Below, one piece after another: positions 1 to 37,031 of a stretch of DNA of 37,031 nucleotides. A program made the translations under genes and the position numbers. The first letter of the stretch is position 1. Every line of letters starts with the position of its first letter. The notes beneath the pieces were generated by a model. That model was not told where the DNA came from and ran no database searches. It worked only from the letters and a program-made list of their open reading frames with translations. Location of the stretch: the IMG/VR virus record IMGVR_UViG_3300028498_000074, positions 1 through 37,031 of that record. One strand, 5' to 3'. This stretch comes from a virus.

Positions 1-1176
1 ATGCCTGATTTTTCTAGTGCTACCTACCGTTTGACGTCTAATCCTGCTACAGCAGGGTTTCATACGACCAGTGACCAGACTCAGCCTTTGCGAGTGGCCA
101 TCAATGGTTTTGGTCGTATTGGACGTAATGTATTGCGTGCGTTATTAGAGCGCTTTGAGGTGCTAGGACGTGCTATTCATGTGGTCGCGATTAATGATTT
201 AGCGCCTGCCGAAACCTTATTACATTTACTTAGGTTCGATAGCACACATGGGCGTTTGAGCCAGCTTGGCGTGACAGCGGATATCGTACAAGATGGCTTC
301 ACCGATCATCAGAAAAAGCCCTGTGCGACAGCAAAAAATGATATTCAGCTGTGCTTGACCAAAAATAATCTTACTTACTGCATTCGTTTATTATCAAGAG
401 AAAACCCAGAGACACTGCCATGGAAAGAGTTGCAGGTCGATGTGGTGCTTGAGTGCACCGGACACTATCGCTCATATGAGCAGGCAAGCTTGCACATAGA
501 GGCGGGTGCCAAACAAGTGATTATCGGTGCCGCACCCTTTGACCATGTCGATGCTTGTATCGTGATGGGCGTCAATAGCGATGCTTTGACGCGTGATCTG
601 CCTATTATCTCTAGCGTCTCTTGTACCACTCAGGCGCTCGTACCGCTTATTGATACCCTTGATAAGGCGTTTGGCGTTGAGTCGGCGATGATGACTGAGA
701 TTCATGCAGTGACGGCTGATCAAACCGTACTTGACCAAGCGCACCGTGACCTAAGGCGTGCGCGCGCCTCTGGTTATAATATCATTCCGACGACTTCCAG
801 CAGTATCGCTGCTACGGAACGCGTGTTACCAAATATGGTGGGCAAGATAAATGGTCATTCAATAAGAGTGCCAACTATTGATGTCGCCGCTATTGATGTG
901 ACGTTTGTATTTGAGACGCCAAATGTCAGTATTGAAGCAATACGTGACGTTTTAAAATCAGCGAGTCAGGCGCATTTAGCGACGATCATGGACTATACGG
1001 ACGAACCGCTAGTCTCAAGTGACTTTATCCATCAGACTGAATCATTGATTATCGATGGGCAACAACTGATGCAAGTCGGCAATCAATACAAGGTTTTTGC
1101 TTGGTACGACAATGAATGGGGCTATGCCAATCGCATGCTAGATATGTGCTTGCATCTTGCTTCAAACAAGCTTTAG
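1..1176 (+). CDS. GAPDH / erythrose-4-phosphate dehydrogenase family protein
   Basis: This is an NAD-dependent aldehyde dehydrogenase of the phosphorylating GAPDH fold, acting in the cytosol in glycolysis or, if Epd-like, in the pyridoxal-phosphate pathway. After an unusual N-terminal extension of about 30 residues, the Rossmann motif INGFGRIGRN is clear. The catalytic cysteine is C208 in SVSCTTQ and the general base H235 in TEIHAVT; the C-terminal YDNEWGYANRM motif is intact. The RVPTIDVAAIDV block resembles E. coli Epd more than GapA. The residue after CTT, normally Asn in the family, is Gln here. At 391 residues it is longer than the usual 330-350, because of the N-terminal extension and an insert near residues 95-125. 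It is a host gene outside the prophage. The family is certain; GAPDH versus Epd is not. Confidence 0.9.
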   Translation: MPDFSSATYRLTSNPATAGFHTTSDQTQPLRVAINGFGRIGRNVLRALLERFEVLGRAIHVVAINDLAPAETLLHLLRFDSTHGRLSQLGVTADIVQDGFTDHQKKPCATAKNDIQLCLTKNNLTYCIRLLSRENPETLPWKELQVDVVLECTGHYRSYEQASLHIEAGAKQVIIGAAPFDHVDACIVMGVNSDALTRDLPIISSVSCTTQALVPLIDTLDKAFGVESAMMTEIHAVTADQTVLDQAHRDLRRARASGYNIIPTTSSSIAATERVLPNMVGKINGHSIRVPTIDVAAIDVTFVFETPNVSIEAIRDVLKSASQAHLATIMDYTDEPLVSSDFIHQTESLIIDGQQLMQVGNQYKVFAWYDNEWGYANRMLDMCLHLASNKL

Positions 1177-1229
1177 ACTCATGATTATAAGCCGTTTAAA
1201 AAATAATTTAAATTTTTTGACATAACTGC

Positions 1230-1257
1230 TTGCATTCTCATTTCAGATCGCTATAAT
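1230..1257 (+). promoter_or_regulatory. Probable sigma-70 promoter of the tRNA-Ser gene
   Basis: A -35-like TTGCAT (1230-1235) and a perfect TATAAT (1252-1257) are separated by 16 bases. They end 11 bases before the first base of the tRNA. A TTGACA-like hexamer further upstream is too far from this -10 box to be its partner. Confidence 0.6.
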
Positions 1258-1268
1258 GATGCACAAAT

Positions 1269-1359
1269 GGAGACGTGGCAGAGCGGTTGAATGCACCGGT
1301 CTTGAAAACCGACAAGGGTTAATAGCCCTTCGAGAGTTCGAATCTCTCCGTCTCCGCCA
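1269..1359 (+). tRNA. tRNA-Ser (anticodon UGA)
   Basis: A 91-nt class II tRNA. The acceptor stem GGAGACG (1269-1275) pairs with CGTCTCC (1349-1355), followed by discriminator G and an encoded CCA (1357-1359). The anticodon loop CTTGAAA (1301-1307) carries TGA at 1303-1305. The long variable arm is built from AAGGGTT and AGCCCTT, and the T arm holds GTTCGAATC. The class II variable arm together with UGA gives serine. The integrase gene next door points to this tRNA as the prophage integration site. Confidence 0.97.
1331..1359. other. Candidate attachment site (attL) at the 3' end of tRNA-Ser
   Basis: Phage integrases commonly use the T arm and 3' end of a tRNA as core site, leaving the tRNA intact on the integrase side. 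Here the tRNA is complete and the integrase gene starts 220 bp beyond it. The matching direct repeat (attR) is not in the window, so the exact core cannot be defined. Placement is inferred from context. Confidence 0.4.
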
Positions 1360-1397
1360 AATTCGAGGTAGTAGCAGAAATTGCTGAAAACCTTACT

Positions 1398-1422
1398 AAG
1401 CCTGCCTTGCGCAGGCTTTTTT
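1398..1422 (+). terminator. Rho-independent terminator after tRNA-Ser
   Basis: An 8-bp stem AAGCCTGC / GCAGGCTT (1398-1405 and 1411-1418) with a 5-nt loop runs into a T tract ending at 1422. It lies 39 bp past the tRNA and should end its transcript. Confidence 0.85.
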
Positions 1423-1522
1423 AATGCCTGTAATTTGAGGTTAGTTTGGTGTGCTGGGCTGCTCTGTGGGCTGGTTATTTATGCTAAGCCGTTATAAATG
1501 CTTTGTGAGGGCGCATAAATAA

Positions 1523-1554
1523 AGGCTTTCTAGCGTTGCTACGCTAAAAAGCCT
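1523..1554 (-). terminator. Hairpin terminator of the integrase / early transcript
   Basis: The outer arms AGGCTTT and AAAGCCT (1523-1529, 1548-1554) enclose an inner stem TAGCG / CGCTA (1531-1535, 1542-1546). Read on the minus strand, the hairpin lies 28 bp past the integrase stop and is followed by a TTTATTTAT run. The rest of 1423-1581 shows no gene. Confidence 0.6.
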
Positions 1555-1581
1555 GGTACTTCGTGCGTGGGCTAGAATGGG

Positions 1582-2751
1582 CTATATATGTAAGGCGTGA
1601 TCTAGTATCTTGATGATGTGGCCAGAGTCTTGTGGAATAAATTTACCATAGTGTTTATGGATCATATCTGTATTGCTATGGCCAAGTTGTTTGGCTAACC
1701 ATTCTGCAGTAATGACGCCCGTTGATAGTACCTGACTGGCATAAGTATGCCGGCCGTTATTAAGCGGTCGATAGTCTACATCGATGCGCTCTAAATAATC
1801 TGCCCATTGGTGGCGCAGCTGCTCGTAAGTATGATGTGAGCCGGTGTTTGTGTTGTGCCACAGAAACTGCAGCGAGTGTGGGCGTTCAGTGCGATGATCT
1901 CGCTCGGTTATCATTACTGTTTGCAGGGCAGTGTCTTTTATCAACTCAATCTGACTACGCAGTGCTTCAACAACGATGGGCAATAGCTCAACTTGGCGTT
2001 TGCGTCGACGGTTTTTTGTTACCCGGTAAACTCCTTTGACCACACCACGTTGAATGTAAGCGTGGCCATTATCTAAATCTAGGTCTGATACTGCCAATGC
2101 CAGCAGCTCATGTGATGATAGACCTGACCATATCATGACAGTCCATAGGTTTTTACGTGCTTTGTCCGGCTCATTTCCTACAATTAGACTAATTTCTTTT
2201 CTATTGAATGGGTATATATCGTCTGGGTCATTAAAATTAAGTTTGATGTACTGTGAGGGATCATTCACTGTGCTCTGGTGCCGTGACCAGTAACTGTAGA
2301 TTTTGCGCCATAAACCTAAGATTTCTTTGATCGTATTGGAGCTTAGCTGCTTGTGCTTGATTAAGTCTTTATATACCCAATTTTCAACGTCTTCGACTTT
2401 GATTTTTGCAATCTGTTTATGAGACCAATGCTCACTGATATGGTTGTTAACTTTGCTTAGATATGTTGTCCATGACGTATCAGAAACCAATGATTCTTCC
2501 GTTGTTTTCCATTGATTCAAGTAATGGCCAAAATATGATGCCTTGCGCTTGGGCGAATGAGGGAATGTTTGGTCACGATCAAACGTGCCCATTTCTATCT
2601 GAGTGTCTATTGATTGAGCGATGGCATTGGCTTTTTTAAGATTGGCATCTGTGGGCGGTGTGTCATATAGGGTCTCGCGGTCGCGCTCACCGCTTGCGTC
2701 TCGCCACCAAATGCGGATACTGGTTTTTAACGGTTCTATACCTGCAGACAT
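1582..2751 (-). CDS. int: Tyrosine recombinase integrase
   Basis: A site-specific recombinase that inserts and excises the prophage at the tRNA. At 389 residues it has the usual phage-integrase length: an N-terminal arm-binding part (IRIWWRDASGERDRETL), a SAM-like core-binding part (about 70-160) and a C-terminal catalytic domain. Visible catalytic residues are R334 and H335 in GRHTYAS, H358 in LGH and the nucleophile Y368 in HKHYGKF. The usual box I arginine (GLR-x-x-EL) is replaced by S212 (SGLSSHEL), a variant I recall from some phage integrases of this type. AAAGGATACAGA precedes the ATG. It is the last gene of the minus-strand early block, so it is probably co-expressed with replication genes. 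Confidence 0.95.
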   Translation of the reverse strand: MSAGIEPLKTSIRIWWRDASGERDRETLYDTPPTDANLKKANAIAQSIDTQIEMGTFDRDQTFPHSPKRKASYFGHYLNQWKTTEESLVSDTSWTTYLSKVNNHISEHWSHKQIAKIKVEDVENWVYKDLIKHKQLSSNTIKEILGLWRKIYSYWSRHQSTVNDPSQYIKLNFNDPDDIYPFNRKEISLIVGNEPDKARKNLWTVMIWSGLSSHELLALAVSDLDLDNGHAYIQRGVVKGVYRVTKNRRRKRQVELLPIVVEALRSQIELIKDTALQTVMITERDHRTERPHSLQFLWHNTNTGSHHTYEQLRHQWADYLERIDVDYRPLNNGRHTYASQVLSTGVITAEWLAKQLGHSNTDMIHKHYGKFIPQDSGHIIKILDHALHI

Positions 2752-2814
2752 TCTGTATCCTTTGATTTCAGGTCAAAAGTAGGGTTATAACGTGGATGCG
2801 CTCTTTATGTGAGC

Positions 2815-2865
2815 GGTAAATGCGCGGTAAAACTACGGTAGTAAAAAAGAGGTAATAAAGGTAAT
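2815..2865. promoter_or_regulatory. Array of GGTAA-type repeats upstream of int (candidate arm or regulator sites)
   Basis: Five copies of GGTA(A/G)(A/T) start at 2815, 2826, 2837, 2851 and 2860. The first three are spaced exactly 11 bp apart, about one helical turn. An inverted pair TTACC / GGTAA follows at 2913-2929. The 197-bp gap 2752-2948 contains no gene. The array fits integrase arm-type sites or operator sites, but which one is not decidable from sequence. Confidence 0.4.
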
Positions 2866-2948
2866 CCCTCTATTATCTCTTTTTATGTTACTGATTTGAT
2901 TTAGATTAAGGCTTACCTCTAACTGGTAACTTCAAGGTGTTTTTTAGG

Positions 2949-3146
2949 TTAGCGCCTCCTTTCTAAAACGTTTTGGCAGTCTATGCAACGCTTGACGCCG
3001 CCAATTTGTTGCCGTTGATAGGGTATGTCTTCGCCGCAATCTAGACATTCAGGATAAGATGGTTCACTGAACTTGGGCGCGTTGGCGATAATTCTATCCA
3101 TTGCTTCTTGAGCTACATCATTAGCTCTGTCGATATCGTCTGCCAT
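2949..3146 (-). CDS. TraR/DksA-type C4 zinc-finger protein
   Basis: A 65-residue protein of the small phage/plasmid TraR/DksA family, which bind the secondary channel of RNA polymerase and alter promoter choice. The C-terminal zinc finger has C34-x2-C37 and C54-x2-C57 with the typical GxxIPYxRxxxxxGxxRCIDCQ pattern. The N-terminal helix is short (MADDIDRANDVAQEAM) and includes acidic residues, as in TraR. GGAGAATAA precedes the ATG. P2-like phages often carry such a gene in the early region. The family is clear; the actual target promoters are unknown. Confidence 0.88.
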   Translation of the reverse strand: MADDIDRANDVAQEAMDRIIANAPKFSEPSYPECLDCGEDIPYQRQQIGGVKRCIDCQNVLERRR

Positions 3147-3150
3147 TTAT

Positions 3151-3390
3151 TTATTCTCCAATCTTAATTTCAGTAAGTGATTCAAATTTACGCTCTTGAT
3201 AAATTTCGACCTCGCAGCGCATTTCAATTTTGTCTTTATTAATGCTGTAATGCTTGCCTTGATAAAGCGCGCGCTGCTTGTGGGTTGGATGCATTGAGCA
3301 GTCAATCATTTGACCGCTCACTGTGTCGAAAGTCAGCCAATGCAGCGGACTTTCACGGTTGTAAGGGAATAGGGCACGTATTAGGTTCAT
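3151..3390 (-). CDS. Small hypothetical early protein
   Basis: A 79-residue protein that I do not recognise. It is mixed alpha/beta, with many aromatic and charged residues, no signal peptide and no membrane segment. The start is supported by GGAGG nine bases upstream. The start codon lies 3 bp after the primase stop, and the next gene follows after 4 bp, so it is part of the same operon. A role in phage DNA metabolism or host takeover is possible from position only. Confidence 0.65.
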   Translation of the reverse strand: MNLIRALFPYNRESPLHWLTFDTVSGQMIDCSMHPTHKQRALYQGKHYSINKDKIEMRCEVEIYQERKFESLTEIKIGE

Positions 3391-3393
3391 TCT

Positions 3394-6060
3394 CTAAGCC
3401 TCCGACCCATTTTCAAAGACCCAACACTTGACTGTCTTATTACCAAAGACCGCGCTCGAGACAGCAACGTTTGAATCTATAAACTTGTTTTTTTGACTAG
3501 ACTTAAGCAGACGTTTCATTTCTGTTTGGTCTGGTAGACGCTGACCTTCTTGCTGCGCGATTTTGTAGAATCTCGGAAGATTAATCGCAATGCGCTTTTT
3601 ATCCGTATAGTGGTTCATCTCGCACTGTGCCAACGTGTTGAGATACTCGTAAATCTCCCAGAACTGCTCTACCAATGGATGATCGCTTGATAGTCTAGCC
3701 ACACGCTGATGCGACATCTCTATTAGCTTGGACTTGGCGTCATTGGCTTGAGTCTCTGTCATGACGTCTTCTAAGACGTGCATCTGTAAGCAGTCGACCA
3801 TCGCGGCTATCTGTGCATGATTGAGCGCTATACGAGTGTGAGTAACGCCCGCTGCATGATAAAAAATTTCGTACTCTCTGACCTTTCGCTTATACGTTTC
3901 AAGGATAGCTTCTTCATTACGAATGGCTTTTACCATGAATTGACTGGTGACTTCTAACGGGATGCGGTCTAACTCATCGACTAAGTATTTGGTCTGTAGC
4001 GTCTGGCCTTCACGTGTTAAACGGATATGCAGCAAGCGTGTGAGCATGGCTTCAGATGCTTGAATAGGTTCGTTTTGACTAATCATGATCGCAGCACGAA
4101 ACGGTGGTGAGTAAGTGTCGTTGCCGTTATTCTTGACGCCACGACTACGGATTGACCGACCATTGAAAGCATCCTTTAACTGGTCCCACTCAAATTTTGA
4201 ATAAGATTGTTTGCCATCTTGGTCGTTACGATCGCCTTCAATTAACGCGATGGGCATATTAGATACTTGGGCAAATTCACGATAGATAGCGACCGATGTG
4301 GCTTTTGATGGGTCAAATCCTTCGTAATCTTCGCGACCTGATAAGCGCCATAAAAACTCTAAAAGACGCGACTTACCTGCACCTGCCTGACCGACTAACT
4401 CAAAAAACGGATAGCTACGATCGATGCTGCGTATCTGCTCGGCAAAATAAGTGCCAAGCCACCACGCCATAACAACGGTGCCATAAGCGTCGCGAACTTG
4501 GTTGAACTTGGACCACCAGTCAAAATTGGGTTTGTCCTTGGTGTTGAGCTGCATGATGGGTGAGTTTGCCAACGACTTAACTTCTAGTCGACCGAGTTTG
4601 AAATAGTCTTGCTCATTGATAGCGACAGCTTTGCCTTTATGCACAGCGGTGTCGTTAAAGATATATGCGCCAAACTCTTTGCTATAGCCGATGAAGTCAG
4701 TGGTTTTTACTTCTTTGAGTGCTTCGGTCTGATGACGCATGATGATATCGAGCTGACCGGCGGCACCCGTCCAGAAAACACCGGCATAAACAGAAAGTAA
4801 GCGGGGCTTGAATTTGGAAGGACTCGATAACTGGTCACCTGTGATGGTAGTAGTGACACTGCCTTTTGCCGTGCCTACACGCATGAAGTACCAGGACTCA
4901 TCGGTAATCTCGTTACGCTGGAAATAAAGCGCTTCAAGCTTGGCATTACATAGTTCGGTGACAGTACTGCAGCTCTTCACAAACTCTGGCATCTGCTCAT
5001 CAACGTCGGTCAAATCGCTGACTGATTCGAGGTAGGCGCCTACTTGATGCTTCTCTACACCGATGCAAGTAGAAAGGGCTTTTGTATCGAGCTCAAACCA
5101 CCATGTGCGGTAGTTATATTCAAAGTAAAAGCTGGTGCGCTTGGTGTGCATATACATAATAACGGCGGATTGCATGGCAGAGCTGGCTGTCAGTAAGTTA
5201 CCGTAATAGCGATAGTTCTCAATATGTTCAGGCGATAGACGATCTATCTCATGCAAGTCATTCCAATCAAGCTGACGATGCTTCTCGTACGGTGGCTGAG
5301 CAGCGCTGCACTCAAAGCCCATGTCTGTCGCGGACTTTACATTACGACGGATGCCGTCTTGACCAGCTTTGTCATTGTCAAACGCCCACACTAGCTTGGG
5401 CAGTATATGCTTGGCTTTGTCATACTGGCTTTTGAGCTCGTAGAGACTGTGCTCGGGGAAGTTTGAGCAGCTGATAGAACTGACTGCATCAAGACCGTTT
5501 TGACGTAGCGCCATGGCATCAAAGATACCTTCGGTTATCCAAATCTCGGTAGGCATCTGGGTATTGGCAGGATGCCACCACCAGTAGCCCTTTACACTGT
5601 AGCCATACTTGATGTTTGCCTTGCGTGGAAATCTATCAGCTTGGTCAATAATGCGCTCCCACCAGCCGCCATTCGGCAAGTTAAAACGAACGGTCGCTGA
5701 TGAGATGTTTAAATCACGGTTAGAATACATCTCTTGGCTATAGCTGCCTTTGACCGACTGGATGCTAAGACCACGGCCCTCATTTAGATAAGCATCTGCT
5801 GCAGCATTGGGACTGACATCGGTCTGCTTATATGTCGCTGACCAGTCGGTGAACAGGTCAGAAAATAGATCTCTGACGTGGACTTCCATACCGCATTTAT
5901 TGAGGCGGCCGCATTTGACGACGCGGGGCGTAGTGGAGTGAGTGAATAAAGATTTTTTACTGCAATCAGGGCAGCGACCCTCTCTGAGCCATTGGCCGCT
6001 TACCTTGAATCCATAGTCCGAAATCAAGCGGTCTACGACTTTGTCATTAATTCGTGTCAT
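3394..6060 (-). CDS. Bifunctional primase-helicase (TOPRIM + P-loop ATPase)
   Basis: The replication protein of the phage. An N-terminal zinc ribbon (C30, C33, C50, C56) is followed by a TOPRIM primase core: E177 in ITEGIFDA, and D228 and D230 in AFDNDKAG. A P-loop helicase domain has Walker A GQAGAGKS at 557-564 and an acidic ALIEGD strand at 605-610. The last 95 residues (about 794-888) form a separate module ending in NKTVKCWVF that also occurs in the next two larger upstream genes. The length of 888 residues suits a large phage primase-helicase rather than the P2 rolling-circle protein A, so replication may differ from P2. AGGTAACACC precedes the ATG. Confidence 0.9.
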   Translation of the reverse strand: MTRINDKVVDRLISDYGFKVSGQWLREGRCPDCSKKSLFTHSTTPRVVKCGRLNKCGMEVHVRDLFSDLFTDWSATYKQTDVSPNAAADAYLNEGRGLSIQSVKGSYSQEMYSNRDLNISSATVRFNLPNGGWWERIIDQADRFPRKANIKYGYSVKGYWWWHPANTQMPTEIWITEGIFDAMALRQNGLDAVSSISCSNFPEHSLYELKSQYDKAKHILPKLVWAFDNDKAGQDGIRRNVKSATDMGFECSAAQPPYEKHRQLDWNDLHEIDRLSPEHIENYRYYGNLLTASSAMQSAVIMYMHTKRTSFYFEYNYRTWWFELDTKALSTCIGVEKHQVGAYLESVSDLTDVDEQMPEFVKSCSTVTELCNAKLEALYFQRNEITDESWYFMRVGTAKGSVTTTITGDQLSSPSKFKPRLLSVYAGVFWTGAAGQLDIIMRHQTEALKEVKTTDFIGYSKEFGAYIFNDTAVHKGKAVAINEQDYFKLGRLEVKSLANSPIMQLNTKDKPNFDWWSKFNQVRDAYGTVVMAWWLGTYFAEQIRSIDRSYPFFELVGQAGAGKSRLLEFLWRLSGREDYEGFDPSKATSVAIYREFAQVSNMPIALIEGDRNDQDGKQSYSKFEWDQLKDAFNGRSIRSRGVKNNGNDTYSPPFRAAIMISQNEPIQASEAMLTRLLHIRLTREGQTLQTKYLVDELDRIPLEVTSQFMVKAIRNEEAILETYKRKVREYEIFYHAAGVTHTRIALNHAQIAAMVDCLQMHVLEDVMTETQANDAKSKLIEMSHQRVARLSSDHPLVEQFWEIYEYLNTLAQCEMNHYTDKKRIAINLPRFYKIAQQEGQRLPDQTEMKRLLKSSQKNKFIDSNVAVSSAVFGNKTVKCWVFENGSEA

Positions 6061-6087
6061 GGTGTTACCTAAGTTTTTTGAGTATGA

Positions 6088-6432
6088 TTAAGCGGGTTGG
6101 TTAGCTGCAGCGATGACTTTTTGTAGCTCGTCAAGCCAAAAGTCGCTGCCCATTACCGATTTGTAGGTTTTGGCTATATTGCGCATATATCGCTCTGAGA
6201 AATCACATAGGGAAATAAGGTTTGCATCGTGCTTTTGGTCTCGCTCATCTTTGGCTAAGTGCTCAGCTAGCCAATCCTTGCGCTGTAGGTAGTCGCTTTT
6301 GTGAGAATGAAAGGCGGCACAGAATACTTCAGACAATGAGTCTCTAATATCATCAGTAAGTCTGAATGGGTTATGCGGCGTACTTGGAATAGCTACGTCG
6401 CTGACGGGTGCTGTTTGGGTTGGATTTGACAT
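6088..6432 (-). CDS. Hypothetical early protein
   Basis: A protein of 114 residues from the preferred ATG at 6432, which has GAGGATAATCACA in front. An alternative ATG at 6447 overlaps the stop of the Ogr-like gene and would add five residues. I do not recognise a family. It has a polar N terminus (SNPTQTAPVSD) and a mostly helical, charged body with RDSLSEVFCAAFHSHKSDYL. The opening MSNPTQT resembles the MSAINPTQT start of the gene at 7619. It is in operon with ogr upstream and the primase downstream. Confidence 0.65.
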   Translation of the reverse strand: MSNPTQTAPVSDVAIPSTPHNPFRLTDDIRDSLSEVFCAAFHSHKSDYLQRKDWLAEHLAKDERDQKHDANLISLCDFSERYMRNIAKTYKSVMGSDFWLDELQKVIAAANQPA

Positions 6433-6443
6433 TGTGATTATCC

Positions 6444-6662
6444 TCATCTGGTCAGTGCCGCCGCTATCTCTGGATTGGGCTGCAGACTGGGTTGTAATTG
6501 TTGGGATATCTCTACGCTAACCTTTGCGCTAAATAAGCATTCTGGATTGTGGCAAGCGGCAGTCAGCTGCTTGGTTAAAGCACTGAATATAACGTGCCCA
6601 TGTGTACGCATACGCGAATCGCAGTGAGGGCAGCGGATGTATGCTGTGGTTGAGCTTGCCAT
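6444..6662 (-). CDS. ogr: Ogr/Delta-type zinc-finger late gene activator
   Basis: A 72-residue protein. In P2, Ogr binds upstream of late promoters and recruits RNA polymerase through the alpha subunit. The cysteines C11-x2-C14-x22-C37-x4-C42 (RCPHCDSRM and CHNPECLFSAKVSVEI) have the same spacing as I recall for P2 Ogr, and the length is the same. GGAGACACT precedes the ATG. Unlike P2, where ogr follows D, the gene sits inside the early replication block, so the activator would be made as soon as the early operon is on. Its likely targets are the 25-bp dyads at 34155 and 28356. Confidence 0.87.
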   Translation of the reverse strand: MASSTTAYIRCPHCDSRMRTHGHVIFSALTKQLTAACHNPECLFSAKVSVEISQQLQPSLQPNPEIAAALTR

Positions 6663-6739
6663 AGTGTCTCCAGATATGATTATTGAGTGTGGGTGGTCAT
6701 CGTGGCGACTCCATTCAGGTGAGTTAAGTTATAAGTTGG

Positions 6740-7555
6740 CTATTGCTCGTTTGGCATGACAAATACCCAGCATTTCTTGGTATTGCCCGTGATCGTGCTA
6801 TTGATCGCGTGGTTGCTGTCTTTGAACTGAGGTATCAAGCTGTGCTTGAGCGCTGATAGCATGGAGCGGCGCTGGGGCAGCTGCTCTCCTGCTTGAGTGT
6901 ATAGCTCTGGTAAGCTGATCGCCAAAACTTGCGGGTCGCGGCTATGATTGATCGCTTGCAGATCCAACTGACTGACGGTATCCCAAAACTGGTCTAGTGC
7001 GGTCTGCACCTGCGGTGGTATGTTCGGTAGCGTCGGCTGCTGAGGGCTGCGCTCCTCACCACTATGGGTGGCATGATATAAACCACTGATAACACCCTTT
7101 TCACTATGACCTGTGAGCTTTACCATCTCGGGGATGGTGAGAGCCTGTAGATAGCGTGTCCAGTCGGCATTGGATACGGACATTGGGGTAGGTGCTGGTG
7201 CGCCTACCTCTGCATCCAATATATCTAGCACCCAAACGCGGAAGTCCTTGGCGACCTTAGTACGAGCAAACATAGCGATAAGGTAACAGCCGCGTAAGGA
7301 AAATATGCGGTTGTCCATTTCGATATTACCTGTTTTTCTAACGGTGGTCATATTGACCACCGTTGTCATTGCCGATGTGAATTCATTAGCATTACGGCTA
7401 TGTATTTTGGTTATAGAACGAACATCTGAATAATCTAAAGCCTTTGCCAAGTCACTGGCTGTCATCCAAATCTGACCGTCACGTATCACTGGGTTTAGAG
7501 TGATACCGTTAAACGCCAATGGCATTACTTCGTTGTTACCTTTCTGCTGATTCAT
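6740..7555 (-). CDS. Bro-N domain protein (antirepressor-like) with a primase-type C-terminal module
   Basis: A 271-residue protein. Residues about 10-115 form a Bro-N domain (WMTASDLAKALDYSDVRS, then FSLRGCYLIAMFARTKVAKDFRVWVLDI), a DNA-binding domain common in phage antirepressors. Residues about 182-271 repeat the module at the C terminus of the primase: INHSRDP, a helical L-rich stretch, KDSN and GNTKKCWVF. The middle (GHSEKGVISGLYHATHSGEE) is probably a linker. It lies between an Ogr-like gene and a gene with the same module. A role in relieving repression is suggested by Bro-N alone. AAAGGAAACAGCACG precedes the ATG. Confidence 0.82.
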   Translation of the reverse strand: MNQQKGNNEVMPLAFNGITLNPVIRDGQIWMTASDLAKALDYSDVRSITKIHSRNANEFTSAMTTVVNMTTVRKTGNIEMDNRIFSLRGCYLIAMFARTKVAKDFRVWVLDILDAEVGAPAPTPMSVSNADWTRYLQALTIPEMVKLTGHSEKGVISGLYHATHSGEERSPQQPTLPNIPPQVQTALDQFWDTVSQLDLQAINHSRDPQVLAISLPELYTQAGEQLPQRRSMLSALKHSLIPQFKDSNHAINSTITGNTKKCWVFVMPNEQ

Positions 7556-7618
7556 CGTGCTGTTTCCTTTTATCGTGGTGAAAAGTGTGGGGGAGATGTC
7601 TCCCCCTAAGAGCGTTAT

Positions 7619-8605
7619 TTAGTCGATCGGTGGTAGTAGCAGACCGACACGCTGATAGAAGTCCTGATGATGCTCACCGCTATGACGCTCTTTGAACAGT
7701 GGTACTAGTACACGCTGCTGGTCGCCGTTCTGATCTGTATAGGTCTTTTCTGCAAAGCGACTGACATCGATGTCATGATAATAAGCGGGTAGCTCTACGC
7801 CGTATCTACCACCTACTGATGATGAGGTGCATTTGTTTCTTTGCTCCTCTGAGATGCTAGGTACGTAGAACTGGCGTCTTGTGGTTTTGTTATTGCGGTT
7901 GGTCACACTTCGTTTAATGATGCAAGGTTCTGTCATCTCTATCACTGGTGCTACTATCGCTGTCTCACTCAGTGCCTGCTCAAACTCACTGCATGCTTGA
8001 GCCAAGTCGATATCAGGGGTGTCACTGGTCGGCTGTGCCTCTGCTACTGGCTTATGGAATATCCAGCATTTGATCGTCTTGCCGTCATATACCTGACTGC
8101 TGACCGCTACGTTTGAGTCGATAAACAGATAGCGACAGCTGTCACGCAAGTGCTGCTTTAGCTGCACCATGTCATCTGGTAGGGGTTGGCTGTTTTTCTT
8201 AGCTACGCTATAAATATCATTGAGATTGATCGCGATGGTGTCGGCATCGTCGCTGTGATGGTTGACACGACCGCCCCTATTTAGACTGTCTAAGTTGTCT
8301 AAATAGTCATAGACATCCCAAAACTGCTCAACCATAGGATGGTCTAGGCTGCCGCCTAGTGATGATGAGAAAGTGATCTCTCCCTGATGTGCTAGCTGGG
8401 TGCAGATGCCGCTGATGGTCTGCTCAATATCTGTAAACGCTAGCTGCAAGTCCTGACGGTTGATCGTCACTGTCTCTGATGAGGCTGAACTGGTGAGCTG
8501 CGCCATCATAGCGATATGAGCTTGGAGATTGCCTAGTGTGGCTAAAGTTGGGTTCAGTGATAACATTGCGCTGCGTCCTGTTTGGGTTGGGTTAATAGCT
8601 GACAT
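7619..8605 (-). CDS. Early protein with internal primase-type module, function unknown
   Basis: A protein of 328 residues from ATG 8605, chosen because AAAAGGATATACCACG precedes it. An upstream ATG at 8662 would add 19 residues made from a duplicated initiation region. Residues about 89-183 match the C-terminal module of the primase very closely (HPMVEQFWDVYDYLD, IAINLNDIY, FIDSNVAVSS, GKTIKCWIF). The C-terminal third (about 225-328) is basic, then acidic and aromatic, and matches nothing I know. The protein lacks primase and helicase domains. It may partner with the primase or act as a stand-alone DNA-binding factor, but this is only inference. Confidence 0.78.
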   Translation of the reverse strand: MSAINPTQTGRSAMLSLNPTLATLGNLQAHIAMMAQLTSSASSETVTINRQDLQLAFTDIEQTISGICTQLAHQGEITFSSSLGGSLDHPMVEQFWDVYDYLDNLDSLNRGGRVNHHSDDADTIAINLNDIYSVAKKNSQPLPDDMVQLKQHLRDSCRYLFIDSNVAVSSQVYDGKTIKCWIFHKPVAEAQPTSDTPDIDLAQACSEFEQALSETAIVAPVIEMTEPCIIKRSVTNRNNKTTRRQFYVPSISEEQRNKCTSSSVGGRYGVELPAYYHDIDVSRFAEKTYTDQNGDQQRVLVPLFKERHSGEHHQDFYQRVGLLLPPID

Positions 8606-8658
8606 CGTGGTATATCCTTTTTGAGTTGAGTTAAGTAGTGGCATCGTGGTATTGAATT

Positions 8659-8940
8659 TCATAAAGTCGCTTGGCTAACTGCTGAGTCAATCACGGTATA
8701 TTTACCGCTCGGAAAGCGTAATTTCACCGTTGGTACGCTGACCTCCTGTTGTTTAAACTTAGGCTGATCGTGGTGGATAATGATCTGCTCTGAGCGCTCA
8801 AGTACAAACTGTCTGATGGCGCTCGCCTCCTGACTGATCCCGCTCAAGCGCATGGCGAACTCGAACCGCGCATGCTCTGGGTCATTCATATAGCTATAGA
8901 GGCGGCGGTCGCGGACGTTGTCCCAGTTCTTATGCGTCAT
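8659..8940 (-). CDS. Hypothetical early protein
   Basis: A 93-residue protein starting at ATG 8940, which follows CAGGAGACTGGCG and overlaps the end of the upstream RHH gene. A longer form starting at 8988 has no ribosome binding site. It is charged and mostly helical; FEFAMRLSGISQEASAIRQFVLE could be a ribbon-helix-helix-like segment, but the match is weak. Its end overlaps the spurious long start of the next gene. Tight overlap with the upstream regulator suggests coupled translation. Confidence 0.65.
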   Translation of the reverse strand: MTHKNWDNVRDRRLYSYMNDPEHARFEFAMRLSGISQEASAIRQFVLERSEQIIIHHDQPKFKQQEVSVPTVKLRFPSGKYTVIDSAVSQATL

Positions 8941-9139
8941 CGCCAGTCTCCTGACCTGTGCTGTCTGATGGCTGTAAGAGGGCGGCAAACTTGCCCATAA
9001 AATCCTGATCGCGCTGTTGATACTCGGCGATGATCTCGGATATCAGCTCCTGCTGCTGCTTCCCTGAGTCCATCGCCTTGTACTGGATGTACTTGCGCTG
9101 TGATTCAGGCAAGCGCGTGGCAAACATTACTAGTGGCAT
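8930..9139 (-). CDS. Small ribbon-helix-helix-like regulator, first gene of the early operon
   Basis: A 69-residue protein. The pattern FATRLPESQRKYIQYKAM, then KQQQELISEIIAEYQQRD, is a short beta strand followed by two helices, as in Arc/CopG-type ribbon-helix-helix DNA-binding proteins, which act as dimers. It is the first gene on the minus strand of the divergent immunity region, the position of cox/cro in P2-like phages, so it may repress the repressor gene or direct excision. GGAG lies ten bases before the ATG. The tail (SDSTGQETGDDA) is acidic. The family call rests on pattern only. Confidence 0.68.
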   Translation of the reverse strand: MPLVMFATRLPESQRKYIQYKAMDSGKQQQELISEIIAEYQQRDQDFMGKFAALLQPSDSTGQETGDDA

Positions 9140-9206
9140 CGTGGATACTCCATAATTGCGTTTTGTGATAAAGTGTTATCTGTCTTACGAGCTAACAACT
9201 GCATTA

Positions 9207-9230
9207 TTACATGCTCAAACGAGCATGTAA
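9207..9230. promoter_or_regulatory. Perfect 24-bp operator palindrome in the immunity region
   Basis: TTACATGCTC (9207-9216), spacer AAAC, then GAGCATGTAA (9221-9230): ten-base arms with no mismatch. It lies between the divergent early operon and the repressor gene, overlapping the region where both promoters must be. A weaker dyad, GATAA / TTATC, is at 9167-9180. The site is the natural candidate for repressor or RHH-protein binding. Confidence 0.75.
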
Positions 9231-9247
9231 AGGAGATTTTTGGTCAA

Positions 9248-9592
9248 ATGAGCATTTTATCTGATAATGATATAGGCGAAGGTATTGCTTCGAGATTGGT
9301 TTTCGAGCGTAAAAGGCTTGGTTTAGAACAGGATTACGTTAGAGAAGTGCTAGGAATAGCCAACTCTACGATGTCTCGTTATGAAAATGCGAAGCGCTAT
9401 CCAGATGTCATTTTAGCCAAACGGCTATCTGATTTAGGTTATGACATGGCTTATGTGATCTCTGGCAAACGTCTGGATGAGTCTGCTAGTGATCTGACTG
9501 AAGAGGAAATGCAATTGTTAGAGCTATATCGAAATAGCCAGCGGCGTGCTGAACTGGTGAGGCTGATAAAGACTTATGAGTCTATGGAGTAG
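9248..9592 (+). CDS. Immunity repressor, XRE-type helix-turn-helix
   Basis: A protein of 114 residues from ATG 9248; AAAGGAG lies about 13 bases upstream and the 24-bp palindrome just before that. A GTG-started longer frame from 9173 would read through the operator and is rejected. The HTH is at about residues 27-50 (EQDYVREVLGIANSTMSRYENAKR). The C-terminal part is short and helical, with no LexA-type protease, as in P2 C-type repressors that are not cleaved by RecA. Divergent from the early block, it should maintain lysogeny. Confidence 0.85.
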   Translation: MSILSDNDIGEGIASRLVFERKRLGLEQDYVREVLGIANSTMSRYENAKRYPDVILAKRLSDLGYDMAYVISGKRLDESASDLTEEEMQLLELYRNSQRRAELVRLIKTYESME

Positions 9593-9832
9593 ATGATGGG
9601 AATATCATTACCTAAAAAAGGTCGTTTGATAAAAGAAAATATATCTGGCAGCGGTGAGGGAACTCTGACAGATTATACTGTCAATGTTATGTTTAGCCTT
9701 GAGGAGGCGCTGCTATTAGCAGGGGCTACGCCTAAAGCTGACTACGATGTGATGTATCTGATGGAGCTAGCACAACCGTATGTGCTAGCTTATAACGCAA
9801 ACAATGAATTGAAATGTGATACGCCGTTTTAA
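9593..9832 (+). CDS. Small hypothetical protein downstream of the repressor
   Basis: A 79-residue protein that starts directly after the repressor stop. GGAG lies close to two adjacent ATG codons (9593, 9596), and the second has the better spacing. I do not recognise it. It has a basic N terminus (MGISLPKKGRLIKE) and an acidic, hydrophobic C-terminal half (VMFSLEEALLLAGA). Co-transcription with the repressor suggests expression in the lysogen. Confidence 0.6.
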   Translation: MMGISLPKKGRLIKENISGSGEGTLTDYTVNVMFSLEEALLLAGATPKADYDVMYLMELAQPYVLAYNANNELKCDTPF

Positions 9833-9842
9833 AGGCAGTGGA

Positions 9843-10049
9843 CTAACTTAAAGCTTTTGAACTGGCATCGCACACCTGTGCGATGTCTTTAAAGATGACC
9901 TCTAGCTGCTCCAATGATAGCGGCTCGGCATGAGGCGCAAGTTCACATAACTGACCAAGTATATGAGCGTAAGCAGCTATCCTTGCTAGGTCGTCGGCTA
10001 TGGCTGCGGTGTCGATGCTGGTACTGTTTACTGTTTTATTATTAATCAT
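9843..10049 (-). CDS. Small hypothetical helical protein
   Basis: A 68-residue protein, mostly helical, with a Ser/Thr/Asn-rich start and a body rich in Ala and Leu (DDLARIAAYAHILGQLCELA). TAGGA lies ten bases before the ATG. It is convergent with the gene ending at 9832 and divergent from the lipoprotein gene, so it has its own promoter. I cannot assign a function. Confidence 0.55.
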   Translation of the reverse strand: MINNKTVNSTSIDTAAIADDLARIAAYAHILGQLCELAPHAEPLSLEQLEVIFKDIAQVCDASSKALS

Positions 10050-10076
10050 ACTGATTGTATTCCTAGACAGGTTAGT

Positions 10077-10105
10077 TTGATTAACTTTTGTTCTGTTAAT
10101 AGATA
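10077..10105 (+). promoter_or_regulatory. Possible promoter of the lipoprotein gene
   Basis: TTGATT (10077-10082), a 17-base spacer and TAGATA (10100-10105), ending 43 bp before the start codon. The -10 box is a poor match to consensus, so confidence is low. Confidence 0.35.
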
Positions 10106-10148
10106 TTAGTTCAAGGTAGACTAATGTTTTTTATTGGAGGATAGAGCG

Positions 10149-10718
10149 ATGTTAAAACGAATTGCAGTATTGGTGTGCATGTTCGCTATTACGGGATGTA
10201 GTGAACCTGAGCCACAGGTAATAGATATAGATAAGGCAGCTGCTGATGCGGGTCTAGCTCCTGAAGATTATAAAGTGCATGAAAATGGGGCGATTCAGAT
10301 TTACTCGAAAGTTAATACTGCTCCAAAAGTAGAGGAGGTCGTCGCTGCTTTTAAAGATGCTGGTCTGCCTCTGGGTGAGGTCATTATACAAACTGCTGAA
10401 ACTGATCCTAACGAAAGGCTCGGTAGACCAGGGGAATATGTCGGAAGCGCTCAATTTGAAGATACAAGAATTGAGCAGCCAGAACCTATGTCAGAGCTTG
10501 AATTTGACGAACCTGATCTGCCAGTTGGGGGAATAGTCGAGATGTTTGAAAACAATAAAGACTTACAGGCACGGAAACAATATCTTGAGCAGGTCTATGA
10601 GGCGATGCCCTTAGTTAAACAATATATATATGCTAGTGATTTTGGGTTGCTACGTCTTGAGTTCTCTTTGACTCCCGATCAGGCAAAGGAATATGAAACG
10701 GTATTTATGTCTTTATAA
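10149..10718 (+). CDS. Predicted lipoprotein (lysogenic cargo)
   Basis: A protein of 189 residues from ATG 10149, preceded by GGAGG. The N terminus MLKRIAVLVCMFAITGCSE is a typical lipoprotein signal: basic start, hydrophobic core and lipobox ITGC, with the cysteine at residue 17. The mature part is acidic and proline-rich in the middle (EDTRIEQPEPMSELEFDEPD) and ends in a helical region. A serine follows the acylated cysteine, consistent with outer-membrane sorting. It sits among plus-strand cargo genes expressed independently of phage development. Some phage lipoproteins block superinfection, which could apply here, but nothing in the sequence proves it. Confidence 0.75.
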   Translation: MLKRIAVLVCMFAITGCSEPEPQVIDIDKAAADAGLAPEDYKVHENGAIQIYSKVNTAPKVEEVVAAFKDAGLPLGEVIIQTAETDPNERLGRPGEYVGSAQFEDTRIEQPEPMSELEFDEPDLPVGGIVEMFENNKDLQARKQYLEQVYEAMPLVKQYIYASDFGLLRLEFSLTPDQAKEYETVFMSL

Positions 10719-10731
10719 TTAGGCTAAACAT

Positions 10732-10854
10732 ATGAATATAGAATCTGATAGATGGATGACTCTGTGGCTTGAGCATTTCTTTAAGCATGCTGTTCCAGTG
10801 ACGACGCTGCCGCATGGCTGGTGCGTATATCGTGAGCCTGTGGATTGGGATTAA
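10732..10854 (+). CDS. Possible 40-residue tryptophan-rich peptide
   Basis: ATG 10732 to TAA 10852-10854 encodes 40 residues with five tryptophans (SDRWMTLWLEHFFKHAVPV, then HGWCVYREPVDWD). No strong ribosome binding site is visible. It lies between the lipoprotein and the ATPase gene on the same strand. The composition is unlike random translation, but a fragment of a longer ancestral gene is also possible. Confidence 0.35.
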   Translation: MNIESDRWMTLWLEHFFKHAVPVTTLPHGWCVYREPVDWD

Positions 10855-10966
10855 TTTTGTATCACGAGTGAGAATGTTTTTTATAAATCGTTAGTAAAGA
10901 ATTTAAAATTGGTCAACTCGTTTTACAAAAATATCTTCCATATTATTAATATATTAAGGAACAAAA

Positions 10967-12952
10967 ATGTCTGATAGTAACCTTAGTCATGATGTGGATA
11001 AAACTTACAGATTTTCTGTAGATTTAGCTGCCGTAGAGCATTTAGGACTTAATCTATATAGCAATACTGCTGCGGCGCTTACCGAAATTATAGCCAATGC
11101 ATGGGATGCTGATGCTACTGAAGTACACATAAATGTCGATAGTGATTTTAAAAGAATTATTATTGAAGATAATGGACATGGGATGTCAGTTGAGGATATT
11201 AATGAAAAGTTTTTAAAAGTTGCTTATAAAAGAAGATTATCAGCACCTACTAGTCCAAATGGCAGACCTGTCATGGGCAGAAAAGGCATTGGGAAGCTTG
11301 CGCTATTCTCTATTGCGCAGCATATAGATATTACTTCGAAGTTAGAAGGCCATCTCTCTGGATCTCTGTCAATAGATGTTAATGAACTAAAAAAACATAT
11401 AGAAAACAAAACCAATTATCACCCTAAGCCCATTGAAGGTGAAATTTTTAACTTAGAGCAAGGAACTAGATTTATCTTAACTGGACTACTTACAAGTCGT
11501 CTCAATCAGTCAATTACTGCTATGAAAAAGCGTATTGCTAGGCGTTTTTCTATCATAGGAGATAAAGATAGTTTTAACGTTTATGTCAACAATGAGAAAA
11601 TAGACCATAAAGATAGAGATGATTTTAGGAACCTACAATTTGTATGGGCTTTTGAAAATGGTAGTGACTATCGGTTTCCACTAGAAGTAGAAAAGTTTAC
11701 ATTTAGTAAAAACACCATAGCTCATGACGGGGTTACCTATAGTTTCGATGGCTGGGTTGGTACCGCCCTAAAACCAAAAGATCTAAACACAGAGGATATG
11801 GGAAATTTAAATGGTATTTCCATAATATCTAGAGGTCGTGTATTTCAAGAAAATATTCTCGATAAAATTTCTGAAAATAGAATTATGAAAAGTTATGTCA
11901 CAGGTGTGATACAAGCAGATTTCCTTGATGCCGATGCTTCAGATGACTTAGCCACTAGCGATAGGCAGCGAGTAAGAGAGGATGACCCACGTTATATTGC
12001 ATTGACCAAATTTATTAAAAATCTTTTAAACAACATGTATGAAATCTGGTCAAAAGAGAGAAAAAAATATGACATTAAGCAGGCTACGAAAGAGCATCCC
12101 AAGCTTCAAGAATGGTTTGACTCATTAGCCACTGGTCATAAAAAACAAGCAGAAGAGTTAATTGCTACAGTAGCCAGTTTGAAAATAGATGAAAAAGATG
12201 AAGATGATAGAAAAGGGCTTTATCGGAGCACCATATTAGCTTTTGAGAGATTAAAGCTAGAAGGTAGTGCTAATGAGCTATCAGAAGCTATAAATAAAGG
12301 TCCTGAAGCCTTGATTCAGATACTTTCAAACTTCGATAATTATGAAGTGTCGTTATACTTGGATTTAGTTAAAAACAGATTAAACACTATCAAAATCTTA
12401 GATGACAAAGTAAACAATAATGAATACGAAAATAAAATTAGAGATTTTATTTATGAGCATCTTTGGCTAATTGACCCATCTTGGGAAAGAGTTATTGCTA
12501 GCCAGTTTAAAGAAACTGCAGTTCATAAAATGTTTGATAAAGAAGTTAAAAGTGTTTTAGATGATGAAGAGGCCAAGGGTCGTTTAGACTTATGCTATCG
12601 TAATATTGGTGGAGATCATATAATTCTAGAGCTAAAACGTCCTGATGTAGGCTATAAACTAAATAAATATACGCTTATGGCACAGGGCGAAAAATATCGT
12701 GATGCCTTATATAAGAGTCTCCATCATCACGACTCCAACTTTACTAATAAAGAAAGAATTAAGATTGTTTTCTTAATCGGCAATAGACTAGAAGGAGAGC
12801 CTAAAGAACTTGAAAAGATTTTCGATGGTATTAATGCGCGAGTATCGACATATGGAGAAATGCTTGAAAAAGCTAGATCTTCTTATGCGGATTTCATAGA
12901 GAAAACTAAAGAGGCTGACAAGACCAGAGATTTAATTGAGGCTTTTAGCTAA
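10967..12952 (+). CDS. MORC/MutL-like GHKL ATPase fused to a PD-(D/E)XK-like nuclease
   Basis: A 661-residue protein. The N-terminal GHKL ATPase has the N box E40/N44/D47 (TEIIANAWDADA), the G1 box DNGHGM at 68-73 and the G2 box GRKGIGK at 104-110. Residues about 215-345 probably form the S5-like transducer domain, followed by a helical linker. The C-terminal domain has GRLDL (D541) and ILELKRP (E555, K557), the D...ExK arrangement of PD-(D/E)XK nucleases. GHKL ATPases of this kind are known from comparative genomics to associate with DNA methylases in restriction-modification-like loci. It overlaps the methyltransferase gene by 21 bp tail to tail. AAGGA precedes the ATG. The gene is clearly more AT-rich than the phage genes around it, a sign of separate acquisition. 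Defence function is inferred. Confidence 0.87.
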   Translation: MSDSNLSHDVDKTYRFSVDLAAVEHLGLNLYSNTAAALTEIIANAWDADATEVHINVDSDFKRIIIEDNGHGMSVEDINEKFLKVAYKRRLSAPTSPNGRPVMGRKGIGKLALFSIAQHIDITSKLEGHLSGSLSIDVNELKKHIENKTNYHPKPIEGEIFNLEQGTRFILTGLLTSRLNQSITAMKKRIARRFSIIGDKDSFNVYVNNEKIDHKDRDDFRNLQFVWAFENGSDYRFPLEVEKFTFSKNTIAHDGVTYSFDGWVGTALKPKDLNTEDMGNLNGISIISRGRVFQENILDKISENRIMKSYVTGVIQADFLDADASDDLATSDRQRVREDDPRYIALTKFIKNLLNNMYEIWSKERKKYDIKQATKEHPKLQEWFDSLATGHKKQAEELIATVASLKIDEKDEDDRKGLYRSTILAFERLKLEGSANELSEAINKGPEALIQILSNFDNYEVSLYLDLVKNRLNTIKILDDKVNNNEYENKIRDFIYEHLWLIDPSWERVIASQFKETAVHKMFDKEVKSVLDDEEAKGRLDLCYRNIGGDHIILELKRPDVGYKLNKYTLMAQGEKYRDALYKSLHHHDSNFTNKERIKIVFLIGNRLEGEPKELEKIFDGINARVSTYGEMLEKARSSYADFIEKTKEADKTRDLIEAFS

Positions 12953-13954
12953 AAGGCTAAGCCCTACCACCTCCCCTAATCGGACAGGAACAGCATTACC
13001 AATCATTTTACCAACCGATTTAATAGTAAAGTTACCATCGTAAAACTCGTAATCTTCCGGAAAGGTCTGAAAGATTGCGGCTTCACGTAATGATATAGCT
13101 CTATGCTGTGATGGATGCCCAAAGCGTCCATTACCAAACCCATAACATTGAGTTGTCATTGTAGGAGCTGGCTGATCCCATTCCATACGTCCATAAACGC
13201 TACCGTAAGATTTACCTGATTCTTTAAGATGACACTTAGCAACTAAATCCTCTGGCCAGTCTTTCCACGTACCACCTGGTTTAGAGGCTTTAATACGCTT
13301 CATATTGAGCTCGTTCAACTGTGAACTTACATGAAGTGGATCTTTTTTATTTCTTTTACCAGAGTACAAGACGGGCAAATCTTTGATTACGTCTCTTACT
13401 GTTACTGGCTCGTGGTGCGTTGGTGGTATCAAATCAATATTCTTAGAAACTAAGCTAGCCAATAATACATGTCGCTTACGAGTCTGTGGTACTCCATACT
13501 GTACGCAGTCTACTTTATTCGCCGATACGGTATAACCTAGCTCTTCAAGTTTAGCTACGAAATCATGATACACCTTATGCTTAGTAACATCTGGTACGTT
13601 TTCCATCGTCACAAGCTCAGGCTTTACCTCTTCAATTAATCTCATAAAATGATAAAGAAGTGGCCACTTCTTATCTAAAGTAGTATCTTTACCTTGATTG
13701 TATGTAGAGAAAGGCTGACAAGGAGCGCAACCAGCAAGAAGGCGAACAGCACCTTCAGAATACCATTCTTTAATTTCGTCTGCTGTGACATCTGCTACAT
13801 CTTTATGGATAAAAGCAGCGTTATTATTGTATTCATAGCCATGACGACAGGCAGGCTCAATATCGTAGCCTGCTTTCACTTTAATTCCTGATTTTATAAG
13901 ACCTGCCGTAAGGCCGCCGATACCACAGAACAGATCTACCGCTTCTATATTCAT
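12932..13954 (-). CDS. DNA (cytosine-5)-methyltransferase
   Basis: A 340-residue enzyme transferring methyl from S-adenosylmethionine to C5 of cytosine. Motif I is DLFCGIGG (7-14), motif IV GCAPCQPFS with catalytic C79, motif VI ENVPDV (119-124), motif VIII QTRKRH (157-162), motif IX RAISLREAA (285-293) and motif X GNAVPVRLG (319-327). The target recognition region between VIII and IX (about 172-280) is short, including PGGTWKDWPEDL; the recognition sequence cannot be read from it. GAGGAG precedes the ATG. All catalytic motifs are intact. Its stop codon lies inside the last codons of the convergent ATPase-nuclease gene, so the two form a unit in which this enzyme could protect DNA. Confidence 0.96.
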   Translation of the reverse strand: MNIEAVDLFCGIGGLTAGLIKSGIKVKAGYDIEPACRHGYEYNNNAAFIHKDVADVTADEIKEWYSEGAVRLLAGCAPCQPFSTYNQGKDTTLDKKWPLLYHFMRLIEEVKPELVTMENVPDVTKHKVYHDFVAKLEELGYTVSANKVDCVQYGVPQTRKRHVLLASLVSKNIDLIPPTHHEPVTVRDVIKDLPVLYSGKRNKKDPLHVSSQLNELNMKRIKASKPGGTWKDWPEDLVAKCHLKESGKSYGSVYGRMEWDQPAPTMTTQCYGFGNGRFGHPSQHRAISLREAAIFQTFPEDYEFYDGNFTIKSVGKMIGNAVPVRLGEVVGLSLLAKSLN

Positions 13955-14051
13955 GACACTACTCCTCTACGTTAGCATGATACACGAACTTGCTCTAAAA
14001 CTCGAGTAGCGACACGAAATTTTTATTAGCATCTTCTCAGATTTTTAACTA

Positions 14052-14124
14052 ATCAAAAAGCCCGTGTTACTAAACATTCTAGTTGAAAACAACATATAAT
14101 GTTTAGTAACACGGGCTTTTTGAT
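14052..14124. terminator. Perfect 27-bp inverted repeat, probable bidirectional terminator
   Basis: The arms 14052-14078 and 14098-14124 are exact reverse complements over 27 bases, including AAAAAGCCCGTGTTAC and its partner. The 19-nt spacer itself contains GTTG / CAAC. T runs are present on both strands, so it can stop late transcripts coming from D and any transcript in the other direction. A 27-bp perfect stem is much longer than an ordinary terminator. Confidence 0.8.
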
Positions 14125-14137
14125 ATAAATAATAGCT

Positions 14138-14225
14138 TGCTTGGGACTGAAATCCGCGCCACGATAACACGGCCGCCTTATTCGTCTCTACAGTACTATA
14201 GAGCTTATATCAGCGTTCCCAAGCA
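14138..14225 (-). ncRNA. Predicted structured RNA element after gene D
   Basis: On the minus strand TGCTTGGGA (14225-14217) pairs with TCCCAAGCA (14146-14138). After a 3-nt bulge, CTGA pairs with TCAG. Inside is a 7-bp hairpin CTCTATA / TGTAGAG (one G-U pair) around a GTAC tetraloop. A second, weaker hairpin around CCGTG / CGTGG gives a three-way junction. It lies between the D stop and the 27-bp hairpin. It is not a tRNA and no known riboswitch was recognised. Whether it is a 3' UTR element or a separate small RNA is open. No protein gene is seen in 13955-14244. Confidence 0.45.
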
Positions 14226-14244
14226 GAATATATTATAGCACAAT

Positions 14245-15264
14245 TTATTTTAAAGAAGCCAATAAATCTAGCTGAGTAGTCAGTCCGCCATTCTTGCTAT
14301 AGCTATGCGTCGCCTTGTCTACCGTCCATTTTAGCGCGTCTATTTCTGCCTTAAACCCTTGTAACGTAATGGGGCTTTCAGTAGTCACGGCAGGATAGGC
14401 GTAGGCTGTGGTAATACTAAACTTGGCTTGCTCATCTTCAATGCGTTTCATCTCCGCCGTCGCTGCAGCAGATGCAGCTTGTTTACTCTTATAGGCGCCT
14501 TTTAATCTTTTTGTCTTAGTATTGGGGTCATCGCCACCGTCGCGTTTTTCCACATTGCCTGCAGTCGCTGTCTTTTTGGTGGCTTTCCCTTTGTCCTGGT
14601 AACCAGCAGATACACCTGTATAGTCGGCTTGTCTGTCCTCAACACTGTAACGATATCTGTCACCCGTCTGACGTGTGATAACCGTGATATCCAATGCATG
14701 TCCACTGCTACTGACATTGCTATTTGCGGTAAATACGAGTAGCTTGCCGTGCTTGATATTGACCACTGCGCCATACTGATGACAAAGCCGCGTCAATAGA
14801 TGAATGTCTGACTCATCGGTCTGGTCCACATGACCCACATCGATGCTGACAAGCTCTGGCTTAATCGATAACGTGAGCTGTTGCCGCTTGGCGACTGCTT
14901 CAGCAATTTCTCCCAGTGTCTTATTATGATACGACTGACTACGACCAGACTTCAATGATGACTTAAAGTCAGCGGATTTAGCAGTAATACTTATAGTATC
15001 TGGTGACCCTGACCACTCGCAGCTATCGACAATATAGGTGCCCATGTCGTGTACGCCTGCATCCTCAAATCCCATCCAGCACTGCAGCTTGACGCCGCGC
15101 TTGGGTAGTGCCAATGCGTCATCATGATCATCTAATGTGATCGTTAGCTCATCAGCATCAAGGTTTTTATTATCAGTGACAGATAAAGTCATAAGCCGTG
15201 CCATGACCTGATCATTGAGCGGTTTATCATCAGCCGTTAGCTTCAGTATTGGTGTCCGTAACAC
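14245..15264 (-). CDS. D: Late control / tail protein D (baseplate hub, gpD)
   Basis: A protein of 339 residues from GTG 15264, which has AGGGAG seven bases upstream and starts just after the U stop. The longer ATG frame from 15333 lies inside U and is rejected. The N terminus VLRTPILKLTADDKPL, then LTITLDDHDDALALPKRG, matches the P2 D pattern. The protein is a T4 gp27-like hub that joins tail tube and baseplate, and is needed for tail completion. The C terminus (TTESPITLQGFKAEIDALKWTVDKA) is typical. It is the last gene of the late operon, followed by the structured element and the long hairpin. Confidence 0.9.
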   Translation of the reverse strand: MLRTPILKLTADDKPLNDQVMARLMTLSVTDNKNLDADELTITLDDHDDALALPKRGVKLQCWMGFEDAGVHDMGTYIVDSCEWSGSPDTISITAKSADFKSSLKSGRSQSYHNKTLGEIAEAVAKRQQLTLSIKPELVSIDVGHVDQTDESDIHLLTRLCHQYGAVVNIKHGKLLVFTANSNVSSSGHALDITVITRQTGDRYRYSVEDRQADYTGVSAGYQDKGKATKKTATAGNVEKRDGGDDPNTKTKRLKGAYKSKQAASAAATAEMKRIEDEQAKFSITTAYAYPAVTTESPITLQGFKAEIDALKWTVDKATHSYSKNGGLTTQLDLLASLK

Positions 15265-15265
15265 G

Positions 15266-15700
15266 TTATGCTCCCTGCGCTGGTGTATTTGGTTCGACCA
15301 CTTTATCTGCTTGAATACGGTCATCGTCCACACGCATGAGTTTCATCGTACCGTCAATCTTGCGCGCTATGCCGATATTGGTAATATGTGATCGCGTCTC
15401 GTCAATCCCGGTAATGGCAAACACGCCATAGATATAACCACTACCATCAATAAGCACGTAGCCGCTACCGCTGTCTGCCATCTCTGATAAGTCATCGATG
15501 GATTGACGATGGCCAAAACCGTGCGACTGATAAATCAAAAATGGGATAGTAACGGTCTCCTCACCAGCACCTGTAAACTGATGCTGGTCACGACCCTGGG
15601 CAATGGAGTTGCTAGCATGGGACCAAGACCGGCTACGCTGTAACTCACTAAAGGTCATGGTATCGACATCGAAGACAAACTGTCCTAAAGATAAAAGCAT
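15266..15700 (-). CDS. U: Tail protein U (tape-measure-associated, gpU)
   Basis: A protein of 144 residues from ATG 15700, which overlaps the T stop as TAATG and has GGAG eight bases upstream. An ATG at 15706 would add two residues. The P2 gpU pattern is clear: LSLGQFVFDVDTMTFSELQRSR, then WSHASNSIAQGRDQHQFTGAGEETVTIPF. gpU is needed for tail assembly in P2-like phages. It is translationally coupled to T and followed by D, the P2 order. Confidence 0.9.
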   Translation of the reverse strand: MLLSLGQFVFDVDTMTFSELQRSRSWSHASNSIAQGRDQHQFTGAGEETVTIPFLIYQSHGFGHRQSIDDLSEMADSGSGYVLIDGSGYIYGVFAITGIDETRSHITNIGIARKIDGTMKLMRVDDDRIQADKVVEPNTPAQGA

Positions 15701-18429
15701 TACCATTGCTCCGCTAAGTCATAAAGTGCTGTGTTATTGGTTGATTGACTACGCTGTACTTTAGCCATTTCCTGCGCCACTAATTGAGCGATTTTCTGCT
15801 CTGATTGGTGTGGTTGTGCATAGATATTAATAGTAATAGGAGCTGCAGCTTGGCTTTGATTATTGCTACCACCCATCATTGCTGAAGCACTGATCGGCTT
15901 ACGACTGTCAAAGCGAATCTCACTGGTGTCCATCGCATCGCGTAGGTTGTTACTGGTGTTTAGCATAGATTGGACAGGACTATCATTTTTTAGAAGCCCA
16001 TTATTCAAGCCCTGCATCATGAAATCACCATACCCAGCAAATACCCGACTAGGGGAATGTATGCCCATTAGTCCAGTAAATGCGCCTTTGATTCTACCTG
16101 CAACGCCTTTAATGCCTTCGACAACGGCTGTGGCTCTGCTCATAATGCCATTTTTCAGACCGTCCATTATCTGACCGCCCATCGCTGACATCTGAGCCGG
16201 TAACCCTGCCAAAAACGCCATCATACGGGCAGGCAGTGCTGCTACGTAATTAATAGCCATGCCACCATATACCACAACCATCCCTGCAAAGGTGCCAATA
16301 GCCGTACCAATAGTCTGAAATCCTAGTGCTAGTGCGCCTACTAACCCAGCAACGACTTGACCAATCAAGCTAACAATCGTTCCTAAAACAAAGCCGAACT
16401 GACTGCCATAAGACGTTGCTGTGGCTAATTGCGAATCGGTCGCTTGGAATGGCGCAATCAGTGACATCAGTGCTGAGCCAAGCCAAGTAATGCCTGCAAT
16501 AATTAAATCTAATACGGGGCGTAGTGGTGCAAAAATGGTTGATAGCATAGAACCTAAGTTGCCTAAGGTCGCTTGAAGCGGTGCTATGCCCTGCATGAAC
16601 CCTGTCCACATCCCTGCAAAAAATGCTTTGACCGGTTGCCAGTACTTAATCAGTAATAGTCCAGCAACGGCAATGGCCATAATTGCCCAACCAATCGGCG
16701 TAGTGACCAGTGCCACTGATAACTGACCTAGCGCTGTAATCAAAAACGGCACGGCGTTACGTGCTAAGAACCAAAAGGTCCTGCCAAATAGTTTGCTGAA
16801 CCACAGCAGTGCTTGTCCCATTAGCTTGAACTTACCCCAAAATGATATACCAAGCTTGGCTAAGATAGCGTTGAATATCATGATGCTTGCGCCAAACTTG
16901 ATAAAGCTCGCCGCCATGCTGAAAAATGTGCCAAACATCAGGGCAGCACCGTATTTGACCAACCAGATTGCAGCGTTAATCCTGATGAACTTAAGTGCTA
17001 AGGCACCAATAGTCTTAACCAATTCGGGATTGGCTTGAGCCCAAGCTGTTATTTTATTGATTATCTCCGTTACATTCGTCACCACTGCTCTTAACGTACT
17101 ATTGAGTGCACCGCCTTCACCACCCAACGTGATAGACATAGATTCCCATGCGCCTTTCATTTGATCTATATCGCCAGCTAAGTTATCCATTCTGGTTGCT
17201 GCTACTTTGCCTGCTAAATCCTTAGCATTCTCTAACTCTTTCGTAAATTCAGTAATGTTATTTACGACTTTTCCAGTATTCTTATCGAGTACCTGTGAAT
17301 TAGCCACTAAAACTGCAAATTTGGATAAGTGCTCTTCACCAGCCAAACTTTTAAATATGTCGAACTTTACATCATCGTTTAGATTCTTGGTCTTTTGATT
17401 GATCTCAGCGAGCACTTCATCGATTTGTCGCATCGTCCCGTCTTTATTGACAGTTTCAATCTTTAGGCCACCTAAAGCTTCTCTAACAGGTTTAGGGGTG
17501 GACGCAAGCCTTGTCAAAATTGTACGAATGCCTGTACCTGCTTCGCTACCTTTAATATTGTTATCGCCTAATATACCCATCATTGCGCTGGTTTTTTCAA
17601 TACTTGTGCCGTAAAGTCTGGCAATGGGAGCGGCATATTTCATAGCCTCGCCCAAATCTTCAATGCCCACTGCAGATTTGTTGGCAGTAGCTACCAACAC
17701 GTCATTCATCCGACCAATTTCCTTTGCTTCCATACCAAAGCCGTTAAGTGTACCTACTGCTATCTGCGCGGCCAACGCAAGATCGACTTGTCCTGCTGCA
17801 GCTAAATCCAAAGATCCAGCTAAGGAGTCCATGACTTGTTTGGCTGTAAAACCCCCAGCCGCTAGTTCAAACTGTGCTTGGGCGGCTTGGCTTGCAGAAA
17901 ATGCTGAGCGAGCGCCTTCACTGATCGCTTGCGATCTAAGCTTGGTCATCTCAGCTGAGGTTTTTTCTAACTCAAGCACCGCTTGGTTTGCACTCATCTG
18001 CTTGTCAAATTCGATAGATGGCTTAAGTACTTGATAACCTACTAATGCTGCACCGCCGAGCGCAACAGCGCTATTCAAAACCTCCTGCCGCATCTGCTTT
18101 CTTGTTGCTGCAAAAGATTTGGCTAAGCCATCAGCCTTGCGCTGTACAGCGACTACACTCTTAAATACTAGAGCAAAGTCTGCAGCTAGCCCTTTGGCGT
18201 GTTGCCTAGCAGTCGATAATAGGCTATTAGTACGGCCAAGCGGCTGATTGACTCGACTAAGCCCTGAGTTATTGACTTGCGCTAAACTACTATTAAACGC
18301 ATCGACTGTACGTGTCGCACGTTCGAACGACCTTGATAGTTTGTCAGACTTATCAATAATACCGCGCAGTGGCGCGGAAATATCATCGATCAACTTGAGT
18401 GTTGCGGATAGATCTAAGTTGTTCGCCAT
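15700..18429 (-). CDS. T: Tail tape measure protein T (gpT)
   Basis: A 909-residue protein, close to the length of P2 T (815). It sets tail length and is extruded at infection. The first 130 residues are helical and coiled-coil-like. Residues about 135-320 form the conserved TMP core (ALGGAALVGYQVLKPSIEFDK and the GTGIRTILTRLASTPKPVREAL region). Several long hydrophobic stretches lie between about 470 and 730. The end carries SPSRVFAGYGDFMMQGLNNG, a frequent TMP motif. AGG lies eight bases before the ATG. Several long frames on the opposite strand inside this gene are reading shadows. Confidence 0.93.
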   Translation of the reverse strand: MANNLDLSATLKLIDDISAPLRGIIDKSDKLSRSFERATRTVDAFNSSLAQVNNSGLSRVNQPLGRTNSLLSTARQHAKGLAADFALVFKSVVAVQRKADGLAKSFAATRKQMRQEVLNSAVALGGAALVGYQVLKPSIEFDKQMSANQAVLELEKTSAEMTKLRSQAISEGARSAFSASQAAQAQFELAAGGFTAKQVMDSLAGSLDLAAAGQVDLALAAQIAVGTLNGFGMEAKEIGRMNDVLVATANKSAVGIEDLGEAMKYAAPIARLYGTSIEKTSAMMGILGDNNIKGSEAGTGIRTILTRLASTPKPVREALGGLKIETVNKDGTMRQIDEVLAEINQKTKNLNDDVKFDIFKSLAGEEHLSKFAVLVANSQVLDKNTGKVVNNITEFTKELENAKDLAGKVAATRMDNLAGDIDQMKGAWESMSITLGGEGGALNSTLRAVVTNVTEIINKITAWAQANPELVKTIGALALKFIRINAAIWLVKYGAALMFGTFFSMAASFIKFGASIMIFNAILAKLGISFWGKFKLMGQALLWFSKLFGRTFWFLARNAVPFLITALGQLSVALVTTPIGWAIMAIAVAGLLLIKYWQPVKAFFAGMWTGFMQGIAPLQATLGNLGSMLSTIFAPLRPVLDLIIAGITWLGSALMSLIAPFQATDSQLATATSYGSQFGFVLGTIVSLIGQVVAGLVGALALGFQTIGTAIGTFAGMVVVYGGMAINYVAALPARMMAFLAGLPAQMSAMGGQIMDGLKNGIMSRATAVVEGIKGVAGRIKGAFTGLMGIHSPSRVFAGYGDFMMQGLNNGLLKNDSPVQSMLNTSNNLRDAMDTSEIRFDSRKPISASAMMGGSNNQSQAAAPITINIYAQPHQSEQKIAQLVAQEMAKVQRSQSTNNTALYDLAEQW

Positions 18430-18448
18430 ATGACAGGCCTATTAAAAG

Positions 18449-18655
18449 TTATTTGTCAGTTTCACTACGCTTACGGGCCTTCTCGTGCCAATCCATTAGC
18501 TCGTCTATATCCATGTCCTCACAGTCAGCCGGTCGCCAATGAAATACGACCGCCAGATCTGCAATCACATCATCTACGCAGTGAGGGATGCCTCGGCTTT
18601 CGCGGTTTCTGCTTCCTGACGCGCTTTCGCTCGCTGGTCCTTGCTGGCGAAAAAA
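18449..18655 (-). CDS. E' extension of the tail assembly chaperone (read by -1 frameshift)
   Basis: The -1 frame is open from the slippery heptamer T-TTT-TTC (18655-18649) inside gene E to TAA 18451-18449. Its last residues, ADCEDMDIDELMDWHEKARK, are the typical GpE-family signature of P2-like phages. It has no start codon of its own before the ATG in EDMDID, so it is made as an E-E' fusion, as in P2 where the site is T-TTT-TTG. The two products chaperone the tape measure protein, whose gene T follows. This reading frame is easily missed by gene finders. Confidence 0.85.
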   Translation of the reverse strand, partial: FFRQQGPASESASGSRNRESRGIPHCVDDVIADLAVVFHWRPADCEDMDIDELMDWHEKARKRSETDK

Positions 18656-18981
18656 CCAACCACCGCTGTAGAAATTCTTAAAAAGTCAGCAGGGTCTAGG
18701 GCAGCAACTTCGTGCTCTGTGAGTGGTGGTGTACTCACGCGAGGTACGAGTTTGATCACGGTATCGACATCGAGCTTGAGTAGGTCAGACAGAGATAGAC
18801 CGCGTAATGCGCCAGTCTTGGGTTTATTGATATTGACTTCTGCGATAGTCAAATTGCCACGAACGATAGGACTATCAAACTCAACGGTTTCTATATCTGG
18901 ATTGGCGGGCAATGCTGGTGGAGTAGTAGCGTCTTTTTGCTTAATATCTTCGATGACAGCGACTGAAGTATCTTTGCTCAT
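18574..18981 (-). CDS. E: Tail assembly chaperone E (gpE)
   Basis: A 135-residue protein located between tube FII and tape measure T. It shows the usual E layout: a variable acidic/proline-rich N terminus, then FDSPIVRGNLTIAEVNINKP and an ALDPADFLRISTAVVGFF region near the C terminus. The slippery site that gives E' lies at the codons for GFF. AGGACAACTATT precedes the ATG. In the T4/P2/lambda group such chaperones coat the tape measure during tube polymerisation and are not in the virion. Confidence 0.88.
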   Translation of the reverse strand: MSKDTSVAVIEDIKQKDATTPPALPANPDIETVEFDSPIVRGNLTIAEVNINKPKTGALRGLSLSDLLKLDVDTVIKLVPRVSTPPLTEHEVAALDPADFLRISTAVVGFFASKDQRAKARQEAETAKAEASLTA

Positions 18982-19046
18982 AATAGTTGTCCTGGTATGT
19001 TTGATTAATTGGGTAACTGTTTATATAAATAGTATGTTAAAAAATT

Positions 19047-19158
19047 GACCATGTTTGGATGGTAATGAATCTGTTCACTACCTGAAGATCGTCGCCTTGG
19101 TGAGCCGTCACCTCACCAACTAGCTAATCGCCATTTATCCAAACGCTGACGGCTGGTC
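19047..19158 (-). ncRNA. Structured RNA element with a 16S rRNA helix-11-like segment, between FII and E
   Basis: On the minus strand the segment 19130-19087 reads GATTAGCTAGTTGGTGAGG, then TGACGGCTCACCAAGGC and GACGATC. This is almost the helix 11 region of bacterial 16S rRNA (E. coli about 240-282). Its hairpin TTGGTGAG / CTCACCAA is intact. Beside it a 9-bp hairpin GGTAGTGAA / TTCATTACC has a CAGA loop. Closing stems are GTTTGGAT / ATCCAAAC (19137-19144 with 19053-19060) and GACCA / TGGTC. Together they make a three-way junction. The 16S match is from memory; the base pairing is visible. Function unknown. Confidence 0.6.
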
Positions 19159-19165
19159 AAAAGAG

Positions 19166-19681
19166 TTATAGACCTAACTTGGCGTTGATTTCGCCTGTCA
19201 TGTCTTTGCCTGCGACGATGAATACACCGTTCACAAAGTCAACTTCGAGCAAAGTAATGCCGTCATCAACAATCTTGAGATACGTCACGCTATAGGTCAG
19301 CTCATGCTCGTTGATACTGCCCAGCTCAAGCTCACCTAAGGGTAAGTTGGTCACTGAACCACGCATGTACACATCTCGCACAACGTGGGTGCACGTGTCT
19401 TGACGCTCATATGCACCGATATAACGAATAGGCAAGGCGTCAACGCCGCAATAAGCCAGCTGCATAATGTGACGGGCATCAACACCTGTGTAGGTGATGG
19501 TCGACTCCATCGCCTCGAAGCCCATATCCAATTTGATATCGCCAATCATACCGGCAGCCCGGTAGTCTTCCGTCTTTTTGACAATTTCAGGTAGGCTGAT
19601 GGTTTTGGCTGTGCCGGCGTAGCTGTCACCATCGACACGGACGTTAAAATTTTTGAGTACTGCAGGCATCTGTTTTGCCAT
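19166..19681 (-). CDS. FII: Tail tube protein FII (gpFII)
   Basis: A 171-residue protein (P2 FII is 172) that forms the inner tube of the contractile tail. The N terminus MAKQMPAVLKNFNVRVDG is typical, as are the beta-rich body (MGFEAMESTITYTGVD) and the C-terminal VDFVNGVFIVAGKDM. AAAAAGGACACACGTA precedes the ATG. It directly follows the C-terminal sheath fragment, as FII follows FI in P2, and is followed by the non-coding 16S-like element rather than directly by E. Confidence 0.93.
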   Translation of the reverse strand: MAKQMPAVLKNFNVRVDGDSYAGTAKTISLPEIVKKTEDYRAAGMIGDIKLDMGFEAMESTITYTGVDARHIMQLAYCGVDALPIRYIGAYERQDTCTHVVRDVYMRGSVTNLPLGELELGSINEHELTYSVTYLKIVDDGITLLEVDFVNGVFIVAGKDMTGEINAKLGL

Positions 19682-19710
19682 TACGTGTGTCCTTTTTAAT
19701 AGTCGGTAAG

Positions 19711-20310
19711 TTAAGCAGCTTGTGCGATGAGCTTGCCAAAGTCGATTAAATAGCGGTCAGTGATACGCTGATGCAGACCTAAGTTCTCAAGCGTCGGGAC
19801 AGGGGTGTAGTCATAGTCAACCCAGAGTTTGCCTTGGCTCAAATCCTGCGGATTGTTTAACTCCTCGCTGTACCAAACCGCCGCGCCAATGAGCCACCCT
19901 CTAGATACTGTCGCTCGCAGCTTGGCATTGATACTGTCAATAATATCGCCCGCTAGCGCTACGGTCATAGGCTGGTCGATGAAGGGAAAGCAGCCATTGA
20001 TAATCGTATCGAGCAACCACTGTGCGGTTAGAGTACCTGTCTCAAAAGCAAAGCGCGGATCTGCTGAACAGGTGCGATTGCCCCAGAATCGGAAGCCCTC
20101 ATGCTGGATAACCGATGTCACTTCATTGGCGTTTAAGTAGCCGACTTCGGTATTAGGGTCCTCCAAATCCCACGTGCGTGGCTGCACGATACCGTTGACA
20201 CCAGGTACAGGAATATTAGAGATAGATTTAGTAAAGCTTGCAAGAGTCGTCTCATCGATCATGACGCGCATTGCAAGTGCGGTGGCGATGATTGGGGTTA
20301 CTTGGGTCAT
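19711..20310 (-). CDS. FI: Tail sheath FI, C-terminal fragment with its own start
   Basis: A 199-residue protein corresponding to the C-terminal half of P2 FI (396 residues). The match begins at the helix VTPIIATALAMRVMIDE and continues through GVNGIVQPRTWDLEDPNTEVGYLN, GFRFWGNRTCSADPRF and GKLWVDYDYTPVPTLENL to the end. It has its own ATG with AAGGA seven bases upstream, much like the signal ahead of the N-terminal half. The N-terminal half lies 2.3 kb away at 22580-23125, and about eight to ten residues of the junction seem lost. Either the sheath is broken, or it is made as two chains that assemble together. Confidence 0.88.
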   Translation of the reverse strand: MTQVTPIIATALAMRVMIDETTLASFTKSISNIPVPGVNGIVQPRTWDLEDPNTEVGYLNANEVTSVIQHEGFRFWGNRTCSADPRFAFETGTLTAQWLLDTIINGCFPFIDQPMTVALAGDIIDSINAKLRATVSRGWLIGAAVWYSEELNNPQDLSQGKLWVDYDYTPVPTLENLGLHQRITDRYLIDFGKLIAQAA

Positions 20311-20328
20311 GATTGTTTCCTTAGTTGG

Positions 20329-20607
20329 TTAAGCATATGCCACAGCAGCGGCCTCTAATTCTGGTAATAATTCGTTGGCTTTAAACTTATCAATCACAAT
20401 TTGTTTGATAGTATTCTGACTGGCTTCATGGCCAGCCTTAGCATTGATTATTAAGCGCTCAACAACGGCGCTAAGTGATAAGTATTTAACCACTGGCGCC
20501 GGCGGTTCGGGCGGGTATGTTACACCGCTGCCAAAATCTAATATCGTGCTAGGCTCGGTTAAAACCTCGGTAAAGTTGAGAGTTATAAACTCTATAGGAT
20601 CGCTCAT
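20329..20607 (-). CDS. Small phage tail-associated protein (cassette)
   Basis: A 92-residue protein starting at ATG 20607, which overlaps the stop of the 128-residue gene as ATGA. The N terminus resembles short phage structural-accessory proteins (IEFITLNFTEVLTEPSTILDFGSG), then a proline-rich hinge (YPPEPPAP), then a helical C terminus. I do not recognise a named family. Position and coupling suggest that it works with the two genes upstream. It ends 19 bp before the start of the C-terminal sheath fragment. Confidence 0.65.
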   Translation of the reverse strand: MSDPIEFITLNFTEVLTEPSTILDFGSGVTYPPEPPAPVVKYLSLSAVVERLIINAKAGHEASQNTIKQIVIDKFKANELLPELEAAAVAYA

Positions 20608-20990
20608 AAGGCACCCACCAGCGGTATTTTTTGTACTGTTATAAAATCACCGGTTACAGCCTTATGCTGCACTGAATCACCATCATCATCAATCGATGTG
20701 ATAAACACCTTAATGCCCGCCATAAGTTTATCAAAACGAAAATAACCAGCGGCATCTGACCGTGTATTAGCTATCAATATTCCCGTGCGCCGGTGATAAC
20801 ACATAACGCGCCTTGATATCGGTAAACCTTTTTCAAGCACGCGGCCGCTAATAAATCCGCTGTCATCTTGGCCATCTTTCGACATTAGAGTGTTCATGGA
20901 TGGCGGTATCCAAACGTCTTTGACGGTGGGCATATTGAGAGCCGAATAAAGCACCTGAGCCATCATCAAATTTGGCATGACATTAATCAT
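20604..20990 (-). CDS. Carboxypeptidase-regulatory-like (Ig-fold) phage protein (cassette)
   Basis: A 128-residue protein. The segment ISGRVLEKGLPISRRVMCYH, then RSDAAGYFRFDKLMAGIKVF, is the pattern of CarboxypepD_reg/CNA-B-like beta-sandwich domains: a G-x-V strand, a variable middle and an AGYFRFDKL strand. Such small domains decorate phage tails and fibres. AGGGG precedes the ATG, one base after the stop of the 414-residue gene. The domain call is by pattern; a role in particle surface or host contact is inference. Confidence 0.68.
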   Translation of the reverse strand: MINVMPNLMMAQVLYSALNMPTVKDVWIPPSMNTLMSKDGQDDSGFISGRVLEKGLPISRRVMCYHRRTGILIANTRSDAAGYFRFDKLMAGIKVFITSIDDDGDSVQHKAVTGDFITVQKIPLVGAL

Positions 20991-20991
20991 G

Positions 20992-22236
20992 TTAATCCCC
21001 TAAGTCTATGGCATAAAACCCATTTTCTAAACCTGACGTGCGATTGGTATAGAAAACAGCCACCGTTAAGATATTGCCGGTTATCGTAAGATCATGTGTA
21101 GCGATATTACTTTGTAGGTGTTGAGGGATAGACATTAATCGCGGCATGGTCGCCCTCAGTCCTGCCTTGGTCAATGTATGTATAGGGAAGCACACCATTG
21201 ATTGTGACGCTGGGTTTGGGAACGGTATTAGTGGAACTTCGGTACTATGGCCTGAGTAACTGACCGCCGCGCGGCCATCTGTCGATAAAACAAACTTTTG
21301 AATCGTACCAACTCCCGTATGATCTTTAATAAAAAACCCTACACCAGCGCTGTCAATATCACCACCAATTTGACCGCCAGTTGAGGCCTGATATATGCCA
21401 TCTATATCATTTTCTGTAATAGCGCCCATCCACATACAATTATACTGGTCAGTATCGCCGCCCAAGCTATCGACGTCACCAAACGCATATAAGTCTCTGA
21501 GCTTATTGCCCATTGCATTGTAATCTTGCCATTCATTGAAGATATAGAAGACATCACCATTACCGACTATGACCCACGGTCTAAACTCTACGCTCACTGT
21601 TGGTTCAGTTTTTGTATAAGGACGCGCTTGATACCAGAAAAGAGATCCGTTTTTGTAGGTGCCTCTTTTATTGATGGTTGAAGTATAGCTATTGATTTGG
21701 GTGCCTAATACTGTCATATCTTCGCATAAATCAACCATTAGACGTTTGGCGGGATTAGTAGCGTTATAACCATGACCCGTGGGTAAAGAGGCATCAAGAT
21801 ACAAAACGGTACGCGTGCCCTCTAAATTGGCGCTGCGGTAAGCGCGCTTTAATGGGGTGCTGTTACCAAAAATAGATTCAAAGCCCAATGGGGCAATCTT
21901 GGTTATGATCGTACCGGTAAGCGTGGTTACACCCTTGGCATCTAGCGTAATAGTGTCTCTTGTTTTTGCAATAATACGATGCTTGCCGTTTAGCTTGGTG
22001 TCGGTTGCACCGGTTACTAATACTAGCTGGCGCAACTCGTAACCGTGGTCGGCGGCATAAGTAAGTGTAACGCTACTTGCGGTAACTTTTACCGTGCTTA
22101 CATTTTGTGGGTTAAAACCGTTCACTAAACCGGCATCCAATACATTTAACATCTGCCCCTCTGACAGCTTCACGCCATCCATTTGAGGCGCGCCGGTTTG
22201 TCCTGAGTGCATCCATGTAAATCGATTGTCTTGCAT
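20992..22236 (-). CDS. Phage virion-associated protein of unknown function (cassette)
   Basis: A 414-residue, beta-rich protein with no signal peptide or membrane segment. The N terminus has FTWMHSGQTGAPQMDGVKL. Residues about 50-115 form a repeated beta pattern (SSVTLTYAADHGYELRQLVLV, then LNGKHRIIAKTRDTITLD) seen in phage tail and fibre proteins. The C-terminal half is rich in aromatic and Gly/Asp residues and contains LFWYQARPYT and FNEWQDYNAMG. AAGGA lies eight bases before the ATG. It heads a three-gene coupled block foreign to P2. A tail-tip or capsid-decoration role is plausible from composition and partners only. Confidence 0.65.
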   Translation of the reverse strand: MQDNRFTWMHSGQTGAPQMDGVKLSEGQMLNVLDAGLVNGFNPQNVSTVKVTASSVTLTYAADHGYELRQLVLVTGATDTKLNGKHRIIAKTRDTITLDAKGVTTLTGTIITKIAPLGFESIFGNSTPLKRAYRSANLEGTRTVLYLDASLPTGHGYNATNPAKRLMVDLCEDMTVLGTQINSYTSTINKRGTYKNGSLFWYQARPYTKTEPTVSVEFRPWVIVGNGDVFYIFNEWQDYNAMGNKLRDLYAFGDVDSLGGDTDQYNCMWMGAITENDIDGIYQASTGGQIGGDIDSAGVGFFIKDHTGVGTIQKFVLSTDGRAAVSYSGHSTEVPLIPFPNPASQSMVCFPIHTLTKAGLRATMPRLMSIPQHLQSNIATHDLTITGNILTVAVFYTNRTSGLENGFYAIDLGD

Positions 22237-22262
22237 AATATATATCCTTGCTTGAGAAGTTA

Positions 22263-22604
22263 TCAGGTATCTGTATAGCTAATTCTTTGGTTTGCTGCGT
22301 CCAGTGTCCATACTATGCCTGCACCTAATAAACCAGTAACAGCGTAATGAAGGGCATCTGTGTTATTGTCATTTAATAAAAATTCGATTAATTCAGCATT
22401 TGTTGCGGTGGCGGTGATATCTGATTTAAAGCCACCATCACTACTTTGCTTTAACGCATTAAGCGTGACCAAATCGCTAGCGATAGAATGGCTTTTTAAA
22501 TACCATCCTGACTGTGACGTTATTGCACCTACCGGCGGTTTTGGAACGGATGGCTTAGGCGGAACAACTACCGGAGGCGCTACAACTTTCCCGGCAAACC
22601 CCAC
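22263..22604 (-). CDS. Truncated proline-rich tail-protein fragment overlapping the end of FI-N, possibly read by frameshift
   Basis: An open frame of 113 residues from a GTG at 22604 that lies inside the FI N-terminal fragment, in its -1 frame, with no ribosome binding site. A proline-rich linker (VVAPPVVVPPKPSVPKPP) is followed by a compact domain (SGWYLKSHSIASDLVTLNAL, then NAELIEFLLNDNNTDALHYA). It looks like the C-terminal part of a larger donor protein cut by the recombination. Two slippery heptamers in the overlap could join it to the sheath half (about 287 residues in all). Independent translation is unlikely. Confidence 0.5.
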   Translation of the reverse strand: MGFAGKVVAPPVVVPPKPSVPKPPVGAITSQSGWYLKSHSIASDLVTLNALKQSSDGGFKSDITATATNAELIEFLLNDNNTDALHYAVTGLLGAGIVWTLDAANQRISYTDT

Positions 22605-23125
22605 TCACCATCAATGATACAAAGCTCACGATCACCGTAAGTATCGCGGTACGCGACAATCGCAGCCTTATCTGTAATTAACGTGCCTTCTGCATCACGT
22701 GGCTGGGCGTAGACCATACCGCGACGGCGCTTGGCAATAGATACGAGTTTGAGCACGACATCAGGCGTGTCAATTTCTGGCGCACCTAAACGTTTTGGCA
22801 TCAGACCAAAGCGAGATTGGCAGGTCAATAGCACGTCTAAAGTATCGACATCGAGTGGTTCGGTTACACGTAAAATGACGACTGTCGGATTGTAGATATC
22901 GCGTATCGACTGTAGGCAATCGCGAAGTGTGCCGGTTGTGCCTGCTTTATCGATATTGTCTTGTGTGATACCGGTCAAGAGTACTGGCGTATCAAGTGGG
23001 TACATGTCGTCGTCAGCGTCAGTGCTAGTAACAACTAACCCAATTACGCTGACGTTGGCATTGCGCATCGGCAAGATGCCTTGGGTTTTCTCTTGAGCTG
23101 AGATGCCGTGATGAAATGCTGCCAT
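22580..23125 (-). CDS. FI: Tail sheath FI, N-terminal fragment
   Basis: A 181-residue protein matching the first half of P2 FI: MAAFHHGISAQEKTQGILPM, then SVIGLVVTSTDADDDMYPLD, GTLRDCLQSIRD and YGDRELCIIDGEW, where P2 has RELMVIWPDF. The frame then runs six codons further into cassette sequence (GLPGKL) and stops at TAG 22582-22580. AAGGAAAACCTC precedes the ATG. Full-length sheath is about 390 residues. The frame up to the junction shows no decay, suggesting either recent disruption or selection on the half protein. Confidence 0.9.
   Translation of the reverse strand: MAAFHHGISAQEKTQGILPMRNANVSVIGLVVTSTDADDDMYPLDTPVLLTGITQDNIDKAGTTGTLRDCLQSIRDIYNPTVVILRVTEPLDVDTLDVLLTCQSRFGLMPKRLGAPEIDTPDVVLKLVSIAKRRRGMVYAQPRDAEGTLITDKAAIVAYRDTYGDRELCIIDGEWGLPGKL
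22586..22601 (-). promoter_or_regulatory. Tandem -1 slippery heptamers at the end of FI-N
   Basis: In the FI frame, G-GGT-TTG occupies 22601-22595 and G-GGA-AAG 22592-22586; both fit X-XXY-YYZ. The second is the same heptamer as the lambda G/GT site. A -1 slip avoids the TAG four codons on and enters the 113-residue frame. No stimulatory structure was established. Confidence 0.45.
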
Positions 23126-23157
23126 GAGGTTTTCCTTTGCTTTTAAGTTAATTAAAA

Positions 23158-25401
23158 TTAGCGACCTTTGGTTACGCCGCCTGATAGATTATTGATAGTG
23201 ACGTTGCCTTCTGAGATTAGTCCTGCTAGTCCGCCTTGCGCTGGTAGTATTTTCCTGATCACATTACCGGTTGTCTCACCATTCCAGTCATAAAAACTAA
23301 CCAATACGCCATCAGCGCCATTTTCGCCTAGACCTCCACCTGCACCGCCATGATTTAGCTTGATTTTGTCAACTGGCACAATCATCAATACGCTTTGACT
23401 ATTAATAACGTGTCTTATAACCCTATGAGGCTGAATAATGTCATAACCGTAATCGCCCCCGGTATTAAGCGTTGCACTTTGAGACTGCTTTACCACGCCA
23501 TTCGTATCATCATTACAGTAATAAAAGGTATTGGTTTGATCTGTCCATTTTTCAGCTCTAAACTGAGTATAATCTTTGATTTCACAAACAAGCTCAGGAA
23601 CAGGCATGTATGTCGGATTAACATCACTACTCACACCGTAAGAAAATCCAGATGGCTGTGTTGATGAAACATCTTTCATAGAAACGAAATTCAGCTGCTT
23701 ACCGTCTAATTCTTGTGGAAGCACGACATTCGTGATATTAAAATGCTCTAAGAATTCGCTAACACTATTTAAATTTGGGTAGCGCTTACCATATGGCGCA
23801 CCACCGCCTGAGCCACCACCTCCGCCCGCATAAAGAATTTTCTTTACACCGTCTACCATTGTTTCAACACCAAAGTCGCCGTTTTCTGCGAAGTAAATAC
23901 CGCCACCACCTCCGCCGCCACCGCCACCCGCAATCAAGCCGTAATTTTCAACAAACATAGCACCTTTGATTGCCGTGCCTCCGTTTTGACCACTAGATGC
24001 CAGCGTGGTTAGACTTTCTATGCTTTGTGTAAGATAAACGCCAGATTTTTGAGAGTACCTAGCCGATGAACCACCGTTACCGCCATGACCTAAAATTCGG
24101 CCATAGTTTTCGATAATAGGACTGGTGCCAAACCAATTAATACCTTCGGTGATTGCTGGTGCTACTGCATTGGGTGCGATAATGTCCACGCCTGCGTCCA
24201 CGATAAATCGCACAGTTTCAGTAGATGATGGGTAGCTACCTGATTGAGCTTTGTAATACTCAGCGAGATCGATACCGTCAGTTGTTGACTGACTGATATG
24301 CATGACAGTTTCGTGGTGGCCAGCGTCATTAATCGGTACATTAATTGACAAATTAGCCGGCGCACCCACAGTCAATCGCACGTGATTTTGTGATTCTTCG
24401 ATATTGTCATCAGGTGTGGTTGTAAAGTTAATAATAGCTTGACCGTTATTCAAAATAACCGTTCCGCTTTCTGTTTTTTCAGGTACAACAACATCATTGG
24501 TATCACCGTTTAACGCACCTTCTTTTACTATCCAATCGAGGATTTGCCCATCAGGTAAATTATTGGCTGTAACCGTAAACCGTACTGCAGCCCCTTCATT
24601 AATTGAGATTTTGTCTGCCGCCACTTTCCAGACGGTTTCAACCACGGTCGATGGATCATAGCGCTCAAACAGGTAGCTGGTATAAATAGGGTAAGTGTGT
24701 GGGCGGTCAGTTGTGGCAAGCTCTGTATTGCCGCGCTGCCCCAGTGTGAGCATAGGCTGACCGATGTAAGCATCGCCATCTTTAACAGCCACTAAACCAA
24801 TACCTTCTAACCTCCGCCAGTGTGTTTCAAAACCAAACATCGCGTCAAATAGAGGCTTGGGATTAGATTTACTGTGTGACCAGTAGGGATAGCCAAACGG
24901 ATAAGCCAAATCTAAGAATTGAGCAAAGCGGGGATTGCTAACAAAATTATTAGACACCCATGCTTGCGTCGCTGTCACGACGTTGGCATCAATCACTAAA
25001 TTGACATCAGGATTGTCAATACTGATAACAGCCTTAATACGATAATCAACAGCGGCAGTAGAGCTGGCAACAGGCTTTTGCACCTCTGGCACTTGACCGA
25101 CCCAAATTAAGCTACCCTCGCTATCAATTAAGCCAATCTCACGTATCGACCAGCCACCTTGATCTTGCGGAACGATACAAGTGATTTCGTATTGCCCAGT
25201 GACTGATGTGGCTGCAACGCCCTCAACTGCACCTTGATAGCGCTTACTAACCAATACCTGCTGATCAAGGCGTTGGCTAAAGTCGACATTGATGCCTTGC
25301 CCAACAGCAAATTCAGCAATGCGTACCGGCTGACCGCCAGCAGAGGCAGCTGCTGCAAGCTTTTGTTGTCCAAGCGTGGTTAGTAAGAGCTGGTAAGTCA
25401 T
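23158..25401 (-). CDS. H: Tail fibre H with glycine-rich adhesin region (gpH)
   Basis: A 747-residue protein. The N terminus (MTYQLLLTTLGQQKLAAAAS, then GGWSIREIGLIDSEGSLIWVG) is the conserved P2-type tail-fibre baseplate-binding domain. The middle (about 260-370) is beta-sandwich-like (ISINEGAAVRFTVTANNLPD, then LRVGAP-type strands). The C-terminal 300 residues contain glycine runs: GRILGHGGNGG, AGGGGGGGGGG, AGGGGGSGGG and HGGAGGGLGENG. Such motifs in phage adhesins (S16 gp38 type) pack as polyglycine-II helices behind receptor-binding loops. No tail-fibre chaperone G follows; the next gene is the split sheath. AAAGG lies eight bases before the ATG. Confidence 0.88.
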   Translation of the reverse strand: MTYQLLLTTLGQQKLAAAASAGGQPVRIAEFAVGQGINVDFSQRLDQQVLVSKRYQGAVEGVAATSVTGQYEITCIVPQDQGGWSIREIGLIDSEGSLIWVGQVPEVQKPVASSTAAVDYRIKAVISIDNPDVNLVIDANVVTATQAWVSNNFVSNPRFAQFLDLAYPFGYPYWSHSKSNPKPLFDAMFGFETHWRRLEGIGLVAVKDGDAYIGQPMLTLGQRGNTELATTDRPHTYPIYTSYLFERYDPSTVVETVWKVAADKISINEGAAVRFTVTANNLPDGQILDWIVKEGALNGDTNDVVVPEKTESGTVILNNGQAIINFTTTPDDNIEESQNHVRLTVGAPANLSINVPINDAGHHETVMHISQSTTDGIDLAEYYKAQSGSYPSSTETVRFIVDAGVDIIAPNAVAPAITEGINWFGTSPIIENYGRILGHGGNGGSSARYSQKSGVYLTQSIESLTTLASSGQNGGTAIKGAMFVENYGLIAGGGGGGGGGGIYFAENGDFGVETMVDGVKKILYAGGGGGSGGGAPYGKRYPNLNSVSEFLEHFNITNVVLPQELDGKQLNFVSMKDVSSTQPSGFSYGVSSDVNPTYMPVPELVCEIKDYTQFRAEKWTDQTNTFYYCNDDTNGVVKQSQSATLNTGGDYGYDIIQPHRVIRHVINSQSVLMIVPVDKIKLNHGGAGGGLGENGADGVLVSFYDWNGETTGNVIRKILPAQGGLAGLISEGNVTINNLSGGVTKGR

Positions 25402-25413
25402 GTTGACGCCTTT

Positions 25414-25487
25414 GGTCAGTAGCTAATGTTTATTGATTTTTTCTATTACGTACTAGTGCCACCTCGGGGTGGCAACTCTACTGAACC
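25414..25487 (-). ncRNA. Foldable RNA element ahead of tail fibre gene H
   Basis: On the minus strand GGTTCAGTAG (25487-25478) pairs with CTACTGACC (25422-25414), with one bulged base. It encloses a 7-bp hairpin TGCCACC / GGTGGCA (25474-25457) with a 4-nt loop. No T tract follows, so it is not a standard terminator. It lies 13 bp upstream of the H start and could influence H translation or transcript processing. Confidence 0.4.
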
Positions 25488-25509
25488 ACTATTTATGATG
25501 ATGGCACCA

Positions 25510-25914
25510 CTAACGGTCAATATCAGCGCCATCAAACACGATAACGTCACCTAGTTTTTTGATCGTAAACAGTTCTGATTTATCTTCAGCAATAGCCAAC
25601 GTGCGTTTAGGCGCAGTAGTGTAATCAGCTAAATGCTCAGGATTTTGTAACGTGTAGATATTCAAGTTAGTTGCAGTGCTAGTAACGACTTCAACATGAA
25701 CGGAGTCAAAACGTGTGCGTAATAGTGCCGGATTGAAAATTACATCAATGTTAGGACGAGCAGTGCTATCACTGATAAGTAGTACTAAATGGCTTGCGGT
25801 AGCAATACCATCGTCTTCAATAACATCAAAATCTACGACGTATTTACCAGCATCATTTGCCACTGGATTGGTAACAGTTTTAGTCAAGCCTTGGGGCTGT
25901 TGATTGTTTGGCAT
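25510..25914 (-). CDS. Hypothetical protein between baseplate gene I and fibre gene H
   Basis: A 134-residue, beta-rich protein with the segment DAGKYVVDFDVIEDDGIATA, then ASHLVLLISDSTARPNIDVIF. There is no signal peptide or membrane segment. AAGGATTT precedes the ATG. P2 has no gene here. Position between I and H suggests a baseplate or fibre attachment accessory, but I do not recognise a family. Confidence 0.65.
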   Translation of the reverse strand: MPNNQQPQGLTKTVTNPVANDAGKYVVDFDVIEDDGIATASHLVLLISDSTARPNIDVIFNPALLRTRFDSVHVEVVTSTATNLNIYTLQNPEHLADYTTAPKRTLAIAEDKSELFTIKKLGDVIVFDGADIDR

Positions 25915-25928
25915 ACATAAATCCTTCG

Positions 25929-26456
25929 TTAGTTAGTAATGGTAATTTCGACGCCGAGAGCTGGGACAGCATAAGCGGCGATAGTGGCAGTAACAGTTGT
26001 ACCAAAATAAATATCGTAATGAGCTGACAGACGTTTAACGGCATCAACAACCGCACGGATTTGACGCACTGAGTCAGTGATGATGCCATTCATAGGATTT
26101 ACTTCGATGCTAAAAGTACCGGGTGTGCCTCTCGGACTTTTTTCAAACCACTCGATAACGCTGGTATCGTAGTTCATCACTGCAAGCGCGCGTTTGACTG
26201 CGCCTAACGTGCCTTTACGCTGATGTACCCAAACAGAGTTCTTGATAACATTCCGCTGCGTTTCAATACTCCAAGCATCATTCCACTCATCGACTGACCA
26301 TGCGTACGCTAAGAAAGGCAAGTACTCGATAGGGCAGTTGTCGACATCCCAAATCAAATCAAATGGCACATCTATCAATTCAAGCCGTGCAGTCAGTGTG
26401 GCAAGCTCACGCTCAAGCGGTTTACTATTAGCAGGTAGTAGAGACAAATCAGTCAT
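25929..26456 (-). CDS. I: Baseplate protein I (gpI)
   Basis: A 175-residue protein (P2 I is 176). LLPANSKPLERELATLTARL, then IPYLPFLAYAWSVDEW-like text (NCPIEYLPFLAYAWSVDEWN), is the diagnostic gpI pattern, followed by RKGTLGAVKRALAVMNYD. gpI joins J and W in the baseplate wedge and connects the fibre. Its ATG lies within the end of J, the compact overlap seen in P2. Confidence 0.92.
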   Translation of the reverse strand: MTDLSLLPANSKPLERELATLTARLELIDVPFDLIWDVDNCPIEYLPFLAYAWSVDEWNDAWSIETQRNVIKNSVWVHQRKGTLGAVKRALAVMNYDTSVIEWFEKSPRGTPGTFSIEVNPMNGIITDSVRQIRAVVDAVKRLSAHYDIYFGTTVTATIAAYAVPALGVEITITN

Positions 26457-27393
26457 TGCTACTCACCGCTGTAATGTCATAGCTGGTGCAATGCGCCACT
26501 TGGGATACATCGACCAACACATCAGTAGCTGGACTGATCAGTTCAATGCGACTGACACCATTTACGTCCAATGCGCCAATAATTCGACTGGTAGCAATGC
26601 GGCGACCAGGCTTAAACTCTGAGCGCAAATAAGTGCGTAAGTCAGCTAAACCTTGAGCTAGTATGAGCTGTGGGCTGATACCTGCTTTGATATAAATAAC
26701 CGCGTTAATTTCATAAGCTTTAGCAGTGGCACTATGCACGCGCACTAAGTCGGTCAAAGGACGCACATCGTCAGCGGTCAGCGCTGCAAAAACGTCATCA
26801 ATAGCGTTTTGATCAACACCTACCGTTTTGGTCGCCTGCTTGAGTACGTCGCCATCAATCTGCCCAGACAAATACACATCAACTTCAGTAGGAGCAGGGC
26901 TGTGTACGGTTGCGTTAAATACTTGCGGACTGGCAGATAATGCGTGGAATAAATAAGCACCAGCGCTACCGGCCTTGGTTTCGGCTTCGACTGACAATGC
27001 CAAGCGATCACGATAGTCGGTATCGTCTTCTAAAATCTCAGGCGTAACAGGATTGGTTGTTAAATCTTCTACTTGTAAAACTTTGCGCTGTACGCGGTAA
27101 TAGGTGACACCGATATGGTCAAGGTCAGTACCATTGGCATACGCCAGCATAAGGCTACGAGCTGTACGATTAATCTCGCTCACTTTTAGGCTGTAGCGAT
27201 AAGCCAACACTTCCAACATCTTGTTAACTGGCTCAGACTCTAATGCTAATGCCGCGTGTATCGGGTGATTGGCTGGGAATTTGGCAGCAAACTCGGCGCG
27301 GATTTCAATCAATTCGGCTTCAGGCGAAATGAGCTTGATTAAATTTGGTGGCGGCAAGCCCTGTAAGTTAATTGCGGTAAATACGTTATTCAT
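26449..27393 (-). CDS. J: Baseplate protein J (gpJ)
   Basis: A 314-residue protein (P2 J is 302) of the baseplate J/gp47 family, forming the wedge with W and I. Recognisable parts are INLQGLPPPNLIKLISPEAE at the N terminus, ALESEPVNKMLEVLAYR, then ANGTDLDHIGVTYYRVQR and RDRLALSVEAETKAGSAGAY. The start codon overlaps the W stop and its end overlaps I, so the three are translationally coupled. Confidence 0.93.
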   Translation of the reverse strand: MNNVFTAINLQGLPPPNLIKLISPEAELIEIRAEFAAKFPANHPIHAALALESEPVNKMLEVLAYRYSLKVSEINRTARSLMLAYANGTDLDHIGVTYYRVQRKVLQVEDLTTNPVTPEILEDDTDYRDRLALSVEAETKAGSAGAYLFHALSASPQVFNATVHSPAPTEVDVYLSGQIDGDVLKQATKTVGVDQNAIDDVFAALTADDVRPLTDLVRVHSATAKAYEINAVIYIKAGISPQLILAQGLADLRTYLRSEFKPGRRIATSRIIGALDVNGVSRIELISPATDVLVDVSQVAHCTSYDITAVSSND

Positions 27394-27755
27394 GTGGCCC
27401 CTCGCACTAAAGATAATGATGTAGTCAGCGTTGAGCTATCAGCACGGCGCATCTCAATCAATGTATTCCAGCCGCTATTGATACCATCGTTAATCAAAGA
27501 CAGACTAACCTTGCTAACCTTAATTCGTGGCTCCCAGCGGATAAGAGCTGTCGCTGTGGCTGCCATCAGCTTCAGACGCGTGGCATCATTGGCTGGGGCG
27601 TCAATCAAAAAGGGCAGTAGACTGCCATACTCACGGCGCATCAATCGTGTACCAAGCGGCGTGGTTAAAATGTCATGTATCGACTGGCGTAAATGCTCAT
27701 CTTGATTTAATAAGCTGCCAGTTGTGCGGGACATTCCTGCTGCATACGTCATCAT
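27390..27755 (-). CDS. W: Baseplate protein W (gpW, gp25-like)
   Basis: A 121-residue protein of the gp25/lysozyme-like wedge family. The typical DEHLRQSIHDILTTPLGTRL, then REYGSLLPFLIDAPAN, is present; this EYGS motif contacts the sheath at the baseplate. Length is as in P2 (115). It overlaps both V and J by the ATGA arrangement. Confidence 0.94.
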   Translation of the reverse strand: MMTYAAGMSRTTGSLLNQDEHLRQSIHDILTTPLGTRLMRREYGSLLPFLIDAPANDATRLKLMAATATALIRWEPRIKVSKVSLSLINDGINSGWNTLIEMRRADSSTLTTSLSLVRGAT

Positions 27756-28327
27756 TGCGGCGGCTCCGTACTCGATCCACCAGACTTAACGCCACCATGG
27801 GTGTGCGTGGTTAGGTTAATTCCGTTGGCAGTTACTTCATCCGCGGCGGCAATGGATTTGCCGCAATTAATAGAGCCGTCGACTTGTAAATTACCAGTCA
27901 GTGTGGCTGACGGTGTGTCCCATACAATGCTGGTCGCTGCTTGATTAGTGATCTGGCTGATGTGCATGGTAAGTTGGCTATTAACCACATCAATGCTGCA
28001 AAAATCAGTGTCGTTGTAACGGATGCGTATCTCATTGGGGTCGGTGCTCGGACTAGGGTTGTGTTCGCTATATAAGCTGATAACAGGGATTGCATTAGCC
28101 AATTCGCCGCTTGGCGATACAAGCAAGTATTGCTCACCGATACTAGGGCAACGCCATACGCTAATAGATCCAGCTGCGATACTAGGAATATTTACCCAGT
28201 CGGTTTCATTGTCGCCAACAGCCAGACGCATCAAAGCTTTATCGGCATCAATCTTAATGACTGTGCCGATGGTTGCGATATTATGTAAGCGTCGTTGGGT
28301 TTCTGCATTCATGGCTATAGTCTGCAT
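27752..28327 (-). CDS. V: Baseplate spike protein V (gpV)
   Basis: A 191-residue protein (P2 V is 211) forming the membrane-piercing trimeric spike. The N-terminal OB-fold is LHNIATIGTVIKIDADKALM, then NIPSIAAGSISVWRCPSIGE. The C-terminal beta-helix ends with NLTTHTHGGVKSGGSST; the HTH (His-x-His) motif is the iron-binding tip of such spikes. Two ATGs (28327, 28312) are possible, and neither has a clear ribosome binding site. The upstream 25-bp dyad and the terminator after S indicate a new transcription start here, as for P2 P-V. Confidence 0.92.
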   Translation of the reverse strand: MQTIAMNAETQRRLHNIATIGTVIKIDADKALMRLAVGDNETDWVNIPSIAAGSISVWRCPSIGEQYLLVSPSGELANAIPVISLYSEHNPSPSTDPNEIRIRYNDTDFCSIDVVNSQLTMHISQITNQAATSIVWDTPSATLTGNLQVDGSINCGKSIAAADEVTANGINLTTHTHGGVKSGGSSTEPPQ

Positions 28328-28355
28328 TGCAGCAGTGCCAAGCGCATCAAGTGCT

Positions 28356-28380
28356 TAACCGTAAGTCCGATTTGCGGATA
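28356..28380 (-). promoter_or_regulatory. Conserved 25-bp dyad, candidate activator site of the V promoter
   Basis: TAACCGTAA (28356-28364), seven bases, then TTGCGGATA (28372-28380). Nineteen of 25 bases equal the dyad at the divergent O/P start (34155-34179). It sits 29 bp upstream of the first V ATG and directly behind the S terminator. A TATAGC box is at 28319-28314. This is where P2 has an Ogr-dependent late promoter. Confidence 0.6.
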
Positions 28381-28381
28381 T

Positions 28382-28401
28382 AAAAAAGCCCCGCGCTGGG
28401 C
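28382..28401 (-). terminator. Terminator after gene S
   Basis: On the minus strand GCCC (28401-28398) and GGGC (28391-28388) form a short GC stem followed by six T (28387-28382). It lies 24 bp past the S stop and ends the lysis/tail-completion transcript just before the V promoter dyad. Confidence 0.65.
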
Positions 28402-28424
28402 AGGGTTGAGGAAAGGTTCTGTTT

Positions 28425-28865
28425 TTAATTGTTTAACAAAAAATCTTTAATCTCATTAATAATTAGTTCTTTATCATCATCGGACCATCCAATAGTTTTA
28501 CGCACTGGATAGCGTGTGGGTTTTGATTTTGGGTTAGGCTTGATGGTTTTGCCGTACTGGTGAACTGCCATGACTTCAGCAGTGCGACCGGCAAAGCCAA
28601 TCTCTGCATGATTACTACTGTAGGCAGTTTTCAGCATCTTAGGCAACCGCTGAAACATAGCGCCTCGACTGATACTACCGACCTGATCACGTTTGCGCGG
28701 GGTAAAGCGCTGACCGTCTGGATCTTTTTGTGCTTTGATACGGCGTTTCCATACAGTACGCATCTTGGTAGATATCTGACGGTTAAGCCTGGTCTTTTGC
28801 TGAGGGCTTAATTGCTTGTTTATGCGCTCAAGCCAAGGCGCTAATTCGTCAAAGTTATCGCTCAT
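28425..28865 (-). CDS. S: Tail completion protein S (gpS)
   Basis: A 146-residue protein (P2 S is 150) of the virion morphogenesis family. It has the typical opening FDELAPWLERINKQLSPQQK, then RRIKAQKDPDGQRFTPRK with the conserved NPDGxxxxPR-like segment, and EIGFAGRTAEVMAVHQYG. It completes the tail for joining to the head. The start overlaps the R stop. Confidence 0.92.
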   Translation of the reverse strand: MSDNFDELAPWLERINKQLSPQQKTRLNRQISTKMRTVWKRRIKAQKDPDGQRFTPRKRDQVGSISRGAMFQRLPKMLKTAYSSNHAEIGFAGRTAEVMAVHQYGKTIKPNPKSKPTRYPVRKTIGWSDDDKELIINEIKDFLLNN

Positions 28866-29269
28866 TTGTCGGCCGCGTCAGCTACATCTTTCGTTACCCA
28901 GTCTTCAAGGCTGTCAGACCAAATCTTGGGTGGGCAAAGATGGTAATCACCAGCTTCATTAATAACCAGTTTATCTACTAGACCGATATCAACAGTAAGA
29001 TCATACGTCTCGGCATCTATGATTTCGCTATCAAAATTTAAGTCTGGTACCGGATAGCCTCTGGATTGAAACCACTTGCGGATGAAGGTCATCAATCCAA
29101 AAGGATCGTTGTCACGACAGTCAATAAATAAAAAGCGTGCGATATAAGTAATGTCGCCGACGTTGGATGCCAGCTCACCATTTACCAAAAAAAGATGTAC
29201 CTTATCAGCGGTCAGCTGTGACGCAAATTTGGCAAGCAGATCATCTTTTAGTTGCTGCAGATAGATCAT
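28862..29269 (-). CDS. R: Tail completion protein R (gpR)
   Basis: A 135-residue protein. The pattern LLAKFASQLTADKVHLFLVN, then the beta-rich DINYD-like DLNFDSEIIDAETYDLTVDI, matches P2-type gpR by position and composition. It starts in an ATGA overlap with the endolysin gene and ends in an overlap with S. In P2, R and S finish the tail. No Rz/Rz1-type spanin genes (P2 lysB/lysC) could be found between the endolysin and R. Confidence 0.85.
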   Translation of the reverse strand: MIYLQQLKDDLLAKFASQLTADKVHLFLVNGELASNVGDITYIARFLFIDCRDNDPFGLMTFIRKWFQSRGYPVPDLNFDSEIIDAETYDLTVDIGLVDKLVINEAGDYHLCPPKIWSDSLEDWVTKDVADAADK

Positions 29270-29790
29270 AAATTATTATCCATAGCAGCTGCTCTTAAAT
29301 TCTCTACAATGCGACGGCTCCAACCTTTTCCGAATACATTCCAAGTCCGTAAAATGGTATAAAAATAAAGACGCTCGGCATTGAATCTAAAAATAACATC
29401 ATTTTTTTCGAGTTTAGATACAGTGGCTAATGTAACTGGACCAATAATGCCGTCGTCATTGACATTAATAGCTCGTTGTAAAAATTTTACGGACTGCTTA
29501 ACACCATGATTGTATGATGCATCAAGCATTTGAAACCCAATAGCTGGATGAAGTTTGTCACCGTGAATAGCATCCCAGTAAGATTTGCGTGCAATAGCTT
29601 TCGCTGTAGATTTAGGCAGTTTACGCATAGGTCCATTGTAGCCATGAGCACGCGCCACTCTCGCAGTTACACCCCACATGGTTTCACCACCTGGGTCGCT
29701 TGGGTGATTTACATAACCACCTTCGATAAGCATCATTCGATCGAAGAAATCTTCAAAAATCTTAAATTTAGGGATAGAAACGTTAATCAC
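29266..29790 (-). CDS. Endolysin, GH108 family with peptidoglycan-binding domain
   Basis: A protein of 174 residues from GTG 29790, which has AGGAG six bases upstream; an ATG at 29814 inside the previous gene lacks such a signal. The catalytic helix MLIEGGYVNHPSDPGGETMW contains the GH108 glutamate in EGGY. The second half (LQRAINVNDDGIIGPVTLAT) is a peptidoglycan-binding repeat. It cleaves host murein at lysis. No signal-arrest-release helix is visible, so it needs a holin, probably one of the two membrane proteins upstream. Confidence 0.92.
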   Translation of the reverse strand: MINVSIPKFKIFEDFFDRMMLIEGGYVNHPSDPGGETMWGVTARVARAHGYNGPMRKLPKSTAKAIARKSYWDAIHGDKLHPAIGFQMLDASYNHGVKQSVKFLQRAINVNDDGIIGPVTLATVSKLEKNDVIFRFNAERLYFYTILRTWNVFGKGWSRRIVENLRAAAMDNNL

Positions 29791-29791
29791 A

Positions 29792-30121
29792 TTATTCTCC
29801 TGACTTAAAAACATTATTTAACCGCGAAGTAAAGTTTTGAGCTTTGGTTGCTCTACTTTGCTTGATGAGTAAATGCCAAGACAAGTACATAGCGGCAACC
29901 AACGCCAAGCAGCCGCCGCGAATAAACATATAACGCACGGGCAGCTTGTCACCAATGATGCTAGTGTCATAAGCTAAATAAACAAAACAAACCAATGCAT
30001 AACAAGCCAAGACTCGAAATGCCCACCATCCGACGCTATCGTGACCACGAGTACTAAATAGCATCCATGTCAAGATAAGCGCCGCAATGATCATGGCAAA
30101 AATATTAATAGCGATCATCAC
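29792..30121 (-). CDS. Small membrane protein, holin candidate
   Basis: A 109-residue protein with about three transmembrane segments: IAINIFAMIIAALILTWMLF, VLACYALVCFVYLAY and GCLALVAAMYLSWHLL. The C-terminal tail is basic (KQSRATKAQNFTSRLNN). It lies directly before the endolysin and overlaps the upstream membrane gene by four bases. Size, topology and place fit a class I holin, but no family motif is recognised. Confidence 0.72.
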   Translation of the reverse strand: MMIAINIFAMIIAALILTWMLFSTRGHDSVGWWAFRVLACYALVCFVYLAYDTSIIGDKLPVRYMFIRGGCLALVAAMYLSWHLLIKQSRATKAQNFTSRLNNVFKSGE

Positions 30122-30579
30122 TTATGCACTCCTAATAGCTTGGCGACCCAATCTGGTAGTAGTTGAACCATTTTTTCAGACTTAACGACTGACACAACTA
30201 GCCTCAAAAAAAAGTAGCCAATACCAGCCCAAAGGAAGCTAACTAACAGCACGACATCATCACTACTATCGATATGGCCCATGAGTTCTAGGCTGCCACG
30301 GGTAAAAAACAGACCAGCACCGAAACCTAATAAGATATGACCCACACTAGTCGCAGAGGGTGGGAATTTTTTGTCTTCCCCAAACGCTAAATAGCTGCCA
30401 ACCGCGCCAATGATAGTGGCTAGTAGCATAGATGGGGTTATGAATGGCAGTGCGACTGACATTGGAATGTTGGCACGAGCATCGAGTGTCGTGAGATAAG
30501 TGTAAATGACTAGAGCGGTCAACCAGCCCATCGCACAACCTATACGCATTAGCCAGACTTTTTTAGTCGGTTTTTTCAT
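30118..30579 (-). CDS. Membrane protein, holin/antiholin candidate
   Basis: A 153-residue protein with a basic start (MKKPTKKVWLMRIG) and four hydrophobic segments near residues 10-28, 40-65, 80-97 and 107-128. GGGATTAATAC precedes the ATG. Together with the next gene it fills the slot of P2 Y (holin) between X and the endolysin. Which of the two makes the pore and which may regulate timing cannot be read from the sequence. Confidence 0.7.
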   Translation of the reverse strand: MKKPTKKVWLMRIGCAMGWLTALVIYTYLTTLDARANIPMSVALPFITPSMLLATIIGAVGSYLAFGEDKKFPPSATSVGHILLGFGAGLFFTRGSLELMGHIDSSDDVVLLVSFLWAGIGYFFLRLVVSVVKSEKMVQLLPDWVAKLLGVHK

Positions 30580-30582
30580 GTA

Positions 30583-30807
30583 TTAATCCCATAATTTGAT
30601 AGATGGCGCTGCAGCTGTAGTATTGTCATCCGGTAAGATGATGACAGCTTGAGAGGGCAGCAAAGCAAATGGCGAATGGTCAGTATTACTCTCAATCAGT
30701 TTTGGCAGCATGCTTATAGATCGATTGGCATAGAAGCGGTAAGCGATGGCATCAAGCGTATCGTTTGGTAATGCGCGTATCGTGCGCTGATATTGAGCAG
30801 TATTCAT
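30583..30807 (-). CDS. X: Tail protein X (gpX, LysM-like)
   Basis: A protein of 74 residues from ATG 30807, which overlaps the L stop as ATGA; the longer frame from 30855 lies inside L. The sequence YQRTIRALPNDTLDAIAYRF, then the LPKLIESN and LLPSQAVIILPD stretch, is the short LysM-like fold of P2 X (67 residues). It is needed for tail assembly and perhaps binds murein or the tail tip. Confidence 0.9.
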   Translation of the reverse strand: MNTAQYQRTIRALPNDTLDAIAYRFYANRSISMLPKLIESNTDHSPFALLPSQAVIILPDDNTTAAAPSIKLWD

Positions 30808-31244
30808 AACAGCTTCACGCGATTGCGGCGACGACCAGTCATGTCTGCAATACAATGACTGACCACACGACGTAATCTGTCGGATTTGGTTAGCTGCACA
30901 TCACCGCTAATAGCGCCTTGGCTCGTCGTATCATAATCAACATAATTATCAGCGATAAGCGCGGCGGCCTCATTCATGATTGCGCGTTTATAAGTGCGTG
31001 CGAATTTGTCTGGGAGCATCCGTTTATCAGCTAGATGGCGCTGTAGAGTTAGCAGACTAAAAAAGGTGGCAGGTAAGTCGCCATTGACCGTGTCGTAAGC
31101 ATTATCGATATAGCCTGCGATACGATCAGCGCCAAGTGTTTTATCAATCCGCATCAGCTGCACCATATCCTCTGTACTAACAGATGGTAGGTGAGCATAG
31201 TGATTAGGGACATTTTGCGCTTGGACTTGTTGATTGATCAACAT
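30804..31244 (-). CDS. L: Head completion protein L (gpL)
   Basis: A protein of 146 residues from ATG 31244, preceded by CAGGTAATGTC; a longer form from 31280 lacks a ribosome site. It has the conserved FFSLLTLQRHLADKRMLPDK region, then RTYKRAIMNEAAALI and the basic C-terminal DRLRRVVSHCIADM. gpL closes the filled head and forms the connector to the tail. It lies after M and before X, as in P2. Confidence 0.9.
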   Translation of the reverse strand: MLINQQVQAQNVPNHYAHLPSVSTEDMVQLMRIDKTLGADRIAGYIDNAYDTVNGDLPATFFSLLTLQRHLADKRMLPDKFARTYKRAIMNEAAALIADNYVDYDTTSQGAISGDVQLTKSDRLRRVVSHCIADMTGRRRNRVKLL

Positions 31245-31347
31245 GACATTACCTGCAGATAAAAGAAAAGCGGTAGTCACTTTGACGTTGTTATGATGCG
31301 ATCAGCAAATAGCATTGTCTTAGTGAGCCGCTTCCCGGGTGGGGTCG

Positions 31348-32088
31348 TTACTCTCCAGCTTTCTCAAGCTGTGTGAGGTCTTTTTTGCAGCCGACTTTGT
31401 CATCAAGCTTAATAGCTATTTCATAAGCGTGAATGGCATCTTCAGGCTTTGCATCTTTTAGGCTGTCACCAAGGACGCGATAAAGCTTAGCGCGGACTTG
31501 GTCTGGCATATCTTGTGATGTCGTACTGTCTATAGCGCGTTGAATTAAATCGGCATAAACAGCGGTGTCAGTATCTTTTTTGAGAATAAGCAACTCATCT
31601 GCTAACTGCTCAACAAAAACAGTAGCGACATCACGGGTAAATGGCTCTGGCATCACAAAATCATTGAGTAACGCATACTCAGCAATATCGGTTGCCGTTT
31701 TAAAGTCATGAGTGTCTAAACACCAAACCATCAGCTTAACAAGCATGTCATCTTGACTGCCGACGCCTTCAGCAATGGTGCCTTCAATCCAAGGCACATA
31801 AAATGGTAAGAACTCTTTCTTAAGTTCTGTTTTATGACTGATGGATTGAATGTTTGACAGATGCTGGTCATCGTTCCAGAACTTTAATTCGATATTGCTA
31901 CCAGCATCGGGATTGGTGTCGCCATCAGACGGCGCATCACTGATAGGTGTCGATTGGCTGACCATCGTTGTACCCATGCGACGACCTAAGACCTGCGCTG
32001 ATAAGCGTGGGTCATTATTAGCAGCTTTGGCTTTTTTAGCGGCGTTAGTACGAATAAAGTGTTCGCGTAAAGAGTTACTTTTCATCAT
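31348..32088 (-). CDS. M: Terminase small subunit M (gpM)
   Basis: A 246-residue protein (P2 M is 247). The opening LREHFIRTNAAKKAKAANND, then LKKEFLPFYVPWIEGTIAEG, and MVWCLDTHDFKTATDIAEYA are the hallmarks of gpM. gpM binds cos DNA and directs the large subunit P. GGAGG lies before two adjacent ATG codons (32088, 32085); the second has the better spacing. The start overlaps the N stop. Confidence 0.93.
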   Translation of the reverse strand: MMKSNSLREHFIRTNAAKKAKAANNDPRLSAQVLGRRMGTTMVSQSTPISDAPSDGDTNPDAGSNIELKFWNDDQHLSNIQSISHKTELKKEFLPFYVPWIEGTIAEGVGSQDDMLVKLMVWCLDTHDFKTATDIAEYALLNDFVMPEPFTRDVATVFVEQLADELLILKKDTDTAVYADLIQRAIDSTTSQDMPDQVRAKLYRVLGDSLKDAKPEDAIHAYEIAIKLDDKVGCKKDLTQLEKAGE

Positions 32089-33089
32089 TAACCCTCCAGC
32101 ACAATGTTTTCAATCAATACTGTTTTGCTATAGTCTTCGACCACATAGCACTCATTAACTGATTGATAATCAGTAGTACGATCCCACTGTGGCTCATCAA
32201 TAATGTGACGGCGCTGCGACCCACGTAACTTGTAAATAGACAGGTTGTCATGAGTAGTGATAAGGAGACCATTAGGCACAAAAAAGGCTGGAGTATCTAC
32301 TGGTAGGGAGCCAAGCTGCTTTTTCTGATATAACGCGTTAGCAGCGATTTGCTCCGTCGGAGAATGGTTTTGATTAAGCAGTCCGACATATTTATCAGAA
32401 ACCAAGTTACTACTAGTGATAGCAGTTAAACCACTTGCTTGGCGATGCTGCTCTGCAATTAATTCATTTTTGGCCATTTCAACCAAAGCGTCCATATTTT
32501 TGAACTCTTGGCCAGCACCGATGGTGATACCGTCGATATGACGCTCAGGATTGTAAGCGCGGATCTTTTCAAGCCAACCAATATTCACGTCTTGCAATAA
32601 TGGATACAGGTCTTTGTTTGATGTTTTGGCGCGATGAGTACCGTTAAAGCCAATACGTTGCATGTCTTCGGCAACAATCGCGACAGCAATCGCGGCAAGT
32701 TTTTGCTGGAAATCAGGCAGATAACCCCAGTTGTCGATGACTTCGTATAGATAAGCAATATCAGAGTTGGTCTTAGTACATAGATAATCGTCAACCGCTT
32801 CAAGATTAAAGATATCTGTAGGACGGCGTGGTTGAGAGCGTGTGTCAGTAGTGCTTGCTGCTGTTTTATTGCCACCAAGACCTAGTTTTTGGCCATGCGC
32901 GTTCTTAACACCTTGAATATTGATCTTGCCGAGAAAATCGGTAACTTGACGATAAACTTCTATGAGTTTCTGCTCAACGGAAGGAGCAACATTGAAAGCT
33001 GCATTGAAGTTTTGTGCGCCATTGACGCGTGCAACTTGTTGTTTGTACTGCTCAAGTTGTAATGCCGTTTGCGGATCTAAAGTAAACAT
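32088..33089 (-). CDS. N: Major capsid protein N (gpN)
   Basis: A 333-residue, HK97-fold capsid protein (P2 N is 357, cleaved to about 326). Conserved parts are FNAAFNVAPSVEQKLIEVYR, GLGGNKTAASTTDTRSQPRR, then AEDMQRIGFNGTHRAKTSN and PLLQDVNIGWLEKIRAYNPE; the end is NECYVVEDYSKTVLIENI. The O protease normally removes the N-terminal segment. AAAGGACTTTT precedes the ATG. Confidence 0.95.
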   Translation of the reverse strand: MFTLDPQTALQLEQYKQQVARVNGAQNFNAAFNVAPSVEQKLIEVYRQVTDFLGKINIQGVKNAHGQKLGLGGNKTAASTTDTRSQPRRPTDIFNLEAVDDYLCTKTNSDIAYLYEVIDNWGYLPDFQQKLAAIAVAIVAEDMQRIGFNGTHRAKTSNKDLYPLLQDVNIGWLEKIRAYNPERHIDGITIGAGQEFKNMDALVEMAKNELIAEQHRQASGLTAITSSNLVSDKYVGLLNQNHSPTEQIAANALYQKKQLGSLPVDTPAFFVPNGLLITTHDNLSIYKLRGSQRRHIIDEPQWDRTTDYQSVNECYVVEDYSKTVLIENIVLEG

Positions 33090-33151
33090 AAAAGTCCTTT
33101 GAGGTAAAGAGATCTAAATATCTAAGAGCACATCATTCGATGCCGGCTATA

Positions 33152-34057
33152 TTAATACTCTGTTAGTTGAGCACTGCCACCATTAGCAGGAGGTGTATTC
33201 GTTAGATTGGTAGCTGGTTGAGTAGAGAGCTGGGTCTTTAATTCTTCAAATGCAGTCTTTAACTCAGACAAATCTGTTTGCAGACCTTCATTTTCTTTAG
33301 CAACATCATCCGTTTTTTCATTAAGCTTCTTGAATGACTCCAAAACCAATTCTTGTTCTTGGGCGCTCATGCCAGATTTCTTGGATGCAAACATAGTTGA
33401 TAGCTTTTGCAAGAAGCCGTCAGCTTCAGGCTTTGTATTTAGCTCTTGGGTCTGAGTGTCGGTAACTGGCTGTTCGGTAGTATTGTTAACTGCTGGAGTC
33501 GCGGGATCAGTATTAGCTACTGTGGCTGGGGCATCTTTTGTCATAAGGATAAGCTCTTGGTCGTTGGGATCAGTGCGCAGCGCATTAGCATTTGTACTGA
33601 ATTTTAGAGGTTCGGTACCACGCGAAGCTGGAGAGTCTGTAACCGCTAGTCCAACTAAATAGCCGCGACCAGTGTCAGCAAACTTTGGATAGAATTCGAT
33701 AGAAGTAAAGATCTTCTTACCTTCTTTGTTAGCTTCTACCAATGCGGGTAGTACTGACAAAGTGGCATATAAGCACATTAACTGAACATCAACGCCATTC
33801 TGCTTGAATGTTTCCATGCCATGATCGACTTTGATGATGTCACCCAATGCGCCAGAATCATAATTACTATTGAGGCTAGACCACCGACCACTCATGTGCT
33901 CGCAGTTGATACGGGCGGTATATTCGACAGGATCGTAAGTCTCTGACATATCAATAATATGTTCTTGAGATAGAGAGCGACCGTCAACAGTTTGCCCTTC
34001 TCGGGCGACGCGAAAGCGTTTGACGACTCGTTTACCGGGCAGTACAGGATCAGTCAT
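33152..34057 (-). CDS. O: Capsid scaffold and protease O (gpO)
   Basis: A protein of 301 residues from ATG 34057, with GAGATTGACT in front (a TTG at 34063 opens the frame but is not needed). The N-terminal serine protease keeps the likely triad D26 (DGRSLS), H54 (NCEHMSG) and S119 (IFTSIEFYP), as in P2 O. After about residue 165 comes a low-complexity scaffold region with a coiled coil (LESFKKLNEKTDDVAKENEG, then ELKTAFEELKTQL). It guides capsid assembly and cleaves N, itself and Q. It is the first gene of the minus-strand late operon. Confidence 0.94.
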   Translation of the reverse strand: MTDPVLPGKRVVKRFRVAREGQTVDGRSLSQEHIIDMSETYDPVEYTARINCEHMSGRWSSLNSNYDSGALGDIIKVDHGMETFKQNGVDVQLMCLYATLSVLPALVEANKEGKKIFTSIEFYPKFADTGRGYLVGLAVTDSPASRGTEPLKFSTNANALRTDPNDQELILMTKDAPATVANTDPATPAVNNTTEQPVTDTQTQELNTKPEADGFLQKLSTMFASKKSGMSAQEQELVLESFKKLNEKTDDVAKENEGLQTDLSELKTAFEELKTQLSTQPATNLTNTPPANGGSAQLTEY

Positions 34058-34154
34058 AGTCAATCTCAGTTGCTAAAGTTTAGTAAATAAGGTTTGGTAT
34101 CTTTCAAATAGGCTTTAGTTTGTCGGTTAAGAGGCATAACGGGCAACTGGTTGT

Positions 34155-34179
34155 TAACCGTAAAGCGGCTTTACGGTTA
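34155..34179. promoter_or_regulatory. Near-perfect 25-bp dyad in the divergent O/P promoter region
   Basis: TAACCGTAAAG (34155-34165), CGG, then CTTTACGGTTA (34169-34179): 11-bp perfect arms. Further half sites CGGTTAA (34124-34130) and TTAACCG (34154-34160) are nearby. A TATAAG box at 34209-34214 would put the start near 34221, so the dyad centre is about 54 bp upstream, the distance known for Ogr-dependent P2 promoters. A 19/25 copy lies ahead of gene V. Confidence 0.65.
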
Positions 34180-34224
34180 CAAACAGCGTGGTTGCAAGGG
34201 TTACGCGCTATAAGCTATTGCCTT

Positions 34225-36027
34225 ATGACTACTGACCAATCCCCTATCATCAACGACAGCACTGCGGACAACCGCGAACGCGCGCGCTTGCTCTATGCGC
34301 AAGGCTTGAGCGTCACTGAAATATCAAAAGAATTAAGCGAAAAGCGCGCGACGGTTGCCAGTTGGAAAAGTCGCGACGCTTGGTTGCGCGCGAGTATCTT
34401 TGACAATGTCACATCTGCGCTACAAGCCAGGCTGCTTGCATTGATAGGTATGGAGAAAAAAGGTAATGCTGAATATAAAGAAATAGACGAATTTACTCGT
34501 CAGTTAGAACGCATGGCGAAAATCCAAAGATATAACGATGGTGGCAACGGAGCGACGCTGAACCCGAAGCTATCCAATCGCTACAAAGAAGATCGTAAAC
34601 CCGCTATTAGAAATTTATTTACAGAAGAAGATATCGATGCACTAGAAGAAGCGTTTAACTTAATGCTTGAACCATATACGTTTCAGCAGCGATGGGTCGA
34701 AATATTAAACGGCAACAAAAAGCATCGCGCTGCGCGTATATTTATGATGCTCAAATCTCGGCAGATCGGTGCTACTTATGTCATTGCACTATGGGCTCTT
34801 ATCAATGCGCTGCGCACCAAGAAGAATAAAATATTTTTATCAGCGAGTAAGGCCCAGGCGTATCAATTTATTGAGTACATCAAAGCGTTTGTGTTTGAAG
34901 TACTGGGCAGGAATATTGGCGGGGAGCCAATCGTACTGTCATTAGAGGACAATACTCAGGTCAGTCTTTATTACATGGGCACCAACGCATTGACGGCACA
35001 GGGTCGTCATGGCGATGTAATTATGGATGAGTTTTTCTGGATTCGTAAATTCAAAGAGTTCCGTGCCGTCGCATCGGGCATGGCATCACAAAGTCATTTT
35101 CAACAAGTCTATTTGTCTACGCCGAGCAGTGTATTGCATGAAGCCTATGCATTCTGGACAGGTAACGATGGTGTCAATAAAAAAGATATTGATACATCAC
35201 ACAGCGCATTAAAGTCTGGTCGTTACTGTGACGATGGTAAATGGCGTTTAATCGTCACGATCAAAGATGCGATTAAAGGTGGTTTTGATAAGTTAGATAT
35301 AGCACAGCTGCTATTGGAGTACACACCGGAACGATTTGCCAACCTGTTCATGTGTGTCTTTTTAGACGATAGTAACAGTTACTTTCCGTTGTCAGTACTG
35401 CAACCAAACATGGTTGATAGCTGGGAAATTTGGAACGACTTCACGCCAATGGGCAGCAAGAAATTTGCCAAACCTGTATGGATAGGGTACGACCCAAGTT
35501 TCACAGGTGATAAACCGGCATTGGCAGTCATCGCACCACCCGAAAAAGAAGGTCAGCCATACCGGGTGCTTGAGCGTATGCATCTTGACCACATGCCTCC
35601 ACACGTTCAGGCGCAGCATATCAAAAAGGTTTGTGAACGCTACGACGTTGAATTCTTAGGTATCGATACAACAGGTGCGGGTATATCAGTCGCAGAACAC
35701 GTTAAAAAATTCTTTCCAAACTATACCGCGATTAACTACAGCGTTGAGAGTAAAACTCGAATGGCACTCAGAGCTAAAGAGCTATTTACTCGACGTAAAT
35801 TACACTTTGATGCCGGCAGCATTGATATTGCTAAGGCCTTTATTGCTATTAAGCAAGCGCTGACTGGCAGCCAAAGACAGATGACTTTTGTAAGTAGCCG
35901 TAGCAAAGAAGTCGGTCATAGTGACGTTGCTTGGGCAATCATGAATGCGCTCGAAAAAGCACCACTCGCTAGTACGGACCAAATCAATGACGGCGTCACC
36001 AAATCACGAATAAGGGTACATAGATGA
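34225..36027 (+). CDS. P: Terminase large subunit P (gpP)
   Basis: A protein of 600 residues from ATG 34225 (P2 P is 590). The upstream TTG-started frame reads through the promoter dyad and is rejected. The N terminus is an HTH (LLYAQGLSVTEISKELSEKR). The packaging ATPase has a Walker A-like KSRQIGAT near residue 178 and Walker B VIMDEFFW near 265. The nuclease domain shows IGYDPSFTGDKPALAVI near 420, then LGIDTTGAGISVAEHV. It cuts cos and pumps DNA into the head together with M. It is divergent from O and coupled to Q through an ATGA overlap. Confidence 0.94.
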   Translation: MTTDQSPIINDSTADNRERARLLYAQGLSVTEISKELSEKRATVASWKSRDAWLRASIFDNVTSALQARLLALIGMEKKGNAEYKEIDEFTRQLERMAKIQRYNDGGNGATLNPKLSNRYKEDRKPAIRNLFTEEDIDALEEAFNLMLEPYTFQQRWVEILNGNKKHRAARIFMMLKSRQIGATYVIALWALINALRTKKNKIFLSASKAQAYQFIEYIKAFVFEVLGRNIGGEPIVLSLEDNTQVSLYYMGTNALTAQGRHGDVIMDEFFWIRKFKEFRAVASGMASQSHFQQVYLSTPSSVLHEAYAFWTGNDGVNKKDIDTSHSALKSGRYCDDGKWRLIVTIKDAIKGGFDKLDIAQLLLEYTPERFANLFMCVFLDDSNSYFPLSVLQPNMVDSWEIWNDFTPMGSKKFAKPVWIGYDPSFTGDKPALAVIAPPEKEGQPYRVLERMHLDHMPPHVQAQHIKKVCERYDVEFLGIDTTGAGISVAEHVKKFFPNYTAINYSVESKTRMALRAKELFTRRKLHFDAGSIDIAKAFIAIKQALTGSQRQMTFVSSRSKEVGHSDVAWAIMNALEKAPLASTDQINDGVTKSRIRVHR

Positions 36028-37031
36028 CAGACACAGATGAAAAGGCCAGAAGTGGTCAGAAAATAATCATGCACAGCTTTGGCGACCCGGAGCCAGTACT
36101 AGATGGGCGCAGTATGTTCGAATACGAATATTGCCCAATGTATCAAAATCACTATGAGTATCCTTATGACATTGATGCGGTGGCCAAGCTGTATCATGCG
36201 ACCAGTCATCATACTAGCGCATTGATTACTAAGCGCAATGTACTCACTAGCTTATACAAGCCGCATCCGAAGTTAAGCCGCCAAGCTTTTATCGGTCTAG
36301 TGATTAATTTATTAGTATTTGATAATGCTTATGTGCAAGTAATACGTAATAGATTGGGAGGCGTATTACAGCTTCGACCAAAGCTTGCACGTAACACACG
36401 CAAGTCAATCAAGGGAGAAGGTTATCACCACGTTGATTATAGACAAGGTGCGGCGATTGAATACAATGAGCAAGTCATTCACATATTTAACCCCGATATC
36501 AATCAAGAAATTTATGGCGTACCAGACTACTTGAGCAGTGTAAATGCCATTACACTTAACGAAGCCGCGACATTATTCCGACGTCGGTATTATAAAAATG
36601 GTGCTCATGCGGGTTATATTTTGCATGTATCAGATCCATTATCGACACAAGAAGACGTTGATGATTTAGAAGATGCAGTGCGAGAATCAAAAGGTGCAGG
36701 TAACTTTAAGAACTTATTTATGTATACGCCTAACGGGAAACCTGATGGCGTTAAAGTTATACCGCTGGCAGAGGTTGCCGCCAAAGACGAGTTTGCTAAT
36801 ATTAAGATTGCCTCGCGTGACGATACATTAGCAGGTCACCGAGTACCGCCTCAACTTATGGGAGTGGTGCCAAACAATGCTGGTGGTTTTGGTGACGCGA
36901 AAAAAGCCGCTGAAGTATTTTACTGGCACGAGATACTGACACTACAAAACATGCTACTGGACATCAACGACCAAGTCGGTGAGACAATCATTAGCTTCAA
37001 CGAGTATCAGCTGACAAAACTTGATCAATAA
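36024..37031 (+). CDS. Q: Portal protein Q (gpQ)
   Basis: A 335-residue protein (P2 Q is 344), complete to its TAA at the last base of the window. The sequence shows SFGDPEPVLDGRSMFEYEY, then LVINLLVFDNAYVQVIRNR, VIHIFNPDINQEIYGVPDYL and FRRRYYKNGAHAGYIL, all typical of P2-type portals. It forms the dodecameric vertex through which DNA enters the head. The start overlaps the P stop. The end of the prophage probably lies a short distance beyond. Confidence 0.95.
   Translation: MTDTDEKARSGQKIIMHSFGDPEPVLDGRSMFEYEYCPMYQNHYEYPYDIDAVAKLYHATSHHTSALITKRNVLTSLYKPHPKLSRQAFIGLVINLLVFDNAYVQVIRNRLGGVLQLRPKLARNTRKSIKGEGYHHVDYRQGAAIEYNEQVIHIFNPDINQEIYGVPDYLSSVNAITLNEAATLFRRRYYKNGAHAGYILHVSDPLSTQEDVDDLEDAVRESKGAGNFKNLFMYTPNGKPDGVKVIPLAEVAAKDEFANIKIASRDDTLAGHRVPPQLMGVVPNNAGGFGDAKKAAEVFYWHEILTLQNMLLDINDQVGETIISFNEYQLTKLDQ

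Follow-up and report, generated by a model that had tools for sequence, protein, structure and literature searches.

A predicted BbrUII/HgiDII-family restriction-modification pair with a GHKL ATPase-nuclease as cargo of a P2-like prophage

Two convergent genes in the window, i.e., the complete 37,031-nucleotide stretch of viral DNA analyzed here, very probably form a type II restriction-modification system that is complete and belongs to the BbrUII/HgiDII family; it is cargo of a P2-like prophage and would restrict foreign DNA that lacks its mark. The first gene (positions 10967–12952, plus strand, ATG start) encodes a protein of 661 amino acids, a BbrUII/HgiDII-family restriction enzyme of the paraMORC3 type (R). 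The second (12932–13954, minus strand, ATG start) encodes an m5C DNA methyltransferase of 340 amino acids (M). According to the coordinates of the open reading frames, the two genes overlap tail to tail by 21 bp (12932–12952), exactly as an earlier note on this DNA had described. The same note placed the pair in an AT-rich island flanked by the immunity region and gene D of the phage. This is in full agreement with the GC contents of 34.7% for R and 40.9% for M versus 45–46% for the remaining phage, and with the Pfam assignments of the flanking genes: on the left resides an immunity-region gene for an HTH repressor-like protein (9173–9592, plus strand; PF01381; transcriptional regulators in PHROG), on the right gene D for the baseplate hub (14245–15333, minus strand; PF05954, Phage_GPD, E = 4.8e-18). 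Judged from the sequences, chance is excluded as the source of the features of R and M because both proteins match their families over the full length and have conserved active sites.

R passes the NCBIfam profile NF050001 (BbrUII/HgiDII family restriction enzyme) with 691.9 bits, the curated (equivalog) cut-off being 550 bits, and its residues 14–658 align with positions 1–657 of the 659 positions in the profile. The best PADLOC match is a type II restriction enzyme as well (REase_II, E = 4.8e-105). The GHKL ATPase domain (residues 34–157, positions 11066–11437, plus strand, with the codon for E40 at 11084–11086) is recognized by Pfam as HATPase_c_3 (PF13589, E = 4.4e-25). In an alignment with 56 homologues from bacterial and archaeal genomes, the ATPase residues E40, N44, D47 and D68-x-G70-x-G72-M73 proved invariant, and so did the loop G104-R-K-G107-x-G109-K110. 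The GHKL motifs are thus intact, as had been claimed from the letters of the sequence. Further invariant residues in the same alignment are E488, E516, R539, D541, E555, K557, Q573 and Y577, among them the D541...E555-L-K557 nuclease motif that the earlier note had pointed out. The reading frame is open and every catalytic residue is present. R is a divergent protein, sharing at most 43% identity with any relative found. Note that its placement in the tree is not firm, as it sits on a long branch and no starred set contains the window protein.

The AlphaFold2 model of full-length R (mean pLDDT 82.5) resembles the N-middle domains of TRAP1/Hsp90 and MORC2 in Foldseek comparisons. Secondary structure and fold match to the Hsp90/MORC2 N-middle domains place an S5-like transducer region at approximately residues 203–321 (11573–11929, plus strand), and this region is followed by helices at residues 341–483 of the model. 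The model, fold matches and invariant residues delineate a C-terminal PD-(D/E)XK nuclease domain at residues 488–661 (12428–12949, plus strand), in which E516, D541, E555 and K557 are encoded at positions 12512–12514, 12587–12589, 12629–12631 and 12635–12637, respectively (plus strand). When residues 478–661 were modelled separately (pLDDT 81.8), the resulting structure matched EndoMS/NucS (Foldseek E = 5.9e-4, Z = 10.3), E. coli SduA (E = 6.7e-4, Z = 8.4) and the Shedu nuclease of B. cereus (Z = 8.4), where a Z of about 8 taken alone can be background. Several restriction enzymes are also resembled, with lower scores. The Z values agree with the invariant E-D-ExK set, whose members occupy one helix and two strands of the model, as expected, with weak matches of seven of the 56 homologues to SduA_C (PF14082, best E = 4.4e-6), and with matches of a few of the 56 to other PD-(D/E)XK families. 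The modelled C-terminus of R is thus a PD-(D/E)XK nuclease fold of the NucS/Shedu type, and a non-nuclease fold did not turn up in this part of the protein. In profile searches of the PDB, R matched Hsp90- and MutL-like chains with its ATPase part only, and no convincing match to the nuclease domain emerged.

This domain set is that of paraMORC3, which combines a GHKL and S5 module with a C-terminal RE-fold nuclease carrying E-D-ExK and occurs in restriction-modification neighbourhoods near cytosine methylases (Iyer 2008, PMC2292703). R exhibits all of these features, including the GHKL motifs and the nearby cytosine methylase, the difference being that paraMORC3 was defined as a class from gene neighbourhoods, with activity unmeasured in that study. 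The combination of ATPase and nuclease in one chain had been called uncommon in the earlier note. It is instead the norm for the family.

M is a complete m5C methyltransferase, as previously stated: PF00145 covers residues 5–332 (E = 2.6e-54) and the protein carries PCQP, ENV and QxRxR motifs. An identity profile across 62 homologues delimits a target-recognition core at residues 205–288 (13091–13342, minus strand). In this core the mean identity to the window protein is 64%, compared with 49–50% in the catalytic parts. Recognition cores are usually the most divergent part between methyltransferases of different specificity. Since the core is the best-conserved part of M, the relatives of M would share one target site. 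The known target of M.HgiDII is GTCGAC, and M.BbrUII, also a 5mC enzyme, is homologous to it (PMC5867850). Family membership together with conservation of the recognition core therefore makes GTCGAC the probable site of M. This sequence occurs seven times in the window versus 5.2 expected, i.e., it is not depleted, and because the prophage makes its own methyltransferase the count says nothing for or against the predicted site. A point against the restriction-modification reading is that one M.HgiDII homologue, in Haloferax volcanii, gave no detectable methylation (PMC5867850). The closest relative of M found is the methyltransferase of Moraxella phage Mcat24 with 74% identity, and a restriction-modification survey of Moraxella catarrhalis (PMC6241649), consulted for the site of this enzyme, does not contain GTCGAC. 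In Mcat24 (L130:2116-5013), the recognition core of the M relative is 76% identical to that of the window protein. Here and in Peduovirus P24B2 (L131:140-3041), where the frame of the M relative is broken by a frameshift, the methyltransferase faces a different convergent partner, namely a GmrSD_N protein plus a HEPN protein (NsnA/PD-T4-2-like in PADLOC). The same methyl mark apparently goes together with effectors of unrelated kinds.

Of the 80 genomic homologues closest to R, a set that is ranked by similarity and hence not unbiased, 53 have an M-family methyltransferase at a distance of up to 4 kb, often overlapping the R gene. M precedes R in tandem in 44 of these loci, the genes converge in eight and R precedes M in one (L082). 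Note that four of the tandem loci (L046, L071, L085 and L087) were re-assigned to this group, as over-extended ORF starts had led the script to call them R before M, which leaves L082 as the single real case of that order. One of the remaining 27 loci contains a weak divergent match and 26 are devoid of M. A second sample comprised 274 genomes of the class of G001, the genome that harbours the Pseudomonas locus L048. Two of these pass the NF050001 cut-off, one being the centre genome itself, and M is adjacent in all of the four strongest R hits. The co-occurrence that the earlier note had expected is thus seen in most relatives (53/80 and 4/4). On the R tree, the label for convergent order undergoes nine changes on 11 rows, and the convergent geometry has therefore probably arisen repeatedly. 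In one convergent homologue (L092:5994-6305), PADLOC identifies a Vsr mismatch endonuclease between R and M, and in another locus (L049) an ORF of sequence similar to Vsr is visible. The window pair is not accompanied by a Vsr gene.

The surrounding genes are those of a P2-like prophage. Pfam identifies an integrase, a Toprim-domain gene, the HTH repressor, gpD, gpU and a gpP-like terminase. A GAPDH-like gene (1–1176) next to the integrase (1582–2751) occupies the leftmost part of the record and is probably host DNA flanking the prophage, and the early region of the phage includes a BRO-N domain gene (6740–7555). The related viral contig L097 provides an empty site: positions 10756–10852 and 14113–16164 of the window match positions 5126–5030 and 4990–2969 of the contig, with 39 bp between them. 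The R/M pair is therefore inserted cargo. The segment missing from L097 extends from about 10855 to 14051 (limits approximate) and holds just R and M, while a 40-amino-acid backbone ORF to its left (10732–10854, plus strand) is conserved in L097 beside the empty site. Between M and gene D lies a strong two-way intrinsic terminator (14052–14124) with 30-bp arms, a 13-nt loop and A and T runs, which closes the late operon. Its inverted repeat is 97% complementary (−45.6 kcal/mol, z = −12.95). A consensus scan missed this terminator because of the 13-nt loop.

The cargo is replaceable. A sister phage (L093) with a 95% identical gpD has other genes at the same place, including one for a DUF4760 protein. 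That segment (L093:9092-12050) also holds genes for two small proteins that lack family matches, and its genes are candidates for further defence genes. In L098, a single WYL-domain ORF takes the place of the R/M cargo. Among 37 viral contigs whose gene D is related, none was found to carry a homologue of R or M, and a viral scan with R yielded one relative, L002, which is weak and partial. In E. coli P2, the hotspot for such cargo is located between gpA and gpQ (PMC9122126), whereas the window cargo resides between the immunity region and gpD.

With the NF050001 family assignment, the nuclease fold, the co-occurrence of the two genes and the replaceable position in a P2-like prophage, the restriction-type defence proposed in the earlier note is well supported by comparative evidence. 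Like the BbrUII/HgiDII type II systems, the pair combines a full-length R above the family cut-off with an adjacent m5C methyltransferase whose recognition core is strongly conserved. It differs in that the genes converge rather than stand in tandem, that the pair is prophage-borne and that R is divergent. This family of restriction enzymes was recognized decades ago, and annotations of P2-like E. coli phages already include the same tail-to-tail pair. In coliphage PhiR44_1, the convergent genes are annotated as ParaMORC3 and Dcm protein. The PhiR44_1 pair recurs at 99% identity or more in 30 of 5,426 complete E. coli genomes, where some members are labelled BbrUII/HgiDII family restriction enzyme in RefSeq. 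The convergent two-gene form, which had also been taken to be uncommon, is therefore a recurrent one. The E. coli pair shares with that of the window the two protein families, the convergent order and the status as cargo of a P2-like phage, but is only 35% (R) and 56% (M) identical, has a 40-bp gap instead of the 21-bp overlap and resides in the gpA–gpQ hotspot instead of beside gene D. Given paraMORC3 (2008), PhiR44_1 and the 30 E. coli genomes, the R/M pair is a new member and not a new kind of system.

In principle, the presence of a GHKL ATPase-nuclease beside a methyltransferase can also be explained in other ways. R could be a Shedu-like (type I-D) anti-phage nuclease that on its own senses phage DNA or DNA ends in an ATP-gated manner, with M as a loosely linked or self-protective companion. 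The precedent is VcSduA from the Vibrio cholerae WASA lineage, a GHKL-type Shedu and single-gene system that defends without a methyltransferase and loses phage defence upon exchange E27A in the ATPase or K557A in the nuclease; proteins with its organization were formerly called paraMORC3 (PMC12137116). R has the same order of an N-terminal GHKL ATPase and a C-terminal PD-(D/E)XK nuclease, its C-terminal domain resembles SduA, a family matched weakly by the seven homologues mentioned above, and some close homologues of R lack an M-family methyltransferase within 4 kb. Nevertheless, we consider this explanation unlikely. VcSduA contains the DUF4263/SduA_C domain and needs no methyltransferase, whereas Pfam detects no SduA_C in the window protein at E values up to 0.1, and yet R passes the BbrUII/HgiDII cut-off. 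Moreover, the methyltransferase is adjacent in 53 of the 80 relatives and its recognition core is strongly constrained. Membership of R in Shedu, considered for its fold and the likeness to VcSduA, is doubtful: SduA_C is not detected in the window protein, although the fold match to SduA (Z = 8.4) and the seven homologues with SduA_C matches point towards that family.

Methyltransferases that lack a restriction partner are common in phages, and the two genes could accordingly be an orphan-like epigenetic pair, in which methylation by M controls genes of the phage or the host while R no longer cuts. This is very improbable, since all catalytic residues of R are intact in an open frame and the Mcat24 relative of M has a GmrSD/HEPN partner of its own rather than none. 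Even less credence can be given to the idea that the pair is the remnant of a larger multi-gene system, for instance DISARM, where the GHKL-nuclease would stand between an adenine methylase and helicases. Many close homologues of R do adjoin DrmMI, DrmD, DrmA or DrmB, and in the tree such Drm-flanked homologues branch close to the window protein. Four of the 26 loci devoid of M were scanned (L014, L015, L016 and L043) and have DrmD, DrmA, DrmMI and DrmB as DISARM-like neighbours; other M-less loci resemble DISARM operons by eye, with the R homologue apparently an extra component. In the window, however, the interval from the immunity region to gene D revealed neither a helicase nor any other Drm-like gene, and the empty site in L097 limits the cargo to R and M. 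DISARM membership, considered for the Drm-flanked homologues, was rejected because the window lacks Drm genes and the neighbours are phage genes.

We thus return to the restriction-modification system as the best explanation and propose that M would mark prophage and host DNA at a single short site, for which GTCGAC is the prediction. R probably dimerizes through its GHKL/S5 module, and would bind DNA and cut foreign DNA that lacks the mark via the C-terminal NucS/Shedu-type domain, with ATP binding controlling its action. A lysogen may thereby restrict incoming phages and plasmids. Of all steps in this scheme, the ATP clamp has the least support and is unproven. By analogy with VcSduA, dependence of R on ATP is plausible. 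HgiDII, however, is classed among the ordinary type II enzymes, and no ATP requirement turned up in the literature examined. It is possible, but in our view rather doubtful, that R is an ATP-gated restriction enzyme in which the GHKL/S5 module closes on DNA as a clamp once it has recognized an unmethylated site, or encounters either DNA ends or a second site, and only then licenses the NucS/Shedu-type nuclease.

What is new here is an intact, divergent and phage-borne member of a restriction family with an unusual GHKL ATPase that the curated name does not reveal. Its position beside gene D shows that P2-like phages have a second variable site that can hold restriction cargo. The family is filed under type II restriction, yet its ATPase site is invariant, and the compact two-gene cargo would permit a direct test of why this is so. 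If the ATP-gated reading were true, the BbrUII/HgiDII family would connect classical type II restriction with Shedu, DISARM and MORC proteins.
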